Shown in pieces: positions 1 to 59,779 of a stretch of 59,779 nt of DNA. The stretch's first letter is position 1. Every line of letters begins with the position of its first letter. A program made the translations under genes and the position numbers. The stretch spans positions 1 to 59,779 of the forward strand of contig JAUMZL010000014.1 of NCBI GenBank assembly GCA_030528155.1, in the 5' to 3' direction. The notes below the pieces were generated by a model. That model was given only the letters and a program-made list of their open reading frames with translations. It ran no database searches and was not told where the DNA came from. This DNA is from Aerococcus sp. (GTDB taxonomy: Bacteria; Bacillota; Bacilli; Lactobacillales; Aerococcaceae).

Positions 1-252
1 TTAAGATAATACTTTCTATCAGAGTAAAGTGTTCCATTTAAAGTTGCAATCTACGGACAGGTCTTTGCTACCAAATAAGGATTGACGTTGCAGAGAGAGT
101 AGTCACGATCCAATAAATAGCAAACCTGCAAGGTGAGTGGTCATTGCCAAATGAGGAATTAATTCACGTCATGGATGGCTATAGCTGAGGGAGAAGGCAG
201 CAACCACTATAGGCAGTAAATAAGCACAAAAATAATCAATGAGGTAAAAGAG

Positions 253-639
253 ATGAAGCATTTAATTGAGCAATTTATTAAGTTTGGCATTGTTGGTGTA
301 GTGGCTACTGTGATTGACTTTGCGGTTTATTTTGTACTCACCGACGTGATCGGCATTCATTATTTAATCGCCAACTTATTGAGTTTCAGTATTTCTACTG
401 TCTTTAACTATTGGGCGAGCATGCGTTACGTCTTTGAGAGTAAATATGTCGGCAAAGATCGCGCACGCGAGGCTGTGATTTTTGTGACGCTGAGCATCCT
501 AGGTTTAGGAGTTCAACAATTGTCGCTGTGGCTGGCAGTGACTAAGCTCCTATTGGGGACGACTTTCGGTAAGATTGCAGCAACGGCGGTTTCAATGGTG
601 TTCAATTTTGTCACACGAAAATGGTTGCTTGAAAAATAA
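253..639 (+). CDS. GtrA-like four-helix membrane protein
   Basis: A 128-aa integral membrane protein with four hydrophobic helices at roughly residues 8-29, 37-55, 73-95 and 103-120. The second and fourth helices end in related motifs (FNYWASMRYVF and FNFVTRKWLL), the internal pseudo-repeat typical of the GtrA/DPMS family. Family members are thought to move or position polyprenyl-linked sugars for cell-surface glycosylation; that role is known from the family and not shown here. A GAGG ribosome binding site precedes the ATG. The 252 bases upstream hold no gene I can support. A sugar kinase follows 31 bases downstream and may be cotranscribed. No glycosyltransferase lies nearby, so the substrate is unknown. 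Confidence 0.85.
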   Translation: MKHLIEQFIKFGIVGVVATVIDFAVYFVLTDVIGIHYLIANLLSFSISTVFNYWASMRYVFESKYVGKDRAREAVIFVTLSILGLGVQQLSLWLAVTKLLLGTTFGKIAATAVSMVFNFVTRKWLLEK

Positions 640-670
640 CTAAATGCTCATTGTTGGAAAGGAGTGAGGA

Positions 671-2077
671 ATGATGGCGGAACCACTAATTTTGAGCATC
701 GATGTAGGGACCACAAGCGTGAAAGCCAGCCTGTTGCGAGCTGGCAAGCAGGTAGCTACCGTATCAGAATCTTACCCCCATAAGGCAAGTGGTGAAATTG
801 ATCCCAAGCGGTTATTATCTGCTGTTGATTTGGTCATTGACCGTTTGAGTAAACGTATGGTGCCGGATTTGTTTATCTTGACGACTGCCATGCATTCGCT
901 CCTCGTCATGGAACCAGCTGAACGATTCTTAACACCGATCTACACCTGGGAACATCCACTAGGGACATTGGCGATTCACCGCCAACCACAACGTACGTTA
1001 ACAGAGCAATATCTCGCCACGGGGACGCCAATTCATCCGATGAATGTGAGTTTAAAGCTCAAAGACTTAAAGCAAAAGGGCGCGTTATCCAGTGCGACTA
1101 AAATTTTGTCGATTAAGGATCTCCTAATGTGGCATTTAACTGGAGAGTGGGTGATTGATGCAGCCTGTGCCGCAGCGACGGGATTAGTGGCTATCCATAC
1201 GGGGCAGTGGCACGTAAAACTACTGCAAGACCTGGGGATACCCCTTCATGCGCTGCCGAAAATTGTCCCAATGGCAGCGACTTTTGCCTACCGACCGACA
1301 TCGATCGGTGAGATTTCAACTGCTGGATTACCACGCTATGACAACAATAATGTGGCTGTGATGATTGGGACGTCCGATGGGGCTTCGGCTAATGGTGTTT
1401 TTTTGGATTTAGGAAATCCCTTAGTGATTTCATTGGGAACGAGTCATGCGGTGCGTACGATCAGTGAGCAGCCATTATTAGATCCAGCAATGCAAAACTT
1501 TGCGTATTATCTGGCTGAAAAGCAATACTTAATGGGGTTACCGAGCAACAATGGCGGCAATGTGTTGGCGTGGTTGACTGCGCAATTTGACTTGTCTTTT
1601 TCCAAGTTAAAAGATGTTATGACGAAAAATACTCTTCCTGAAGCAGTGTTTTTGCCTTACCTCAATGGGGAGCGTTCGCCTTTATGGCAGATGCAGGCGC
1701 AGGGAGGGTGGCGTTTATTGACGGCAAAAACCACACACCAGGACTTAATTGCCAGCGTGGTTTGGGGATTATTCAGTAATGTACGTATGAACGTGGAGCG
1801 CATGACATCGCTCGTTGGTATTCAGCAGGTGGGGGTTGCTGGTGGTGTGGCAGCTTCAGCGTCACTGATGCAGGCCTTGACGGATCTATTAGGCATTCCT
1901 ATCCAAGTCCCCCGCACTCCGCATGCTGAAACGATCGGGACGTTGAAACTCTTGGGGCTTCAAACTCCCTCCCTCACCTATCGCACCTACACACCGAACC
2001 CCGCGAAGAGTGAGCAGTTGCAACACTACTATCAGCGTTTTCTCGCACAGGTGGCGGGTGAATATACCGACTTTTAA
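671..2077 (+). CDS. gntK: FGGY-family sugar kinase, gluconate kinase type
   Basis: A 468-aa carbohydrate kinase of the FGGY family, predicted to phosphorylate gluconate (or a related sugar acid or pentitol) with ATP and feed the pentose phosphate pathway. The N-terminal phosphate-binding motif DVGTTSVKASLL lies near residue 11. The second domain has IGTSDGASAN and SLGTSHAVRT, resembling the IGxSDGAxAN and IGTSGA(V/I)R pattern of gluconate kinases, and AGGVAASASLMQ near the C-terminus matches the family signature. Length is normal (about 500 aa). An AAAGGAG site lies just upstream; ATG 674 is an alternative start. No gluconate permease or dehydrogenase is adjacent, so substrate rests on motifs alone. 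Confidence 0.75.
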   Translation: MMAEPLILSIDVGTTSVKASLLRAGKQVATVSESYPHKASGEIDPKRLLSAVDLVIDRLSKRMVPDLFILTTAMHSLLVMEPAERFLTPIYTWEHPLGTLAIHRQPQRTLTEQYLATGTPIHPMNVSLKLKDLKQKGALSSATKILSIKDLLMWHLTGEWVIDAACAAATGLVAIHTGQWHVKLLQDLGIPLHALPKIVPMAATFAYRPTSIGEISTAGLPRYDNNNVAVMIGTSDGASANGVFLDLGNPLVISLGTSHAVRTISEQPLLDPAMQNFAYYLAEKQYLMGLPSNNGGNVLAWLTAQFDLSFSKLKDVMTKNTLPEAVFLPYLNGERSPLWQMQAQGGWRLLTAKTTHQDLIASVVWGLFSNVRMNVERMTSLVGIQQVGVAGGVAASASLMQALTDLLGIPIQVPRTPHAETIGTLKLLGLQTPSLTYRTYTPNPAKSEQLQHYYQRFLAQVAGEYTDF

Positions 2078-2134
2078 GTGGATCATTTAAAATATCTATT
2101 TACAAAATTTTAATTACTGCGTATACTCATTACC

Positions 2135-2249
2135 AGGGAATGAAGTTCTCCCTTGATACTACCGTCATTGTACGGTAGATGACTAAACCGCTAATTAAGT
2201 AGCTGATGACTTCTGTGATTTTTTAGTCGCAGGGGGCATCAGCTTTTTT
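2135..2249 (+). promoter_or_regulatory. Fluoride riboswitch (crcB motif) with terminator platform
   Basis: The leader of the antiporter gene carries the conserved pieces of the fluoride aptamer: a GGGAATGAAGTTCTCCC hairpin at 2136-2152, then an optional extra hairpin (2158-2178), an AAACCGCT segment, and AGCTGATGACTTCT at 2201-2214. The 3' aptamer strand AGCTGATG (2201-2208) is also the 5' arm of an intrinsic terminator: CATCAGCT at 2237-2244 pairs with it perfectly and is followed by six T. Fluoride binding should hold the strand in the aptamer and allow read-through. Seen: motifs and mutually exclusive pairing. Known: this motif class senses fluoride. Confidence 0.9.
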
Positions 2250-2271
2250 GCGTCTATGAGGAGGAAAAAAT

Positions 2272-3489
2272 ATGTTGACGTCGTTAGGCATTGTTTTTGT
2301 AGTGGGGATGTTGCTCGGTGGTTTAGCCGAGCGTATCGGGTTACCACGCATCATTGGATTATTGATCAGTGGAATTGTGATCGGCCCTTATGCCTTAAAT
2401 TGGTTAGATCCGTCCTTGTTGAATATTTCCGCAGACTTGCGCCAATTGGCCTTGATCATTATTTTGATTAAAGCGGGATTGTCACTCGATTTGAGTGACC
2501 TCAAACAAGTGGGACGACCAGCAATTATGATGTCTTTTATTCCAGCAAGTTTTGAAATGATCGGATATATTTTACTGGCGCCATTGTTACTAGGTTTGGA
2601 TCTTATTAATGCAGCGGTCTTGGGAGCAGTGTTAGCGGCCGTTTCTCCAGCCGTGGTGGTGCCACGCATGGTATATCTATTAGAACACGGCTATGGTACC
2701 AAACAGAGCGTTCCGCAATTAATCATGGCGGGCGCTTCCTGCGATGATATCTTTGTCATTGTGCTGTTTACCACATTTGCCAATATGGCTCAGGGGGGTG
2801 CTGTGCATTGGCTAGATTTTATCAATATTCCCTTATCGATCCTATTCGGCATTGGGGGTGGGGCCTTGTTAGGCTTCCTCTTGACGCGCATCTTGACGTG
2901 GTTGGAACACTTCAATCGTACGTTCAATGCGGATCAGCTGGTGCTTCTCATCTTGGCTCTTTCCTTTTTGTTGATGGCTGTTGAGAAACATCTCAGTGGC
3001 TTCCTGCCTTTCTCTGGATTGTTAGCTATTGTTGCGATGGCTGTCGTCGTCCGCGCTAAGAGCAGAAAGCCGTTGATCGCCTCGTTATCGAGCAAGTATG
3101 GTCATCTGTGGGTTGGCGCGGAAATATTGTTGTTTGTGCTGGTAGGGGCAGCTGTGAATATCCACTATACCTTGCAAGCCGGCCCAGCAGCATTAGTGAT
3201 GATTCTCTCGGCTTTGGTCATTCGTTCAATCGGCGTCTGGGTATGTATGCAGGGAACGCACTTGAATCAACGTGAGCGGCTTTTCTGCATAGTGGCATAC
3301 CTACCGAAAGCCACTGTTCAGGCTGCGATTGGTTCAGTGCCACTGGCTATGGGACTGGCATCGGGGCAATTGATTCTCTCGGTAGCGGTATTAGGTATTC
3401 TCGTTACTGCACCACTAGGAGCTATTTTAATTGACCGTTTGTATCCGCGCTTATTGGCACATGATCCTAAAATAAAGGTAAGTGAATAG
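2272..3489 (+). CDS. Cation:proton antiporter (CPA superfamily), fluoride-controlled
   Basis: A 405-aa polytopic membrane protein made almost wholly of hydrophobic helices, resembling the Na+/H+ exchanger domain of CPA-type antiporters. The pattern GMLLGGLAERIGLPRIIGLL at the N-terminus and AAVSPAVVVPRM around residue 126 fit the family. There is no TrkA-N (RCK) domain, so it is a bare antiporter core rather than a KefB-like channel. The ATG has an excellent GAGGAGG site. Placement behind a fluoride riboswitch suggests a role in fluoride tolerance, probably by restoring ion or pH balance or exporting an ion with fluoride; the direction and ion are inference. No crcB/fluc or CLC-F gene is nearby. 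Confidence 0.85.
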   Translation: MLTSLGIVFVVGMLLGGLAERIGLPRIIGLLISGIVIGPYALNWLDPSLLNISADLRQLALIIILIKAGLSLDLSDLKQVGRPAIMMSFIPASFEMIGYILLAPLLLGLDLINAAVLGAVLAAVSPAVVVPRMVYLLEHGYGTKQSVPQLIMAGASCDDIFVIVLFTTFANMAQGGAVHWLDFINIPLSILFGIGGGALLGFLLTRILTWLEHFNRTFNADQLVLLILALSFLLMAVEKHLSGFLPFSGLLAIVAMAVVVRAKSRKPLIASLSSKYGHLWVGAEILLFVLVGAAVNIHYTLQAGPAALVMILSALVIRSIGVWVCMQGTHLNQRERLFCIVAYLPKATVQAAIGSVPLAMGLASGQLILSVAVLGILVTAPLGAILIDRLYPRLLAHDPKIKVSE

Positions 3490-3501
3490 TCGTTCATTAA
3501 C

Positions 3502-3535
3502 AGGCAGTACCGCAATGAAGGTGCTGTCTTTTTTT
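3502..3535 (+). terminator. Intrinsic terminator after antiporter gene
   Basis: A GGCAGTACC / GGTGCTGTC hairpin with an eight-base loop is followed by a run of seven T, closing the fluoride-controlled transcription unit. Confidence 0.85.
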
Positions 3536-3617
3536 GGCAAAAACCCTAATCGCTTCCATTCACTTGGTTAAAAGAGTTTAGCCAAAGCAGGGAAGTTTGA
3601 ATCAAAAATAAATAAAA

Positions 3618-3670
3618 TAATTAGCTTGCTAATTAATAATCTTGTGCTAAACTAATTAGCGTGCTAATTA
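3618..3670 (+). promoter_or_regulatory. MarR-type double operator around the exporter promoter
   Basis: Two copies of the same 18-bp palindrome, TAATTAGC-N2-GCTAATTA, sit at 3618-3635 and 3653-3670, 35 bp centre to centre. Between and overlapping them is a promoter: -35 TTGCTA (3626-3631), 16-bp spacer, -10 TAAACT (3648-3653). A repressor bound at both palindromes would cover both hexamers. The natural candidate is the MarR-family protein encoded third in the operon (7255-7707), which would give autoregulation; this link is inferred from layout. Confidence 0.85.
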
Positions 3671-3727
3671 ATTCATAACCAATAAAAAATAAGGTGAATG
3701 AATAGAGCGATGATGGGAGGATTAATA

Positions 3728-5479
3728 ATGCTGAAAATGTTTAAGCGCTTGAATCGAAAAGAATGGTTCATGCTTTTTCTGAGTGTGACTTTCATTGCGA
3801 TTCAGGTAGGTTTGGAGTTGGCCATTCCTGATAATATGACCAAGATTACTCGTGCCTTGGAAATGCCAGGCACCACAACTATGGATATTTTGAAACCAGG
3901 GGGCAAGATGCTCCTCTACTCACTACTGAGTGTGACGAGTGCCATTATTGTTGGATATTTTGCTTCACATGTGGCGGCGAGTTTTGCCGCGCGTTTACGC
4001 CGTGATGTCTTCGACAAAGTGATGGACTATTCGCTAGGAGACATTAATCAATTCTCGACAGCGAGTTTATTGACGCGCACCACGAATGATGTGACGCAGT
4101 TGCAAACATTGATTGCAATTGGAACGCAAGTATTGATCAAGGCACCTATCCTAGCGATTTGGGCCATGACCAAGATTATTAATAAGAATTGGGAGTGGAC
4201 AGTGGTCACAGGGATGGCGTTGATAGCGTTAATTGTACTGATTGCGGTGGTTATGACGCTGGTGTTACCACGTTTCCGCAAAGTGCAACGTTTGACGGAC
4301 CGCTTGAACCTAGTTACTGGGGAAAATCTTAGCGGGATCAAGGTCGTTCATGCCTATAATGCGGAAGACTATCAAAATGCCAAATTTGACCAAGCCAACC
4401 AAGAATTAACGGACACTAATCTGTTCTCTAACCGCGTGATGGCATTGATGAGTCCAGGCATGTCTCTGATCAGTAATGGATTAACCCTAGCTGTTTATGG
4501 AATTGGAGCAAGCTTAATCTCTCAAGCCGCTGGAATGGAACGCTTAACGCTCTTTTCTGATATGATCGTGTTCTCCAGCTATGCCATGCAGGTGATCATG
4601 GGGTTCTTAATGCTCAGTTTCATTTTTATTATTTCACCGCGCGTGAGCGTATCGGCGGGGCGGTTGAATGAAGTCCTCGATCTCATTCCAAGTATCACAT
4701 ACCCGGCTGAAACAAAAGCATCGCCACAAACCGACACAGCGATTGAATTTGATCATGTGAGTTTCACTTTCCCTGGTGCAGAAGAAGCAGCCATTGAAGA
4801 TTTGACCTTCAGTGCAGCTTCTGGGAGCACGGTGGCGATTATCGGGGCAACCGGGAGTGGAAAATCCACCGTTTTGAATCTACTGGCGCGTCATTATGAT
4901 GCCACCTCAGGACAGGTGAAGGTAGATGGCGTTAATGTCCAGGACTATACCGAATACGATCTCAATAATAAGTTAGGCTATGCTCCACAAAAAGCCGTCC
5001 TTTTTTCCGGTACAATTCGTTCCAATATTGACTTTGGAAACAGCACCGAGAAAATGGCACCATTGAGTGATGATGAGGTGCGCTTTGCTTTAGCCACTGC
5101 AGAAGCCAGCAACTTTACAGCTGATTTAGATGCTCGCGTCGCACAACACGGGGATAATTTCTCTGGGGGTCAGAAACAGCGTTTGGCGATTGCGCGAGTG
5201 ATCGCTAGAAAACCAGAAATTATGCTCTTCGATGATTCTTTCTCTGCCTTAGACTATGCGACAGACGTTCAGTTACGAAAGAATTTGGAAGAAAGCGCCC
5301 AAAAAGCGACGAAGGTGATTGTGGCACAGCGCATCAGTACGATCATGGCTGCTGATCAGATCATTGTTTTAGATGAAGGCAAGGTGATGGGCATTGGGAC
5401 ACACCAAGAATTATTGGCCACCAATCAGGTATACCAAGACATTGCCTATTCACAATTGAGTGAGGAGGAGTTGGCCTAA
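3728..5479 (+). CDS. Heterodimeric ABC exporter subunit with degenerate catalytic site
   Basis: A 583-aa half-transporter: six-helix ABC exporter membrane domain (about residues 10-300), then a nucleotide-binding domain with Walker A GATGSGKST, signature FSGGQKQ and Walker B LMLFDDSFSALD-like sequence. The residue after the Walker B aspartate is Asp (DDS) rather than catalytic Glu, typical of one partner in asymmetric exporters such as BmrCD, LmrCD and TM287/288. I chose ATG 3728 because GGGAGG precedes it; an in-frame ATG at 3698 would add ten residues. The partner gene starts one base after this stop. The MarR regulator and this architecture suggest efflux of drugs or toxic compounds; the substrate is unknown. 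Confidence 0.88.
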   Translation: MLKMFKRLNRKEWFMLFLSVTFIAIQVGLELAIPDNMTKITRALEMPGTTTMDILKPGGKMLLYSLLSVTSAIIVGYFASHVAASFAARLRRDVFDKVMDYSLGDINQFSTASLLTRTTNDVTQLQTLIAIGTQVLIKAPILAIWAMTKIINKNWEWTVVTGMALIALIVLIAVVMTLVLPRFRKVQRLTDRLNLVTGENLSGIKVVHAYNAEDYQNAKFDQANQELTDTNLFSNRVMALMSPGMSLISNGLTLAVYGIGASLISQAAGMERLTLFSDMIVFSSYAMQVIMGFLMLSFIFIISPRVSVSAGRLNEVLDLIPSITYPAETKASPQTDTAIEFDHVSFTFPGAEEAAIEDLTFSAASGSTVAIIGATGSGKSTVLNLLARHYDATSGQVKVDGVNVQDYTEYDLNNKLGYAPQKAVLFSGTIRSNIDFGNSTEKMAPLSDDEVRFALATAEASNFTADLDARVAQHGDNFSGGQKQRLAIARVIARKPEIMLFDDSFSALDYATDVQLRKNLEESAQKATKVIVAQRISTIMAADQIIVLDEGKVMGIGTHQELLATNQVYQDIAYSQLSEEELA

Positions 5480-5480
5480 T

Positions 5481-7229
5481 ATGGATACAAAAGAAATGAT
5501 GCAGGGCATCAAACGCTATGGAAAAGTCTACCTGCCAGCGCTGTTTCTCGCCATGGCTTTGGCTGCATTAGGTAGCTTAGCTACGTTGATTGGGCCTGAT
5601 CAGCTCAGTCAAATTACCGATAAGATTGCGGCCGGATTGCGCGGTGATATGGATCTCGATGGCATTAAACAGATCGTGACCAGACTAGCCATCATTTATG
5701 GGGCTGGTGCGTTAATGTCTTATGCGCAAGGCTTTATCATGGCGACTGTGTCACAACGCTTCACGCAGGGACTTAGGACAGAAATCTCACGTCAGATTAA
5801 CCAGTTACCGTTGAGTTACTTTGACACTCACAATGAAGGAGATACCCTCTCACGGGTGACCAACGATTTAGATACGTTTGGGCAATCTCTCAACCAGAGT
5901 TTAGGTATGTTGATTTCTTCTGTTGTCTTGATCGTTGGAGCGGTGATAATGATGACGAGAACCAATTGGATCTTGAGTGTGACGACGATTGTTTCTTCCT
6001 TATTAGGAATGGTCGTAATCGTGATCATTTTGAAACACTCCCAACGCTATTTTACGGGGCAGCAGGAACACTTAGCGCAAGTGTCTGATTTTGCTGAAGA
6101 AATTTATGCCGGACATAATGTGGTGAAATCCTATAATAACGTTCAAACGGCCCGCAAACATTTCATGCAGCTCAACCAGCAATTGGAGGAGAGTGTGGCG
6201 AATGCCCAATTCTTCTCAGGAATCATGCAACCGTTTATGAACTTCATTGGGAATTTTGGTTATGTGGCTGTCAGTGTGATCGGTGCATTGCTGACGTTCA
6301 ATGGGAAGATTTCAATCGGTACCGTGGTGGCCTTCATGGTCTACGTGCGAATTTTCACCCAACCGCTGGGACAAATGACCCAGGCGTTCTCCGGATTACA
6401 GACGGCCCAGGCCGCATTGAAACGCGTCTTGGCCTTCCTAGCCGAAGAGAAGGAAGATGACCGTAAAAATGCCACAGAAACACTCAATGAAGCGAGTGGC
6501 GCGATTACCTTTGATCACGTGCATTTTGGTTATAGTGACGATCATCCGATTATCAAAGATTTCTCCTTAGCGATTCAACCGGGGCAAAAAGTGGCCATTG
6601 TTGGGCCAACGGGAGCCGGGAAAACAACATTGATCAGTTTATTGATGAACTTTTATGACCCACAGTCGGGTGCCATTCGCCTCGATGGGAAAGCAAGTAA
6701 TACCCTGTCAAAGGCTAATATTCGCGATCAGTTTGATATGGTGCTCCAAGACACGTGGTTGTTTGAGGACACGATTATGGCTAATCTCAAATATAATGAT
6801 GAAGCCATCAGCGATGAAGAAGTGCTTAAAGCCACAAAAGCCATTGGTATCGATCATTTCATCCGGACTTTGCCAAAAGGATATGAGACAGTGATTAATG
6901 AAGCGGTGACACTCTCAGTTGGGCAAAAGCAACTCCTGACTATTGCGCGGGCTTTAGTGCGGGATAAGCCTATCCTGATTTTAGACGAGGCAACGAGTTC
7001 TGTAGATACGCGGACGGAAGAACAACTTCAAAAAGCGATGGATGTTTTGACATCTGGGCGCACGAGTCTGGTGATTGCCCACCGCCTCTCGACGATTCGC
7101 AATGCCGATAATATTGTGGTTTTGGATCACGGCGAATTAATTGAGAGCGGCACCCATGAGGAATTACTGGCAAAAGACGGCTTCTATGCTAAGCTATATA
7201 ATAGTCAGTTTGAAAAATTAACCGCTTAA
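5481..7229 (+). CDS. Heterodimeric ABC exporter subunit with intact catalytic Glu
   Basis: A 582-aa half-transporter, partner of the preceding gene. It has an ABC exporter membrane domain (about residues 20-310) and a nucleotide-binding domain with Walker A GPTGAGKTT, Walker B ILILDEATSSVD (catalytic Glu present), and switch His in IAHRLST. The signature motif is LSVGQKQ instead of LSGGQ. Together with the Asp-for-Glu change in the partner this gives one canonical and one degenerate ATP site, the expected complementary arrangement. The start is ATG 5481, served by the GAGGAGGAG inside the end of the upstream gene; a longer reading from GTG 5460 overlaps that site and is unlikely. Confidence 0.9.
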   Translation: MDTKEMMQGIKRYGKVYLPALFLAMALAALGSLATLIGPDQLSQITDKIAAGLRGDMDLDGIKQIVTRLAIIYGAGALMSYAQGFIMATVSQRFTQGLRTEISRQINQLPLSYFDTHNEGDTLSRVTNDLDTFGQSLNQSLGMLISSVVLIVGAVIMMTRTNWILSVTTIVSSLLGMVVIVIILKHSQRYFTGQQEHLAQVSDFAEEIYAGHNVVKSYNNVQTARKHFMQLNQQLEESVANAQFFSGIMQPFMNFIGNFGYVAVSVIGALLTFNGKISIGTVVAFMVYVRIFTQPLGQMTQAFSGLQTAQAALKRVLAFLAEEKEDDRKNATETLNEASGAITFDHVHFGYSDDHPIIKDFSLAIQPGQKVAIVGPTGAGKTTLISLLMNFYDPQSGAIRLDGKASNTLSKANIRDQFDMVLQDTWLFEDTIMANLKYNDEAISDEEVLKATKAIGIDHFIRTLPKGYETVINEAVTLSVGQKQLLTIARALVRDKPILILDEATSSVDTRTEEQLQKAMDVLTSGRTSLVIAHRLSTIRNADNIVVLDHGELIESGTHEELLAKDGFYAKLYNSQFEKLTA

Positions 7230-7254
7230 GCCAGAAGAGAAAGTAGGGAGTGCT

Positions 7255-7707
7255 ATGAAAGTCAGTCATTTTGGTGGGATGATTAAGGCGATTGATATTG
7301 AGATTCAAAAGAAAATCAATAAACATTTGGCTGAAGTCTCTCAAGATCTCCCGCGCTTAACGGGGCCGCAGTTGGAGGTATTAGGGTATCTCTATCATCA
7401 TCCCAACAAAGACATCTATCAAAGTGATTTACAGGATGTCTTTAACTTGAGTCGACCGACGATCAATGGAATTATCAAGCGTCTGCGCGACATCCATACG
7501 GTGGAAATGACACCCAGCCCAACAGACAAACGCTATAAGTTAGTGCAACTCACACCGGCCGCACGCCAAGCCATGGAAGAGCATCATCCCCATATGGAAG
7601 CAGATCTCAGGCAGATGGAAGAGCGGATGTTAACCGGTTTTAGTGAAGAAGAAATTATCCAACTTCACACCAGCTTAAAAAAGATTCTCCATAATCTTAA
7701 GCAATAG
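7255..7707 (+). CDS. MarR-family transcriptional regulator of the exporter operon
   Basis: A 150-aa winged-helix protein. The recognition helix region reads DVFNLSRPTINGIIKRL (about residues 63-79) and the wing carries MTPSPTDKRYKLVQLT, matching the MarR pattern with the conserved D-K/R-R wing tip. It begins 25 bases after the second exporter gene and is evidently the last gene of the operon. Twin palindromes at the operon promoter (3618-3670) are its probable binding sites. MarR proteins usually release DNA when they bind small ligands that the exporter also removes; ligand not predictable here. Confidence 0.9.
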   Translation: MKVSHFGGMIKAIDIEIQKKINKHLAEVSQDLPRLTGPQLEVLGYLYHHPNKDIYQSDLQDVFNLSRPTINGIIKRLRDIHTVEMTPSPTDKRYKLVQLTPAARQAMEEHHPHMEADLRQMEERMLTGFSEEEIIQLHTSLKKILHNLKQ

Positions 7708-7729
7708 CGTCCTTAGGTTGTAACAGCAC

Positions 7730-7768
7730 AAGCCTTCTTGCGTCATGTGACGCAAGAGGGCTTTTTAT
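7730..7768 (+). terminator. Terminator of the exporter-marR operon
   Basis: AAGCC-TTCTTGCGTCA and TGACGCAAGA-GGCTT form a long stem around a TG loop, followed by TTTTTATTT. Confidence 0.92.
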
Positions 7769-8015
7769 TTATTTTGAGTGACAGATGAAGGAAAACAGGG
7801 GGAGTACTTTTTAGGGGGGATACTGGTTTAGTCATGGTAGCTGGGGTAACACCTAAGATCTCATTAAATTAGTAGGGAAACAAACGATCTTTTTAGAAAA
7901 CATGGCATAATAAAAGAGTGAATGACGTGTGTTGGTGGTAGTGATACGACCATTAAGAATTAGCGCTCATCGTTTGAGTGGGGGCTAACCAGCCTTGCAG
8001 GAGGAATTAATAACT
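7769..8015 (+). other. Leader and promoter region of relQ, no gene
   Basis: About 250 bases without a supported reading frame. A TTAGC-GCTCA / TGAGT...GCTAA hairpin at about 7959-7988 lies just before the relQ ribosome binding site and may be a leader structure. I do not recognise a known riboswitch here. Confidence 0.4.
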
Positions 8016-8720
8016 ATGATTTTGAAACGCAATAATGGGTTGAACATCCAACAGATTAGAGAGGATCTCGCACAAGTTCCGGGACTCACCCAGCAACCCA
8101 AGTATCAGGAGCTGGAGCAGTTGTTGACGTATTATTTCGAATGTACGCAAGCGGCCGATGCGACCGGGACGCGTTTGGAGATTCTCGATGCGGACTATCA
8201 GTTCCGTTACGCGCATAATCCGATTCATCACATGGAGCAGCGCATCAAGGATGTCTCGAGTCTGATTGAAAAATTGACGCGCAAGCAGGTGCCATTCACC
8301 TACGAAGCTGTGAAAAATGAAATTTTTGATATTGCAGGAATTCGTGTAGTGACCAATTACCGCTCTGATGTGGAAGTGGTGGCTAACGCTCTATTGGCTC
8401 ATAAAGATGTGGAGTTATTGCATAAGCGCGATTATATCGCGGAACCAAAAGAGAGTGGGTATCGCAGTTTGCATCTCGTGCTACTGGTGCCGTTCTATGA
8501 GACGGACGGTCAGAAGAAGGCACCGGTTGAAGTTCAAATCCGCACCATTGGGATGGATATGTGGGCGAGTTTGGAACATAAATTGCGCTATAAATCTAAA
8601 ACGTCGCCGGCGATCATGGCCCAGTATAGCGCACAATTGACGCATTATGCGGACGAGATCGAACAAATTGAGCGTGGCATGGAAACTTTATCGCACGCTC
8701 TGAACGGGTTTGAGGCATAG
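8016..8720 (+). CDS. relQ: Small alarmone synthetase RelQ (GTP pyrophosphokinase)
   Basis: A 234-aa single-domain (p)ppGpp synthetase that transfers pyrophosphate from ATP to GDP or GTP in the stringent response. RelA/SpoT synthetase motifs are clear: IRVVTNYRSDVE, ESGYRSLHLVL, VEVQIRTIGMDMWASLEHKL. No hydrolase (HD), TGS or ACT domain is present, and the C-terminal helix matches the RelQ/SAS1 type, which forms tetramers. The start is ATG 8016 with GGAGG at about 8000; the longer TTG reading from 7995 would bury that site. It stands alone; in several Firmicutes relQ is followed by nadK and rluD, which are not here. Confidence 0.92.
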   Translation: MILKRNNGLNIQQIREDLAQVPGLTQQPKYQELEQLLTYYFECTQAADATGTRLEILDADYQFRYAHNPIHHMEQRIKDVSSLIEKLTRKQVPFTYEAVKNEIFDIAGIRVVTNYRSDVEVVANALLAHKDVELLHKRDYIAEPKESGYRSLHLVLLVPFYETDGQKKAPVEVQIRTIGMDMWASLEHKLRYKSKTSPAIMAQYSAQLTHYADEIEQIERGMETLSHALNGFEA

Positions 8721-8760
8721 GTACTAAGAGGACAATCGGTCACTAAGATCCTACGCAAAA

Positions 8761-8822
8761 AACGCGTGCTCTATAAAAAGCACACGTTAAAGAGAAAAAA
8801 CGCGGTGCTTAATCGCACCGCG
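8761..8822 (-). terminator. Two tandem minus-strand terminators after glsB-like gene
   Basis: Read on the minus strand, a CGCGGTGC/GCACCGCG hairpin is followed by TTTTTTCTCTTT, and a second GTGCT/AGCAC hairpin further on is followed by six T. Both end the transcript of the GlsB-like gene, and may also separate it from relQ. Confidence 0.8.
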
Positions 8823-8848
8823 CACGCATTAATTATAAAAATAGCCGA

Positions 8849-9094
8849 TTAGCGCATTTTGGAAACGAGCCAAGAAGCCACGAATACTAAAATAACAGCA
8901 CCAATGATTGATGGGAAGATAGCCATACCAGCGAGGGATGGTCCCCATGTCCCAAATAATTGTTGACCTAACCAAGAACCGATGAGACCAGCGACGATAT
9001 TCCATAACCAGCCTTCGCCACCGCGGTTAGTGACCGCACCAGCAATAGCTCCGATAATTGCTCCAACAATTAAAACACCAATAAAGTGAAACAT
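8849..9094 (-). CDS. GlsB/YeaQ/YmgE-family stress response membrane protein
   Basis: An 81-aa glycine-rich membrane protein with three hydrophobic segments (about residues 4-22, 28-46, 56-76). GAIAGAVTNRGGEGW and IVAGLIGSWLGQQLFG match the transglycosylase-associated (GlsB/YeaQ) family, linked to general and envelope stress in Lactobacillales. I start at 9094, where GGAGGTT lies seven bases upstream; the longer reading from 9109 begins in the ribosome binding site itself. An inverted repeat ATGATTCA-N12-TGAATCAT (9123-9150) lies just upstream and could be an operator. Confidence 0.88.
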   Translation of the reverse strand: MFHFIGVLIVGAIIGAIAGAVTNRGGEGWLWNIVAGLIGSWLGQQLFGTWGPSLAGMAIFPSIIGAVILVFVASWLVSKMR

Positions 9095-9122
9095 TGTTAA
9101 AACCTCCATTTCTGTTTTCCAA

Positions 9123-9150
9123 ATGATTCATCTTATTCATTGTGAATCAT
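9123..9150. promoter_or_regulatory. Inverted repeat upstream of glsB-like gene
   Basis: Perfect 8-bp arms ATGATTCA and TGAATCAT with a 12-bp spacer, about 30 bp before the GlsB-like start codon. A second, weaker repeat (TTTCTAT at 9194-9200, ATAGAAA at 9219-9225) lies further up. I do not recognise the binding protein. Confidence 0.45.
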
Positions 9151-9329
9151 ACCTATTGTGAGATATTCCTAGGAGAAATTCAAGTGATATCTCTTTCTAT
9201 GACAAGAACACCTCTGTGATAGAAAAAGCGTTTATTTTCAGGGGAAAGTTTTAAAAGAGTCATGCGAAACTGAGAGGAGGGCGAAGCTTTTATCTATCGA
9301 AACACGACCAAATGAGAGAGGAAGCGAAA

Positions 9330-9926
9330 ATGATGGAAAAACTGTCTACTGTTCGGCGCTTGATCGCCATTGCACAGGCCGGGCGCTACTACGGGCATGA
9401 TGCCTTTGATGTGGAGCGTTATGAGGAAATTTTAGCATTAGCCACAACGCTACTCACCAAAAATACTGATCCTTTGTATGAAACATTAAGGGAAGATGAG
9501 GGTTACGCTACACCGAAGATTGACGTGCGCGCCTTTATCACTAATGAGGTCAATGATATTCTCTTGGTGCAGGATAAACGCACCAAAGAATGGTCACTTC
9601 CTGGTGGCTACGCTGAGGTAAATATTTCACCTACGGAAAATGTGATAAAGGAAGTGCGGGAAGAGACCGGTCAAGTGGCGACATCAGCGACCTTAATGGC
9701 TATTTTTGATACAAACAAGCGTCCTGATATTCCTCAGCCGTTCCAGTATTACAAGTTAGTATTTCGTGTTGGCATTGAGGAACGTGCTTTCACTGAGAAT
9801 TTAGAAACGGAACAGATGGGGTACTTCTCCTTGGATGACCTACCCCCTTTATCCTTGGTACGAACCACTAAAGAACAATTGGAACAGCTCACTAGGCAAG
9901 AGCCACATACCGTTTATTGCGATTGA
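9330..9926 (+). CDS. Nudix hydrolase with N-terminal NUDIX_N2-like domain
   Basis: A 198-aa Nudix hydrolase that should cleave a nucleoside diphosphate linked to another moiety. The N-terminal 60 residues (helical, LIAIAQAGRYYGHDAFDVER) match the domain that precedes the Nudix fold in YjhB-like enzymes. The Nudix box begins GGYAEVNISPTENVIKEVRE and continues with ETG, so the metal-binding glutamates are present; the usual Arg of RE is Lys. Start at ATG 9330, preceded by AGAGGAAG; an upstream ATG at 9312 lacks a site. Substrate cannot be read from sequence; ADP-ribose-like compounds are common for this type. Confidence 0.85.
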   Translation: MMEKLSTVRRLIAIAQAGRYYGHDAFDVERYEEILALATTLLTKNTDPLYETLREDEGYATPKIDVRAFITNEVNDILLVQDKRTKEWSLPGGYAEVNISPTENVIKEVREETGQVATSATLMAIFDTNKRPDIPQPFQYYKLVFRVGIEERAFTENLETEQMGYFSLDDLPPLSLVRTTKEQLEQLTRQEPHTVYCD

Positions 9927-9934
9927 TGGCAATG

Positions 9935-9975
9935 AGGAGTAACGAAGATCACAGCGTCTCGTTACTCCTTTATTA
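9935..9975 (+). terminator. Terminator after Nudix gene
   Basis: An 11-bp perfect stem (AGGAGTAACGA / TCGTTACTCCT) is followed by a T-rich tail. It faces the minus-strand terminator of the RNA gene that follows. Confidence 0.88.
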
Positions 9976-9985
9976 ATAGGTAAAC

Positions 9986-10222
9986 AAAAAAGGCCTAGCT
10001 ACTCAAAGCTAAGCCTAAAAAATATTAACTATTTTTGCTGTACACTCCAATGGTGCCGTGACAAATCCTATCTGTCTGAACCCGCATGTAGCAGGTGGGT
10101 TCCAGTATCTAGCTTCAACTTTCCCAGTGAACGGGCCTAGTTTCCACCAGAATTCGCAGATCCCAATGTGATAAGTGTTCGGTCAGCACATAAAAGAAAA
10201 CACGCACACCTTAGATCAGTAC
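9986..10222 (-). ncRNA. ssrS: Probable 6S RNA
   Basis: A minus-strand RNA unit of about 235 nt with its own promoter and terminator and no reading frame. The promoter is -35 TTGCAC (10257-10252), 17-bp spacer, -10 TAAATT (10234-10229). The 3' end is a hairpin AGGC-TTAGCT / AGCTA-GGCCT followed by six T. Between them the RNA can fold as one long irregular rod: TGCTG and ACACT near the 5' end pair with AGTGT and CAGCA near the 3' end, and a GAACCC / GGGTTC hairpin sits on the 3' side of the centre, as in Firmicutes 6S RNAs. 6S RNA sequesters RNA polymerase by mimicking an open promoter. tmRNA, SRP RNA and RNase P signatures are absent. Confidence 0.6.
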
Positions 10223-10410
10223 ACTATTAATTTAACACGGTTCCTTACTTGGTGCAAGTCGGGGTACTTGAACGGCTAGAGAGCCTCATGATGAGAAAAG
10301 CACGCACCATTGCGGCCTGCTTGTTGATGTTTTTTTTGGCGATCTGTCATTTTAGAGAACGGAAGATTAAGGAACGATTAAAAACAAGTGGAATATAGGA
10401 GATAATATTT

Positions 10411-10436
10411 CTTTTCTGTTACAGAAATGTTACAAT
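10411..10436 (+). promoter_or_regulatory. WalR-type box overlapping the lipoprotein promoter
   Basis: TGTTAC-AGAAA-TGTTAC at 10417-10433 fits the WalR (YycF) consensus of two TGTWAH hexamers five bases apart. The second copy overlaps a -10 TACAAT (10431-10436), with TTTCTT-like -35 bases 17 bp upstream. The overlap would favour repression or competition rather than classical activation. The downstream product is an exported lipoprotein, in keeping with WalR targets at the cell surface. Confidence 0.55.
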
Positions 10437-10527
10437 ATATTCGTAAAGCAAAGGGAAGTGGACTTTCCCATAAGTGATCTAGCGAAAAGCCCAAGGATTT
10501 CCGAAATGAATGAAGGAGTGAATCGTC

Positions 10528-11187
10528 ATGAAAACAGCAAAACAAATGGCAACAGCGCTCGTTGCATTGAGCATCACCGGGCTTTTAGCGGGATGCACAC
10601 AAGGCACTGCGAACCAAGCCCCATTATTTCAAACGCAAGCGACGGCTGAGACACAAACCAGACAAAGCGATGAGGCTCTGACGTCTGAGAGCACTCAACC
10701 GACAAAAATCTCTCAGTCGACGGTAGCGACAGGTGAACAACTGTCAGCAACAACTAAGGCAGATGCAACAGAACAGAGTGCAAAGACTGTTTCGGGATAT
10801 GCTATGCCATCATCAAGTGATAAAGAAGAAACCAGTCAAACTAGCGACTCAACAGCACTTAGTGAAAAAATAGCGGAATCGACGACGGCTACTGTACCGG
10901 TAGAGAAAAACAGCGCTACAGAAAAAACTAGTGCAGACAGTGACGAGAGTGTTGCCGTGCAAGAAGCCAAAGCAGCATTTAATCAAGCCACAGATAGTGC
11001 CTATGCGACAGGGGACTATGATGTTTTTGTTGATCAATTAGATGCGACGACTGTCCAGATTGAGGTTCGTCATGATAATGATGACGGTACGATTTCCAAT
11101 ATGGTCAACCTCTATCAATATGACACCAAAACCGCACAGCTTACGGTAATGGATCTCGTTAGTGGCACCTGGCATGCCGTTGAGTAG
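10528..11187 (+). CDS. Ser/Thr-rich lipoprotein of unknown function
   Basis: A 219-aa exported lipoprotein. A signal peptide ends in the lipobox LLAG-C with the lipidated Cys at residue 23. Residues 24-145 are low-complexity, rich in Thr, Ser, Gln, Glu and Ala, likely a flexible wall-spanning linker. The C-terminal ~75 residues (from VQEAKAAFNQATD) form a compact domain with GDYDVFVDQLDATTVQIEVR and an ending that fits a small mixed alpha/beta fold. I do not recognise the family. A WalR-type box at the promoter suggests a link with wall homeostasis. An overlapping frame starting at 10458 is a shadow. Confidence 0.8.
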   Translation: MKTAKQMATALVALSITGLLAGCTQGTANQAPLFQTQATAETQTRQSDEALTSESTQPTKISQSTVATGEQLSATTKADATEQSAKTVSGYAMPSSSDKEETSQTSDSTALSEKIAESTTATVPVEKNSATEKTSADSDESVAVQEAKAAFNQATDSAYATGDYDVFVDQLDATTVQIEVRHDNDDGTISNMVNLYQYDTKTAQLTVMDLVSGTWHAVE

Positions 11188-11244
11188 TGCCCGCTCGTTT
11201 TCGGTAAAAATAGTAGTAGCGAATTGCTATTTTATATATGTCTT

Positions 11245-11281
11245 CCGCTCGCAGCCTTTAGTGGCTAGTGAGCGGTTTTTT
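11245..11281 (+). terminator. Terminator after lipoprotein gene
   Basis: CCGCTCGCAGCC pairs with GGCTAGTGAGCGG (one bulge) and is followed by six T. Confidence 0.88.
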
Positions 11282-11385
11282 CATACTTGAAGGGACCTAA
11301 AGAATAATAATGTGAATTAATAGCTGTTCAAAGATTAATTGCTGATTTAAACTAACATTAACAAGTAAACAGAGGAGGGAAGCCA

Positions 11386-12081
11386 ATGGAAATTACGCCT
11401 ATCGCTCATGTTGAGAGTCCTTTTCATGAAAAATTTGGTGTGCCACGACAAGGTGCTCTGATTCCACATGTTAGGGGACGCATTGTATTTACTAAAGATT
11501 ATCAAAATCCAGATTATTTGCGGGGAATCGAGGCCTTTGAACGTTTGTGGTTGATTTGGGGCTTTTCAAAAGTAGATGCTAAACACCTAAAACCGACCGT
11601 GCGCCCACCGCGGCTCGGTGGTAATGAACGACGGGGCGTATTTGCAACGCGTTCGCCTTTTCGCCCCAATCGTTTAGGCTTAACGAGTGTGAAATTAGAG
11701 CAAGTCGTAAAGAATACCTCAGGCGAGTGGGGACTAGAGGTGAGTGGGATTGATTTGGTGGATGGCACACCCATTTATGATATCAAACCCTATTCCCCAG
11801 AAGCAGATGCCTTTCCAGAGGTCAACTCAGGGTTTATCCAGGCTGTTCCTTTTCCAACGCTTGCGGTGCATTATGCGCCAAGTGTCGATCTTACGCTGTT
11901 GAGTGAGGCAGAACAGCTGGGATTGACAGAGATACTCACCCAGGATCCACGTCCTGCCGTTCAGCGTCAGGATGAGCGCACATTCGGCTTCAATTATTAT
12001 CAATATAATGTTCGTTTTTCGGTGAAAGAAGGTGTCCTCACCGTTCAATCGCTAACGCCAGATGCGAACTACAATGCTTAA
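11386..12081 (+). CDS. trmO: tRNA m6t6A37 methyltransferase TrmO
   Basis: A 231-aa TrmO (TsaA/YaeB) protein that uses S-adenosylmethionine to N6-methylate t6A37 in certain tRNAs. The single-sheet beta-barrel SAM domain is visible: ITPIAHVESPF, FERLWLIWGFS, then RGVFATRSPFRPNRLGLT, the most conserved stretch, and GIDLVDGTPIYDIKPY. A C-terminal extension contains DPRPAVQRQD, corresponding to the DPRP motif of the family. AGGAGGG precedes the ATG. It is alone or leads into the lemA gene 34 bases on, which has its own ribosome site. Confidence 0.9.
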   Translation: MEITPIAHVESPFHEKFGVPRQGALIPHVRGRIVFTKDYQNPDYLRGIEAFERLWLIWGFSKVDAKHLKPTVRPPRLGGNERRGVFATRSPFRPNRLGLTSVKLEQVVKNTSGEWGLEVSGIDLVDGTPIYDIKPYSPEADAFPEVNSGFIQAVPFPTLAVHYAPSVDLTLLSEAEQLGLTEILTQDPRPAVQRQDERTFGFNYYQYNVRFSVKEGVLTVQSLTPDANYNA

Positions 12082-12115
12082 TATCTAGTACCAAAAGATA
12101 TAGGAGGAATAGAAA

Positions 12116-12667
12116 ATGATTGCCTTAATAGTTATTGCTGTGCTTGTCGTGATTATTGTGATTTGGGGCATCAGTGTCTACAACCAATTTATTACAAGCA
12201 ACGAGCGTGTGGCCAATGCCATGGGGCAAATCGCTGCACAAGTGGAATCACGTTGGGATGCTTTGAGCAATTTGATCCAAGCCACCAAGAATTACCAATC
12301 GCATGAGTTTGAGACATTGACCCAAATTGTTCGTGAGCGCTCTGGTGGTGTGAGTCGCGAGGCTTCAGTTCAAGAGATCGAACAGGATGAGAATGCCTTT
12401 ACTCAGGCACTGCGCAGCTTAAATGTGGTAGTCGAACAATATCCTGACTTAAAAGCGTCCACGGTCTATCAACAAACCATGACGAGTGTGAACCAGTATG
12501 AAAATAATGTGCGGGAAGCGCGAATGATTTATAACGATACCGTCACGCGTTACAATCGTTTGATTAAAATTTTCCCTAACTCGATCATTTCACGCCTGAT
12601 GGGGTTTGGTGAGAAGGCATACTTTGAAAATACTGCTGAAAAATCTAGCATGCCGATGTGGGAGTAA
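12116..12667 (+). CDS. LemA family protein
   Basis: A 183-aa protein with an N-terminal membrane helix (about residues 3-20), then a helical bundle: VYNQFITSNERVANAMGQI, the family hallmark (Y-N-x-L/F-V), VESRWDALSNLIQ, and a C-terminal NRLIKIFPNSIISRLMGF motif. LemA proteins are inner-membrane anchored, with the helical part outside; their biochemical role is unsettled. It pairs with the DUF2207 gene 30 bases downstream, an association seen in many bacteria, so the two probably form one envelope complex. Confidence 0.9.
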   Translation: MIALIVIAVLVVIIVIWGISVYNQFITSNERVANAMGQIAAQVESRWDALSNLIQATKNYQSHEFETLTQIVRERSGGVSREASVQEIEQDENAFTQALRSLNVVVEQYPDLKASTVYQQTMTSVNQYENNVREARMIYNDTVTRYNRLIKIFPNSIISRLMGFGEKAYFENTAEKSSMPMWE

Positions 12668-12697
12668 GTTCTTAGCAATAGAGAGGAGGGCTGGCGG

Positions 12698-14494
12698 ATG
12701 ACTAAGCGACAAGCTTTAAAACGCTGGCTTTTTGTGCCACTGTTGGCGTTTATTTTTCTCGTTGTTCCATGGGGAGTAGCAAAAGGGGCTGTCGATCAGA
12801 CCATTCATGATATCGATGTCTCGGTAGATCTGCATCCAGACGGGAGTGCCACCTTGAGTGAAGTTTGGGATATGACAACCAAGGAAGGCACAGAAATCTA
12901 TAAACCGCTCAAACTGGTGAGTGGGCAACGCTTGGAGGATTATACCGTGACGATGGACGGGCAGCCTCTCCAATATAATGATGATTGGGATGTGGATGCG
13001 TCATTTGAGGAAAAAGCCGGAACGTATGGCTATAATGATGAAGAGGAGCTCAATTGGGGAATTACAAGTTACGGCCGTCATCAGTACCGAGCAACCTATA
13101 CCATTACGCACTTTGTGATGCAAACGACAACTGATCAGATGATCTTTTGGCAATTTATTAATGAAGGGTTGGCAGTTCCCCCAGATCATATCAAGATCAC
13201 CCTAAAGAGCGATGTGGGTCCGATGACACCAGAAGGACAGTACAATGTCTGGGGATTTGGTTTTCAAGGTGAGACCTCCTTTAACGATGGGATGATTATT
13301 GCTGAATCCACGCATGCCCTGTCTGGTAAGGGGAAGGGGGTTCTGCTGATCCATATTCCAAGTGGGACTTTCTCAGGTGCCAAGCAGATGAATCGATCAT
13401 TTGATGACTATGCGAAGAGTGCCTTTGAGGGCAGCCGTTATAATTGGAAGGATTATAAGAATCGCAACACCTTACTTAAAGGTGGCGAAATGCCAAAGAC
13501 TCTGATTGAGAAAATCGGAACGGTGATCATCGCCGGTATAGGTGGATTATTTGCCTTATTGGGAGTGAGTGCCTTTATCTTTGGCATTCGCCGCGAGTAC
13601 AAACGAAAAAAAGGCAAGAATAAGTACTATCCGTCCCTTAAAGCGCGCAGTCAGCAGTTGCAGGGCGAATATTACCGTGATCTCCCCACAGAGAATGTCT
13701 TTGATGGGTATCTCTTATTATGGGATCTCTCCCTAAAAGATTTAGGGAATAAATATTTTGTCGTAGCGCTGTTGATCTTAGTACGTGATAAAGCGATGCA
13801 GTTGACTACCGATGAAAAAGGAAAAATGGCCATCCGTATGCTAAATGAGGACTATGAACCAGATGATGATGTCTTATCATTTCTGTGGTCATTATTGAAA
13901 GAAGCCATGCGCGTCGAAGGGAGCGAGGGCTTACTCAGCGAAAAAGGATTGAAGCATTATCTTAAGGGACACACGAATGATTTACTAAAATATGTGACGA
14001 AGATTGAAATGCAATCAAAAGCAGCAGCGGATCGAAATCAGTGGGAAAACTCACTAGCGGCTCATAAGAAACCAACGCTCAAAGACTATGTCGATCAAGT
14101 GGTGAAATTACCACTCAGCGAAAAAGGGTTCACAGTGCGAGACAACTACGTGCGCTTCTATAACTACCTCAAAGATTTTTCATTATTGAATGAGCGCGAG
14201 GTTCAGGAAGTGGCACTTTGGGATCAATTGTTGATTTATGCGGCAGCTTTGGGGATTGCTGATGAAGTGGCAGAGACGTTCGCCCATCTCAATCCACAAT
14301 TTGTCGAGCAGTCTGCTATTATCACCCCACACTTCAGTATGATGGATTACTACATCTGGTCTAACCTCATCGATAATTTCTACGTGGAAAGTGCGCTTAC
14401 TTCTGCCTCATCCAGCGCAGGCTTTGGCGGTAGAACCAGTATCGGTGGCGGTGGTGGCTCATTCGGTGGTGGTTTTGGTGGCGGCGCGCGCTAA
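12698..14494 (+). CDS. DUF2207 membrane protein with glycine-rich tail
   Basis: A 598-aa exported membrane protein. A signal peptide (residues 1-30) leads an extracellular beta-rich domain (about 33-250; DIDVSVDLHPDGSATLSEVW is the typical DUF2207 opening). A transmembrane helix at about 271-297 is followed by a basic stretch (REYKRKKGKNKYY) and a cytoplasmic region of about 280 residues. The tail, from about 575, is Gly/Ser/Phe repeats (GGRTSIGGGGGSFGGGFGGG), common in this family and LemA partners. AGAGGAGGG precedes the ATG. Function is unknown; the pair with LemA suggests envelope stress or proteolysis control. Confidence 0.85.
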   Translation: MTKRQALKRWLFVPLLAFIFLVVPWGVAKGAVDQTIHDIDVSVDLHPDGSATLSEVWDMTTKEGTEIYKPLKLVSGQRLEDYTVTMDGQPLQYNDDWDVDASFEEKAGTYGYNDEEELNWGITSYGRHQYRATYTITHFVMQTTTDQMIFWQFINEGLAVPPDHIKITLKSDVGPMTPEGQYNVWGFGFQGETSFNDGMIIAESTHALSGKGKGVLLIHIPSGTFSGAKQMNRSFDDYAKSAFEGSRYNWKDYKNRNTLLKGGEMPKTLIEKIGTVIIAGIGGLFALLGVSAFIFGIRREYKRKKGKNKYYPSLKARSQQLQGEYYRDLPTENVFDGYLLLWDLSLKDLGNKYFVVALLILVRDKAMQLTTDEKGKMAIRMLNEDYEPDDDVLSFLWSLLKEAMRVEGSEGLLSEKGLKHYLKGHTNDLLKYVTKIEMQSKAAADRNQWENSLAAHKKPTLKDYVDQVVKLPLSEKGFTVRDNYVRFYNYLKDFSLLNEREVQEVALWDQLLIYAAALGIADEVAETFAHLNPQFVEQSAIITPHFSMMDYYIWSNLIDNFYVESALTSASSSAGFGGRTSIGGGGGSFGGGFGGGAR

Positions 14495-14583
14495 TTCCTC
14501 TGCTAAAAGATCCACCTAAAATTGCAGCAAAGAAGGGTCGTAAAGTTTGGATCGATAGGAACGATCAATCCAACGCCCAAACT

Positions 14584-14627
14584 AGGAGAAGTCACTCGCA
14601 CTGATGAGAGTGATCTTCTCCTTTTTT
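14584..14627 (+). terminator. Terminator after lemA-DUF2207 unit
   Basis: GGAGAAG-CACTC and GAGTG-CTTCTCC pair, followed by six T. Just before it (14541-14580) is another palindromic stretch with GTTTGG / CCAAAC outer arms whose role is unclear. Confidence 0.88.
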
Positions 14628-14744
14628 GATGCGGAAATTTCATGGGTTTAATGCTTTTTTATAAGGATCACTAAGAAAATATTGTTATAATGGCTCTGGT
14701 TATGAAAATAAACATGAAAACATATCATTTAAGGAGGAAATGTT

Positions 14745-15626
14745 TTGCAAAATAAAGGACAATCCAGCCCGCTCTCTGACTGGCTGATTCGTTTGGTCAA
14801 AGGCGCCCTGATTGGGATAGGGGGGATTCTACCAGGATTATCCGGTGGGGTACTTGCTGTTATCTTTGGGATTTACGATCGCGTCTTAGATTTCTTTAGT
14901 CATATCACCAAGGACTTCTGGAAGAATGTCCAATACTTCATTCCAGTGGGGATTGGTTTTATTATCGGGATCGTCATCTTCTCATTCTTTGTGGAAAAGG
15001 CTTTTGGAGCGTATGAGGGACTCTTCACTTGCTTGTTTATCGGCTTCGTAGTGGGCACCTTCCCTTCATTATTCCGGGAAGCGGGCAAGGAAGGGCGTGA
15101 GCAGAGCGATTGGCTCATTATGGGAGTAACAGCCGTGTTATTATTCCTGTTGATGGTCATGGGAGATAGCTTCCTCTCTGATGTGGCGCCAAACTTGTTT
15201 AGCTGGGTACTTTCCGGTGCACTGGTAGGGTTAGGGGTCATTGTCCCAGGTATGAGCCCATCAAATTTCCTGATTTATCTTGGGCTATACGAACCGATGT
15301 CTGCAGGCATTGCTTCCTTTGATTTCGGCGTGATTATTCCATTGGCGATCGGTGGGATTGCTTGCGTCTTGTTGCTGGCGAAACTGGCGGCTTGGTTGTT
15401 TAAACGCTATTACAGTCGTATGTATCACTTCATTTTGGGGACAGTGATTGGGTCATCCATCGCTATCTTCCCAACAGTTGTGTTGCCAGCCTTCAGTCAG
15501 GAGCAACTCAAAGCGATGAATCTCAGCTTCTTGCCAGCGGTTGGGTTGGCTGCTGTGATGTTTATCGGTGGGATTTTCTTCTCTCTCTGGTTTGCTGGCA
15601 TTGAATCTAAATATAGTACGGATTAA
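14745..15626 (+). CDS. DUF368 protein, PopT-type undecaprenyl phosphate translocase
   Basis: A 293-aa integral membrane protein of the DUF368 family. The N-terminal re-entrant-like motif GIGGILPGLSGGVLAVIFG is the family signature, and a second copy VGLGVIVPGMSPSNFLIYLG at about 165-185 shows the internal repeat. DUF368 proteins (PopT) have been shown to recycle undecaprenyl phosphate across the membrane for wall synthesis, alongside DedA proteins (UptA). The start is TTG with AAGGAGG nine bases upstream. It is a single-gene unit bounded by terminators. Confidence 0.88.
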   Translation: MQNKGQSSPLSDWLIRLVKGALIGIGGILPGLSGGVLAVIFGIYDRVLDFFSHITKDFWKNVQYFIPVGIGFIIGIVIFSFFVEKAFGAYEGLFTCLFIGFVVGTFPSLFREAGKEGREQSDWLIMGVTAVLLFLLMVMGDSFLSDVAPNLFSWVLSGALVGLGVIVPGMSPSNFLIYLGLYEPMSAGIASFDFGVIIPLAIGGIACVLLLAKLAAWLFKRYYSRMYHFILGTVIGSSIAIFPTVVLPAFSQEQLKAMNLSFLPAVGLAAVMFIGGIFFSLWFAGIESKYSTD

Positions 15627-15640
15627 AAAATCATGACAAA

Positions 15641-15677
15641 AATCCCGCATCCAAAAAATTGTGATGCGGGATTTTTT
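15641..15677. terminator. Bidirectional terminator between converging genes
   Basis: AATCCCGCATC pairs with GATGCGGGATT. There are six T on the plus side and a T-rich tail on the minus side, so it can end both the DUF368 gene and the lysine transporter operon. Confidence 0.9.
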
Positions 15678-15689
15678 GTAATAATTAGT

Positions 15690-16439
15690 CTAGCGCCCTT
15701 TGTGATAGTGGGAGAGAAAGGCTTTGGTCCGTTCTTCTTTTGGATTGTCAATCACTTCTTCTGGTGTTCCTTCTTCAAGAATGTAACCATCATCCATGAA
15801 AATGACACGAGTAGACGCTTCATGGGCGAAGTCCATCTCATGGGTGACCACGATCATGGTTAATCCGCGCTCGGCGAGGTCACGCATGGCATTCAATACT
15901 TCCCCGACCATTTCAGGGTCCAAAGCAGAGGTTGGTTCATCGAACAAGAGTACTTCTGGATCCATAGATACCGCACGCGCAATGGCGACCCGCTGTTCCT
16001 GCCCCCCGGAGAGTTGGCGCGGGAGAGCATTGATATAGTCAGCCATGCCTACGCGTGTTAAGTGCGTCATCGCAATGTCTTTGGCTTCTTTTGGGGAACG
16101 TTTTAGGATTTTGGTTTGACCGATGATGCAGTTGTCGAGGACGTTCATATTCTCAAAAAGGTTGAATTGTTGAAACACCATCCCTACCTTACTGCGATAG
16201 CGGTTGGTATTAAAATTCTTCTCGAGAATGTTATTGTCATGGAAAAGGATCTTCCCGCTGGTTGGTTCTTCCAACAGATTAAGACAGCGCAGTAGAGTGG
16301 ATTTCCCGGAACCAGAGGAGCCTACGATACTAATCACTTCTTCAGGAAGTACGTCAATATTAATATCCTTAAGCACCTCATGATCCCCAAATGTTTTTTT
16401 CAGATGTTGGATGGAGAGAATCGGATGATTATTAGCCAT
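15690..16439 (-). CDS. Polar amino acid ABC transporter ATPase, probably lysine
   Basis: A 249-aa ATPase of the GlnQ/HisP type. Walker [10 protein letters not shown] (about 36-44), Q-loop [11 protein letters not shown], signature LSGGQEQ, Walker [13 protein letters not shown] and switch VVTHEMDFA are all intact. The signature [14 protein letters not shown] is characteristic of amino-acid importers. It starts two bases after the stop of the fused binding-protein/permease gene, with which it forms a two-gene operon. The lysine riboswitch at the operon head argues that the cargo is lysine rather than glutamine or arginine. Confidence 0.92.
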
Positions 16440-16441
16440 AA

Positions 16442-18070
16442 TTAAGCTCCTTCTGTTGATGATTGGTTGGAAGCCACTTGGTAGTTATCCGAACCCTGGA
16501 GACGTTTTTCCAGGACATTCAAGATACGTGTGGTGGCGAAAGTCAAGATGAAGTAGATGACACAGGTAATGAAGTACGTCTGGAAGGTCAAGTAGGTCGA
16601 CCCTGCCGCTGATTTCGAAGCGAAGAACAGCTCGGTAACCGCAATAACGTTCAACACCGATGTATCTTTAATGTTCATCACTAATTCATTCCCGATCGCT
16701 GGCAGCGTGCTCTTAATGACCTGGGGAATAATCACATAACGCATGGTTTGGAAATGCGACATCCCGATCGCTTTGGCCCCCTCATATTGGCCGTCATCTA
16801 CACCGGAGATCCCCCCGCGGATAATTTCAGCCAGGTAAGCGCCTGTGTTCAGCGACACAATGAAGAAGGCAGCGGTGAAGGCTGGCATATCAATATTGAA
16901 GAATTGTTTGGTCCCGTAGAAGATCAGCATAGACTGCACCATCATTGGTGTGCCACGGAAGACTTCAATATAAGCGGTCAGAAGAACATCAAAAAGTTTG
17001 AAGATGCCGTACCCCAGCGGATTGTGTTCCCGTTTAATAGGTAAGGAGCGGTAGATCGCAATGATCAAACCAATCACAAAACCGAGAAAGGTAGACACAA
17101 GGGCAATGGCCATAGTATTTCCAGCCCCACGCAGGAATTGTTTATAGTATTGGTTCCAAATGCTGATCACTTGTCCCCAGAATCCTTGCTTTTGATCACG
17201 CTGATTAAGAGCGATCATGTCGGACATCAATTGATCCTGAGCTTTTTGATCAAACGTTTCTAGGTAGGTATTGACCGCTTTAAGCAAGGGCGAACCTTTG
17301 CGTACCCCAACAGCAGTTGAGGGGTTGGTGTCTTTTAGATCAAAGCCTTGTCCAGGTTGAAATTGGACAGAGGTCAAGGTTGGGTTAGCCGCAATCGCTG
17401 CCTCACCACCGGCACGTTCGGAGACATACGCATCAATCTTGTCTGTCTTTACGGCTTCAACCATCGAGCTGAACGTATCCATAGCGGTGCGTTTGTCCAC
17501 TTCAGGAATTTGATTGATCAGGTCGTAATGTAAGGTATTGAGCTGCCCGGTGACACGTGCATGGCGGAAGTCATTCAGCGAGGTGGCTTTAGTATAAGGA
17601 CCATCTTTTTTAACCACTAAGATAATATCTGAGTGGTAGTAGTAGTTAGAAAAATCAATTTGTTTCAAACGATCGGGTGTTGGTGACATCCCTGCAATAA
17701 TGGCATCGATCTTCCCAGACTGCAGCGCAGGAGGCAGACCGTCCCATTCGATCTTCATGATCTCTAGTTTTAACCCAAGGGCATCCGCGAGTTGGCGCGC
17801 CACATGAACGTCATAACCGTTTGCATATTCGCCTTTTGAGTTCGCAATAGGTTCCGCCCCGTTGCTATCATCGGGTTGAGACCAGTTGAAAGGGTTATAG
17901 TTGGCTTCCATGCCGACTCTTAAGACGCCAGGGGTTTCTAAATCTTGATTGAGGGCCTCTTGATCGACGGCAATCTTTGGCATCGTTTCACTTGCCGAAA
18001 CGTTCTTGTAAGGAATGACCAACGTCAGCAAGACGAGCAAGCTACAGAGCCACTTGACTAATTTATTCAT
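16442..18070 (-). CDS. Fused substrate-binding protein and permease, probably lysine uptake
   Basis: A 542-aa fusion: signal peptide (1-26), a periplasmic-type SBP_bac_3 domain (about 45-275; [14 protein letters not shown] opening and [16 protein letters not shown] ligand motif), then a HisM/GlnP-type permease (about 310-525) with [11 protein letters not shown] and the ATPase-contact loop [20 protein letters not shown]. This fused layout is common in Lactobacillales (GlnPQ, ArtP). Homology alone would suggest glutamine or arginine; the lysine riboswitch in the leader points to lysine. AGGAGG precedes the ATG. Permease and binding domains are full length. Confidence 0.9.
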
Positions 18071-18090
18071 AATTTCCTCCTAAATGGCAT

Positions 18091-18351
18091 AAAAAAACTC
18101 TATACTTCAAAATAATGAAGGATAGAGTCATTGGGTACAGTGATGCCAAGCACCGAATTTTGTCATAAAATCACTCAGACAGCTCTTCATATGGAAACCA
18201 TATGACAGTGGCAAACATCTTCTGCTTACCCCCAACATTGCCCGTTGTAAAGATCGATACCGATGAACGTGGCAACATTTCGGCAAGATCCCCTTTCGCA
18301 TGCGTGTCGGTATCCCAAAATATGTTACTGATGTCACTTGCGCCTCTATCC
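18091..18351 (-). promoter_or_regulatory. Lysine riboswitch (L box) with terminator
   Basis: On the minus strand the leader holds the L-box elements in order: GATAGAGGCGC (about 18349), AGTAAC, GGGGATCTTGCCGAAATG, GGGCAATGTTGGGGGTAAGC, TTGCCACTGTCATATGG, then GAGCTGTCTGAG (about 18175). Downstream, ACTCTAT-CTTCA / TGAAG-ATAGAGT forms a terminator with seven T (18128-18091), 20 bases before the ribosome binding site. Lysine binding should favour termination and switch the uptake operon off. The promoter is TTGCGA (18398-18393), 17-bp spacer, TATGAT (18375-18370). Confidence 0.93.
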
Positions 18352-18369
18352 TAAAATTAACTTGCTACC

Positions 18370-18398
18370 ATCATACACTGCTAGCGAACCAATCGCAA
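18370..18398 (-). promoter_or_regulatory. Promoter of the lysine riboswitch operon
   Basis: Minus-strand -35 TTGCGA and -10 TATGAT at 17-bp spacing, placed about 20 bases before the L-box aptamer. Confidence 0.8.
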
Positions 18399-18583
18399 CT
18401 AGAGAAGTCAGTATTGTTGCGCTTAATTGAGAAAAGATCTTTATTTTTATAGGATTGGGCGATTTTTTGTTAGAAACGAACAATTATGCGACGATTAGGA
18501 AAGGATGGGAACAAATCAGGGGACAAGCTAGTCACTCTTTATGCGGCATGGTAGAATGATAGAGATACTAATGAGGAAAGAGA

Positions 18584-19594
18584 GTGACGAAGCAGGCCAT
18601 GGTTAAGAAACGCTATCAGGCAAAAATTCGCGGAAAGAAATTTTCAATTGTTTCTGACAAAGAAACAGCACATATGAATCGAGTAACGGAGCAGTTTAAT
18701 CAGTGGCTGGAGGAAGCAAGTCGTCAGTATCCTAGTGGCTCCAATGAAAATATCGCTTTATTGGTGGGGATGAATATCACCTCAGACATGTTAGAATTAG
18801 AAGCTGCTCATTACGATTTGTATCGCCATGATCGCCGCACGCAAAAAGAAAACGAACAATTAAAAAAGAGCCTCGATACGCTCACGGAACGCATTGAATT
18901 ACTCGAGCGCGAAAATTATGCCTTGCAAGAACAAATCGAGGCTAAAGCGACTGAGACCATTGATGAGAATGCACTGCTTCCTGCCATTGAAGAAAAAGAG
19001 GTAGGACGCATGCTGGATAATCCCACGGCAAAACCAAAAGAAACCACAGAACAAGAAACTAGCGAGGGTGAAAGGGGAGAGCAGGCGGACACGCCAACCA
19101 TAGCTGTGGGGATGGAACGGGCCGATACTGCTGATGATAACAAAGCACCAAGCGATGAAAATACCGCACAGCAAGCGCATACTACCGTGGCAAAAGAAAC
19201 TGATGATGAGGAAATGGCTCAGTCTGATACGACACACGAGAAAAACGCGGTAGTCTCAGATCAATCATCCCCTCAGCCAGCAATATCAGAAGCAGAAAAA
19301 ACATCAGAGGAAGCTGCACCTGTTAGTGAAACCACGATAACAAAGACTGCCCCAGAGGTGAAAGCAACGCCAAAATCGTCTGTTTCTTCAAAAACGCCCG
19401 TAGATATTGAAGAGACAATCTATATCGACTTGACACAGGGTGGCGTGCCAAAATCCTTGACGAAGGGGGCTACTAGCTTGTTTAATACCTACACCCCAAC
19501 AGAACAATTACTCGCTAATCGCCAAAAACAGAAACAACGTTTGGCTAACCATTTCAAACCGTCAGCGGGATTGTCCAAAACCCCACGCCATTAA
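18584..19594 (+). CDS. zapA: ZapA-domain protein with long acidic tail
   Basis: A 336-aa protein whose first ~95 residues are a ZapA domain (KIRGKKFSIVSDKETAHM, ENIALLVGMNITSDMLELE), followed by a coiled coil (about 88-130). ZapA binds FtsZ and promotes Z-ring bundling; the family is usually 80-110 aa. Here about 160 residues of Glu/Thr/Asp/Ala-rich disordered sequence follow, then a conserved-looking end (DIEETIYIDLTQGGVPKSL, TPTEQLLANRQKQKQRLANH) that turns basic. The start is GTG 18584 with GAGGAAAGAGA in front; ATG 18599 is possible but poorly spaced. The next genes, cvpA and mutS2, are the usual zapA neighbours, supporting the identity. Confidence 0.82.
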   Translation: MTKQAMVKKRYQAKIRGKKFSIVSDKETAHMNRVTEQFNQWLEEASRQYPSGSNENIALLVGMNITSDMLELEAAHYDLYRHDRRTQKENEQLKKSLDTLTERIELLERENYALQEQIEAKATETIDENALLPAIEEKEVGRMLDNPTAKPKETTEQETSEGERGEQADTPTIAVGMERADTADDNKAPSDENTAQQAHTTVAKETDDEEMAQSDTTHEKNAVVSDQSSPQPAISEAEKTSEEAAPVSETTITKTAPEVKATPKSSVSSKTPVDIEETIYIDLTQGGVPKSLTKGATSLFNTYTPTEQLLANRQKQKQRLANHFKPSAGLSKTPRH

Positions 19595-19616
19595 GCGGAC
19601 TTAAGGAGGAAATGCG

Positions 19617-20165
19617 ATGATTTCGGTATTAGGGATTGGTCTATTCATCATCCTGGTGATTTATCATTTTCACCACCAATCACTATTATTCATTTTGTTG
19701 GATGCGATTTTTATTGCGATCGGCATGATACTGGTATGGCATTGGACCGTGCCATTGGGAGAACGTCTCACGTTATGGATCCCCTATCCGAGTATCACAG
19801 CAGAAAGTACCTTAGCACTCTATTCGTCCAGTGCCCTCGGTAGCATTCCGTTTGCTTTTATACGAGCGTGTGCCAGTTTCATCATAGCTGCTGGCGTTTG
19901 GGCTGTTCGGGCCTTTGTCTTGATGTGGTTGCGCCCCTTGGAAACGCGCGGACACCGTCAGTTAGTGATTGGCTCTCTATTTGGGCTAGTGGTTGCCTGG
20001 GGGAGTGTGGCTATCTTACTGGCGTGGGTATCACTCATTAATTTTGAGGCGATCCAATCGACATTTGCGAGCCAACCATTATTACGCTGGATGGTAATAA
20101 AAACACCCGGCGTGGCCAGTCACGTGCTTGCCTTGTGGTTTCAAGGACCCGTGCCTTTTCAATAG
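19617..20165 (+). CDS. CvpA family membrane protein
   Basis: A 182-aa protein with four predicted membrane helices (about 2-20, 22-42, 72-105, 118-145), matching the CvpA (colicin V production) family by topology and by the GSIPFAFIRACASFIIAAG and GHRQLVIGSLFGLVVAWG regions, which correspond to its conserved helices. Position between zapA and mutS2 is the standard location in Firmicutes. The role is envelope-related and poorly defined. AAGGAGG precedes the ATG. Sequence motifs are weak, so synteny carries much of the call. Confidence 0.75.
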   Translation: MISVLGIGLFIILVIYHFHHQSLLFILLDAIFIAIGMILVWHWTVPLGERLTLWIPYPSITAESTLALYSSSALGSIPFAFIRACASFIIAAGVWAVRAFVLMWLRPLETRGHRQLVIGSLFGLVVAWGSVAILLAWVSLINFEAIQSTFASQPLLRWMVIKTPGVASHVLALWFQGPVPFQ

Positions 20166-20199
20166 GTAAGGGCGGTGGCTTGAATGAGGAGGTTTACGT

Positions 20200-22581
20200 T
20201 TGAATACTAAAATTTATGAAACATTAGAATGGGCTAAAATTACTCAGGCGCTAGCCAAAGAAACGGTGACCGCCTTGGGAAAAGAACAAGCTCTGCACTT
20301 AGAACCAACGAATCAACGTGAAATCATCGAAGCCAGTTTTCGCGCGATTGATGAAGCTTGGCGCTTGAACGCTGAACAAAAAGCGCTACCGATTGCACGT
20401 TTGGATGATGTCAGTGGGGCGTTGAAGCGTTTGGACATTGCCGGAGTGCTCAATGGTAAGGAACTGGCCATGATCACACGCCTACTCACCATTAGTGATG
20501 AGCTGTGGCGCTTCTTTTCCGGTATTGCTGGAGAAGAGATTGAGGTGCCACTATTGACGCATGAGGCAGAGCAGATCCAGCGGTTGAATAGCCTCAGGCG
20601 CGAACTAACGCGAGCGATTGCTGATGATGGCTCCGTATTCGATGAAGCCAGCCATGAATTGGCGCATATTCGTCGCTCGATTAAGTCGCAGAGCGCTAAA
20701 ATTCGCGCCCAGTTAGATCGTATGATTCGCACACAAGGTCAGCTGTTGACGGATCAATTGGTGACCATCCGTAATGATCGCTACGTTCTCCCCGTGAAGG
20801 TAGAGTATCGGCATCAATTCGGTGGCGTCGTCCATGACCAAAGCGCTAGTGGGCAGACCCTCTACATCGAACCAGCGGCTGTTCAGGAATTGAACAATGA
20901 TGTCTCTAATTTACGAGCAGCGGAGCAAAACGAGATAGCACGGATCTATCGCGAACTATCTGAACACTTGATCCCCTACACGAAGGAATTGGCCGCTAAT
21001 CACCAAATCATCGGTTGGTTTGACTTTGTCCAAGCCAAGTATCGTCTAGCCTACCAGATGAATGCTACTCAACCAAAAATTGCCAAGGATGGGCGTACAC
21101 TACATTTTAATCAAGCCGTGCATCCCTTTTTGGATCGCAAAACAGCGGTAGCAAATGACATCTATTATGAAGCAGGCTATGACATGTTGATCATCACAGG
21201 GCCAAATACCGGTGGGAAAACAATTACTCTGAAAACCTTAGGCCTTTTGCAACTCATGGGCCAGGCTGGATTGTATTTACCGGTTGCTAGTGGCAGTGTA
21301 CTCGCGATTTTCGATGAAATTTATGCCGATATCGGGGATGAACAGTCGATCGAAGCTAACCTGAGTACCTTCTCAGGACATCTCACGAACATCATTCATA
21401 TTCTCAACCAAGTGACTTCTCGCGATTTAGTGATTATCGATGAACTAGGGGCTGGAACCGATCCAAAAGAAGGAGCGGCATTGGGGATTGCTATTCTCAA
21501 TCGTTTGGCCAATGAAGAGGCAATCGTAGCAACAACGACGCACTACCCTGAGCTCAAGGCGTATGCCTTTGAACATCCCAAGAGTATGAATGCAAGCGTG
21601 GAATTCGATGATGAGACCTTGTCACCTACCTATCGCTTGCTGATTGGGGAACCGGGGCGCAGCAACGCCTTAGAAATTTCCAAACGCTTAGGCTTAGACC
21701 CGTTAATTGTTGAGGAGGCGAGAGGGTATTTAGATCAGAATAGCCAGGATCTCAACGCCATGATCAGCGAGTTGGATGAGGAACGTCAGCACTATGAACA
21801 GGAATTGCGTGAGGTGCGCCAGGAAGCCAAACAAAGCGAGAAATTACTGCGTGATCTTGCTAAGGTTTATGCAGATCTGCAACAAAATAAAGAACGCTAC
21901 TTAGAAAAAGCGCGCCAGGAAGCGAACGCCTTGGTGGAACGAAAACGAAAGCAAGCTGATGCCTTGCTCAGTGAAATCCGCAACTGGCAGCTCAACCATC
22001 CACAAGGGGAGGCCATCAAAGAGCATGATCTTATTGAGAAGCGCCATGCCTTCAATGAGTTGAGCGAAGAAGAGCAGAATCTCAAGAAAAATAAAGTCCT
22101 CAATCGAGCAAAACGCCAAGCGAATCGCGATCATCAACTAGCGGTTGGGGATGAAGTCAAAGTGATCCCATATGATCAAGTGGGGACGCTGGTTGAACAG
22201 CGTGCCGATAAGCAGTGGGTCGTTCAGATGGGGGTTTTGAAGATGGAACTCAATGAAAAAGACCTCACCTATCAACCACCAAAGCAAAAGGCGCGTCAGC
22301 GTCACGTCACTGTGCACGCGCATCAAGCGAAAAATGTGGCGAGCGATCTCGATTTACGCGGCATGCGCTACGAAGAAGCTATGCAGGCACTTGATACCTA
22401 TATTGATCAAGCGCTACTGGCAGGTTACCCCCAAGTGACTATCATTCATGGCTTTGGAACGGGTGTGATCCGCAATGGGGTTTGGGACTACCTCAAGAAA
22501 AACTCGCGAGTGGATGATTTCCATTACGCTCCGCATAATATGGGAGGAAATGGGGCAACTATTGTCACCTTCCGTCATTAG
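20200..22581 (+). CDS. mutS2: Endonuclease MutS2 / ribosome rescue factor
   Basis: A 793-aa MutS2. It has the clamp and lever region (1-290), an ATPase with Walker A GPNTGGKT (about 332), the Walker B segment DLVIIDELGAGTDPKEGAAL, a long coiled coil (about 510-640), a KOW-like stretch, and a C-terminal Smr nuclease domain with DLRGMRYEEAM and the HGFGTGVIRNGV active-site loop. It lacks mismatch domain I. MutS2 restrains recombination, and in Bacillus splits collided ribosomes. The start is TTG with GAGGAGG nine bases upstream. Full length for the family. Confidence 0.95.
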   Translation: MNTKIYETLEWAKITQALAKETVTALGKEQALHLEPTNQREIIEASFRAIDEAWRLNAEQKALPIARLDDVSGALKRLDIAGVLNGKELAMITRLLTISDELWRFFSGIAGEEIEVPLLTHEAEQIQRLNSLRRELTRAIADDGSVFDEASHELAHIRRSIKSQSAKIRAQLDRMIRTQGQLLTDQLVTIRNDRYVLPVKVEYRHQFGGVVHDQSASGQTLYIEPAAVQELNNDVSNLRAAEQNEIARIYRELSEHLIPYTKELAANHQIIGWFDFVQAKYRLAYQMNATQPKIAKDGRTLHFNQAVHPFLDRKTAVANDIYYEAGYDMLIITGPNTGGKTITLKTLGLLQLMGQAGLYLPVASGSVLAIFDEIYADIGDEQSIEANLSTFSGHLTNIIHILNQVTSRDLVIIDELGAGTDPKEGAALGIAILNRLANEEAIVATTTHYPELKAYAFEHPKSMNASVEFDDETLSPTYRLLIGEPGRSNALEISKRLGLDPLIVEEARGYLDQNSQDLNAMISELDEERQHYEQELREVRQEAKQSEKLLRDLAKVYADLQQNKERYLEKARQEANALVERKRKQADALLSEIRNWQLNHPQGEAIKEHDLIEKRHAFNELSEEEQNLKKNKVLNRAKRQANRDHQLAVGDEVKVIPYDQVGTLVEQRADKQWVVQMGVLKMELNEKDLTYQPPKQKARQRHVTVHAHQAKNVASDLDLRGMRYEEAMQALDTYIDQALLAGYPQVTIIHGFGTGVIRNGVWDYLKKNSRVDDFHYAPHNMGGNGATIVTFRH

Positions 22582-22670
22582 GCATGAGCATTTGAATCGA
22601 AAATATAGTAAAATCTGGTATACTAATAGCAAAACACTTACATTATGGAAGTGTAAAAGGAGGAAAATAC

Positions 22671-22982
22671 ATGGTACAGGCAATTACTGATCAAAATTTC
22701 CAAGCAGAAACCGATAACGGCGTGGTTTTAGTTGATTTCTGGGCGACATGGTGTGGCCCATGTAAAATGCAATCTCCAATTATTGAACAGCTCGATGATG
22801 AAATGGGTGACCAGGTGAAGTTTACTAAGATGGATGTGGATGAAAATCCAAATACACCAGGAGCTTTTGGTATTATGGCTATCCCAACCTTGCTGGTGAA
22901 AAAAGACGGTGAAATTGTGGAACGTTTGACGGGCTACACACCAAAGGAACGTTTAGAAGAAATCTTAGAACAATACATTTAA
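22671..22982 (+). CDS. trxA: Thioredoxin
   Basis: A 103-aa thioredoxin with the redox motif WCGPCK (Cys28, Cys31), cis-proline in AIPTLLV and the FWATWC lead-in. It reduces cytosolic disulfides and is recycled by thioredoxin reductase; the flavoprotein at 54541-55548 lacks a redox CxxC and is not that enzyme. AAAGGAGG precedes the ATG. It lies 89 bases after mutS2, the common arrangement, with a TATACT-like -10 in the gap. Confidence 0.96.
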   Translation: MVQAITDQNFQAETDNGVVLVDFWATWCGPCKMQSPIIEQLDDEMGDQVKFTKMDVDENPNTPGAFGIMAIPTLLVKKDGEIVERLTGYTPKERLEEILEQYI

Positions 22983-23024
22983 TTATAGATTAGGTGAGTG
23001 ACTCAGCACCATAACACTTAAATT

Positions 23025-23057
23025 GAGACTAAGGTTGAAGCTTTAGTCTCTTTTTTT
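23025..23057 (+). terminator. Terminator after trxA
   Basis: GAGACTAA and TTAGTCTC pair around a short loop and are followed by seven T. Confidence 0.9.
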
Positions 23058-23165
23058 CTAGGTCTCACCTGATGAGTTTGGTAGAATAGACGACAGAGAT
23101 TAAAGATACGTTTTTTCGTATTGTCATAATCCAAATTATTCAAAATTATTGAAGGAGGAACGTGT

Positions 23166-23981
23166 ATGAATCAGCCCATTGGTATTTTAGATTCGGGCGT
23201 AGGAGGGCTTACAGTATTGAGGCAGGCGCTCCAGGATTTTCCTAATGAATCAATGGTCTATATTGGCGATAATGCGCGCTGCCCTTATGGCGTACGCTCC
23301 GCAGATGAGATCAGTCAATATACGCATGAACTCGTTCAATTTCTGCTGACTTTTGATATTAAATTGTTAATTATTGCCTGCAACACGGCGACAGCGGTAG
23401 CGTTCGATGAACTGCAAGCAAAACTCGATATTCCTGTCGTGGGGGTAGTGGCACCGGGTGCGCGTTTAGCCGAACAATTAACAGAAAATGGACGCATCAT
23501 CGTTGCTGGCACGGAGGCGACAATTGCGAGTGGAATCTATGAACAACATCTATTATCGCTCGATCCAACATTAGATGTTTACGGTGTCGAATGTTCTGAG
23601 CTTGTGCCATTGGTAGAAAACCCCAACACTAAGCCGGAAGATTTGAAAAAACAAATTGCTACCTGTTTAGGGCCTGTGAGCGACGTAGATGCCGATACCC
23701 TCATCTTGGGATGTACGCATTTCCCATTGATTCGCAAAGAATTCCAGAATTACCTCGGTCGCAGCGTGCGCTTGATCGATGCTGGGCGGGCAGCGACGCA
23801 GGATGTCAAACGACAATTAAAAGCCAACCACATTGAAAATGTGACTGATCCAGAACCTTTTGTCGACTTTTACACGACAGGGGATCCAGTGGAATTCCAA
23901 CAAGTAGCTAAACGCTGGTTGGATCGTGACATTTACGTTCAACCGGTTGCTGTGGCAGATTTAACGAGAGAAGGACGCTAA
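23166..23981 (+). CDS. murI: Glutamate racemase
   Basis: A 271-aa glutamate racemase that supplies D-glutamate for peptidoglycan. Catalytic cysteines are visible in IACNTATA (Cys72) and LGCTHFPL (about Cys184), with the opening GILDSGVGGLTV. GAAGGAGG precedes the ATG. It heads a tightly packed run of five genes, murI-rdgB-yfcE-cvfB-xerD, in which stops and starts overlap or nearly touch. The rdgB ATG begins on the last base of the murI stop codon. Confidence 0.95.
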   Translation: MNQPIGILDSGVGGLTVLRQALQDFPNESMVYIGDNARCPYGVRSADEISQYTHELVQFLLTFDIKLLIIACNTATAVAFDELQAKLDIPVVGVVAPGARLAEQLTENGRIIVAGTEATIASGIYEQHLLSLDPTLDVYGVECSELVPLVENPNTKPEDLKKQIATCLGPVSDVDADTLILGCTHFPLIRKEFQNYLGRSVRLIDAGRAATQDVKRQLKANHIENVTDPEPFVDFYTTGDPVEFQQVAKRWLDRDIYVQPVAVADLTREGR

Positions 23982-24586
23982 TGAAAAACGTAGTGATTGC
24001 GACCAAAAATGCTGGAAAAGCCAAAGAGTTTAAGGCGATGTTTGGAGAAATTGGCTACACCGTGACCACCTTGTTAGATCACCCAGAAATGCCGGATATC
24101 GAAGAAACAGGAACGACTTTTGCTGAAAATTCCGCATTGAAGGCGACAGAAACGGCCAAACAACTGCAGACGATTGCGATTGCAGATGATTCAGGGTTGG
24201 CGGTTGTCGCATTAAACGGAGCGCCAGGCGTGTATTCGGCCCGCTATGCAGGTGAAGCAAAGGACGACCAAAAAAATCGTGCAAAATTATTGCAGGCTTT
24301 GGCAGAGACACCAGATGAAGAACGACAAGCGGCATTTCACTGTGTATTGACAGTCAGTGATGCTACGGGGCATGTACTCAAACAGTATACTGGCATCTGG
24401 AATGGGACAATTACCCACGAGGAACGTGGGGATAATGGGTTCGGTTATGATTCTATTTTCTACGTGCCGAGTGAACAAAAAACCGCTGCAGAATTGACAA
24501 GTGAAACCAAAGATCATCTGAGCCACCGCGCGCAAGCTTTACAGCAGTTGGCTAAAGATTTGAGAGAAGGGGAACTGAAACTATGA
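23981..24586 (+). CDS. rdgB: dITP/XTP pyrophosphatase RdgB (Ham1)
   Basis: A 201-aa house-cleaning pyrophosphatase that hydrolyses dITP, XTP and similar noncanonical nucleotides to monophosphates. The family motifs are present: VIATKNAGKAKEFK (TxNxxK), EETGTTFAENSALKA, IADDSGLAVVALNGAPGVYS and the C-terminal FGYDSIFYVP and SHRAQAL. It overlaps murI by one base and yfcE by four, so it is translationally coupled within the operon. Confidence 0.95.
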   Translation: MKNVVIATKNAGKAKEFKAMFGEIGYTVTTLLDHPEMPDIEETGTTFAENSALKATETAKQLQTIAIADDSGLAVVALNGAPGVYSARYAGEAKDDQKNRAKLLQALAETPDEERQAAFHCVLTVSDATGHVLKQYTGIWNGTITHEERGDNGFGYDSIFYVPSEQKTAAELTSETKDHLSHRAQALQQLAKDLREGELKL

Positions 24587-25083
24587 GTAAAATTGTGATT
24601 GTATCGGATAACCATGGCGATCGCGAGATTTTAGAGACCATTGTGTCACGCCATCGCGAAGAGGCAGATGCCTTCATTCACTGTGGAGATTCCGAGGGGA
24701 TGGCAGACGATCCCATCTGGCAATCCTTTACCGTGGTGCAGGGAAATGTTGATTTCGCCCCGTTTCCCATTGCTGAGACAGTTGAATTCCCAGAAGGCAA
24801 GCTATTGGTGACACACGGGCATCGTTTTGATGTCAAAGGCGATTTGAATGTGCTTGCTAACTATGCCAAAGAAGCAGGCTGTACGGTGGCTTGCTTTGGC
24901 CATTCGCATGTGATGACACTCGAACGGGTACAGGGCGTATTGATGATCAATCCAGGTAGCGTGCGCCTGCCACGAGGAAATTATCCCTACCCTACCTATG
25001 CGATTTTGGATTGGCAACAGAACGGTCAACAGACGGTGACGTATTACCACCGTGACGGCTCACCGGTAAACAGAGAAGGATAG
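24583..25083 (+). CDS. YfcE/MJ0936-type metallophosphoesterase
   Basis: A 166-aa calcineurin-like phosphodiesterase. Metal-site motifs are all present: VSDNHGD, HCGDSEG, GNVD, THGHRFD and FGHSHV. Small enzymes of this type hydrolyse phosphodiesters in vitro; the cell substrate is not established. The ATG overlaps the end of rdgB by four bases, the usual murI-rdgB-yfcE order in Lactobacillales, which suggests a linked nucleotide or wall housekeeping role. Confidence 0.92.
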   Translation: MSKIVIVSDNHGDREILETIVSRHREEADAFIHCGDSEGMADDPIWQSFTVVQGNVDFAPFPIAETVEFPEGKLLVTHGHRFDVKGDLNVLANYAKEAGCTVACFGHSHVMTLERVQGVLMINPGSVRLPRGNYPYPTYAILDWQQNGQQTVTYYHRDGSPVNREG

Positions 25084-25091
25084 GTGCATAT

Positions 25092-25973
25092 ATGGAAATA
25101 GCACAGACTTTGGGGCGCGTGGTGACGGCGACGATTACTGATGAGAATGACAGAGACTATTTTGCTCAGGTAAATGGGGTAACCTACGCCATCGATAAGC
25201 AGGAAACCTCAGAAAAGCGTTTGAAAGAAACGATCGTTGGCTTTATTTACCAAGATACCATGGGGAAAAATCGTATGACCACCACCTTGCCGACGGTGCG
25301 TCCTAATTACTATGATTGGGCGACAGTGGTCAGTGTGCGCACAGATCTGGGCGTCTTCGTTGATATTGGTTTACCTGATAAAGACGTGGTCGTTTCTCTC
25401 GATGATCTGCCAGAAGATAAAACACGCTGGCCAAAAAAAGGTGATCGCTTATATGTGACGCTTGCAGTGGACAAGAAGAACCGTCTCTGGGCCAAAATGG
25501 CGGAAGAACGGGTTATCGCTGAAATCACTAAGAACGTTTTGAAACAAGGCAACTTCCACAATCATGAGGTGTCAGGACGGGTATATCGGGTCGATCATAA
25601 TGGTTGCCATTTAATCACGCCGTTCTATCATCGCGCTTACATTCATGAAAGCGAATGGGAAGTAGCACCACGTCTCGGGGAAGAAGTCAAAGGTCGGGTC
25701 ATCGGCATCGGCAAAAATCGCCAGTTTAACTTGTCATTACAGCCGCTAGCCTACGCCCGGATTGACGGCGATGCCAAGATGATCTTGGCTAATTTGAAGC
25801 GCAATCCTACTCATACCTTGCCTTTCAATGATCATAGCGATCCGGAAGCTATTCGTGACTACTTTGGCATCAGTAAGGCTAAATTCAAACGGGCCCTGGG
25901 GAATTTATTGAAACAACGCTTGATTGAGCAGACAGAAACCGGAATTCAGTTACGGGATGTGACGGCAGAATAA
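25092..25973 (+). CDS. cvfB: CvfB-type S1 RNA-binding protein
   Basis: A 293-aa protein built of S1-like beta-barrels (VVTATITDENDRDYFAQVNG; WATVVSVRTDLGVFVDIGL; a third region at about 160-220) and a C-terminal winged helix (IRDYFGISKAKFKRALGNLL). This layout matches CvfB (YitL), an RNA-binding regulator of virulence and metabolism in staphylococci. GAAGGA lies 10 bases before the ATG. It sits in the murI-xerD operon, and xerD begins on the last base of its stop codon. Confidence 0.9.
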   Translation: MEIAQTLGRVVTATITDENDRDYFAQVNGVTYAIDKQETSEKRLKETIVGFIYQDTMGKNRMTTTLPTVRPNYYDWATVVSVRTDLGVFVDIGLPDKDVVVSLDDLPEDKTRWPKKGDRLYVTLAVDKKNRLWAKMAEERVIAEITKNVLKQGNFHNHEVSGRVYRVDHNGCHLITPFYHRAYIHESEWEVAPRLGEEVKGRVIGIGKNRQFNLSLQPLAYARIDGDAKMILANLKRNPTHTLPFNDHSDPEAIRDYFGISKAKFKRALGNLLKQRLIEQTETGIQLRDVTAE

Positions 25974-26872
25974 TGGCTAATGCAGACATTGTGGAGGATT
26001 TTCTAACGACCCTCAAGGTGGAGCAGGGCTTAGCCGATAACACGCTTGCGAGTTACCACAACGATTTGAAAAAGCTAATGGCCTATATGGACAGGCAGAA
26101 GTTGTCGACATTTGATCAAGTCAAAGCCACCGATATTCGTCAGATCTTGGCCACATTAAATGCGGCTGGTCGTAAACGGACAACAATCAGCCATTTCATT
26201 TCATCTATGCGTCATTTTTTTAAATTTCTCAAATTGGATGATGCCATCACGACTAATCCCATGGAGAAGATCGCATTGCCTAAAACAGCGCAGCAGTTGC
26301 CAGCGGTGCTCACGACTGAAGAGGTAGAACGCCTCCTCGCTGTTCCCGACCTCTCAACGCCATTAGGACTAAGAAATCGCGCGATTTTCGAGGTAATGTA
26401 TGCGACGGGATTGCGGGTGAGCGAATTGATTCATTTGCGGATTGATGATATTCACGAGGATCTCGGCTTTATCCAAACCATCGGCAAGGGCGAGAAGGAG
26501 CGAATTGTGCCTTTGGGTGAAATCGCCCAAGATTGGGTGGCGCGCTATCTCAGAGAAGCCCGTCCGCAACTGGTGGGAGAGGCGCATTCTCCCCATGATT
26601 ATCTATTTGTGAATCGCAACGGCGATCCGCTCAGTCGCCAGGGCATCTGGAAGAACCTCAAGCGAGATATTACTAACGCAGGGATCACTAAGAATGTCAG
26701 TCCGCACACATTGCGACATTCGTTTGCCACGCACCTATTGGAGAATGGGGCGGATTTGCGTGTCGTTCAGGAATTACTGGGGCACGCGGATATTTCTACA
26801 ACTCAGATCTATACGCACATTCACGCCCAACATATGAAGGCGGTCTACGAAAAAACGTTCCCACGCGCCTAG
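25973..26872 (+). CDS. xerD: Tyrosine recombinase XerD
   Basis: A 299-aa site-specific recombinase that with XerC resolves chromosome dimers at dif. All catalytic residues are present by count: Arg148 (ATGLRVSEL), Lys172, His245 and Arg248 (HTLRHSF), His271 and nucleophile Tyr280 (QIYTHI). The N-terminal SAM-like core-binding domain spans about 1-105. Position near scpA/scpB and full length argue for housekeeping XerD rather than a phage or element integrase. No attachment-site repeats flank it. Confidence 0.93.
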   Translation: MANADIVEDFLTTLKVEQGLADNTLASYHNDLKKLMAYMDRQKLSTFDQVKATDIRQILATLNAAGRKRTTISHFISSMRHFFKFLKLDDAITTNPMEKIALPKTAQQLPAVLTTEEVERLLAVPDLSTPLGLRNRAIFEVMYATGLRVSELIHLRIDDIHEDLGFIQTIGKGEKERIVPLGEIAQDWVARYLREARPQLVGEAHSPHDYLFVNRNGDPLSRQGIWKNLKRDITNAGITKNVSPHTLRHSFATHLLENGADLRVVQELLGHADISTTQIYTHIHAQHMKAVYEKTFPRA

Positions 26873-26925
26873 CCAAAAGAAAATGGGAAAACTAGCCATT
26901 ACTATTTATAAAGCAGACCAAAATA

Positions 26926-26962
26926 AAAAGTTCTCGATGTTTGAACCGAGAACTTTTTATTT
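26926..26962. terminator. Bidirectional terminator between xerD and lipoprotein gene
   Basis: AAAAAGTTCTCG pairs with CGAGAACTTTTT, with A/T runs on both sides, so it can end both converging transcripts. Confidence 0.9.
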
Positions 26963-26985
26963 TGAGGTGAAACATGTACTACAGA

Positions 26986-27915
26986 CTATTTTTTGTCGCC
27001 ACTATCCTTTTTTTGACTGCTATCTTCTGCTTTTTTATTGTTATCCTTCGAGTCGTCGTTTTTCTTTTGTTTATCGGCTTCGTCCATGCTACCGGGTTCA
27101 ACGATCTTCAATTGGTCATCCAGACTGACTTGCATATGGTCATACTGGAGGACTTTAGAGGAAATGGAGAATTTGTAGGTCTGTCCGGGTGAGAGCTTAT
27201 CGATCTCTACCTTTGGCGCATCCAGAGTCTTATTGTCTTTGTCCAACATATTGAAGGACATGTGCAGATCGCGAATTTCCATCTCAGAGTGGTTGGTAAG
27301 TTCTCCCGACCATGCGACGGTAGGGTCAGCGGTGGTTGGCTGTTTAGACAGAGTGAGTTTCATGGCTTTCAAGTCTTTTTGGAACTGCTCCGAAGCGGCC
27401 TTTGTTTTCTTTTCTAATTCCTCATATTTCTTGATCGTTTCATCATTGATATTCAGATCATTTAACTGATCTTTTGGTAAGGTGAAACGGGGATCGGCTG
27501 AGAGCGCCTTTAGTGCATCGACACGTTTCTTGTAATTCTGGTTAAAGGCTTTGTTCTTGTCGATCGTAAATTCGCCATCTAGCGCTTCCTTGCAAGCTTT
27601 TAAGGCATCAAGGTAATTTTTGACATTCTTGTTGAGCTGATCATCTTTGAGGTCTTGACCTTGGTAGTCCTTCATCGCATTCCATTCATCAGTGTAGGTC
27701 TTTTTAAGGACCTCATTGGTTTTGGGAGCCTCTTGTTGGGATTGATCGCGACTTTCACTTTGTTTTTGAAATTCAAGCAGTGTCTGGGTGCGAGCTGTCC
27801 ACATGCTCTGCAGGTCGCTAAAAAATTTATCGTCGATGCTCTGCTTGGTGCTGCAAGCCACAAGTAATAAGGTGACACCTGCCAGTAGCAGAACGCGTTT
27901 AACTAGAGATTTCAT
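26986..27915 (-). CDS. YkyA-like lipoprotein with FxLYD-like domain
   Basis: A 309-aa exported lipoprotein. The signal peptide ends in LLVA-C (Cys21). Residues 30-195 are helical and charged, matching the YkyA-type putative cell-wall binding lipoproteins. Residues about 200-265 (TVAWSGELTNHSEMEIRDLH and later LSPGQTYKFSISS) look like an FxLYD-type beta-sandwich. The C-terminus is a disordered Lys/Asp/Ser tail, possibly interacting with wall polymers. The start at 27915 has AGAAGGAG; the longer reading from 27963 has none. Function unknown. Confidence 0.82.
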   Translation of the reverse strand: MKSLVKRVLLLAGVTLLLVACSTKQSIDDKFFSDLQSMWTARTQTLLEFQKQSESRDQSQQEAPKTNEVLKKTYTDEWNAMKDYQGQDLKDDQLNKNVKNYLDALKACKEALDGEFTIDKNKAFNQNYKKRVDALKALSADPRFTLPKDQLNDLNINDETIKKYEELEKKTKAASEQFQKDLKAMKLTLSKQPTTADPTVAWSGELTNHSEMEIRDLHMSFNMLDKDNKTLDAPKVEIDKLSPGQTYKFSISSKVLQYDHMQVSLDDQLKIVEPGSMDEADKQKKNDDSKDNNKKAEDSSQKKDSGDKK

Positions 27916-28033
27916 GCTAAACTCCTTCTCAAACTCTTTTTTACTAGTATAACATAGTCCCACCTGAATTCATTGGCTTTGGAAGTGTTCTCGTCTGTCC
28001 TTTTTGCTAGAATAGAAGCAGGAGGCGGAGAGA

Positions 28034-28783
28034 ATGAAGACAACGAGTGAACAAATCGCCCAATTACAGGAGATAATTGATCAAAGCCAGCATTTGGTTT
28101 TCTTCGGCGGCGCTGGGGTATCAACCGAAAGTGGGATTCCCGACTTTCGCTCTTCAAAAGGTTTGTACATGCAAGATTTAGGGTATCAAGTGGCGGCGGA
28201 AGAAATTATTTCGCATACGTTCTATAAGCAACACCCAAAAACCTTTTTTGATTTTTATTTTAAACATTTGGTTTTTCCCGATGCCCAACCTAATCCATGT
28301 CACCAATACCTTGCGAACCTCGAATCAGCCGGTCGTGAGGTCACCATTATTACGCAAAATATTGATGGTTTGCATCAAAAAGCGGGGAGCCAGGTGGTGT
28401 ATGAATTGCATGGTAATGTTTACCGCAATTACTGTGAGGCCGCGCATCATTACTATGACTATGCCGATTTAGTGCGCGATGAGGAGGGCGTTCCCCACTG
28501 CCCTGAGGATCATTCTATCGTCAAACCTGACATTGTTCTTTACGAAGAGGCCCTCGATGAGATGCAATTACTCGGTGCCATCAGGGCGATTCAACGCGCT
28601 GACGTGATGATCGTGGCGGGGACATCGTTATCGGTTTATCCTGCCGCTGGATTGATCGACTACTTCCACGGCAAACATTTAGTGGTCATCAATCGTTCAA
28701 CTCTCAACCTATCAGCCAAAGAAGCGTTGGTCTTTCAGGCATCTGTCGGCGCAATTTTCAGCCATCTGACCCTTTCTAAATAA
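28034..28783 (+). CDS. Sir2-family NAD-dependent protein deacylase with degenerate zinc site
   Basis: A 249-aa sirtuin. The NAD-binding motif GAGVSTESGIPDFRS (about 26-40), TQNIDGLH (108-114) and catalytic His126 in ELHGN are intact, as are GTSLSVYPAAGLI and VVINRS. The zinc ribbon normally uses two CxxC pairs. Here the first is C134-x2-A137 and the second C156-x2-D159, so two of four ligands are replaced; His138 or Asp159 might substitute. It may still be active through an altered structural site. Start with GGAGG. It stands alone, divergent from the lipoprotein gene. Confidence 0.9.
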   Translation: MKTTSEQIAQLQEIIDQSQHLVFFGGAGVSTESGIPDFRSSKGLYMQDLGYQVAAEEIISHTFYKQHPKTFFDFYFKHLVFPDAQPNPCHQYLANLESAGREVTIITQNIDGLHQKAGSQVVYELHGNVYRNYCEAAHHYYDYADLVRDEEGVPHCPEDHSIVKPDIVLYEEALDEMQLLGAIRAIQRADVMIVAGTSLSVYPAAGLIDYFHGKHLVVINRSTLNLSAKEALVFQASVGAIFSHLTLSK

Positions 28784-29256
28784 GTAGGCGGCCATGAATG
28801 GCGTTTTGGCAAAGTACGCAGCGTTAGCGATGTATTTTGCCTTTTTGTTGTTGAAAGGGTTAGATGGGCCGAGTAATGGAAGAAACACGATAATCTTGAT
28901 CGTTTATATTGAGATCCAATCGCAAAAAGTGGACAAAACCGAAGAAGAAGCGTATGCTGTCTCATTCAATGTGGTGGTGTAGCGGGGGATCATCTAAAGG
29001 AGTGAATCCTAAATGATGGCTAGGTGTGCTAGTAGTTAGGGATTTAACCATTAAGGGTTTAGCATGGCAGCGACAACATTTCCCCCACAATGTTGTGTGG
29101 AAAAATACAGTTTTGACGTTGATTTATCGAATGAATTCGATTAGAGTTAGGAAAAGAAATTGGTGCATGACAGTTTCTCTCACTAAAGGCGAAGTGGGGA
29201 TGAGGGACGACACTGAATAAGAAGAGCGGCAAAAAAATGAAAGGATGTGTTTCTGA
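28784..29256. other. Gap of about 470 bases without a supported gene
   Basis: Short open frames exist on both strands (for example from 28794 and from 29026) but lack ribosome sites and protein-like composition. A perfect ACAACATT / AATGTTGT hairpin lies at about 29067-29093. I see no known RNA family. It may be eroded coding sequence or a long leader for ribT-scpAB. Confidence 0.4.
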
Positions 29257-29673
29257 ATGTTAATCCCCTATAAGGCGAATCACGATAAAATTGCCATGGG
29301 GTTGGTCAGTTACATTGACAAATTCAAAGATCTGAAGGCGTTAACACAGGAAATGGATCGAATCAAAACAGGAAAGCGGAAGGCTTACCTATGGCGCGAT
29401 GAAGAAACCGATAATATTGTTGGACTTATCGCTTTTGACATTAGTGCGGACGATGAGGTGCTCATTATTCGCTATCTGACGATCAATCCTTCTTTTCGAG
29501 GAGAATCACTTTCATATGCGATGCTGTCCGCGTTAGCTGATGAATTTCCAGAATGCTCAATTTCAGGCGGACTAGCGCTCTCTGACTTATTGAACAAGTG
29601 GGCGGTGCATGAACAGCGCACCCAACCGAACATCGTAACGCCACCAGCAGGAGACGAAACAAATGAATCCTGA
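29257..29673 (+). CDS. ribT: RibT-like GNAT acetyltransferase
   Basis: A 138-aa GNAT-fold protein with VGLIAFDISADDEVLIIRYL (beta4) and INPSFRGESLSYAMLSAL (acetyl-CoA loop, here R-G-x-S rather than the usual RxxGxG). In Firmicutes ribT sits at the end of riboflavin operons and often directly before scpA, as here; its reaction is not established. No other riboflavin synthesis gene is present, in keeping with uptake through RibU. AAAGGATG precedes the ATG. Its end overlaps the scpA start by 11 bases. Confidence 0.75.
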   Translation: MLIPYKANHDKIAMGLVSYIDKFKDLKALTQEMDRIKTGKRKAYLWRDEETDNIVGLIAFDISADDEVLIIRYLTINPSFRGESLSYAMLSALADEFPECSISGGLALSDLLNKWAVHEQRTQPNIVTPPAGDETNES

Positions 29674-30439
29674 ACTTGAAACGCTTAATCCAACCAGCCA
29701 AGAGGGACAGTGGATTGTTGATTTAGACAATTTTTCTGGCCCTCTTGATTTATTATTGCATCTCATTCAACAACAGAATATTGATATTTTTGATATTCCT
29801 ATCGTTAAGATCACTGAGCAGTACATTGCCTTGATCCAAGCTCATCAAGAGGCGGCTTTGGATGTTGCGAGTGATTATTTGGTCATGGCGGCAACGCTCG
29901 TTGAGATTAAAACGAAGTTATTGCTACCTAAACCAAAATCGGTAGAACCTGAAGCAATAGAAGACCCTCGCCAGCCATTAGTGGCGCAGTTAATCGCTTA
30001 TCAGCAATTTAAGGCATTAGGCGAGGCACTGGATGAACAGCAAACTGAGCGCTTGAAGTGGTATTCAAAAGCGCCGAGCGACCTTTCTGATTATCAAGCA
30101 GTGATTCCATTGCCTGAAGCTGCGATAACAACAAATGATTTGGTGGGCGCCCTTAAGAAGATGGTGCAACGTTTAGCCGTAGATAAGCCCACTGCCACGA
30201 CCTTACAATCTGATGCTTATACGATTGAAGAAGCCATTGCTACTATCGAAGAGGCTTTGCCTAAAGATAAAGAAAAATCACTGTCCTTCTTCGAATTGGT
30301 GAGCGCCCAGCCTCTCTCGCGTACAGTGATCGTGACACTTTTCTTGGCGTTATTGCAATTGACGAAACGCCAAGCGATTACCTTTGAACAAGCGATGGAT
30401 GGCGGGGATATTCTACTTAGAAAGGGGACGGTGGCGTGA
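29663..30439 (+). CDS. scpA: Segregation and condensation protein A
   Basis: A 258-aa kleisin subunit of the Smc-ScpAB condensin. The N-terminal Smc-head-binding motif FSGPLDLLLHLIQQQNIDIF (about 24-43) is diagnostic, followed by SDYLVMAATLVEIKTKLLLP. The C-terminal winged helix (about 185-255) should bind the other Smc head. The gene overlaps ribT upstream and scpB downstream (four bases), showing translational coupling. Confidence 0.95.
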   Translation: MNPELETLNPTSQEGQWIVDLDNFSGPLDLLLHLIQQQNIDIFDIPIVKITEQYIALIQAHQEAALDVASDYLVMAATLVEIKTKLLLPKPKSVEPEAIEDPRQPLVAQLIAYQQFKALGEALDEQQTERLKWYSKAPSDLSDYQAVIPLPEAAITTNDLVGALKKMVQRLAVDKPTATTLQSDAYTIEEAIATIEEALPKDKEKSLSFFELVSAQPLSRTVIVTLFLALLQLTKRQAITFEQAMDGGDILLRKGTVA

Positions 30440-31029
30440 ATGAACTACCAGCATTAGAGAGTTTATTGTTTGTTGCCGGTGAAGAGGGATTGAGTATCGA
30501 GGAAGCATCGGCGCTGTTGGGCATCTATCCCGACCGTACACGGTATTTAATGGAACGATTGAAATGGCAACTCGCCACGCAACCTCTCACAGCCCTCACG
30601 ATTCGCCAAGTGAATGGCCGGTTCCAGCTCACAACGAAGGTGGCATATGGGGACGTCGTGAAGCAATATGCCCAGTCGCCATTTGCCGCTCGCCTCACGC
30701 AATCCGCCTTAGAAACGCTCGCTATCATTGCCTATGAAGCACCAGTGACACGCATGGCAATCGATCAGATTCGCGGCGTGCATTCCAGCGGTATACTAAA
30801 AAAATTAATGCAACACGGATTAATTGAGGAGAAAGGGCGTCAAGATTCGCCAGGACATCCGATTCTCTATGGGGTGACGGATTATTTCTATCAGTATTTT
30901 GGACTGAATTCCCTGGATGATCTGCCAGCCATTGAAGCCTTAATGACGAATGAAAAAGCAGAGACACATGACTTATATGCGCGTCACAATGACATGAGCC
31001 AGTCAGATGAAGAAAGTAGGAATCGATAA
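30436..31029 (+). CDS. scpB: Segregation and condensation protein B
   Basis: A 197-aa double winged-helix protein that dimerises and binds the ScpA centre. ALESLLFVAGEEGLSIEEAS opens the first domain; the conserved LTQSALETLAIIAYEAPVTR and IRGVHSSGILKKLMQHGLIE mark the second. The start is GTG 30436, inside the scpA end. The rluB start follows two bases after its stop. Confidence 0.95.
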   Translation: MNELPALESLLFVAGEEGLSIEEASALLGIYPDRTRYLMERLKWQLATQPLTALTIRQVNGRFQLTTKVAYGDVVKQYAQSPFAARLTQSALETLAIIAYEAPVTRMAIDQIRGVHSSGILKKLMQHGLIEEKGRQDSPGHPILYGVTDYFYQYFGLNSLDDLPAIEALMTNEKAETHDLYARHNDMSQSDEESRNR

Positions 31030-31030
31030 T

Positions 31031-31753
31031 ATGGAACGTTTGCAAAAAGTGATTGCCCACGCTGGTGTTGCATCCAGGCGAGAAGCAGAGAAAATGATCC
31101 AAGCAGGGCGCGTGAAGGTGAACGGGAATGTTGTTCGCGAGCTTGGTACAAAAGTAGCGACCAAAGATCAGATTGAAGTAGATAGTATCCCGATCTACAA
31201 GGAAGAGCCCGTCACCTACCTCTTTTATAAACCGGATGGTGTGGTTTCTACCGTTAGCGATGATAAAGGGCGGAAAACCGTTTTGGATTATTTCAACAAG
31301 GTAGAACAACGCATCTATCCTATTGGCCGTCTTGATTATCACACCACGGGGGTATTGCTATTGACCAATGAGGGGGAATTGGCTAACGGCTTGATGCATC
31401 CGAAGAGCGAGGTAGAAAAAGTTTATGTCGCTAAGGTAGAAGGAATGCCAACCAACGCTGATTTAGAGCCATTGCGGCGCGGGTTGATGATCGATGGTCG
31501 CAAGACTGCCCCAGCGAAAGTGACCTTGCTCAAGAACAAAGCGGCGAAGAAAAATGCGACGGTGCAAATTACCATTCATGAAGGGCGCAATCGGCAAGTA
31601 CGTAAAATGTTTGAAGCGATTGGCTTTCCAGTAAAACGTTTGACACGGACACGTTATGCCTTCTTAACCACTGAAAACTTAACCCCTGGAGAATTTCGTC
31701 CGCTGGTGAAAAAAGAAATTGACGCCCTCAAACGTCTAACGAAAAAGAACTAA
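31031..31753 (+). CDS. rluB: 23S rRNA pseudouridine synthase RluB
   Basis: A 240-aa RsuA/RluB-family enzyme with an N-terminal S4 domain (RLQKVIAHAGVASRREAEKM) and a catalytic domain with GRLDYHTTGVLLLTNEG containing the catalytic Asp. The C-terminal IHEGRNRQVRKMFEAIG is also conserved. It isomerises a uridine of 23S rRNA (2605 in E. coli). Start at ATG 31031, aligned with the S4 domain; the longer reading from 31007 lies within scpB. It closes the ribT-scpA-scpB-rluB operon. Confidence 0.93.
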   Translation: MERLQKVIAHAGVASRREAEKMIQAGRVKVNGNVVRELGTKVATKDQIEVDSIPIYKEEPVTYLFYKPDGVVSTVSDDKGRKTVLDYFNKVEQRIYPIGRLDYHTTGVLLLTNEGELANGLMHPKSEVEKVYVAKVEGMPTNADLEPLRRGLMIDGRKTAPAKVTLLKNKAAKKNATVQITIHEGRNRQVRKMFEAIGFPVKRLTRTRYAFLTTENLTPGEFRPLVKKEIDALKRLTKKN

Positions 31754-31770
31754 TTCACAAGAAAAAGGAT

Positions 31771-31801
31771 AGACGTTGGCTTAGTGCTAACGTCTTTTTT
31801 T
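31771..31801 (+). terminator. Terminator of the scpAB-rluB operon
   Basis: AGACGTTGGC pairs with GCTAACGTCT (one G-T pair), followed by seven T. Confidence 0.92.
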
Positions 31802-31914
31802 GGTTTAAAAGAAAAGCAAGATACCTAAAAAAGCAATACAGCTAGGAAAGTGCGGTTTCGTGATGAGGAGTCCCAAACTCACTAGAAAAACTCACAAAAA
31901 ATAAGCGCAACAAC

Positions 31915-31943
31915 TTGTGTTTTATTTGTGAAAGGTGTACAAT
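31915..31943 (+). promoter_or_regulatory. Promoter of the FMN riboswitch transcript
   Basis: -35 TTGTGT (31915-31920) and -10 TACAAT (31938-31943) at 17-bp spacing, about 30 bases before the aptamer. Confidence 0.7.
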
Positions 31944-31971
31944 CTCAATAACAAGTAAATCAAAATGAATT

Positions 31972-32184
31972 GTCTTCAGGGCAGGGTTAGATTCCCGATC
32001 GGTGGTGATAGTCCACGACTCGCAAAAGCGATTGATTCAGTGAAATTCTGGAACCGACTGTACAGTCAGGATGGAAGAAGCACAATTTGAACATTGGATC
32101 CCTCATGATTAGGCGTTCAATGGTGAGTGTTTTTCTTATGGCTATTTTTAACCCCCGCTTTTGAAGAAGAGAGGGGATTTTTTT
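31972..32184 (+). promoter_or_regulatory. FMN riboswitch (RFN element) of ribU
   Basis: The RFN signature is clear: GTCTTCAGGGCAGGGT (from 31972), GATTCCCGATCGGTGGTGAT, GTCCACGAC, CTGGAACCGACTGTACAGTC and GGATGGAAGAAG (to about 32080). The expression platform contains a possible TTGAAC / GTTCAA stem (32087-32120) and a final hairpin at 32152-32184 where CCCCCGC pairs with the GAGGGG of the ribU ribosome binding site, followed by seven T. It can therefore act as terminator and as a site blocker, turning uptake down when FMN is plentiful. Confidence 0.95.
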
Positions 32185-32781
32185 ATGCACGGCGACACAA
32201 AACGTATGATGACAATGGCGATTATGGGAGCTATTGCGTTTGTCTTAATGTGGTTTGCTTTTCCGGTGATTCCTGTCGCACCATTTTTGAAAATCGATTT
32301 CAGTGATGTGCCGGTATTGATGACGACGTTTTTGTATGGCCCTGTAAGCGGGATTGTGGTGGTCATCATTCGTGGGATTCTGCACTACATTCAAACGGGA
32401 GGCGACATGGGATTGCCAATCGGCGATAGTGCCAGCATCTTGGCGTCTATTGCCTTTTTGTGGCCGGTTTACCAGCTGATGAAGGAACGCTACTTCACCC
32501 CATGCACGGTGCAAACGAAACACCACTCAGCTAAGCGCTTGTTGTTGGCGTATGGGTTGGCGACGTTAGCGTTAACCGTAGTGATGAGTGTGTTGAATTA
32601 TTTCATCATCACCCCATTTTATGTCAAGGTAATGCAGTTTCCTATTCCTGATATGAACCGCTACATTTTAGGCGCCGTGATTCCATTTAATTTGATCAAA
32701 GGGATTATTATCAGCGTGGCCTGCCACTTAGTGTTGCGTTATTTACTGCCAATCCTGGCGCATCGCTTAAATAAAGCTTAG
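32185..32781 (+). CDS. ribU: Riboflavin ECF transporter substrate-binding protein RibU
   Basis: A 198-aa S component with six predicted helices that binds riboflavin and works with the shared EcfAA'T module. The conserved opening FAFPVIPVAPFLKIDFSDVP and FLYGPVSGIVVVIIRGILHY match RibU, and the FMN riboswitch in front confirms the vitamin. Start at ATG 32185, after AGAGGGG; a longer TTG reading from 32161 would run through that site. The ECF energising genes are outside the window. Confidence 0.95.
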   Translation: MHGDTKRMMTMAIMGAIAFVLMWFAFPVIPVAPFLKIDFSDVPVLMTTFLYGPVSGIVVVIIRGILHYIQTGGDMGLPIGDSASILASIAFLWPVYQLMKERYFTPCTVQTKHHSAKRLLLAYGLATLALTVVMSVLNYFIITPFYVKVMQFPIPDMNRYILGAVIPFNLIKGIIISVACHLVLRYLLPILAHRLNKA

Positions 32782-32865
32782 TGCCCATTGATAAAGCAGC
32801 TCTATTTAGATGAAGCGTACGTATTTAATTAGCGAACATGAGAAAATAAGAAAAAATGGGAATGA

Positions 32866-32909
32866 AGAGAGGCTGTACGCTATACTATTGAGCGTAGCGT
32901 CTCTTTTTG
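32866..32909 (+). terminator. Terminator after ribU
   Basis: GAGAGGCTGTACGCT pairs with AGCGTAGCGTCTC with one or two bulges, followed by five T. It ends just before the ypbB ribosome site. Confidence 0.75.
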
Positions 32910-32933
32910 TTTGGATCGAGAGGGGGAAGAGTG

Positions 32934-33929
32934 ATGGAGATGATCCATACCCTAGCAATAGCGACTAAACATCTGAAGCCTGGTAGCGTATACCAAGTGC
33001 TTATCGGCAAGCGAACGGCCACTACACTGTTTTATGCTTATCAACATGACATTGAGGGATTATTCGCCTTGCTGCCAACGCTTGACAAAGCCGTTTGGGA
33101 GAAAGCAACGGCCAACGCGTCCATAGAGGAGGAGATTCCAGATCCATTTCTGTGGCAACTTCTCTCCAAAAGAAAAGGGTACATTCAGCCTCATGAACAT
33201 CAAATGCACCAGTTGAGTTATCGCTTGCTATTTCAGGTGCTAGCTAATAGTGGCAAGGAACAGCATTATGTTCCCATGACGCATCATGTGGCGGTTCAGC
33301 AATTAGTAAAATACTACCTCGCCCATCAGCAGCAAGCAGGCGTCTCCATTTTGGAATTGAAAAAAATACTGCACTTAGAATTAGTGCAGGTCCTGGAACA
33401 ATTGCCCTCACCGGCCCTGGCCGATGCTTTAGTGTCAACATTGAGTGGGAGTGGGGTGAATGCATGGACGCCCGTGCAATTAATTGACGCTTTGGGGTTG
33501 CCAAAAACCATGGTGCGGGTATTGATGACGACGTTGTGGGACCATTTTGAGTGGGGAGTAAGGACGAGTGACGTCTCAGCGTTACAATTCTTCCAGTATG
33601 GCGTCACTCAGCGCTTTCCCGCCTGGAATACTTCAGTCGCACGTACCAAGAATTTGGCACAAGCGGGTTGGACGTTGGAGCAGATTGCAGACAAACGCCA
33701 CTTAAAGGAAAGTACGATTGCTGATCATTTTGTTGAACTGTTGCTGGACGATCCCGCCTGGCTGAAGTTGCAGTTGGCAGAGGAAATGAAGCAGCATCCT
33801 TTGCCATTGAATGACCACCCGCCCCTTCAATATCGCTTATATAAAGAGCAATTTCCTAATCATCCTTTTTGGTTGTACCGTTATTGGCAAATTTTAGCAA
33901 AGAAACGAGGTGAGCAAGCTGATGTGTGA
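32934..33929 (+). CDS. YpbB-like protein with C-terminal helix-turn-helix
   Basis: A 331-aa protein of the YpbB type, always next to the RecQ-like helicase gene in Firmicutes (ypbB-recS). Most of the sequence is helical with no catalytic motif. The C-terminal part (about 245-290; FLAQAGWTLEQIADKR-like, HLKESTIADHFVELL) is a helix-turn-helix similar to those joined to RecQ proteins, so it probably supplies a DNA-binding arm to the helicase. ATG 32934 is chosen for spacing to AGGGGGA; GTG 32931 is equally possible. It overlaps the helicase start by eight bases. Confidence 0.8.
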   Translation: MEMIHTLAIATKHLKPGSVYQVLIGKRTATTLFYAYQHDIEGLFALLPTLDKAVWEKATANASIEEEIPDPFLWQLLSKRKGYIQPHEHQMHQLSYRLLFQVLANSGKEQHYVPMTHHVAVQQLVKYYLAHQQQAGVSILELKKILHLELVQVLEQLPSPALADALVSTLSGSGVNAWTPVQLIDALGLPKTMVRVLMTTLWDHFEWGVRTSDVSALQFFQYGVTQRFPAWNTSVARTKNLAQAGWTLEQIADKRHLKESTIADHFVELLLDDPAWLKLQLAEEMKQHPLPLNDHPPLQYRLYKEQFPNHPFWLYRYWQILAKKRGEQADV

Positions 33930-35391
33930 TTATGAACAGCAACTAGAAGCCTTGTATGGCAGTGAGGCTGTCTTTAAGCCCGGACAATTGCCAGCACTTG
34001 AGGCATTGGAGCAAGGCGAAAACGTGATTGCACTCCTGCCAACCGGTGGAGGAAAGTCATTGATCTATCAGCTCTTTCACTACCAAAAGGAAGGGCTGGC
34101 GGTGATCGTCTCTCCCTTAGTCGCTTTGATGCAAGATCAAGTGGCACAATTACAGATGCTTGGCATTAAACAAGTCGTCGCCTTAAACAGTACCTTGAAT
34201 CATGATGAACAACAGGATGTCTTGGACCAATTGGAGAGCTATCGCTATTTGTTCTTGTCACCAGAGATGATTGATCGTCCTGAGATCATCCACCGGCTCA
34301 CCCAGCAATCAATCAGTGTATTGGTGGTAGATGAGGCGCATTGCATTTCGCAATGGGGCTTTGATTTTCGTGTGGAATATAGCGAACTGATCAATGTCAG
34401 ACGACACTTGAATCATCCATTGACGTTGGCACTGACGGCGACAGCAACAGAGAAAACACTGGCGGATATCCAAAAATTTCTCTTCTATCCGTTTGAAACG
34501 GTGAAAACGATTCGCGTGTCATTGGATCGTCCTAATATATTTTATGCCACAAAGGCAGTGGATGAGGAAAGAAAGCCTGTGACTTTGGCAGAAGATTTAA
34601 AGCAGTTGCCTAAGCCAGGAATTGTCTACGTTCATCAAAAGGCCGAAGCAGAAGCACTGCAAGCAGAATTAAGGGCAAAAACCGATCTTTCCGTCGCCAC
34701 TTATCATGCAGATCATCGCCCTGAAGATCGCTACAGCACACAGCAACAATTCTTACATGGGGAGCTGGATGTGATTTTAGCCACTTCAGCATTTGGTATG
34801 GGAATCAATCAGGGCAATATCCGTTTTGTGATTCACTACCACTTACCTTTCACAATGGCCGAAATCATTCAGGAAATCGGCCGATGTGGGCGTGATGGCC
34901 AACAAGCTTATGGGTTAACCTATTATAATGACGAGGAATTTTCGCGCTTAAGTTATTTTATGACGGATCAATACCCCTTAGAAAAGCCGTTTTATGGTAT
35001 GTTGGTACATACGTTCAAACATCATTCCGCTGAATTCTTGGAAGCGGAGGGCACTGATGAGCAAGTGATCAGTTTATTGAATTTTTACCAGCGTCACTTT
35101 GCTTCACCTGCTCAGGCTATTGCACATTATCGGCAATTTCTCATTGTCAAGCAGCAAGAAGTCCGCAAAGTGATCCATTATTGCCAAACGCCGCAGTGTC
35201 TGCGACAGTATTTACTGTCGTCGTTTGACGAGGCATTGGCGGTAAAACCGGCTTTTTGTTGTAAAAACGATCAAGCTAATTATCAAGAGAGCGAAACCTG
35301 GCTGAGCTATCTAAACAGTGGTCAGGTGTCTTTACACCTGCAACACGATTTGCCACATTGGCGCGAGCGTTTGGCTTCATTGCTGGGTTAA
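33922..35391 (+). CDS. RecQ-family DNA helicase (RecS type)
   Basis: A 489-aa 3'-5' helicase. Motifs in order: I ALLPTGGGKSLIYQ (about 50), II VVDEAHCISQWGFDFR, III LALTATATEKT, V ATSAFGMGINQGNI and VI QEIGRCGRDG. The C-terminus (about 395-460) has Cys residues in HYCQTPQCLRQ and FCC that could form the RecQ zinc site. There is no HRDC domain, so it is a short RecQ, like Bacillus RecS. ATG 33922 follows GAGGTG; the coding end of ypbB overlaps. Confidence 0.92.
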   Translation: MCDYEQQLEALYGSEAVFKPGQLPALEALEQGENVIALLPTGGGKSLIYQLFHYQKEGLAVIVSPLVALMQDQVAQLQMLGIKQVVALNSTLNHDEQQDVLDQLESYRYLFLSPEMIDRPEIIHRLTQQSISVLVVDEAHCISQWGFDFRVEYSELINVRRHLNHPLTLALTATATEKTLADIQKFLFYPFETVKTIRVSLDRPNIFYATKAVDEERKPVTLAEDLKQLPKPGIVYVHQKAEAEALQAELRAKTDLSVATYHADHRPEDRYSTQQQFLHGELDVILATSAFGMGINQGNIRFVIHYHLPFTMAEIIQEIGRCGRDGQQAYGLTYYNDEEFSRLSYFMTDQYPLEKPFYGMLVHTFKHHSAEFLEAEGTDEQVISLLNFYQRHFASPAQAIAHYRQFLIVKQQEVRKVIHYCQTPQCLRQYLLSSFDEALAVKPAFCCKNDQANYQESETWLSYLNSGQVSLHLQHDLPHWRERLASLLG

Positions 35392-35504
35392 TTTTCAATT
35401 AAATTGACCAATCTGTGTGATGGCTAGCTGACTTTTTGCGTTTGGAATGGTAGAATATGGCAACAGTATTGCCGATGTGCGCCGGTGAAGAGAGGAGCTT
35501 ATGG

Positions 35505-36431
35505 ATGAGCTTAAAGGATCAATGGGAATCATTGAAGAAAAAAGTGACACCTAATGATAAAAACGATCGCGACGATGCGTTTGAAGATGATGAGTATGAA
35601 TATGAGGAATACGATGATGATTTTCCTGATGAAGATTTAGATTGGGAAGATGATGATGCTGACCAAAATGACGATGATTTAGCTAAGACAACGATTTATC
35701 ACGGCAACCTCAGTGATGAGTTAAAGAATAATGATCCGGAAGAAGAAGCGGTGCAAAGAAATGAAAAAGACACTACTTCCTCTGATCATAAAGACGAAAA
35801 AGCCGCGACCTTTACAGCTGTTGATTTTGATGAAGATGAGAGTGAAGATGATTTCGAAAGCCTCAATCGTCGTCAATATGTGCGCAAGAGTGAAGATGGC
35901 AGCAAGAAAGGCATTACGCCAACGAAGAAAATCTTGATGTTTATCTGCGTGCTCTTCATTTTGGTGCCGATCGTAGCGACTGCGGTTTATCAAAACCAAA
36001 ACAAAGCGCCTGAACCAGAATCAGCAGAGCAAGTAATGGTATCGAAGACTGAAAACGAGAGTGCTATTGAAGCCTCTAAGAAGAAAGAATCGGAAAGCAA
36101 GGCCAAAGCGGAATCAGAAAGTAAGGCAAAACAAGCGTCTGAAAGTAAAGCAAAAGCAGAATCGGAAAGTAAAGCGGCTGCAGCGTCCGCTGCTAGTGAA
36201 GCAGAGGAAAGCCAAAAGAATGCTCAAGCGCAATCTCAAGCTCAACAAGCCTCTTCGACTTCAAAACAAGAAACAAACCAGAATGTAGGAACCTACACTG
36301 TTTCAGCAGGGGATAACCTCTACCGGATTGCGGTGAACCACGGGATGACGTTGGATCAACTCTTATCGTTGAACGGGTTGTCCAGTAACTCTAACATCGC
36401 ACCAGGAACCGTTTTACGTGTTTATCAATAA
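35505..36431 (+). CDS. LysM-domain single-pass membrane protein with acidic cytoplasmic part
   Basis: A 308-aa protein. Residues 1-110 are very acidic (many Asp/Glu runs), residues about 142-162 form one membrane helix after a basic flank (KKGITPTKK), residues 170-260 are a Ser/Ala/Lys/Glu/Gln-rich repeat (SESKAKAESESKAK) likely spanning the wall, and residues 263-308 are a LysM domain (YTVSAGDNLYRIAVNHGMTL) that binds peptidoglycan. No signal cleavage site: the topology should be cytoplasm-in, LysM-out. Start at ATG 35505 with GAGAGGAG; the longer reading from 35457 lacks a site. The recQ-LysM-cmk order is conserved in Lactobacillales. Confidence 0.88.
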   Translation: MSLKDQWESLKKKVTPNDKNDRDDAFEDDEYEYEEYDDDFPDEDLDWEDDDADQNDDDLAKTTIYHGNLSDELKNNDPEEEAVQRNEKDTTSSDHKDEKAATFTAVDFDEDESEDDFESLNRRQYVRKSEDGSKKGITPTKKILMFICVLFILVPIVATAVYQNQNKAPEPESAEQVMVSKTENESAIEASKKKESESKAKAESESKAKQASESKAKAESESKAAAASAASEAEESQKNAQAQSQAQQASSTSKQETNQNVGTYTVSAGDNLYRIAVNHGMTLDQLLSLNGLSSNSNIAPGTVLRVYQ

Positions 36432-36460
36432 TCCATCTTTTGGCTAAAAAGGATGAAAGA

Positions 36461-36488
36461 AAGGCTAGAGGAAGTGCTGGCCTTTTTT
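36461..36488 (+). terminator. Terminator before cmk
   Basis: AAGGCTAG...CTGGCCTT forms a short stem followed by six T. Confidence 0.7.
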
Positions 36489-36540
36489 GATGGCAAAATA
36501 GAAACAACGACGAGTCACAGGCAGGAGTGAAGGAAACAGT

Positions 36541-37227
36541 ATGAAAAAAAGCATCAATATTGCGATTGACGGCCCGGCTTCGTCAGGAAAGAGTACGTTG
36601 GCGAAACGCCTTGCGAAAAAATTACAGTATGTGTATCTCGATACGGGAGCCATGTATCGCGCCCTCACCCAATTAGCGTTAAAGGAGGGGGTAGCGACGA
36701 CTGACGAGGAGGGATTGCAAGCACTGCTCGCTAATTTTACGCTGGCGTTTCAACCGAGTGTAACCGGTGAGCAACAAGTCATCTGCAATGGTCAAAACAT
36801 GACTGCAGATATTCGCTCACAAGCGGTCAATCAATCCGTTTCGGCTTATTCAGCGATTCCATTAGTGCGCGATTATCTTGTGAAAGAGCAGCAACGCTAT
36901 GCGCGTGAACATCGTGGAGTCGTCATGGATGGACGCGATATTGGGACGGTGGTCCTACCCGATGCGGAAGTCAAATTCTTCTTAATCGCTTCGGCAGAAG
37001 AGCGGGCGAAACGGCGCTACTTGGAAAATCAAGCAAAAGGCTATTCCACCCAGACATTGGAAGAATTGATTGCTGATATTCAGCGCCGAGATAAACTGGA
37101 CTCGAATCGGAAGACGAGCCCGCTGAAAGCCGCTTCGGATGCGCATCGGATTGATTCAACATCGCTCTCTATTGATGAGGTGGAAGAGGCGATGCTAGCA
37201 ATTATCCAAAAAGAATTAACAAAATAA
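36541..37227 (+). CDS. cmk: Cytidylate kinase
   Basis: A 228-aa (d)CMP kinase that makes CDP and dCDP. The P-loop is GPASSGKST (residues 11-19), followed by YLDTGAMYRALT and GRDIGTVVLPDAEVKFFL; the Arg-rich lid SAEERAKRRY and RDKLDSNRKTSPL complete the active site. It precedes rpsA, the standard pairing in both Gram-positive and Gram-negative bacteria. Confidence 0.96.
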   Translation: MKKSINIAIDGPASSGKSTLAKRLAKKLQYVYLDTGAMYRALTQLALKEGVATTDEEGLQALLANFTLAFQPSVTGEQQVICNGQNMTADIRSQAVNQSVSAYSAIPLVRDYLVKEQQRYAREHRGVVMDGRDIGTVVLPDAEVKFFLIASAEERAKRRYLENQAKGYSTQTLEELIADIQRRDKLDSNRKTSPLKAASDAHRIDSTSLSIDEVEEAMLAIIQKELTK

Positions 37228-37404
37228 AAACCACAAACACACGGTGATTTAAAAATGACCAGGGAAAAGCGTTGATTTTTTAAGAAAAATTAATGCTTTT
37301 TCGGCTAGATGATTGTCAATGGATTTTTTTCATGATACAATGTGACTTGTATTCATTGGCATTTAGTCAATGGTTAGTACTATTTAGGAGAGGATTTATA
37401 GTTT

Positions 37405-38727
37405 ATGGCAAATGAGTTTGAAGAACAAGCAAACAACCAAGTAGAAGGAATCGAAGAAGAAATTCCATCTATGGAGGATATGCTTGCTGAAACAAAAGAA
37501 GTAAAAATTGGTGATACTGTTAAAGGTGAAGTATTAACCATTGATGAAAACAATCAGCTGATTGTTGGGATTGAAGGTGCCGGTGTTGAAGGTGTCGTTC
37601 CTTTCCGTGAAATTTCATCATCACCAATTGAAAGTCCAGAAGAAGTAGCCAAAGTTGGCGACGTTTTGGACTTGGTTGTTGTGAAACAAATCAAAGACAA
37701 AGAAAACGGGGCATTCTTGCTTTCTCGTCGTCGCTTAGAAGCGAAGAAAGTTTGGGATGAATTAGCAGCGAAGAAGGAAAATGGCGAAACCATCACCGTT
37801 CCTGTTAAGAAGATCGTTAAAGGTGGTATGGTTGTGGACGCTGGCGTTCGCGGCTTCATTCCAGCTTCTATGGTTGAAGACCACTTTGTTCGTGACTTCA
37901 CCCCTTACAAAGATCAAGAACTCGAAGTTCAAATCGTTGAAATCGATCCAAACGAAAATCGTTTGATCTTGTCCCACAAAGAAATTGCGGAAGCACAACA
38001 TCGTCGTGACCGTGAAGAAAAAATGGGTCAATTCGAAGAAGGCCAAATCGTTGAAGGTAAAGTAGCTCGCTTAGCTAACTTTGGTGCTTTCATCGACCTT
38101 GGCGGTATCGATGGTTTGGTACATATTTCTGAAATGGCATTCCACCATGTGGACAAACCAGCTGACGAAGTTGAAGTTGGCCAAACCGTTAAAGTTAAGA
38201 TCTTGTCCTTGGACGAAGATCGTGGCCGTATTTCCTTGTCCATGAAGGCTGCGCAATCTAGCCCATGGGAAGACATCGAAGAAAAAGCACCTAAAGGCTC
38301 TGTATTAACAGGGACTGTACGTCGTCTTGTTGACTTTGGTGCCTTTGTTGAAGTGTTCCCTGGTGTTGAAGGTTTGGTACACATTTCCCAAATCGCACAC
38401 GAACACATCAACCATCCATCTGACAAATTAGCTGAAAATGAAGAAGTTCAAGTAAAAGTTTTGGATGTTGATCCAGAAGCACATCGCTTGTCTCTCTCCA
38501 TGAAAGCTTTGGAAGAAGCACCAGCTCGTGAAGAACATGCTGATGACAACAAGGGTGGCAACCGTCAACCACGTCGTCGCAACAACCGTTCTAACAAAGG
38601 TGGCGCTCCACGCAACAGCCGTCCAAACAACACGCAACAAAGCGAAGAAGAATCTGGATTCTCAATGGCCGACTTATTGGGTGACCAATTGAAAGATTTA
38701 GGTTTGAACTTGGACGATAACGAATAA
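37405..38727 (+). CDS. rpsA: Ribosomal protein S1 homolog, four S1 domains
   Basis: A 440-aa protein with four S1 barrels at about 32-105, 120-190, 208-280 and 293-365. The third and fourth are canonical (FGAFIDLGGIDGLVHISEM; FGAFVEVFPGVEGLVHISQI). The tail is low-complexity, Arg/Asn-rich (GNRQPRRRNNRSNKGG) and ends acidic. Firmicutes S1 homologs are shorter than the six-domain proteobacterial protein and less firmly bound to the ribosome. Codon choice is strikingly uniform and optimal compared with neighbours, a mark of high expression. A long leader (37228-37404) precedes it. Confidence 0.93.
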   Translation: MANEFEEQANNQVEGIEEEIPSMEDMLAETKEVKIGDTVKGEVLTIDENNQLIVGIEGAGVEGVVPFREISSSPIESPEEVAKVGDVLDLVVVKQIKDKENGAFLLSRRRLEAKKVWDELAAKKENGETITVPVKKIVKGGMVVDAGVRGFIPASMVEDHFVRDFTPYKDQELEVQIVEIDPNENRLILSHKEIAEAQHRRDREEKMGQFEEGQIVEGKVARLANFGAFIDLGGIDGLVHISEMAFHHVDKPADEVEVGQTVKVKILSLDEDRGRISLSMKAAQSSPWEDIEEKAPKGSVLTGTVRRLVDFGAFVEVFPGVEGLVHISQIAHEHINHPSDKLAENEEVQVKVLDVDPEAHRLSLSMKALEEAPAREEHADDNKGGNRQPRRRNNRSNKGGAPRNSRPNNTQQSEEESGFSMADLLGDQLKDLGLNLDDNE

Positions 38728-38747
38728 TCTTTTTAAGATGATGATTG

Positions 38748-38782
38748 GCGGCCGAGACATCAATGTCTGCGGTCGCTTTTTT
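38748..38782 (+). terminator. Terminator after rpsA
   Basis: GCGGCCGAGACA pairs with TGTCTGCGGTCGC (one mismatch), followed by six T. Confidence 0.88.
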
Positions 38783-38875
38783 CATGGTGTTAAACCGGCT
38801 TAGTAGTCGCGTTTCAGTGTTGCGGTAGAGTATACTAGGAAAGCCTAGCAACGTGATGAATGAAGGAGGGTATCG

Positions 38876-40189
38876 ATGAGTAAAAAATTAACAGTAGCGA
38901 TCGTTGGACGGCCAAACGTCGGGAAGTCCACGATCTTTAATCGACTGGTAGGGGAACGCATCAGTATTGTTGAAGATTTTCCTGGTGTTACCCGTGACCG
39001 TATTTATGGACGGGGAGAATGGCTGAATCAACCCTACAGCGTGATCGACACGGGTGGGATTACCTTTGAAAATGAAGACTTTATGACACAGATTCGCTAT
39101 CAAGCGGAAATTGCAATGGACGATGCAGATGTTATTGTGATGCTAGCAAACGTGCGAGACGGCATTACCAAGACAGATGAGCAATTAGCGCGTGTTTTGC
39201 AACGCTCCAAAAAACCAGTACTGCTCGCTGTCAATAAGGTAGATAATCCAGAACAGGAAGCCGATATATGGCAATTCTATAGTCTCGGTTTAGGCGATCC
39301 TTATCCTGTCTCTGGGGCACATGGGCGTGGACTGGGAGATTTATTAGATGCCTTATTCCAACAAGCGCCAGCTGATGTGGATAGTGAGGTAAATGATAAT
39401 GTCATTTCTTTTGCCTTATTAGGTCGCCCGAATGTGGGAAAATCGTCCTTAACGAATGCGATTCTCGGTGAAGAGCGTGTCATTGTTTCGGATGTGCCGG
39501 GGACTACACGCGATGCTGTGGACACTTATTTTACCTATGATGAGCGGGAATTTCGCATCATCGATACAGCGGGAATGCGCAAACGTGGGAAACTCACCGA
39601 ACCAACTGAGCGCTACAGTGTGATGCGCTCGCATGATGCCATCGATCGCGGAGATATCGGTGTGATTGTTATCAACGCTGAAGAAGGCATCCGCGAACAA
39701 GATAAAAATGTGGCTGGCTATGCCCATGAAGCTGGTAAAGGTGTGATCATCCTTGTCAATAAATGGGATACCTTGAAGAAGGATAACCACACATTGAAGA
39801 ATTTTGAGAAGGAAATCCGCGAAGAGTTTGCCTTCTTAAACTATGCACCGATCCTTTTTGTATCGGCAGTAACGAAGCAACGCTTGAATCAACTATTGCC
39901 ACTGATTGAGCACGTTTATGATAATTACCAACGGCGCGTACAATCGTCAGTATTGAACCAAGTGCTCGAAGAAGCCATTCGCGTGAACCCGGCGCCATCC
40001 GATAAAGGGCGTAAGTTGCGGGTTTACTACCTCACTCAGGTTTCGACTGCCCCACCAACCTTTGTGGTCATGGTTAATGACAAGAAACTGATGCACTTTA
40101 GCTATGCGCGCTTCTTGCAAAATCAGATTCGTTCCAGCTTCGATTTTGAAGGGGTTCCCCTGCATTTAATCACCCGAGAACGGCATTAA
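38876..40189 (+). CDS. der: Ribosome assembly GTPase Der (EngA)
   Basis: A 437-aa double-GTPase needed for 50S subunit assembly. Two G domains: the first with [13 protein letters not shown] and NKVD; the second with GRPNVGKSS (about 182), DTAGM and NKWD. The KH-like C-terminal domain spans about 355-437. GAAGGAGGG precedes the ATG. Full length; the rpsA-der-hup order is as in relatives. Confidence 0.97.
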
Positions 40190-40217
40190 CTGATTTATTA
40201 AAAATCCATGACTAACG

Positions 40218-40246
40218 TTGTCATGACGCGGTTTCTATGATATATT
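40218..40246 (+). promoter_or_regulatory. Strong hup promoter
   Basis: -35 TTGTCA (40218-40223), 17-bp spacer, -10 TATATT (40241-40246). Confidence 0.8.
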
Positions 40247-40328
40247 GATAACGGATTATTTCTAACGGGAGATTCCTTAGATTAATCTTCATAAACATCC
40301 GATGTTTATCGGAGGAGGTGAATTCAGA

Positions 40329-40607
40329 ATGGCAAATAAAGCTGATTTAGTAACAAAAGTTGCAGAAACAGTAGGCGAACCAAAGAAACATGTTCAACCA
40401 ATCGTTGATGCTGTTTTCGATTCTGTTCAAGAATTCTTAGCAAACGGCGAAAACGTTCAAGTGATCGGCTTCGGTAACTTCGAAGTTCGTGAACGTGCGG
40501 CTCGTAAAGGACGTAACCCACAAACTGGTGAAGAAATCGAAATCCCAGCAAGCAAAGTTCCTACTTTCAAAGCTGGTAAAGCATTGAAGGACGCAGTTAA
40601 AAAATAA
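40329..40607 (+). CDS. hup: DNA-binding protein HU
   Basis: A 92-aa HU-type nucleoid protein. The arm and tip carry [20 protein letters not shown], with the intercalating proline in RNPQTG, and [14 protein letters not shown] closes the fold. ATG 40329 follows a very strong GGAGGAGGTG site; a longer reading from 40302 runs through it. Codon use is highly biased, as expected for an abundant protein. It has its own promoter and terminator. Confidence 0.97.
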
Positions 40608-40626
40608 TTGTGACCATTATCGATGA

Positions 40627-40659
40627 AAAAGGATCAAGTCTCGCGCTTGATCCTTTTTT
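40627..40659 (+). terminator. Terminator after hup
   Basis: AAGGATCAAG pairs with CTTGATCCTT around a seven-base loop, followed by six T. Confidence 0.93.
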
Positions 40660-40784
40660 GTGTCTGACATTCTCTTTTATCGAAGGGATGCTCTCGTTAG
40701 GATGATAGTCATTGATGGTGATCTTTTGGACGGAATGAAAAAGATGAAATATAATGGAGAAACGAACAGAGAGGAGTCGGTGTG

Positions 40785-42077
40785 ATGACAGAGACAATTG
40801 AGACGGTATTGGCATTAATGCGCACAGGGGAAGTGAAGAAAGCAAATGCTGCTTTTGCTGCTTTAATGGCAGAATTGGAGCGCGAAGGGGATGCTGATAC
40901 TTGGGCGCAGAATGGCTATACGTTACTGGATAATGGATTCACGTCCTATGCGCTCGCGCTCTATCGTCAGGCTGAAGATAAATTTCCAGCAGATGAGCGC
41001 TGGCCCTTATTAGAGGCCGAAGTTTGGATGGCGGATGGCGATTTTGATCAGGCCTTGGATCAATTACTCTTGATAACCGAAGATTCTCCTTACTACCTCG
41101 AGGCACTGTTGCTCCAGGCTGATGCTTATCAAGGCTTATTTTTCCCAGAGATGAGTGAACTCAAATTGAAAGAAGCGCAGCAGTTAGCCCCTGATGAGCC
41201 GGCGATCATTTTGGGTTTGGCGGAACTGAATTACCACGAGGGAAATTTCAAGGCGGCCTTACCGTATTACCGCGCTTTGTTTGATGACACACGTAGGTTA
41301 GATGCGACTGCAGTGAAAATTGCAACGGATCATTTTCGCTATGCCTTGGGAGCAAGTGGTCAATTTGAAGAGGCGCTTCAGCAGTTGGAGGCGATTCCTG
41401 AAGCAGAGCGGACTCAGGAACAGTCCGAGCAGATGGTCCTCTATTATGTGGAGACGGAGGACTTTGAGAAGGCCAATTCCCTGCTCGAACCACTGTATGA
41501 TGAGGGAGAATTATCAGGTAATCTGTTGACGCTCTATGCGGACGTATTAACTTACTACCACGATGAAGCCGGTGCGATTCGTGTCCTGGACGAGGCCATT
41601 GCCAAAGATCCTGTTCAATTGCCACTTTATGAAAAGCGTGCCCAACTTTATATTGCTTTGCATCAGGATGAAGCAGCCACCAGAGATCTCAAAATGATTT
41701 TGGCTCAAGATGAGGAGGCCATTACGGCGCGTTTATTATTATTACGTACTTTGCTGCGAATGGATCGAGCCGAAGAAGCGCTAGAAGTATTAGAAGAAAC
41801 GCCAGTTGCCATTCAAGAAGCGGAATTTGACTGGCTTTCAGCGCGAACTTACGATCTGAATGAAGACTATGAAAAGGCTTTGGAACATTACCAAGCGGCC
41901 TATCCAGAATTAACGGGCGACGACAGCTTTATGTACGATTATTTGACCTTTGTGCACGAAGAGGGCCGCTATGATTTGATTGAAAAAGCCTTTACAGCGC
42001 GCAATGATCTCAAAGATATGCCGACTTTCCAATGGCTCTATGAAGAGATGTTGGATCATCAATCATGGGAAGACTAG
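40785..42077 (+). CDS. Tetratricopeptide repeat protein
   Basis: A 430-aa cytosolic protein made of about ten TPR-like helical pairs, very acidic, with repeats such as GQFEEALQQLEAIPEAERT and EDYEKALEHYQAAYPEL. TPR proteins of this kind are scaffolds; partners are not known. The hup-TPR-cca order is standard in Lactobacillales. ATG 40785 and GTG 40782 are both possible after GAGGAG. Its stop lies 10 bases before the cca start. Confidence 0.85.
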   Translation: MTETIETVLALMRTGEVKKANAAFAALMAELEREGDADTWAQNGYTLLDNGFTSYALALYRQAEDKFPADERWPLLEAEVWMADGDFDQALDQLLLITEDSPYYLEALLLQADAYQGLFFPEMSELKLKEAQQLAPDEPAIILGLAELNYHEGNFKAALPYYRALFDDTRRLDATAVKIATDHFRYALGASGQFEEALQQLEAIPEAERTQEQSEQMVLYYVETEDFEKANSLLEPLYDEGELSGNLLTLYADVLTYYHDEAGAIRVLDEAIAKDPVQLPLYEKRAQLYIALHQDEAATRDLKMILAQDEEAITARLLLLRTLLRMDRAEEALEVLEETPVAIQEAEFDWLSARTYDLNEDYEKALEHYQAAYPELTGDDSFMYDYLTFVHEEGRYDLIEKAFTARNDLKDMPTFQWLYEEMLDHQSWED

Positions 42078-42087
42078 GGAGGATAGT

Positions 42088-43347
42088 ATGGTACAACTAC
42101 TCAAAACAACGCTTCAGACACAATCGGCTTTTAAGGAAGCATTGCCGGTGCTAACCCGCATCCAATCTGCTGGGTATGAGGCTTATTTCGTTGGGGGATC
42201 GATCCGCGATGCGCTTCTTAACAAACCCATCCATGATATTGATATCGCCACCTCCGCTTATCCGAGTGAAGTCCAAGCGATTTTTCCTAAGCATTTCGAT
42301 GTTGGGTTAGAGCATGGCACGGTGATGGCGCTCGTTGATGGGGAAACGTATGAGATTACAACCTTTCGAACGGAATCCGGCTATCAAGACTATCGCCGTC
42401 CTGATCAGGTGACGTTTGTCCGCCAGCTAGAGGATGATTTACTGCGGCGCGACTTTACGATCAATGCGTTAGCGATGGATACCACGGGCCAAGTGTGGGA
42501 TTATTTCACCGGTCTCGCCGATTTAGAAACCAAGACTTTGCGCGCAGTCGGCCAGGCTAAAGCGCGCTTTCATGAGGATGCCTTGCGAATGATGCGGGCC
42601 GTGCGCTTTATGAGTCAACTCGATTTTACGCTTGACCCAGAGACTGAAAAAGCTTTAGCAGCCAACGCGCCACTATTGGCGAAGATCGCGGTAGAGCGCG
42701 TGCGCGTCGAGATGGAGAAACTGTGGGTAGGCGTGGCTTGGCAGAGGGGCATTGAAAAACTGGTCACCACTGAACTTTATCGTTTCTGCCCATTGCTGTC
42801 GAACCAAGCAGAAACACTCTCTCAATTGGAACAATTATTGTCAGAAAAAGTACGTTTTACGTCGGCTGAATTGGCTTGGGCGGTCCTTGTTTTTGTGAGT
42901 GAACAGGGGGAGGAGCCCCTTTCTGTTGACAAGGTGAGCCGTGAGTGGAAATTATCCAATAAACAGAAGCAAAAAATTGCTACCCTCGTAGATGCTTTGA
43001 ATGTACGCATTGTTGGGCCGTGGCAGGCAGTAGATGTCTATCAGGTCGGCATTGTGGCAGCTAAAACGGTAGAAGAATGGATTACCCATCAACAACAGGC
43101 GCATGCCCCACTCGCCCAGCAATGGACACCTGGTGCAGTAGATGAATTAGAACAAACCTGGGCAGCGCTACCTATCCACTCGAAGAAGGAATTAGCCCTC
43201 AATGGCGGCGATATTATCCAAACCTTCCATCCTGACGATAAACCGCAGATTGGTGCCATGCTCAACGCCGCCGAAGAAGCAGTTGTTGCTGGGGTGGTGA
43301 TTAATGAACGGGTAGCAATCCTAGAGTATTTAGCGCATCATTTTTAA
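42088..43347 (+). CDS. cca: CCA-adding tRNA nucleotidyltransferase
   Basis: A 419-aa class II CCA enzyme that builds or repairs the tRNA 3' end from CTP and ATP. The nucleotidyltransferase motif FVGGSIRDALLNKPIHDIDI (about 35-54) holds the metal-binding Asp pair; RRDFTINALAMD and the RFHEDALRMMRAVRF neck follow. Start at ATG 42088, with GGGAGGA in front; the open frame extends back into the TPR gene in another phase and is not used. Confidence 0.95.
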   Translation: MVQLLKTTLQTQSAFKEALPVLTRIQSAGYEAYFVGGSIRDALLNKPIHDIDIATSAYPSEVQAIFPKHFDVGLEHGTVMALVDGETYEITTFRTESGYQDYRRPDQVTFVRQLEDDLLRRDFTINALAMDTTGQVWDYFTGLADLETKTLRAVGQAKARFHEDALRMMRAVRFMSQLDFTLDPETEKALAANAPLLAKIAVERVRVEMEKLWVGVAWQRGIEKLVTTELYRFCPLLSNQAETLSQLEQLLSEKVRFTSAELAWAVLVFVSEQGEEPLSVDKVSREWKLSNKQKQKIATLVDALNVRIVGPWQAVDVYQVGIVAAKTVEEWITHQQQAHAPLAQQWTPGAVDELEQTWAALPIHSKKELALNGGDIIQTFHPDDKPQIGAMLNAAEEAVVAGVVINERVAILEYLAHHF

Positions 43348-43462
43348 TCAGGCGCACGCCGTCTTCATTAAGGAAGCGATTGGTGAGTGCACGGTTGGAT
43401 AAAAATGGGCTATAATAGTAAAAAAATGATTGTCATTAAGAATGAGTAAGTGAGGAATCGGA

Positions 43463-46234
43463 ATGAGTACGCGTTATGCGGTGGTCGATCTCGAAACGAC
43501 CGGACCAAAATATAATCGGGGCGAGCGCATTATCCAAATCGGGGTGGTGTTTGTAGAGGATGACCAGATTGTGGATGAATTTTCAACGTTGATTCAGCCG
43601 CTGATACCCATTCCTTTGCATATTACCCAATTAACAGGAATCACTAGCCAAGATGTCGCCCGAGCACCGCTATTTGAAGATATTGCTGCGACATTGTGGG
43701 AGAAACTACAGGGAACGGTTTTTGTTGCCCATAATATTAATTTTGACTATAAATTTTTAAGCCAGACTTTCCAAGCGGCTGGCTATCCCGCCTTGGCGTT
43801 GCCGGGGGTGGATACGGTGGAGATGATCCGCGTCTTCTATCCCGATGCGAAGAGTTACCATCTCGGGGATTTCTGCCAAGAGTATGGTATCGAGTTGGCA
43901 CACGCGCACTCCGCCAACAGCGATGCGCGCGCCACGGCCGATGTGCTGCTGATGACGAAGGCTAAAATTCAATTGTTGCCACCAACCTTGATGAAGCAAT
44001 TGCGTCCCTATTTGACCTTTTTAATTCGAGAAACGGGCGATTTTATCTGGCAATGGTATGCGGAACGCGATGACCATCATACCTTGAAGGGCTGGACTTC
44101 GGGGCCATTTACCTTTCATGTGAATAAAAAGTCACCCACGACCATAACGAAGTCAAGCGAGGATTTTGAGTGGGCGAATGCCACGCAGACCATTGTTCGT
44201 CAGAATAACGGCTGGCGTTTGCGCGATGATCAAGTGAAAATGATCGAAGCCATCCATCAATTTTTAGACGGTGAGGAATCTATGGGCTTCTTGAGTGCGT
44301 ACGCGGGTGCTGGGAAATCCCTCGCTAGCCTCTACGCTGCCTGGCTGAATAAAGGCCACTGTCCCTTGGTGGTCGCTGTGCCGACTAATGCCTTGATTGA
44401 TCAATTAACCACTACCACGCTCCCGCAATTGGAAGCTTTAATCGGGCAGTCACTGACCAGCGCCACTCTGATGAGTCGTCGCCATTTCTTGCCATTGGTG
44501 GGATTTCATGCGATGCTACAATTTCAAAAACAAAATTGGGGGCAAGTCTCGAAAAGCGCAGCCTTGATCACCATGGGGACATTGATTTGGATCTTTGAAA
44601 CGAAAACAGGACGCTTTGAATCGCTCAATCATGGCTTGCAACAAAAAGAATATTGGCACCGCGTGTGGACACTAGAGGAAGCAATGGCGCCTGTTGCTTC
44701 GCCGTATCGTGAGACTGATTTTTACCAGCACCAATGGCAACAGGCGAAGCAAGCGGACATTGTGCTGACTAACCATGCTTATCTGATTCAACATTGGGAT
44801 GAATGGATAGCAGCGGAGATATTCGATGAAAATAGCATGATTATCATGGATGAGTGCCATCAGCTGCAACAAACCATTAAGTCACAGTGGGCACCGCGTC
44901 TCTCCCTTTCGCAATTACAGTCGCTGCTGCATAAAACCGAGCGAGCCATCGAAACTGTTGAGAATGCCCTTAATTTTGAGCATCCTGATGAACCGATTAC
45001 CACACAGGCAAGTTTCTACGAGGCAGGTTTTGCGTTAGAGCATTTATTTCAGTCTTTGCGCGAGTTACTGGATAACTTGGACGATAATTATCGCGAAGCC
45101 GCTAAGAAAAAACGAGCCGTACCTGCGTATGAGCAATTTCTTTCGACCTCTGCGTTTCATGCTGCTCCGTGGCATGTCGCGCTTTCGGAATTGTGGGTGC
45201 ATGGGCATAACCTTACTAAGGCTTTAACGGCGCTTTTTATGGAGATTGAAGAATACCGCAAAGCAACGAGTGAACGGGCTTTACGCTGGCAGCGACTCAG
45301 CCAAAAATGGCAGCAGATGGAAGATGTTCTAGAGGAGATTCTCCTAGTTGATGAAACCTCCTACCTAGCCGTAAAAGCGGAAGTCAAGGGCGATCAGATT
45401 GCCCACTATACCTTGAAACGCACGGTTTATCAGCCTAAAACATTGCTGGAACCGCTGTGGGAAACTTTCCCAGGCAAATGGCTGTTGATGAGTCAGGTGT
45501 TGCCTATTTATCGTGCTTTTGATCAGATTGAACAGCGTTTCGGTGTCGCTAGTTACTGGTATAGGGAAATTCCGGCGCCCACGCACTATGGTGAAACGAC
45601 AAAAGCCTACTATTTCCACTCAGAGCCCTCCATTGATAAGCGGAATGTCTCTGAAGGTGCGGAATGGATTGGGCAGTCCCTGCAGCAAGCCTGGCATGGG
45701 CAACGAATGGGACGAATGCAGGTGTTTTTCCAATCGAAACAGTTGCTCCAGCAGAGTGAAGATTGGCTGAATCAGCATGCCTCACCCTCGTTAAGAGAAC
45801 ATGTCTATGCGCAACACGAGGGAGATTATCTACCAAAATTGCGCCAGCAGTATGAACAAGATAGCCAAGGAATTTTGCTTGGACTGATGACGATGGGTGA
45901 AGGCATTCATTTTGAGGGGGAAACGAGCTACTATTGGTTAACCCGTTTGCCGTTCAGATCACCGGATCAAGCGGATGAATTAGCTATGAAGGATTGGCTA
46001 ACCAAACATCACCAGCAGTACTTTAGAGACCATGCGCTACCGAACATGTTAGTGGATCTCAGTCAGTGGTTGGGACGGATTTGGCGTTTGGACGAGCGCA
46101 AAAATATTTTGTTTATTTTTGACCAACGCTTCGTCTCTAGCCAATATGCGCCATTGATTGCTAAAATTTTACCGCCGTCATTGACCTGTCTACCGATCGA
46201 ATCGACGGATCTATTGAAAAAATCGCTGCACTAA
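43463..46234 (+). CDS. dinG: DinG-type helicase with N-terminal DnaQ exonuclease
   Basis: A 923-aa fusion typical of Firmicutes. Residues 1-170 are a DEDDh 3'-5' exonuclease: VVDLETTGPKYNRGERIIQI (Asp, Glu), AHNINFDYKFL and HSANSDARATADVLL. The XPD-like helicase follows: Walker A AYAGAGKS (about 278), a DECH box in MIIMDECHQL, and C-terminal MTMGEGIHFEGE and QWLGRIWR as motif V/VI equivalents. The Cys cluster of E. coli DinG is not evident, so it likely lacks an Fe-S site. The Bacillus counterpart acts as an exonuclease with no shown helicase activity. Confidence 0.92.
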   Translation: MSTRYAVVDLETTGPKYNRGERIIQIGVVFVEDDQIVDEFSTLIQPLIPIPLHITQLTGITSQDVARAPLFEDIAATLWEKLQGTVFVAHNINFDYKFLSQTFQAAGYPALALPGVDTVEMIRVFYPDAKSYHLGDFCQEYGIELAHAHSANSDARATADVLLMTKAKIQLLPPTLMKQLRPYLTFLIRETGDFIWQWYAERDDHHTLKGWTSGPFTFHVNKKSPTTITKSSEDFEWANATQTIVRQNNGWRLRDDQVKMIEAIHQFLDGEESMGFLSAYAGAGKSLASLYAAWLNKGHCPLVVAVPTNALIDQLTTTTLPQLEALIGQSLTSATLMSRRHFLPLVGFHAMLQFQKQNWGQVSKSAALITMGTLIWIFETKTGRFESLNHGLQQKEYWHRVWTLEEAMAPVASPYRETDFYQHQWQQAKQADIVLTNHAYLIQHWDEWIAAEIFDENSMIIMDECHQLQQTIKSQWAPRLSLSQLQSLLHKTERAIETVENALNFEHPDEPITTQASFYEAGFALEHLFQSLRELLDNLDDNYREAAKKKRAVPAYEQFLSTSAFHAAPWHVALSELWVHGHNLTKALTALFMEIEEYRKATSERALRWQRLSQKWQQMEDVLEEILLVDETSYLAVKAEVKGDQIAHYTLKRTVYQPKTLLEPLWETFPGKWLLMSQVLPIYRAFDQIEQRFGVASYWYREIPAPTHYGETTKAYYFHSEPSIDKRNVSEGAEWIGQSLQQAWHGQRMGRMQVFFQSKQLLQQSEDWLNQHASPSLREHVYAQHEGDYLPKLRQQYEQDSQGILLGLMTMGEGIHFEGETSYYWLTRLPFRSPDQADELAMKDWLTKHHQQYFRDHALPNMLVDLSQWLGRIWRLDERKNILFIFDQRFVSSQYAPLIAKILPPSLTCLPIESTDLLKKSLH

Positions 46235-46249
46235 AGGAGGTTTTGTGGC

Positions 46250-46726
46250 GTGAGTAAAAAACTGTTTAACTTCTTATTGGGAATCGTTGCTGTGATCATG
46301 ATCGCAATGTGGGGTGTGTATCTCTCTTCGCAATCGCTCCCAGCTCATGCTCAGGCGGAAACCTTTGCGCAGGCGAAAGCAAAAGCGGGTATCCGTCAAG
46401 TTGATCAATTCTATATTTTGAATAAAAAAGAAACGACCTATACGATCATCGGTCCAAATAAAGATCATCAGCAAATGCTATTCGCCTATGACCCTAAGAC
46501 AAAGCAGACGAAGAGTGTGAAAGCAAATGGGATGGTGACAGAACAAAATGCCTTAGCCATCACGAAACACGATCTGCCCAAGGTAAAGGTGGGCGAGGCG
46601 AGACTCGGTGTTGACAACGACCAATTTGTCTGGGAAGTCAGCTTTACTGACGAAAAAGGTCAACTCGGCTATCACTACTTGAAGGCAACGAGTGGTGAGT
46701 GGTATGAAACAATCAATAATTTATAG
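46250..46726 (+). CDS. YpmB-like membrane-anchored protein (DUF5590)
   Basis: A 158-aa protein with one N-terminal helix (about 6-25) and an extracellular alpha/beta domain resembling PepSY/YpmB (DUF5590), with an ending KGQLGYHYLKATSGEWYETI. The function is unknown. The start is GTG with AAAGGAGG. Location between dinG and aspB is conserved in Firmicutes. Confidence 0.82.
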   Translation: MSKKLFNFLLGIVAVIMIAMWGVYLSSQSLPAHAQAETFAQAKAKAGIRQVDQFYILNKKETTYTIIGPNKDHQQMLFAYDPKTKQTKSVKANGMVTEQNALAITKHDLPKVKVGEARLGVDNDQFVWEVSFTDEKGQLGYHYLKATSGEWYETINNL

Positions 46727-46745
46727 AGGACAGGAGTGTGTCTAT

Positions 46746-47942
46746 ATGAAAATTTCGCAACGCATTCAAAATCTGGCAGAATCCAAAACCCTCCAGAGCA
46801 GCGATCGAGCTCGTGCACTTAAACAGCAGGGGATTGATGTCATCTCGCTCACGGTGGGGGAACCAGATTTTAATACGCCAGACTATATTCGTACCGCTGC
46901 TAAAGAGGCCATTGACGCAGGGGTTGGCGATCATTACACCCCAGCCAAGGGTGCAGGTGATGTTCGTCAAGGGATTGTAGATTATGTGGAACGACACAGT
47001 CAGGTGAGTTATACCCCTAATGAAGTCTTTGTCGCTAATGGAGCTAAGGCTGTACTTTATGATCTCTTCCAAGTATTGGTTGATCCCGGCGATGAAGTAT
47101 TGATTCCTGAACCATATTGGGTCAGTTACGCTGAACAAGTTCGTTTAGCGGGAGGAGAGCCGGTATTGATTCCGTTAGATGCTAACGATGGGTTCAAGTT
47201 AACTCCAGAAGCATTAGCCAAAGCCCTCAGTGATAAGAGTGTGTTATTGATTCTGAACTATCCAAACAATCCAACGGGGACAGTCCTTTCCAAAGAGGAG
47301 CTCCAAGCCATCGGAGATTTCTGTGTGGCTCATGACTTATTGATTTTAGCCGATGAAATTTACAATGAGTTGATGTATGAAACCTTACCAAATGGGTTTT
47401 CAATAGCTTCTCTATCACCAGCAATTAAGGCACAGACAATTGTGGTGAATGGTGTTTCCAAAACATACGCCATGACCGGGTGGCGGATTGGCTACTGCTT
47501 GGCGGATGAAACGATCATCAAAGCGCTGGCAAAATTTGCCGGGCAAGTGAGCGGAAATCCCGCTGGTGTCAGCCAATATGCAACGCTCGGTGCGCTGAAG
47601 GTGGATGATGAAGCTGTTACTTCCATGTATAATGCCTTCAAAGCGCGCCGTGATAAAGGGTATGCGCTATTGACAGCTCTACCCGGTTTTGAACTGCCCA
47701 ATAAACCAGCTGGTGCCTTTTATTTCTTCCCGAATTGCCAAAAAGCAGCTGAACTGTCGGGGTATGATAGCGTGGATGATTTTTCACTGGCACTATTGGA
47801 AGAAGCGCATGTGGCTACGGTCGTTGGGAGTGCATTCGGGTTGCCAGAACATTTAAGATTGAGTTATGCGACGAGTGAGAAACAATTTGCTGAAGCAATG
47901 GCGCGTATTCGCCACTTCATGGAACAAAAAATGACAGATTAG
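46746..47942 (+). CDS. aspB: Aspartate aminotransferase-like enzyme (class I/II)
   Basis: A 398-aa PLP-dependent transaminase, converting aspartate and 2-oxoglutarate to oxaloacetate and glutamate. SLTVGEPDFNTPDYI, NYPNNPTG, ILADEIYNELMY and the PLP lysine in SKTYAMTGWRIGY (about 240) are all canonical, with RLSYATS near the end. ATG 46746 is preceded by an AGGAGTG stretch; the longer reading from 46692 lies within ypmB. It could supply oxaloacetate to the decarboxylase encoded 3-7 kb downstream, although no co-regulation is seen. Confidence 0.92.
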   Translation: MKISQRIQNLAESKTLQSSDRARALKQQGIDVISLTVGEPDFNTPDYIRTAAKEAIDAGVGDHYTPAKGAGDVRQGIVDYVERHSQVSYTPNEVFVANGAKAVLYDLFQVLVDPGDEVLIPEPYWVSYAEQVRLAGGEPVLIPLDANDGFKLTPEALAKALSDKSVLLILNYPNNPTGTVLSKEELQAIGDFCVAHDLLILADEIYNELMYETLPNGFSIASLSPAIKAQTIVVNGVSKTYAMTGWRIGYCLADETIIKALAKFAGQVSGNPAGVSQYATLGALKVDDEAVTSMYNAFKARRDKGYALLTALPGFELPNKPAGAFYFFPNCQKAAELSGYDSVDDFSLALLEEAHVATVVGSAFGLPEHLRLSYATSEKQFAEAMARIRHFMEQKMTD

Positions 47943-47959
47943 GGGATGAAAATATCGTA

Positions 47960-48613
47960 ATGGAAATCGAACAATATACGGTCATTCAGAATCGCTTGTT
48001 GGAGCATTATCATTCCCTCGGTTTTACCAATGAAGAGTTCATGTTTTTAATTCACGTGATCAGTTTTCAGCAGTTGGGGAATAAATTTCCTTCAATGGAG
48101 CGCTTAGGAAAGCGGATGGGTTGCGCCACTAAAGAAGTGATTCCTCTCATTGAATCATTGATGAACAAAGGCGGATTAGCGATCCAGTCCGAAACAGAAG
48201 CCGGTGGTCGTCAGGGCGATCGCTATTCATTGGCGCCCTTGTTCGATAAATTAGCACAGTATGAACAACAATCCCAAACACCAAAAACAGAAACTAATGG
48301 CGATGTAACGGATGTGCGCGAAATACTGACCGTCTTAGAAACAGAATTTGGACGGCAGTTAAGCCCTATGGAATATGAACTGGTTTCGAGTTGGATCGTT
48401 AAAGAAGGATTTCTTCCCGATACGATCAAGGCAGCGATTAAGGAAGCCGTGCTTAATGGTGTTTCTAACTTACGCTACATTGAACGGATCCTATTTAACT
48501 GGCGCAAGAACAACCGTAAAACAACTTCCCATGAGCCTATTGCAAAAGCCACTCCCGAAAACAAACCCGATTTTCCTATTCATAAAGTACTGAATAATGA
48601 TAATAAAAAATAG
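47960..48613 (+). CDS. dnaD: DNA replication initiation protein DnaD
   Basis: A 217-aa primosomal protein. The N-terminal winged helix (about 15-95; FPSMERLGKRMGCATKEVI) and the C-terminal DnaD/DnaB2 domain (about 125-185; FGRQLSPMEYELVSSWI, AIKEAVLNGVSNLRYIERIL) are both there. It loads helicase with DnaB and DnaI. In many relatives asnS precedes and nth follows dnaD; neither is present here. Confidence 0.93.
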   Translation: MEIEQYTVIQNRLLEHYHSLGFTNEEFMFLIHVISFQQLGNKFPSMERLGKRMGCATKEVIPLIESLMNKGGLAIQSETEAGGRQGDRYSLAPLFDKLAQYEQQSQTPKTETNGDVTDVREILTVLETEFGRQLSPMEYELVSSWIVKEGFLPDTIKAAIKEAVLNGVSNLRYIERILFNWRKNNRKTTSHEPIAKATPENKPDFPIHKVLNNDNKK

Positions 48614-48614
48614 C

Positions 48615-48664
48615 GAAGACCTTCGTCAGTTTAACGGTATTCCCGACTGACGGAGGTCTTTTTT
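48615..48664 (+). terminator. Terminator after dnaD
   Basis: GAAGACCTTCGTCAG pairs with CTGACGGAGGTCTT (one mismatch) and is followed by six T. Confidence 0.93.
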
Positions 48665-48685
48665 GTTAGTTATTATGATTTCCCA

Positions 48686-48865
48686 TTATTTGATCAAAGG
48701 AACAACATTGAGTATCCCAGCGGTAGCAATGAAGATAATGAAAATACCAATGGCCCATTTGCCCGATTTTTTTTGCCATTCCACCATGTCCAAACCGGTC
48801 ATGTTGAGCAACAAGTAGATAAAAGCCACTAGCGGACTCAATAGGTGGAAGGCTTGTCCCTGTTG
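48686..48865 (-). pseudogene. 3' remnant of a membrane transporter, probably CitMHS citrate carrier
   Basis: On the minus strand an open frame of about 59 codons runs from a stop at 48866-48868 to a stop at 48688-48686. It reads GQAFHLLSPLVAFIYLLLN, then TGLDMVEWQKKSGKWAIG and a hydrophobic helix ending NVVPLIK. This resembles the last two helices of CitMHS citrate transporters (HLLSPLVPxxYLL and a DHQ/EWQK turn, as I recall the family). There is no start codon context and the remaining ~380 residues are missing. It is broken against the truncated citG. Family assignment is moderate; that it is a transporter fragment is likely. Confidence 0.55.
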
Positions 48866-49192
48866 TTAAAGGAGCGCGCACTTCACCCTAAAACAGCACC
48901 ATTAAGGGTATTGTTGTACTTAATGTCAGTGACTCAGGATACTAATGTGATCCACCGCGGGGGCATTGAGGGGTACAACTGGTTACGCGCGCGTGCCCAC
49001 ACGTTATATGCCAAAAATCTTAAGGATGAAGAGCTGCTGCTCGCTTTGCAGGGCTTTAACCAAGAATGTATTGAACGGCGCATTAGTCCTGGTGGAGCCG
49101 CCGATCTATTGAGTTTGACACTCTATCTGGAGCGTATCTTCACTCATTTGAATCGTCCAGCTCATGCCTTAGTGGAATCAATAAAAAAATGA
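48845..49192 (+). pseudogene. citG: 5'-truncated citG (triphosphoribosyl-dephospho-CoA synthase)
   Basis: A 115-codon frame matching only the C-terminal third of CitG. CitG condenses ATP with dephospho-CoA to make the citrate lyase prosthetic group precursor and is normally about 280-300 aa. The DTNVIHRGGIEGYNWLRARA segment and RRISPGGAADLLSLTLYLER are the closing family motifs; the N-terminal ATP-binding part is absent. A GTG at 48845 opens the frame but no ribosome site is seen and a stop precedes it. The first bases overlap the transporter remnant on the other strand, marking the break point of a rearrangement. Confidence 0.75.
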
Positions 49193-49218
49193 CAAACAAA
49201 TACGATTGCTATCTACAA

Positions 49219-49240
49219 TGAAGCGTTTTCTTGATATAAT
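49219..49240 (+). promoter_or_regulatory. Promoter and cre-like site of the OAD operon
   Basis: An extended -10 TGATATAAT ends at 49240. Just upstream, TGAAGCGTTTTCTT (49219-49232) resembles a CcpA cre site with the core AAGCGTTTTC. Carbon catabolite repression of citrate and OAD genes by CcpA is known in enterococci; its action here is inferred. The -35 is weak, as often with extended -10 promoters. Confidence 0.5.
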
Positions 49241-49288
49241 CTATTTGTTACAAAAAGCAAAGCATACGAGAGAAAGTGAGGGAAGAAA

Positions 49289-49624
49289 ATGGGGTTTTTA
49301 GATCGCTTATTTAGCCACCCTAAGCGCGCAGCGATGACACCAAGGCGAGAAGAAAAGGCTAAACCTGAAGTCGCTGTGCCGACAGAAGAAGACGCGTCAA
49401 ACGTATTCTACGATACGGCGATGAGTGAGGAAGAGCGCGACTTAGTGGCGGCCATTGCCGGTGCAGCAGTCGCAAATGCGGCGTTAGATAGTCATTGGCA
49501 CATCAAAAGCATCAAAAAGATGGATATGGATGCACTGGCGGCCGTGTTATGTGCAAGTGCGGCCATTGCGGGGGATGACCCCAATAAGCAAGTAGTTGTG
49601 AAACGTGTGACCCGTTTGCAATAA
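49289..49624 (+). CDS. OAD-associated soluble protein with duplicated OadG-like motif
   Basis: A 111-aa protein leading the operon, in the place of the small OadH gene of enterococcal citrate loci. It has no membrane helix. Residues 52-78 (DLVAAIAGAAVANAAL, WHIKSIKKM) and 81-110 (MDALAAVLCASAAIAG, VVVKRVTRL) look like two copies of the C-terminal helix-strand motif of OadG gamma/delta subunits (LVAAIAAAxA...IRSIRR). The first 45 residues are charged and flexible. It may be the peripheral part of a split gamma subunit. Family call is by eye and moderate. Confidence 0.55.
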   Translation: MGFLDRLFSHPKRAAMTPRREEKAKPEVAVPTEEDASNVFYDTAMSEEERDLVAAIAGAAVANAALDSHWHIKSIKKMDMDALAAVLCASAAIAGDDPNKQVVVKRVTRLQ

Positions 49625-49669
49625 CGGATAAGGTTTGCAATAGGTTTCTTAGTTAGAGGAGGAAAACAG

Positions 49670-50059
49670 ATGTTACGTAAATTTCGCATGCGAGTAAATG
49701 GCAAAGAGTATCTTGTCGAGATGGAAGAGTTGGGAGAAACGCCTACAGCAATGGATTCCGCTCCAATACAAAAAGCAGCACCAAAACCAGCTGAAGCTCC
49801 AGCTGCGTCAACCCCAGCTCCCCAACCACAAGTGGGGGCCGGTGAAACCGTGACTGCCCCAATGCCGGGGACGGTTTTGGATATTTTGGTGAAGGTGGGC
49901 GACCATGTCGAGGAAGACCAACCCATTTTGATTTTGGAAGCGATGAAGATGGAAAACAAAATTGTGTCTCCACTCACAGGTACTATTACGGGCATTACCG
50001 TAGCGAAAGGTGATAGTGCGGACGTCGATCAAGTTCTATTTACCGTACAAGGCGCATAA
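49670..50059 (+). CDS. oadD: Biotin carrier subunit of oxaloacetate decarboxylase
   Basis: A 129-aa biotin acceptor protein. The C-terminal ~70 residues form the biotinyl domain with EAMKMENK (biotinylated Lys about 96) and APMPGTVLDILVKVGD. A Pro/Ala/Glu linker (about 35-60) joins it to a short N-terminal strand region (FRMRVNGKEYLVEMEEL). In Lactobacillales OAD the carrier is separate from the alpha chain, in agreement with the lack of a biotin domain in OadA here. AGAGGAGG precedes the ATG. Confidence 0.92.
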   Translation: MLRKFRMRVNGKEYLVEMEELGETPTAMDSAPIQKAAPKPAEAPAASTPAPQPQVGAGETVTAPMPGTVLDILVKVGDHVEEDQPILILEAMKMENKIVSPLTGTITGITVAKGDSADVDQVLFTVQGA

Positions 50060-50119
50060 GCTTCATAAAAGTCACACACTAGCCATAACTTGATGAAATA
50101 AGAGGAGGCGGATATTAGT

Positions 50120-51235
50120 ATGTCCATGATTTTCGATGGCTTTTTAGCAGTCACATGGAAAGAGATTGTCATGATGCTTGTGGGAAGTATTTTGATTTAT
50201 CTCGGTATCAAGAAAGAATATGAACCGACATTGCTGATTCCTATGGGGCTCGGTGCCATTATGGTGAATATTCCTCATTCCGGAATGATTACGCAACCGG
50301 GAGGGCCAATCGGCGTACTCGATACGCTCTTTAAGGCCGGCATTGAAACGGAATTATTTCCATTGTTAATTTTTATCGGGATTGGGGCCATGATTGATTT
50401 CGGCCCACTGTTGCAAAATCCCTCCATGCTTTTCTTCGGAGCAGCCGCGCAATTTGGGATTTTCTTCACTTTATTTGTCGCATTATTTGCTGGCTTTTCG
50501 CTTCCCGAAGCCGCATCGATTGGGATCATTGGAGCCGCGGATGGGCCAACTTCGGTCTTTGTTTCGGGCCAACTAGCCAAGAATTTACTAGGGCCCATTA
50601 CTGTTGCTGCCTATTCGTACATGTCATTGGTGCCTATTATCCAGCCACCAGCAATTAAGTTAGTGACGACCAAGGCAGAACGGCAAATTCGCATGAAATA
50701 TTCTGCTGAAAAAGTCTCCAAACGAACCAAAATTCTTTTCCCTATCATTATCACGGCGATTGCAGGCTTCGTAGCGCCAGCGTCCCTACCACTTGTTGGC
50801 TTTTTAATGTACGGGAATTTGATGCGCGAATGTGGCGTATTGGACCGTCTGAGCGATACCGCTCAGAACGCATTGGTTAATTTGATCACTATTCTATTGG
50901 GGCTCTCTATTGCCTCAACAATGACGGCGGATCAATTTTTGACATTGCGCACTCTCTATATTATTGGTTTTGGGTTAGTGGCTTTTGTGATGGACTCTAT
51001 CGGTGGGGTCTTATTCTGCAAATTGCTGAATCTCTTCCGCAAAGAAAAATTAAACCCAATGATTGGGGCAGCGGGGATTTCCGCCTTCCCTATGTCAGCG
51101 CGCGTGGTACAGCGTTTAGCCACGGAAGCTGATCCTAAGAACTTTATCCTCAATTATGCGATCAGTGCCAACGTTGCTGGGCAAATTGGGTCTGTCGTTG
51201 CCGGAGGATTGGTGCTTGGGTACTTCATGCACTAG
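50120..51235 (+). CDS. oadB: Na+-pumping oxaloacetate decarboxylase beta subunit
   Basis: A 371-aa membrane protein with about nine to eleven helices, the ion-translocating subunit that decarboxylates carboxybiotin and pumps Na+. Conserved stretches: the glycine-rich LLIFIGIGAMIDFGPLL, IIGAADGPTSVFVSGQLA with the functional Asp, SMTADQFLT-like cytosolic loop and the ending NYAISANVAGQIGSVVAGG. Full length for the family. AGAGGAGG precedes the ATG. Confidence 0.93.
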   Translation: MSMIFDGFLAVTWKEIVMMLVGSILIYLGIKKEYEPTLLIPMGLGAIMVNIPHSGMITQPGGPIGVLDTLFKAGIETELFPLLIFIGIGAMIDFGPLLQNPSMLFFGAAAQFGIFFTLFVALFAGFSLPEAASIGIIGAADGPTSVFVSGQLAKNLLGPITVAAYSYMSLVPIIQPPAIKLVTTKAERQIRMKYSAEKVSKRTKILFPIIITAIAGFVAPASLPLVGFLMYGNLMRECGVLDRLSDTAQNALVNLITILLGLSIASTMTADQFLTLRTLYIIGFGLVAFVMDSIGGVLFCKLLNLFRKEKLNPMIGAAGISAFPMSARVVQRLATEADPKNFILNYAISANVAGQIGSVVAGGLVLGYFMH

Positions 51236-51262
51236 CGATGAATAGAGGAAAGGAGAAGAGCT

Positions 51263-51394
51263 ATGCCAGAATTTGAAGTGATACGTTCTGCATTAGAACT
51301 ATTTGTGGTTGGCTGGGGTGGCATCTTTGTCGTGATGCTATTCTTATATGCCATCATTAAACTTTTACTGAAATTGGATGCCAAAGGGAAATAA
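51263..51394 (+). CDS. 43-aa single-helix peptide, OadG-like membrane anchor
   Basis: A small gene between oadB and citC: MPEFEVIRSALELFVVGWGG followed by a hydrophobic helix (to about residue 37) and LDAKGK. The helix plus FxxGWGGIF pattern resembles the N-terminal anchor of OadG gamma subunits (LxELxxxGxxxVFxFL). The Pro-rich linker and C-terminal part of OadG are missing; they may be provided by the 111-aa protein at 49289. AAAGGAG lies nine bases upstream, and spacing to the next gene is six bases, so it is certainly translated in the operon context. Confidence 0.75.
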   Translation: MPEFEVIRSALELFVVGWGGIFVVMLFLYAIIKLLLKLDAKGK

Positions 51395-51400
51395 TGGCTG

Positions 51401-52444
51401 ATGTCTGATAAGGAATTGCAAGTCAAAGAACTGTGGGTGAAGGACAGTACTTATGATTTCAAACAATGGGAGCAGTTACTGCTTGCTTCAGATTTAAAGC
51501 CTGGAGAACCAGTAGATAGCGTTTATGGCTGGTTTGATGGGGATCAATTAGTAGCAAGCGGGGCACTCTTCGAAAACATTATCAAATACTTAGCGATTGA
51601 GCCAATGTATCAAGGAGGAAGCACTTTTCATCAGTTGTTGACCACGCTCACCCAAGCCCTCTATCGGCAGGGAGAAACCAAGGTATTTGTCTATACCAAG
51701 CCAGAACATCGCCAGCGTTTTGAGGCTTTGAATTTTACGGTTATCGCTCAAACGACTGCGGTTTGCTTCCTAGAAAAAGGAACGCCGACATTATCGGATT
51801 ATTTAGCCACTATCCCAGTAAAAACAGCGCAAGGGACAGCGGGGGCCATTGTGATGAATGCTAATCCATTGACATGGGGCCATCGCTATTTAGTGGAGCA
51901 GGCCAGTCGCTTATGTGATCAGCTATACCTCTTCGTCGTTTCGACGGATCGCTCGCTTTTTACGACCGCTGAACGGATAGCGCTAGTGAAAAATGGCGTG
52001 AGTGACTTAGCCAATGTCAGTGTTTATGAGAGCGGGGACTACATGGTGTCAACTAAGACATTTCCTAGTTATTTTTTAAAAGGAAATCAAGATAAGGTTG
52101 CCGTTCAGGCGCAATTGGATGCCACCTTATTTGCTGAAAAAATTGCACCTGCTCTCCACATTACGCAGCGCTTTGTAGGGAGTGAACCCTATTCAAACAC
52201 AACCGCGTGCTACAACCAACAATTGAAAGCAACCATGAATGGAAAAGTAAGGGTGAACGAGATACCGAGGAAATCCTCCAGCGATGGACAACCCATTTCG
52301 GCCTCACGAGTACGCACAGCTATTTTACAAGAAGACTGGGCGTTAGTGACGCGCTTGGTGCCCCAAAGTACAGCCGATTATATTTGGTCACACCGTCAGT
52401 CACTTAGACAGAGACAACAAGAAATGAAGGCAGAGAATGGATAA
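51401..52444 (+). CDS. citC: [Citrate (pro-3S)-lyase] ligase
   Basis: A 347-aa CitC, which acetylates the thiol of the citrate lyase prosthetic group with ATP and acetate to activate the enzyme. An N-terminal GNAT-like region (about 1-130) precedes the nucleotidyltransferase domain with MNANPLTWGHRYLVEQAS (the N-A-N-P-x-T-x-GH motif) and the ending PISASRVRTAI. Complete in length. Its last eight bases overlap citX. The genes for its substrate enzyme (citD, citE, citF), usually next in the operon, are not in the window. Confidence 0.92.
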   Translation: MSDKELQVKELWVKDSTYDFKQWEQLLLASDLKPGEPVDSVYGWFDGDQLVASGALFENIIKYLAIEPMYQGGSTFHQLLTTLTQALYRQGETKVFVYTKPEHRQRFEALNFTVIAQTTAVCFLEKGTPTLSDYLATIPVKTAQGTAGAIVMNANPLTWGHRYLVEQASRLCDQLYLFVVSTDRSLFTTAERIALVKNGVSDLANVSVYESGDYMVSTKTFPSYFLKGNQDKVAVQAQLDATLFAEKIAPALHITQRFVGSEPYSNTTACYNQQLKATMNGKVRVNEIPRKSSSDGQPISASRVRTAILQEDWALVTRLVPQSTADYIWSHRQSLRQRQQEMKAENG

Positions 52445-53021
52445 AGAAGCTATACTGATGGCTCTCACTCAGGGGGAAGAGGCCACATTAGACGATGTTT
52501 TAATTAATCGTGAGCAGCGTCAATATCGCGAACGGCAGTGGTTACAGCACGCGCCGACGCAGACGCTCGTCGTTTTAAAGCTCAATACGCCAGGACCGAT
52601 CAAAGCGAATGCGCTGTTATCACAAATCAGTGCCCAAAATGAAGCCACATTCATGAAACGATTGCTGGATCAAGGTGTAGTGGTACAAAAACATCAACGT
52701 TTTGATCAAAAGACAGGTGTGGAGAATTTTTGGTTGTTGGATACGCCAGATGCCTTGGAAATAAAGCGGCTGACGACAGCCATTGAATCAGCTTCCTTTT
52801 ATGGACGGCTGGCTGATTTTGATGTGTATCGCTATCGCAATGGCCAGGTAGAAGCCATTAAGCGCACCCAGTTAAATCTTCCAGTCCGTCAGTGCTACGT
52901 CTGCAAACAGCCAGCTGCTGTCTGTGGGCGCACGCGGCGTCATAGCGTCGCGGTATTATTGCAAACCCTAGCTGAAAAATTATGTGAAGAAAGCCATCAT
53001 TCATCAACCATAGAGGGATAA
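52437..53021 (+). CDS. citX: Apo-citrate lyase prosthetic group transferase CitX
   Basis: A 194-aa CitX, which attaches the phosphoribosyl-dephospho-CoA group to the citrate lyase acyl carrier protein. Family features: LINREQRQYRERQWL near the N-terminus, LNTPGPIKAN, and the C-terminal RQCYVCKQPAAVCGRTRRHS with its Cys pair and GRTRRH motif. The ATG lies inside the citC end. Both its partner CitG (truncated here) and its target CitD (absent) appear missing, so it may have no job unless copies exist elsewhere. Confidence 0.88.
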   Translation: MDKEAILMALTQGEEATLDDVLINREQRQYRERQWLQHAPTQTLVVLKLNTPGPIKANALLSQISAQNEATFMKRLLDQGVVVQKHQRFDQKTGVENFWLLDTPDALEIKRLTTAIESASFYGRLADFDVYRYRNGQVEAIKRTQLNLPVRQCYVCKQPAAVCGRTRRHSVAVLLQTLAEKLCEESHHSSTIEG

Positions 53022-53034
53022 AGGAGTGGATACA

Positions 53035-54444
53035 ATGACAAAAGAGATTCAAGTGGTTGAAACCGTACTGCGAGACGGCCACCAGAGTTTAGCGGCGACA
53101 CGAATGAGCACAAAGCAGATGCTGCCCATCCTGAAAACCATGGATGACGCCGGTTACTACGCCCTCGAATGTTGGGGCGGGGCGACATTTGATGCCTGCC
53201 TGCGCTTCCTCAATGAAGACCCATGGGAACGATTGCGCACCATCAGAAAACACGTTACCCATACGAAATTGCAAATGTTATTGCGTGGCCAAAATCTGCT
53301 AGGCTACCACAACTATCCTGACGATGTCGTTGAAGCTTTTATTGAACGCTCTATCGCCAATGGTATTGATATTATTCGTATTTTTGATGCCTTGAATGAC
53401 CCACGCAACTTGAAAACAGCGATTGAGGCGACTAAGAAATACGGTGGTGAAGCACAAGGAACGATTTGCTACACCATCAGTGAAGTACATACCGATGCTT
53501 ATTACATTGCTCTGGCGAAACAATTGGAAGACATGGGGGCTGATTCCATCTGTATCAAAGATATGGCTGGGATTTTAACCCCACATCGCGCGTTTGAGTT
53601 AGTGAGTGGAATTAAATCAGCAGTGTCCATTCCATTAGATATCCATACGCACGCCACAGCGGGAACAGCTGCTATGACCCTTTTAAAAGCTGTAGAGGCC
53701 GGCGTGGAACGAATTGACACGGCGATCTCTCCCTTTGCTGGGGGGACGAGTCAAGCGCCTACCGAGACATTACACATTGCCTTGGAAGAGTTTGGAGTGG
53801 ATGACCATCTGAAGCTCGATCACTTAGAAGAGATTGCCGATTATTTCGAACCGATTCGTACCCACTTCCTCAATGAAGGTTTGCTCAATCCAAAAATCTT
53901 GGAAGTGGTGCCACGAGCGCTGATTTATCAAGTTCCTGGTGGGATGCTCTCAAATCTCTACAATCAGCTGAAAGAAGCTGGTCAAGAAGCTAAATACGAT
54001 GCGGTGCTCAAGGAAGTACCGACTGTGCGGGCCGAACTAGGATACCCACCACTAGTCACCCCACTGTCGCAGATGGTGGGCACGCAAGCCGTGATGAATA
54101 TCCTGACAGGCAAACGCTATCAGATGATTCCTGATGAAATCAAAAATTACGTGCGCGGTCGCTATGGCCAATCGCCAGCTCCAATTGCTCCAGAAATTAA
54201 ACAGCAAATTATTGGTAATGAGCCAGTGATGACGACACGTCCTGCCGATGATTTAGAGCCAGGCTTGGTGAAAGCGGCCAAAGAACTCGGAGATTTGGCA
54301 ACCTCCAAGGAGGATATCCTAAGTTATGCGGTTTTCCCTGAACAAGCGAAGAAATTTTTAAATAAACGGCGCGATCCGTGGTATGACGTGCCGATTCAGC
54401 ATGTGGAAGTTACGGTAGACCCAGCGCTTGGATTTGACGGTTAG
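53035..54444 (+). CDS. oadA: Oxaloacetate decarboxylase alpha subunit (carboxyltransferase)
   Basis: A 469-aa carboxyltransferase that moves CO2 from oxaloacetate to biotin on OadD, releasing pyruvate. VETVLRDGHQSLAATRM opens the TIM barrel; IRIFDALNDPRN, DSICIKDMAGILTPHRA (catalytic Lys) and DIHTHATAGTAAM (metal His pair) follow. The C-terminal conserved carboxylase region ends at about 469 without a biotinyl domain. ATG 53035 is chosen since AAAGGAG lies too near GTG 53026. It is the last gene of the operon. Confidence 0.94.
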   Translation: MTKEIQVVETVLRDGHQSLAATRMSTKQMLPILKTMDDAGYYALECWGGATFDACLRFLNEDPWERLRTIRKHVTHTKLQMLLRGQNLLGYHNYPDDVVEAFIERSIANGIDIIRIFDALNDPRNLKTAIEATKKYGGEAQGTICYTISEVHTDAYYIALAKQLEDMGADSICIKDMAGILTPHRAFELVSGIKSAVSIPLDIHTHATAGTAAMTLLKAVEAGVERIDTAISPFAGGTSQAPTETLHIALEEFGVDDHLKLDHLEEIADYFEPIRTHFLNEGLLNPKILEVVPRALIYQVPGGMLSNLYNQLKEAGQEAKYDAVLKEVPTVRAELGYPPLVTPLSQMVGTQAVMNILTGKRYQMIPDEIKNYVRGRYGQSPAPIAPEIKQQIIGNEPVMTTRPADDLEPGLVKAAKELGDLATSKEDILSYAVFPEQAKKFLNKRRDPWYDVPIQHVEVTVDPALGFDG

Positions 54445-54462
54445 TCATTCTTTTTTAATAAC

Positions 54463-54529
54463 AAAACGCCCATGAAATGATCACTCTGTTTCAACGAATA
54501 GAGCATGATCACCAACATGGGCGTTTTTT
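54463..54529. terminator. Bidirectional terminator after oadA
   Basis: AAACGCCCAT pairs with ATGGGCGTTT; an inner TGATC... stem extends it. T-runs on the plus strand and T-rich sequence on the minus side let it serve both converging units. Confidence 0.9.
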
Positions 54530-54540
54530 CATCATTATTT

Positions 54541-55548
54541 TTAGTGGGAACCGAAGAAAGTGGTGCTGTGAATCATATGTAAATCATCGTCAGGATGGAG
54601 GTAGCGGAAGATACTGTTGATCGCAGTTGGTGCTTCCCCATAGGCACTGGCAATTAGTTTTGTTTTGTGCGGATAGGTCGCGATGTCACCAATCGCAAAG
54701 ACTCCAGGATGATCAGTGGCCATTTGTTGATCCACCGGAATGGCTTGGTGGTGAGTGGTCACGGGCCAATCATTCATTTCTGTTTGGCTACCGATGAAGC
54801 CATAAGCGACGAGTACTTCATCAACCACCAGCTGTTTACTGTCCTCGGTGCGCGCTTTGGTTAAGGTCAAGGAAATTTTTCCGTCAGCGGTTAGGTCGAT
54901 TTGATTGGGAATATAAGGGGTGATGCGCTCGACATTCGGGTGCGTCTCGAGCAATGCGACTTGATGCTCGAGGCCACGGAAGCGATCGCGCCGGTGGATT
55001 AACGCAATATGATCGGCATAAGGGGCAATTTCATTGGCGTAATCGAGCGCTGTATCCCCCCCACCGAGAATCGCTAGGGTTTTATGCTGATAGCTAGCGT
55101 AAGGTTTAGCGATATAAGTGAGTTGGTCATTGGGCAGCGCATCTACGCCTTTTGCTTTGAGGAGACGGGGGGAAAAGGCGCCGCCGCCTGTAGCAATCAG
55201 AATGGCACGTGCTTCCCGCGTCCCCTTAGAGGTGGTGATAGTAAAATAAGTTTCCCCGTCATCTTCGACCTGTGAAAATTGTAGCACTTTTTCATCGAAG
55301 CAGAGCGTAGTTGTTGCACGGAAAGGTTCGATCTGGGCGAGGCCATTAGTAGTAAGTGCTTGACCACTGAGATTGGGAATGCCACCGATATCATAAATTT
55401 TCTTTTCCGGGTATAACGCAAAAGGCTGTCCACCGGCATTCGGCAATGTGTCGATCACTTGCGTCGTGAGGTGGCGCATTCCGGCATAAAAAGCCGCAAA
55501 CAACCCGGCCGGACCAGCACCGATAATGGCAATATCTGTTCTTAACAT
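54541..55548 (-). CDS. Ferredoxin/flavodoxin-NADP reductase of thioredoxin reductase-like type
   Basis: A 335-aa two-dinucleotide-domain flavoprotein. The FAD motif is IGAGPAGLFAAFYAGMR and the NADPH motif LGGGDTALDYANEIAP (about 163). Its C-terminal GVFAIGDIATYP is the third FAD contact. The redox CxxC of true thioredoxin reductase is missing, which places it with Bacillus YumC-type ferredoxin-NADP reductases. It probably passes electrons from NADPH to flavodoxin or ferredoxin. Start at 55548 with AAGGAG; a longer reading from 55608 has no site. Confidence 0.9.
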   Translation of the reverse strand: MLRTDIAIIGAGPAGLFAAFYAGMRHLTTQVIDTLPNAGGQPFALYPEKKIYDIGGIPNLSGQALTTNGLAQIEPFRATTTLCFDEKVLQFSQVEDDGETYFTITTSKGTREARAILIATGGGAFSPRLLKAKGVDALPNDQLTYIAKPYASYQHKTLAILGGGDTALDYANEIAPYADHIALIHRRDRFRGLEHQVALLETHPNVERITPYIPNQIDLTADGKISLTLTKARTEDSKQLVVDEVLVAYGFIGSQTEMNDWPVTTHHQAIPVDQQMATDHPGVFAIGDIATYPHKTKLIASAYGEAPTAINSIFRYLHPDDDLHMIHSTTFFGSH

Positions 55549-55581
55549 CAAATTCTCCTTATCAAATAAATCATTGAAAAT

Positions 55582-55642
55582 AAAAAACGGACAGCAGTGT
55601 TCAACCACTCACAGCGAGTGGTGTCATTAGTTGTCCGTTTTA
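55582..55642 (-). terminator. Minus-strand terminator after PAP2-like gene
   Basis: AAAACGGACA pairs with TGTCCGTTTT, with an inner CCACTC/GAGTGG stem, and the minus-strand transcript ends in TTTTTTATTTT. It separates the PAP2-like gene from the reductase gene. Confidence 0.85.
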
Positions 55643-55664
55643 AGGTTATCTTTAGGTGCGGGGA

Positions 55665-56177
55665 TTAGAGGATGGAAATCGCAAATAAACCGAAAATCCA
55701 GCGCACCACAAATGCAACAAGAATACCCGAAGCCACGCCACCGAAAACTTCAATCGGACGGTGGCCAAGATAATCATCAATCACCATTCGCTCATCATCA
55801 ATGGCGTTCAACTGTGTCAACAACTCATCATCACCATGTTCTTTGGCTTGATAGCGTGAGATGACGAGGAGGCGGCGCAGCAACAACCCCTGCTCTCCGC
55901 TCTGGCGCCGTACCCCCATGGCATCAAACATGATAATAACGCCAAAGCAAGCCGCCACAGCGACATAAGGGGAGTTCATTCCATTTTGAAGGATGAGAGC
56001 CGTAATCAACGAGGTGACAGCGGCTGAGTGAGAACTAGGCATACCACCAGTTGCGCGCACAATGCGCCAATGTGCCTGCTCACGATGAAACATCAGCGCG
56101 AGAGGGTATTTAACGAACTGAGTGATAAAAATTGCACTCAATGTGACGAATAATGGGTAATTGAGATGCCCGCTCAT
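55665..56177 (-). CDS. Divergent PAP2 family membrane protein (YuiD-like)
   Basis: A 170-aa membrane protein of the divergent PAP2 type. The phosphatase-like motif ATGGMPSSHSAAV (about 42-54) and DYLGHRPIEVFGG (C-terminal GHxxxEV) are the conserved sites; MFDAMGVRRQSGEQ lies between. Members are annotated as acid phosphatase/haloperoxidase-related, with no settled substrate. Start at 56177 with AAGGAGGT; the longer frame from 56246 has none. Confidence 0.88.
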   Translation of the reverse strand: MSGHLNYPLFVTLSAIFITQFVKYPLALMFHREQAHWRIVRATGGMPSSHSAAVTSLITALILQNGMNSPYVAVAACFGVIIMFDAMGVRRQSGEQGLLLRRLLVISRYQAKEHGDDELLTQLNAIDDERMVIDDYLGHRPIEVFGGVASGILVAFVVRWIFGLFAISIL

Positions 56178-56688
56178 ATTGACCTCCTTCAACCGTGATT
56201 TCACTATTTGCCTGTGTGAATTGATCAGTGATCTGCCAACCAACAACAGTCAAAAATGGAAACCTTCATTGCTACCATCATAGCATAAAAGCAATGAAAT
56301 AAAGCTTAATTCTGAAGAGAAAACTTAAAGAATAATGAAAGATAGTCGATAGAAAGACTCAATGTCAACGCACGATCGTCTATGGAGCTAGTGGTTAATT
56401 CATTATCAAAAAGTGATAAAGGTATCTACTGGCTCGATGTACATGTTATAAAAAGTGATGCTATCTACCTTAAAGAGGAGAGAATGACGAATAATTTCAG
56501 CACTAAATCAAGGCGCTGTCTCTCACTAAATACAATTAGTCCTTGTTGCTAATTCTTAAACGAGGCTGCTAACCTTATAGATTGGGAATTTAGTGATTGT
56601 CAATGAGGAATTCTACACTTTTCGCTCACATATTGGTACAATGAAGCTACATTTGAGCATAGGTTCAAATGGATAAAGGAGGCTATTT
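56178..56688. other. Intergenic stretch of about 510 bases, no gene seen
   Basis: AT-rich spacer between divergent genes. I find no reading frame with a ribosome site and no known RNA motif. A promoter-like TACAAT at about 56637 lies before the cyclophilin gene. Confidence 0.45.
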
Positions 56689-57285
56689 ATGGACTATCCA
56701 CAATTAACACAGACAACCACCTATCCCCAAGCAACAATAACGACGAATCATGGCGCGATTACTGTTGCTCTGTTTGAGGATATTGCACCGCTAGCGGTAA
56801 AGAATTTCATTGAACACGCCACTTCCGGCTATTATGATGGGGTGATTTTCCACCGTGTGATTCAGGATTTTATGATCCAAGGTGGCGATCCAACTGGTAC
56901 AGGTAGTGGGGGCGAGAGCATCTATGGTGAGAGCTTTTTAGATGAATTCAGTGATCGTGCTTTCCATCTACAGGGCGCTTTAGCAATGGCTAATGCCGGT
57001 CCTAATACTAATGGCTCGCAGTTTTTTATCGTTTCTGCTTCTTCTTTCCCAGCGATGTTTAGATCCCAGATGGAGGAAGCTGGCTACCCAAAAGAAGTTA
57101 TTGCCGCTTATGAAGCAAAAGGTGGGACGCCTTGGTTGGACTACCACCATACTGTTTTTGGACAGGTCATTTTGGGGATGGACGTAGTGCAAGACATCGA
57201 ACAAGCAAAAACAGACATTGCCGATCGTCCGCTTGAAGATGTGGTCATTGAGAGCGTGAGTGTTCAACGAAATGAGCAGAACTAG
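56689..57285 (+). CDS. Peptidyl-prolyl cis-trans isomerase, cyclophilin type
   Basis: A 198-aa cytosolic cyclophilin. FHRVIQDFMIQGGDPTGTGS (Arg and Phe-x-x-x-Gln of the active site), GALAMANAGPNTNGSQFFI and HTVFGQVILGMDVV are all canonical. An insertion of about 40 residues (FPAMFRSQMEEAGYPKE) between strands, frequent in Lactobacillales homologs, is present. AAAGGAGG precedes the ATG. It overlaps the next gene. Confidence 0.94.
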   Translation: MDYPQLTQTTTYPQATITTNHGAITVALFEDIAPLAVKNFIEHATSGYYDGVIFHRVIQDFMIQGGDPTGTGSGGESIYGESFLDEFSDRAFHLQGALAMANAGPNTNGSQFFIVSASSFPAMFRSQMEEAGYPKEVIAAYEAKGGTPWLDYHHTVFGQVILGMDVVQDIEQAKTDIADRPLEDVVIESVSVQRNEQN

Positions 57286-57700
57286 CGTGGGCAAGAACAA
57301 AGCAGCCTATCGTATTGGCCAAGTGGTAGAAGGTGAAGTCACTGGTATTCAGCCCTATGGTATTTTTGTTAGGTTGGATGCCACTCACCAGGGCTTAATT
57401 CACATTTCTGAGGTGAAGAATACCTTTGTCACTGAAATTGACGAGTTGTTTACACTTGGGAGTCGCTTGACCGTAAAAATTATTGATATTGATGAATATA
57501 CCAAGCGCCTCAGCTTGTCATTAAGGGCCTTGCATCCGGTGCGCTTACCTAAGCGCCCGCCACGTCTTCGTCCCCCACGGCATGCTATTGCAGATAATAT
57601 CGGCTTTCAATCGCTCAGATCAGCCATGCCTACCTTTATCAAAGATGCACTCCGCGACATTGAACGCGGAAAAATAAAAGATTATCGTTTGGAGGAATAA
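57272..57700 (+). CDS. S1-domain RNA-binding protein (CvfD/YugI type)
   Basis: A 142-aa protein with one S1 barrel (about 15-85; [47 protein letters not shown]) and a basic Pro/Arg linker, ending in [20 protein letters not shown]. This matches general stress protein 13 (YugI) and CvfD, ribosome-associated post-transcriptional regulators. The start overlaps the cyclophilin gene by 14 bases; ATG 57272 is my choice, with GTG 57260 or 57287 possible. It lies next to pgi, the usual place of yugI. Confidence 0.88.
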
Positions 57701-57705
57701 TAACA

Positions 57706-59049
57706 ATGGGATATCTTTCATTTGATGCTACCAATACGGATAAATTTATCCAAGAACATGAACTAGGCTACATGCAACCGTTCGTAGAAACTGCTGACCG
57801 CATGCTCAGAGAAAAAACGGGTCAAGGCAGTGACTTTACGGACTGGGTTTACTTGCCACGTGACTACGATAAGGAAGAATATGACCGCATTAAAGCGGCA
57901 GCCAAAAAAATTCAAGACAGCGCGGAAGTTTTGGTTGTATTAGGGATTGGTGGCTCTTATTTAGGAGCCAAAGCGGCCATTGAATTTCTCTCTCACAGCT
58001 TTAAGATGCAGGAAGATAAAAACATTCCAGAAGTCGTATTTGCTGGTAATAGCTTGAGCTCCACTTATCTGGCAGAATTAATCGAATACATCGGTGATCG
58101 TGATTTTGCCGTGAATGTGATCAGTAAATCAGGAACAACCACGGAGACCGCCATTGCTTTCCGAGTATTCAAACAACTTCTGTTGGATAAATATGGCAAA
58201 GAAGAAGCAAAATCCCGTATTTTTGCAACGACCGATAAAGCTAATGGCGCATTGCGTCATGAAGCGGATGAAGAGGGGTATGAAACCTTTATTATTCCTG
58301 ATGGTACAGGTGGACGTTTCACGGTTTTAACACCAGTGGGATTGTTGCCAATTGCCGTTGCTGGTGGAGACATCGATAAGTTGATGGCAGGGGCATACGA
58401 TGCTATGGAAGCTTACGACAACAATAATCTTTCCGAAAACGAAGCTTATCAGTATGCCGTTTTACGTAATGCTCTCTACCGTAAAGGCTATGATACGGAA
58501 ATTTTGGTTAACTATGAACCACGTATGACCTATTTCTCTGAATGGTGGAAGCAATTGTTTGGGGAATCCGAAGGGAAGGATAACAAAGGCATCTACCCAT
58601 CCAGTGCCAACTTTACTACCGACTTACATTCACTTGGTCAATACATTCAAGATGGTCAACATCATTTCTTTGAAACTGTCGTGAAGGTGGATCAACCAGT
58701 GAAAAATGTGGAGATCCCAACTTTGGCAGATAACGCAGATGGTTTGGCTTACCTCGAAGGCAAGGATCTGGATTTTGTCAATACCAAAGCCTTTCAAGGG
58801 ACCTTACTTGCGCATGTTGATGGGGGCGTTCCCAACTTCGTCTTGCATATTCCAACCATGGACGCTTACACCTTGGGCTATATGATCTACTTCTTTGAAG
58901 CGGCGGTGGCAATCAGTGGCTACTTGAATGGAGTTAATCCATTTGACCAACCAGGTGTAGAAGCTTACAAGAAAAATATGTTTGCCTTGCTCGGTAAACC
59001 TGGTTTTGAAGAATACAGTAAAGCGTTAAATGAACGTTTAGAAAAATAA
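57706..59049 (+). CDS. pgi: Glucose-6-phosphate isomerase
   Basis: A 447-aa bacterial-type isomerase interconverting glucose-6-phosphate and fructose-6-phosphate. [25 protein letters not shown] (phosphate site), the [14 protein letters not shown] signature and the catalytic Glu/His region ([13 protein letters not shown]) are present. Codon use is optimised, as in other abundant glycolytic enzymes. GGAGGA precedes the ATG; the yugI-like gene ends five bases earlier. Confidence 0.97.
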
Positions 59050-59105
59050 CGAGTGACATTGCTTCAGTGATCGACACTTGTTTTACGATATAGTTGCATT
59101 GAGAT

Positions 59106-59138
59106 AAAAAGAGAATCACGCGTGGTTCTCTTTTTTTA
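59106..59138 (+). terminator. Terminator after pgi
   Basis: AAAGAGAA-CACG and CGTG-TTCTCTTT form the stem, followed by seven T. Confidence 0.9.
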
Positions 59139-59442
59139 GGCAAAAAACGGAAGACCTACGTTGAGACATTTGAAAAGAATTTCGCTTTAATATAAAAAGC
59201 AACCGTCAGTCGTAATGCTAGCAGGCAATGGTTCGTGACAAAATAATATGTAAATCATGTAGTGGCTAGGGGGCAGATGATGAGTAGGAAAAAGGTCGTA
59301 CCACGGTCCTCATAATTGGCTGAATTAAAAAACTGAAGAAGAAATGTAGAGGTAGTGTCTTAATAAATAAGCAATGATAAGGGATTTATAAGTTGCTAAT
59401 TAACCACATGAAAAATTCTAATAAAAAAATACAGGCTAACGG

Positions 59443-59779
59443 TTGACATCTCAATTGAAGGGTGATAAAGTAGCTAAGGTCGTTTGAGAGACAGCGACTT
59501 TTCCTGCTTCTCAGGAGGCAAGAGACAAATAAAAATTATTTTTAAAAAAGATGTTGACAGTGGTTGAGTCATCTGGTAACATTCTTCAAGTCGGCAACAG
59601 CAAACGACAGAAACATGTCGCTTACTGAGAACGACAAAAAATAATTTAAATTTCCTCTTGACAACAACTTGAGTTTCTGGTAAGATACTTGAGTCGCTGC
59701 TTGAGGCAATAACAACAAGATAGACCTTTGAAAACTGAATAAAGAAGACGAACCAAATGTGTAGGGATTGAATCTGAAA
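59443..59779 (+). promoter_or_regulatory. Triple promoter and leader of an rRNA operon
   Basis: Three promoters, each with perfect -35 TTGACA and a 17-bp spacer: P1 -10 TAAAGT (59466-59471), P2 TAACAT (59577-59582), P3 TAAGAT (59681-59686). P2 and P3 share the GAGT-N2-TCTGGTAA-like sequence before the -10. The leader GACCTTTGAAAACTGAATAA (from 59723) is typical just ahead of 16S rRNA in Firmicutes. The window ends before the rRNA itself, so the gene is inferred. The 59139-59442 stretch upstream shows no gene. Confidence 0.85.

Follow-up and report, generated by a model that had tools for sequence, protein, structure and literature searches.

Remnants of a citrate fermentation cluster in an Aerococcus genome, probably left by one recent deletion that spared the oxaloacetate decarboxylase genes

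Genes and gene fragments at the locus

We analysed a window of 59,779 nt, by which we mean the whole stretch of DNA considered here, from Aerococcus sp. (GCA_030528155.1, contig JAUMZL010000014.1), where a cluster of citrate-related genes occupies positions 48,665-54,444. At its left end, a preliminary description had placed a fragment of a CitMHS-like gene on the minus strand against a fragment of citG on the plus strand, and both were confirmed. The former (48686..48859, minus strand) is the 3' end of citH, the gene for a CitMHS-type citrate transporter. It comprises 57 codons and the stop codon, the 5' seven-eighths of the gene being gone; with tblastn it aligned at 73% to residues 399-458 of a 458-residue transporter, the only such match genome-wide. 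The latter (48851..49192, plus strand) is the 3' third of citG, the gene for triphosphoribosyl-dephospho-CoA synthase. The open reading frame that contains it (48845-49192, plus strand) matched the Pfam CitG family (PF01874, E 2.7e-21) at profile positions 199-283 of 284 only, and a TAG stands in frame at 48842, immediately 5' of its start at 48845. In alignments to the 3' ends of these genes in three relatives with complete clusters (G001, G002, and G012), the citH-like and citG-like matches met at 48851-48860, overlapping by about 10 bases, and this is where we place the deletion junction.

An operon lies 3' of the citG fragment on the plus strand, in the order oadH, oadD, oadB, a small OadG-like gene, citC, citX, and oadA, with all frames open. 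The product of oadH (49289..49624), a small subunit of oxaloacetate decarboxylase (OAD), matched no Pfam or NCBIfam family; it was named from its position and conserved start, and it aligned with the open reading frames at the same position in G001, G002, G012, and a fourth relative, G008 (28-49% amino acid identity). The biotin carrier, OadD, is encoded by a separate gene (49670..50059; PF00364, E 1.3e-21) and carries the AMKM motif. It is followed by oadB (50120..51235), encoding the membrane beta subunit of a Na+-translocating decarboxylase (PF03977, 517 bits; TIGR01109, 447 bits for a cut-off of 191), and by a gene for a small, OadG-related assembly subunit of 43 amino acids (51263..51394; NF040909, 35.2 bits for a cut-off of 25). 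The latter, missed by the preliminary description, has counterparts of 43-44 amino acids in G001, G012, and G008. Complete open frames were found for citC, encoding citrate lyase ligase (51401..52444; TIGR00124, 309 bits for a cut-off of 262), and citX, encoding apo-citrate lyase phosphoribosyl-dephospho-CoA transferase (52437..53021; TIGR03124, 147 bits for a cut-off of 105), which do overlap by eight bases as had been claimed. The last gene, oadA (53026..54444), encodes the carboxyltransferase subunit (NF008985, 776 bits for a cut-off of 718). With the longer model TIGR01108 it scored 665 bits, under the cut-off of 757, the end of this model being the biotin domain, which is a separate gene here. 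The OAD operon had been described as apparently intact, and this held, the OAD frames all being open.

The operon has a probable promoter at 49212..49240 on the plus strand (TCTACA-17-TATAAT, with TG before the -10 element), the best among 10 promoter-like sites, a number showing no excess above chance (shuffle mean 9.1). Over the 44 bases from 49213, 40 were identical between the window and G008, compared with 27 for the best of 1000 shuffles. The region also contains a cre-like box (49217-49232) with two mismatches to the consensus. OAD is probably still made.

Citrate genes in the rest of the genome and in relatives

The proposed loss of citrate cleavage was borne out when the whole genome (assembly 95.5% complete, 38 contigs) was searched for citDEF, a second citG, and a citrate permease, as no complete set turned up and the only permease found was the CitMHS-type fragment. 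There was no match to CitF or CitD in the genome. CitE gave a single weak match that did not reach the cut-off; it falls in a frame of 616 aa, and each of the 15 same-genus genomes searched has a counterpart of this frame. CitG and, in a search confined to the CitMHS type, the transporter were each represented by one fragment, with no full-length form. CitX gave one match, and CitC one strong match plus a weak match to a nucleotidyltransferase of a type common across the panel. Only 2 of the 100 genomes searched had citX without citF, namely those of the window and of G008. These findings support the loss, at the level of the genome, of citrate uptake via a CitMHS-type transporter and of citrate cleavage, with the full OAD gene set kept.

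The preliminary description had argued that citDEF, lying between citC and citX in known operons, had been excised from there. This position does occur in several other genera (PMC3198936), but is not shared by the three complete clusters seen in this genus. G001, G002, and G012 all have citC adjacent to citX together with a complete citDEF, which is found downstream of oadA, or upstream with a gene encoding a GntR-CitG fusion. The excision was thus contradicted, and the citC-citX-oadA adjacency was rejected as a sign of decay in itself. The preliminary description had named a clade with this adjacency and an active citrate lyase as a refutation; the complete lyase sets of these relatives go part of the way towards it, and bear on the argument from gene order only. 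The G002 and G012 clusters share with the window the oadH-D-B-g-citC-citX-oadA operon and the type of transporter, their OadB being 82-83% identical to that of the window; they keep citDEF, the fusion gene, and a full transporter, whereas the window does not.

The closest relative by OadB (95% identity) is G008, of the same genus (locus L022). Like the window, it has the OAD genes, the promoter, no citDEF, and a citG remnant immediately 5' of oadH, in which 32 residues align with 69% identity (tblastn 1e-14, target of 324 bases). This adjacency of citG and oadH was probably ancestral to both. Unlike the window, G008 has no transporter fragment, a shorter citG remnant, and broken citC and citX. 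All three lesions that we counted lie in citC/citX, the OAD genes being free of them over 3372 nt (p = 0.034, a value that rests on these three lesions; p = 0.11 without the early citX stop). The G008 assembly is 85% complete, and some of the frame changes may be sequencing errors. With citC and citX broken and OAD open, G008 shows the predicted relic pattern. A scan of genome contigs with CitX found no relative, and one with OadB gave at least 80 loci.

Among known systems, Enterococcus faecalis has a citHO / oadHDB-citCDEFX-oadA-citMG locus (PMC3198936). It resembles the Aerococcus cluster in uniting, in one divergent arrangement, the same transporter family, a GntR-type regulator, a membrane OAD that includes OadH, and the accessory genes of the lyase. 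It differs in that citDEF is placed between citC and citX, and in that the regulator and citG are encoded separately; the window has lost citDEF and the regulator and retains only pieces of citG and citH. A broken gene inside a citrate cluster is also described for Lactococcus lactis bv. diacetylactis, in which the citMCDEFGRP operon is reported to be transcribed (PMC10798043). However, that pseudogene is a maeP-like extra, whereas the window has lost core genes. A citrate lyase pathway was reported for Globicatella sanguinis, but for the A. urinae strain of the same study it was not (PMC6753514). Among the open-licence PMC papers on citrate lyase and OAD that we consulted, we found no description of the present locus, no paper on OAD 'without citrate lyase', and, for a GntR-CitG fusion with citrate lyase, only the E. 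faecalis CcpA study.

Constraint on the fragments and on citC and citX

The citH remnant and its G001 counterpart are 77% identical at the amino acid level over 57 codons (pN 0.16, pS 0.73), as compared to 63% between the intact genes of G001 and G012 over this end; for the citG end the corresponding values are 51% and 44%. Both fragments still look constrained. As to the complete frames, citC of the window keeps 64 of 69 invariant residues and citX 20 of 22. Relative-rate tests (5 outgroups; 7 outgroup loci aligned) showed no consistent acceleration of these two genes in the window, with p values of 0.041-1.0 (citC) and 0.046-0.55 (citX) against G001, both lowest with outgroup L044, and of 0.079-0.91 and 0.053-0.66, respectively, against G012. 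With some outgroups, OadB too evolved faster in the window (p as low as 0.001), so the test is not specific to citC and citX. The dN/dS of these genes in the window was dropped, as synonymous sites were saturated in every citC/citX comparison except G001-G002, for which the ratios were 0.126 (citC), 0.123 (citX), 0.027 (oadA), and 0.024 (oadB).

The view that citC and citX are relics under weak constraint therefore stood in part: both are broken in G008, where OAD is open, but weak constraint is undetectable in the window. Under random substitution, a first stop would arise by chance at a median divergence of 0.9%, and in 95% of cases by 3.6%. In the window, citC and citX are without a known substrate, there being no CitD and no CitG to provide the prosthetic-group precursor. 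We infer that the citrate genes were lost recently, because the two fragments as well as citC and citX still look constrained. Since not even citC and citX have had time to break in the window, the integrity of OAD there is uninformative.

Origin of the locus and possible role of the remaining decarboxylase

We consider it rather probable, from sequence comparison, that the cluster was disabled by one recent deletion, and that the leftover OAD set is still made while citC and citX have no known substrate left. The window fits a single deletion of ~6 kb running from the interior of citH to the interior of citG. The ancestor would have had citH on the minus strand adjoining citD-citE-citF-[GntR-citG fusion] on the plus strand, followed by oadH-D-B-g-citC-citX-oadA, also on the plus strand. 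The two-module arrangement finds support in the order of G001, G002, and G012; none of the relatives showed the complete inferred order, in which citH, a citDEF module, and an OAD module lie side by side. The deletion, perhaps via a short shared sequence, would have fused the 3' end of citH to that of citG, thereby abolishing citrate uptake and removing the lyase subunits, the regulator that responds to citrate, and the greater part of CitG. It would have left a complete membrane OAD gene set behind its own probable promoter, plus citC and citX. The locus is a case of ordinary gene decay made instructive by a relative.

A single old deletion, common to the window and G008 and followed by further decay in the latter, would account for the citG remnant directly before oadH in both. 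We regard it as unlikely, since pS between the two amounts to 0.63-0.87 over seven genes, close to saturation, and yet the fragments and citC/citX of the window look constrained; the citG break points differ as well. The near-saturation suggests that the window and G008 lost their citrate genes independently. That the lyase genes sit in an unassembled part of the genome, as could be imagined from the 38 contigs and from split clusters elsewhere (in L024 and L058, citF lies apart from an OAD locus that lacks it, and in Lactiplantibacillus herbarum citX accompanies OAD while citF is found at another place), appears very unlikely: the genome's one citG and one citH are both incomplete and joined directly to each other here, and CitF and CitD gave no match and CitE no strong one, which is also true of G008. 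Most improbable of all is selection of citC and citX for another job, e.g., priming a different acyl-carrier-type protein. Their full length, scores above curated cut-offs, and nearly complete set of invariant residues would agree with such a role, but recency explains their intactness, the genome has neither a CitD-type carrier nor a full CitG, and both genes are broken in G008.

A more serious alternative, though still a doubtful one, is that the whole leftover operon, OAD included, is a relic, intact because the deletion is very recent, with OAD unselected in the absence of citrate. The equal intactness in the window of citC and citX, whose partners are lost, speaks for it, as does the failure to find OAD beta in 10 of the 14 other genomes of the genus. 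Against it, the OAD genes of G008 are open while its citC and citX are not, and 9 of the 42 panel genomes with OAD beta have no CitF (these include the window and G008, the other seven being assigned by their beta match alone), so that OAD-type decarboxylases occur without citrate lyase. A tentative, more far-reaching reading is that two Aerococcus lineages independently lost citrate uptake and lyase, and that OAD, with its conserved promoter, was detached from citrate and re-used as an independent Na+ pump supplied with oxaloacetate from amino acids.

For OAD to operate, oxaloacetate would be converted to pyruvate and CO2 with export of Na+, and would most likely stem from aspartate transamination. 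Outside the operon, beside dnaD, lies an aminotransferase gene (46737..47942, plus strand; PF00155, E 3.1e-75) that could be such a source; its best NCBIfam model is aspartate transaminase, with a score of 381 under a cut-off of 617. PEP carboxylase was not found in the genome. Nor was any protein of the malic-enzyme family, and therefore no soluble CitM-type decarboxylase, an absence that bears on the type of decarboxylase and not on the supply of oxaloacetate; of the two decarboxylase types known in lactic acid bacteria, the membrane OAD is the only one in this genome. Of the two sources proposed in the preliminary description, aspartate or malate, a supply of oxaloacetate from aspartate is plausible. 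The activity of OAD, its source of substrate, and selection for it are conjectural.

The present case indicates that a local gene-order argument, such as that drawn from citC beside citX, can mislead where a genus has rearranged the cluster. The complete clusters, the fresh deletion, and the advanced decay form a natural before-and-after series, in which one may ask which parts of the citrate pathway are useful in themselves. Should OAD be retained in the absence of citrate, Na+-pumping decarboxylases may have a part in the catabolism of amino acids in lactic acid bacteria with small genomes.

Gene content of the citrate locus

The window comprises one entire contig (C4). From 48.6 to 54.4 kb, it carries dnaD, a transporter fragment, a citG fragment, oadH, oadD, oadB, the gene of a 43-aa OadG-related subunit, citC, citX, and oadA, in this order. 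The transporter fragment consists of the final 57 codons of a CitMHS-type gene (48686-48859, minus strand) and the citG fragment of the final third of that gene (ending at 49192, plus strand). All frames of the operon oadH-oadD-oadB-small subunit-citC-citX-oadA are open, and the previously described eight-base overlap between citC and citX is present.

The preliminary description proposed that citrate cleavage had been lost and the oxaloacetate decarboxylase (OAD) kept, and gene content and genome-wide absences bear this out. A search of the whole assembly (1.67 Mb, 38 contigs, 95.5% complete) gave no match for CitD or CitF and one for CitX, while the single matches for CitG and the CitMHS transporter were the fragments themselves. 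The sole CitE match was below the cut-off (21.3 bits, 616-aa frame), and an equivalent one, in frames of 588-616 aa, was found in 15 of 15 same-genus genomes searched. Judging from their length and ubiquity, these frames are probably pyruvate kinase.

In a panel of 100 genomes, including that of the window, CitF was found in 38. Comparing the tables by eye, we found CitX in 40 (the same 38, the window's genome, and G008, its closest relative by OadB) and CitG in 39 (the 38 and, as a fragment, the window's genome). citX without citF was limited to 2 of the 100 genomes, the window's and G008, and the G008 gene is broken. The OAD beta subunit was present in 42 genomes, nine of them without CitF (the window's, G008, and seven more). 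Fragmented or stop-containing CitMHS relatives were observed in two same-genus genomes without CitF (G011:C1:2074024-2075124 and G014:C1:1758679-1760037).

Gene order in relatives and a proposed deletion

The adjacency of citC and citX had been taken as a sign that citDEF were cut out or never joined, because these lie between citC and citX in known operons. The order OadB-CitC-CitE-CitF-CitX-OadA was indeed found in several other genera (e.g. L025-L030, L032, L043, and L044, among the loci listed) and is given for E. faecalis in an excerpt of PMC3198936. It does not apply to this genus. In G001 and G002, the transporter (minus strand) precedes oadH-oadD-oadB-small subunit-citC-citX-oadA-citD-citE-citF and a GntR-CitG fusion gene (small subunit checked in G001 only). 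In G012, the order is citD-citE-citF-fusion-SDR-transporter (minus strand), then oadH-oadD-oadB-small subunit-citC-citX-oadA. These orders indicate that in the three genomes the cluster consists of two movable modules and that citC-citX adjacency is normal beside complete citDEF, which rules it out as a sign of decay.

The fusion genes (L018:12237-13937, plus; L019:2305-4005, minus; L020:6490-8136, plus, in G001, G002, and G012, respectively) encode proteins of 548-566 aa; scans of the G001 and G012 copies showed GntR, FCD, and CitG domains. The fusion would unite a probable citrate regulator with the prosthetic-group synthase. Long frames (554-570 aa) hold 3 of the 38 full-length panel CitG, all in this genus, and three further CitG are in 468-aa frames that also contain CitX.

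Other arrangements were also observed. Besides its main cluster, G012 carries a further, divergent group of citD, citE, and citF together with citC (L021, 6752-11667), with no citX or citG nearby and with a regulator alongside that looks LysR-like by sequence. OAD loci with a transporter and a regulator occur in Lactiplantibacillus herbarum (L024, 6890-13241, with citX) and Agrilactobacillus composti (L058, 3367-12200); in both, citF is outside the fetched stretch, elsewhere in the genome. In L031, L049, and L050, the OAD genes have a distant CitMHS transporter (37-38% identity) as neighbour, citrate lyase genes are missing from the fetched stretch, and the cluster possibly serves another substrate; the L031 and L050 genomes have citF elsewhere.

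A single deletion could turn an ancestral order of transporter (minus), citDEF-fusion (plus), and OAD module (plus) into that of the window. By arithmetic from L018 gene lengths rather than observation, it would span about 6 kb (transporter 1.2, intergenic 0.3, citDEF 2.8, intergenic 0.2, and fusion gene 1.4 kb). None of the complete clusters compared has this order, which gains support from G008 (ranked closest by its OadB, 95% identity), where a citG remnant lies between dnaD and oadH, just upstream of the latter (32 residues aligned at 69% identity, E 1e-14 with a tiny target). By alignment to relatives, the two fragments share about 10 bases (48851-48860): the transporter match extends through GGAAGGCTTGTCCC, and the first bases of the citG match are GGCTTG. 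This overlap would be compatible with deletion via a short shared sequence.

Timing of the loss

The transporter fragment shares 77% protein identity with G001 (pN 0.16, pS 0.73), versus 63% between the intact G001 and G012 proteins, and the citG fragment 51%, versus 44% for the comparison pair. Of the residues invariant in ten comparison sequences, citC retains 64/69 and citX 20/22; four leave-one-out controls retained 93-100% and 82-100%, respectively. The simulated first stop in citC plus citX appeared at a median divergence of 0.9%; of 2000 runs, 95% had one by 3.6% (substitutions only; indels would shorten this). Because the fragments and citC/citX are conserved, and the latter still without stops, the deletion looks recent. 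Synonymous sites are near saturation between the window and G008 (pS 0.63-0.87, seven genes compared). Since one shared old deletion would leave randomised fragments, two independent losses appear likelier.

Predicted function and retention of the decarboxylase

In E. faecalis OAD, OadA is the carboxyltransferase, OadB the Na+ pump, and OadD the biotin acceptor, together with OadH (excerpt of PMC6193673). By its families, the remaining operon encodes a complete membrane OAD. It cannot take part in citrate fermentation, since uptake, lyase, and citrate regulator are missing. The soluble CitM-type decarboxylase, a malic-enzyme relative (excerpt of PMC10798043), cannot substitute for it, because a whole-genome search found no malic-enzyme family protein. 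PEP carboxylase was not found in the genome either, and an aminotransferase gene lies 1.3 kb upstream of oadH, in an aspB-dnaD neighbourhood of a kind common in Bacillota. We conjecture that aspartate is the likeliest remaining source of oxaloacetate. CitX requires the CitG product and the carrier CitD, and CitC requires holo-CitD; with CitD and a full CitG absent, neither citC nor citX retains a known role.

The open OAD genes of the window are in themselves no sign of selection, every gene of the operon being still intact. In G008, one frame change interrupts citC, citX carries another together with an early stop, and oadH, oadD, oadB, the small subunit gene, and oadA are open over 3372 nt. 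The probability that three random lesions all fall within the citC/citX length is 0.034, or 0.11 if two are counted (with the G008 assembly at 85% completeness, sequencing errors could inflate the lesion count). The top promoter-like site of the region is at 49212-49240, although such sites as a class are no commoner than in shuffles. Its region is identical to G008 at 40 of 44 bases, against at most 27 in 1000 shuffled controls. The citG remnant directly upstream, by contrast, is eroded there. This contrast favours continued expression of the OAD operon. A cre-like box overlies the oadH promoter (49217-49232; two mismatches to the consensus, one in G008).

The loss is ordinary gene decay observed at an early stage, and its interest rests on the retained OAD and on the decay that a related lineage shows in parallel.
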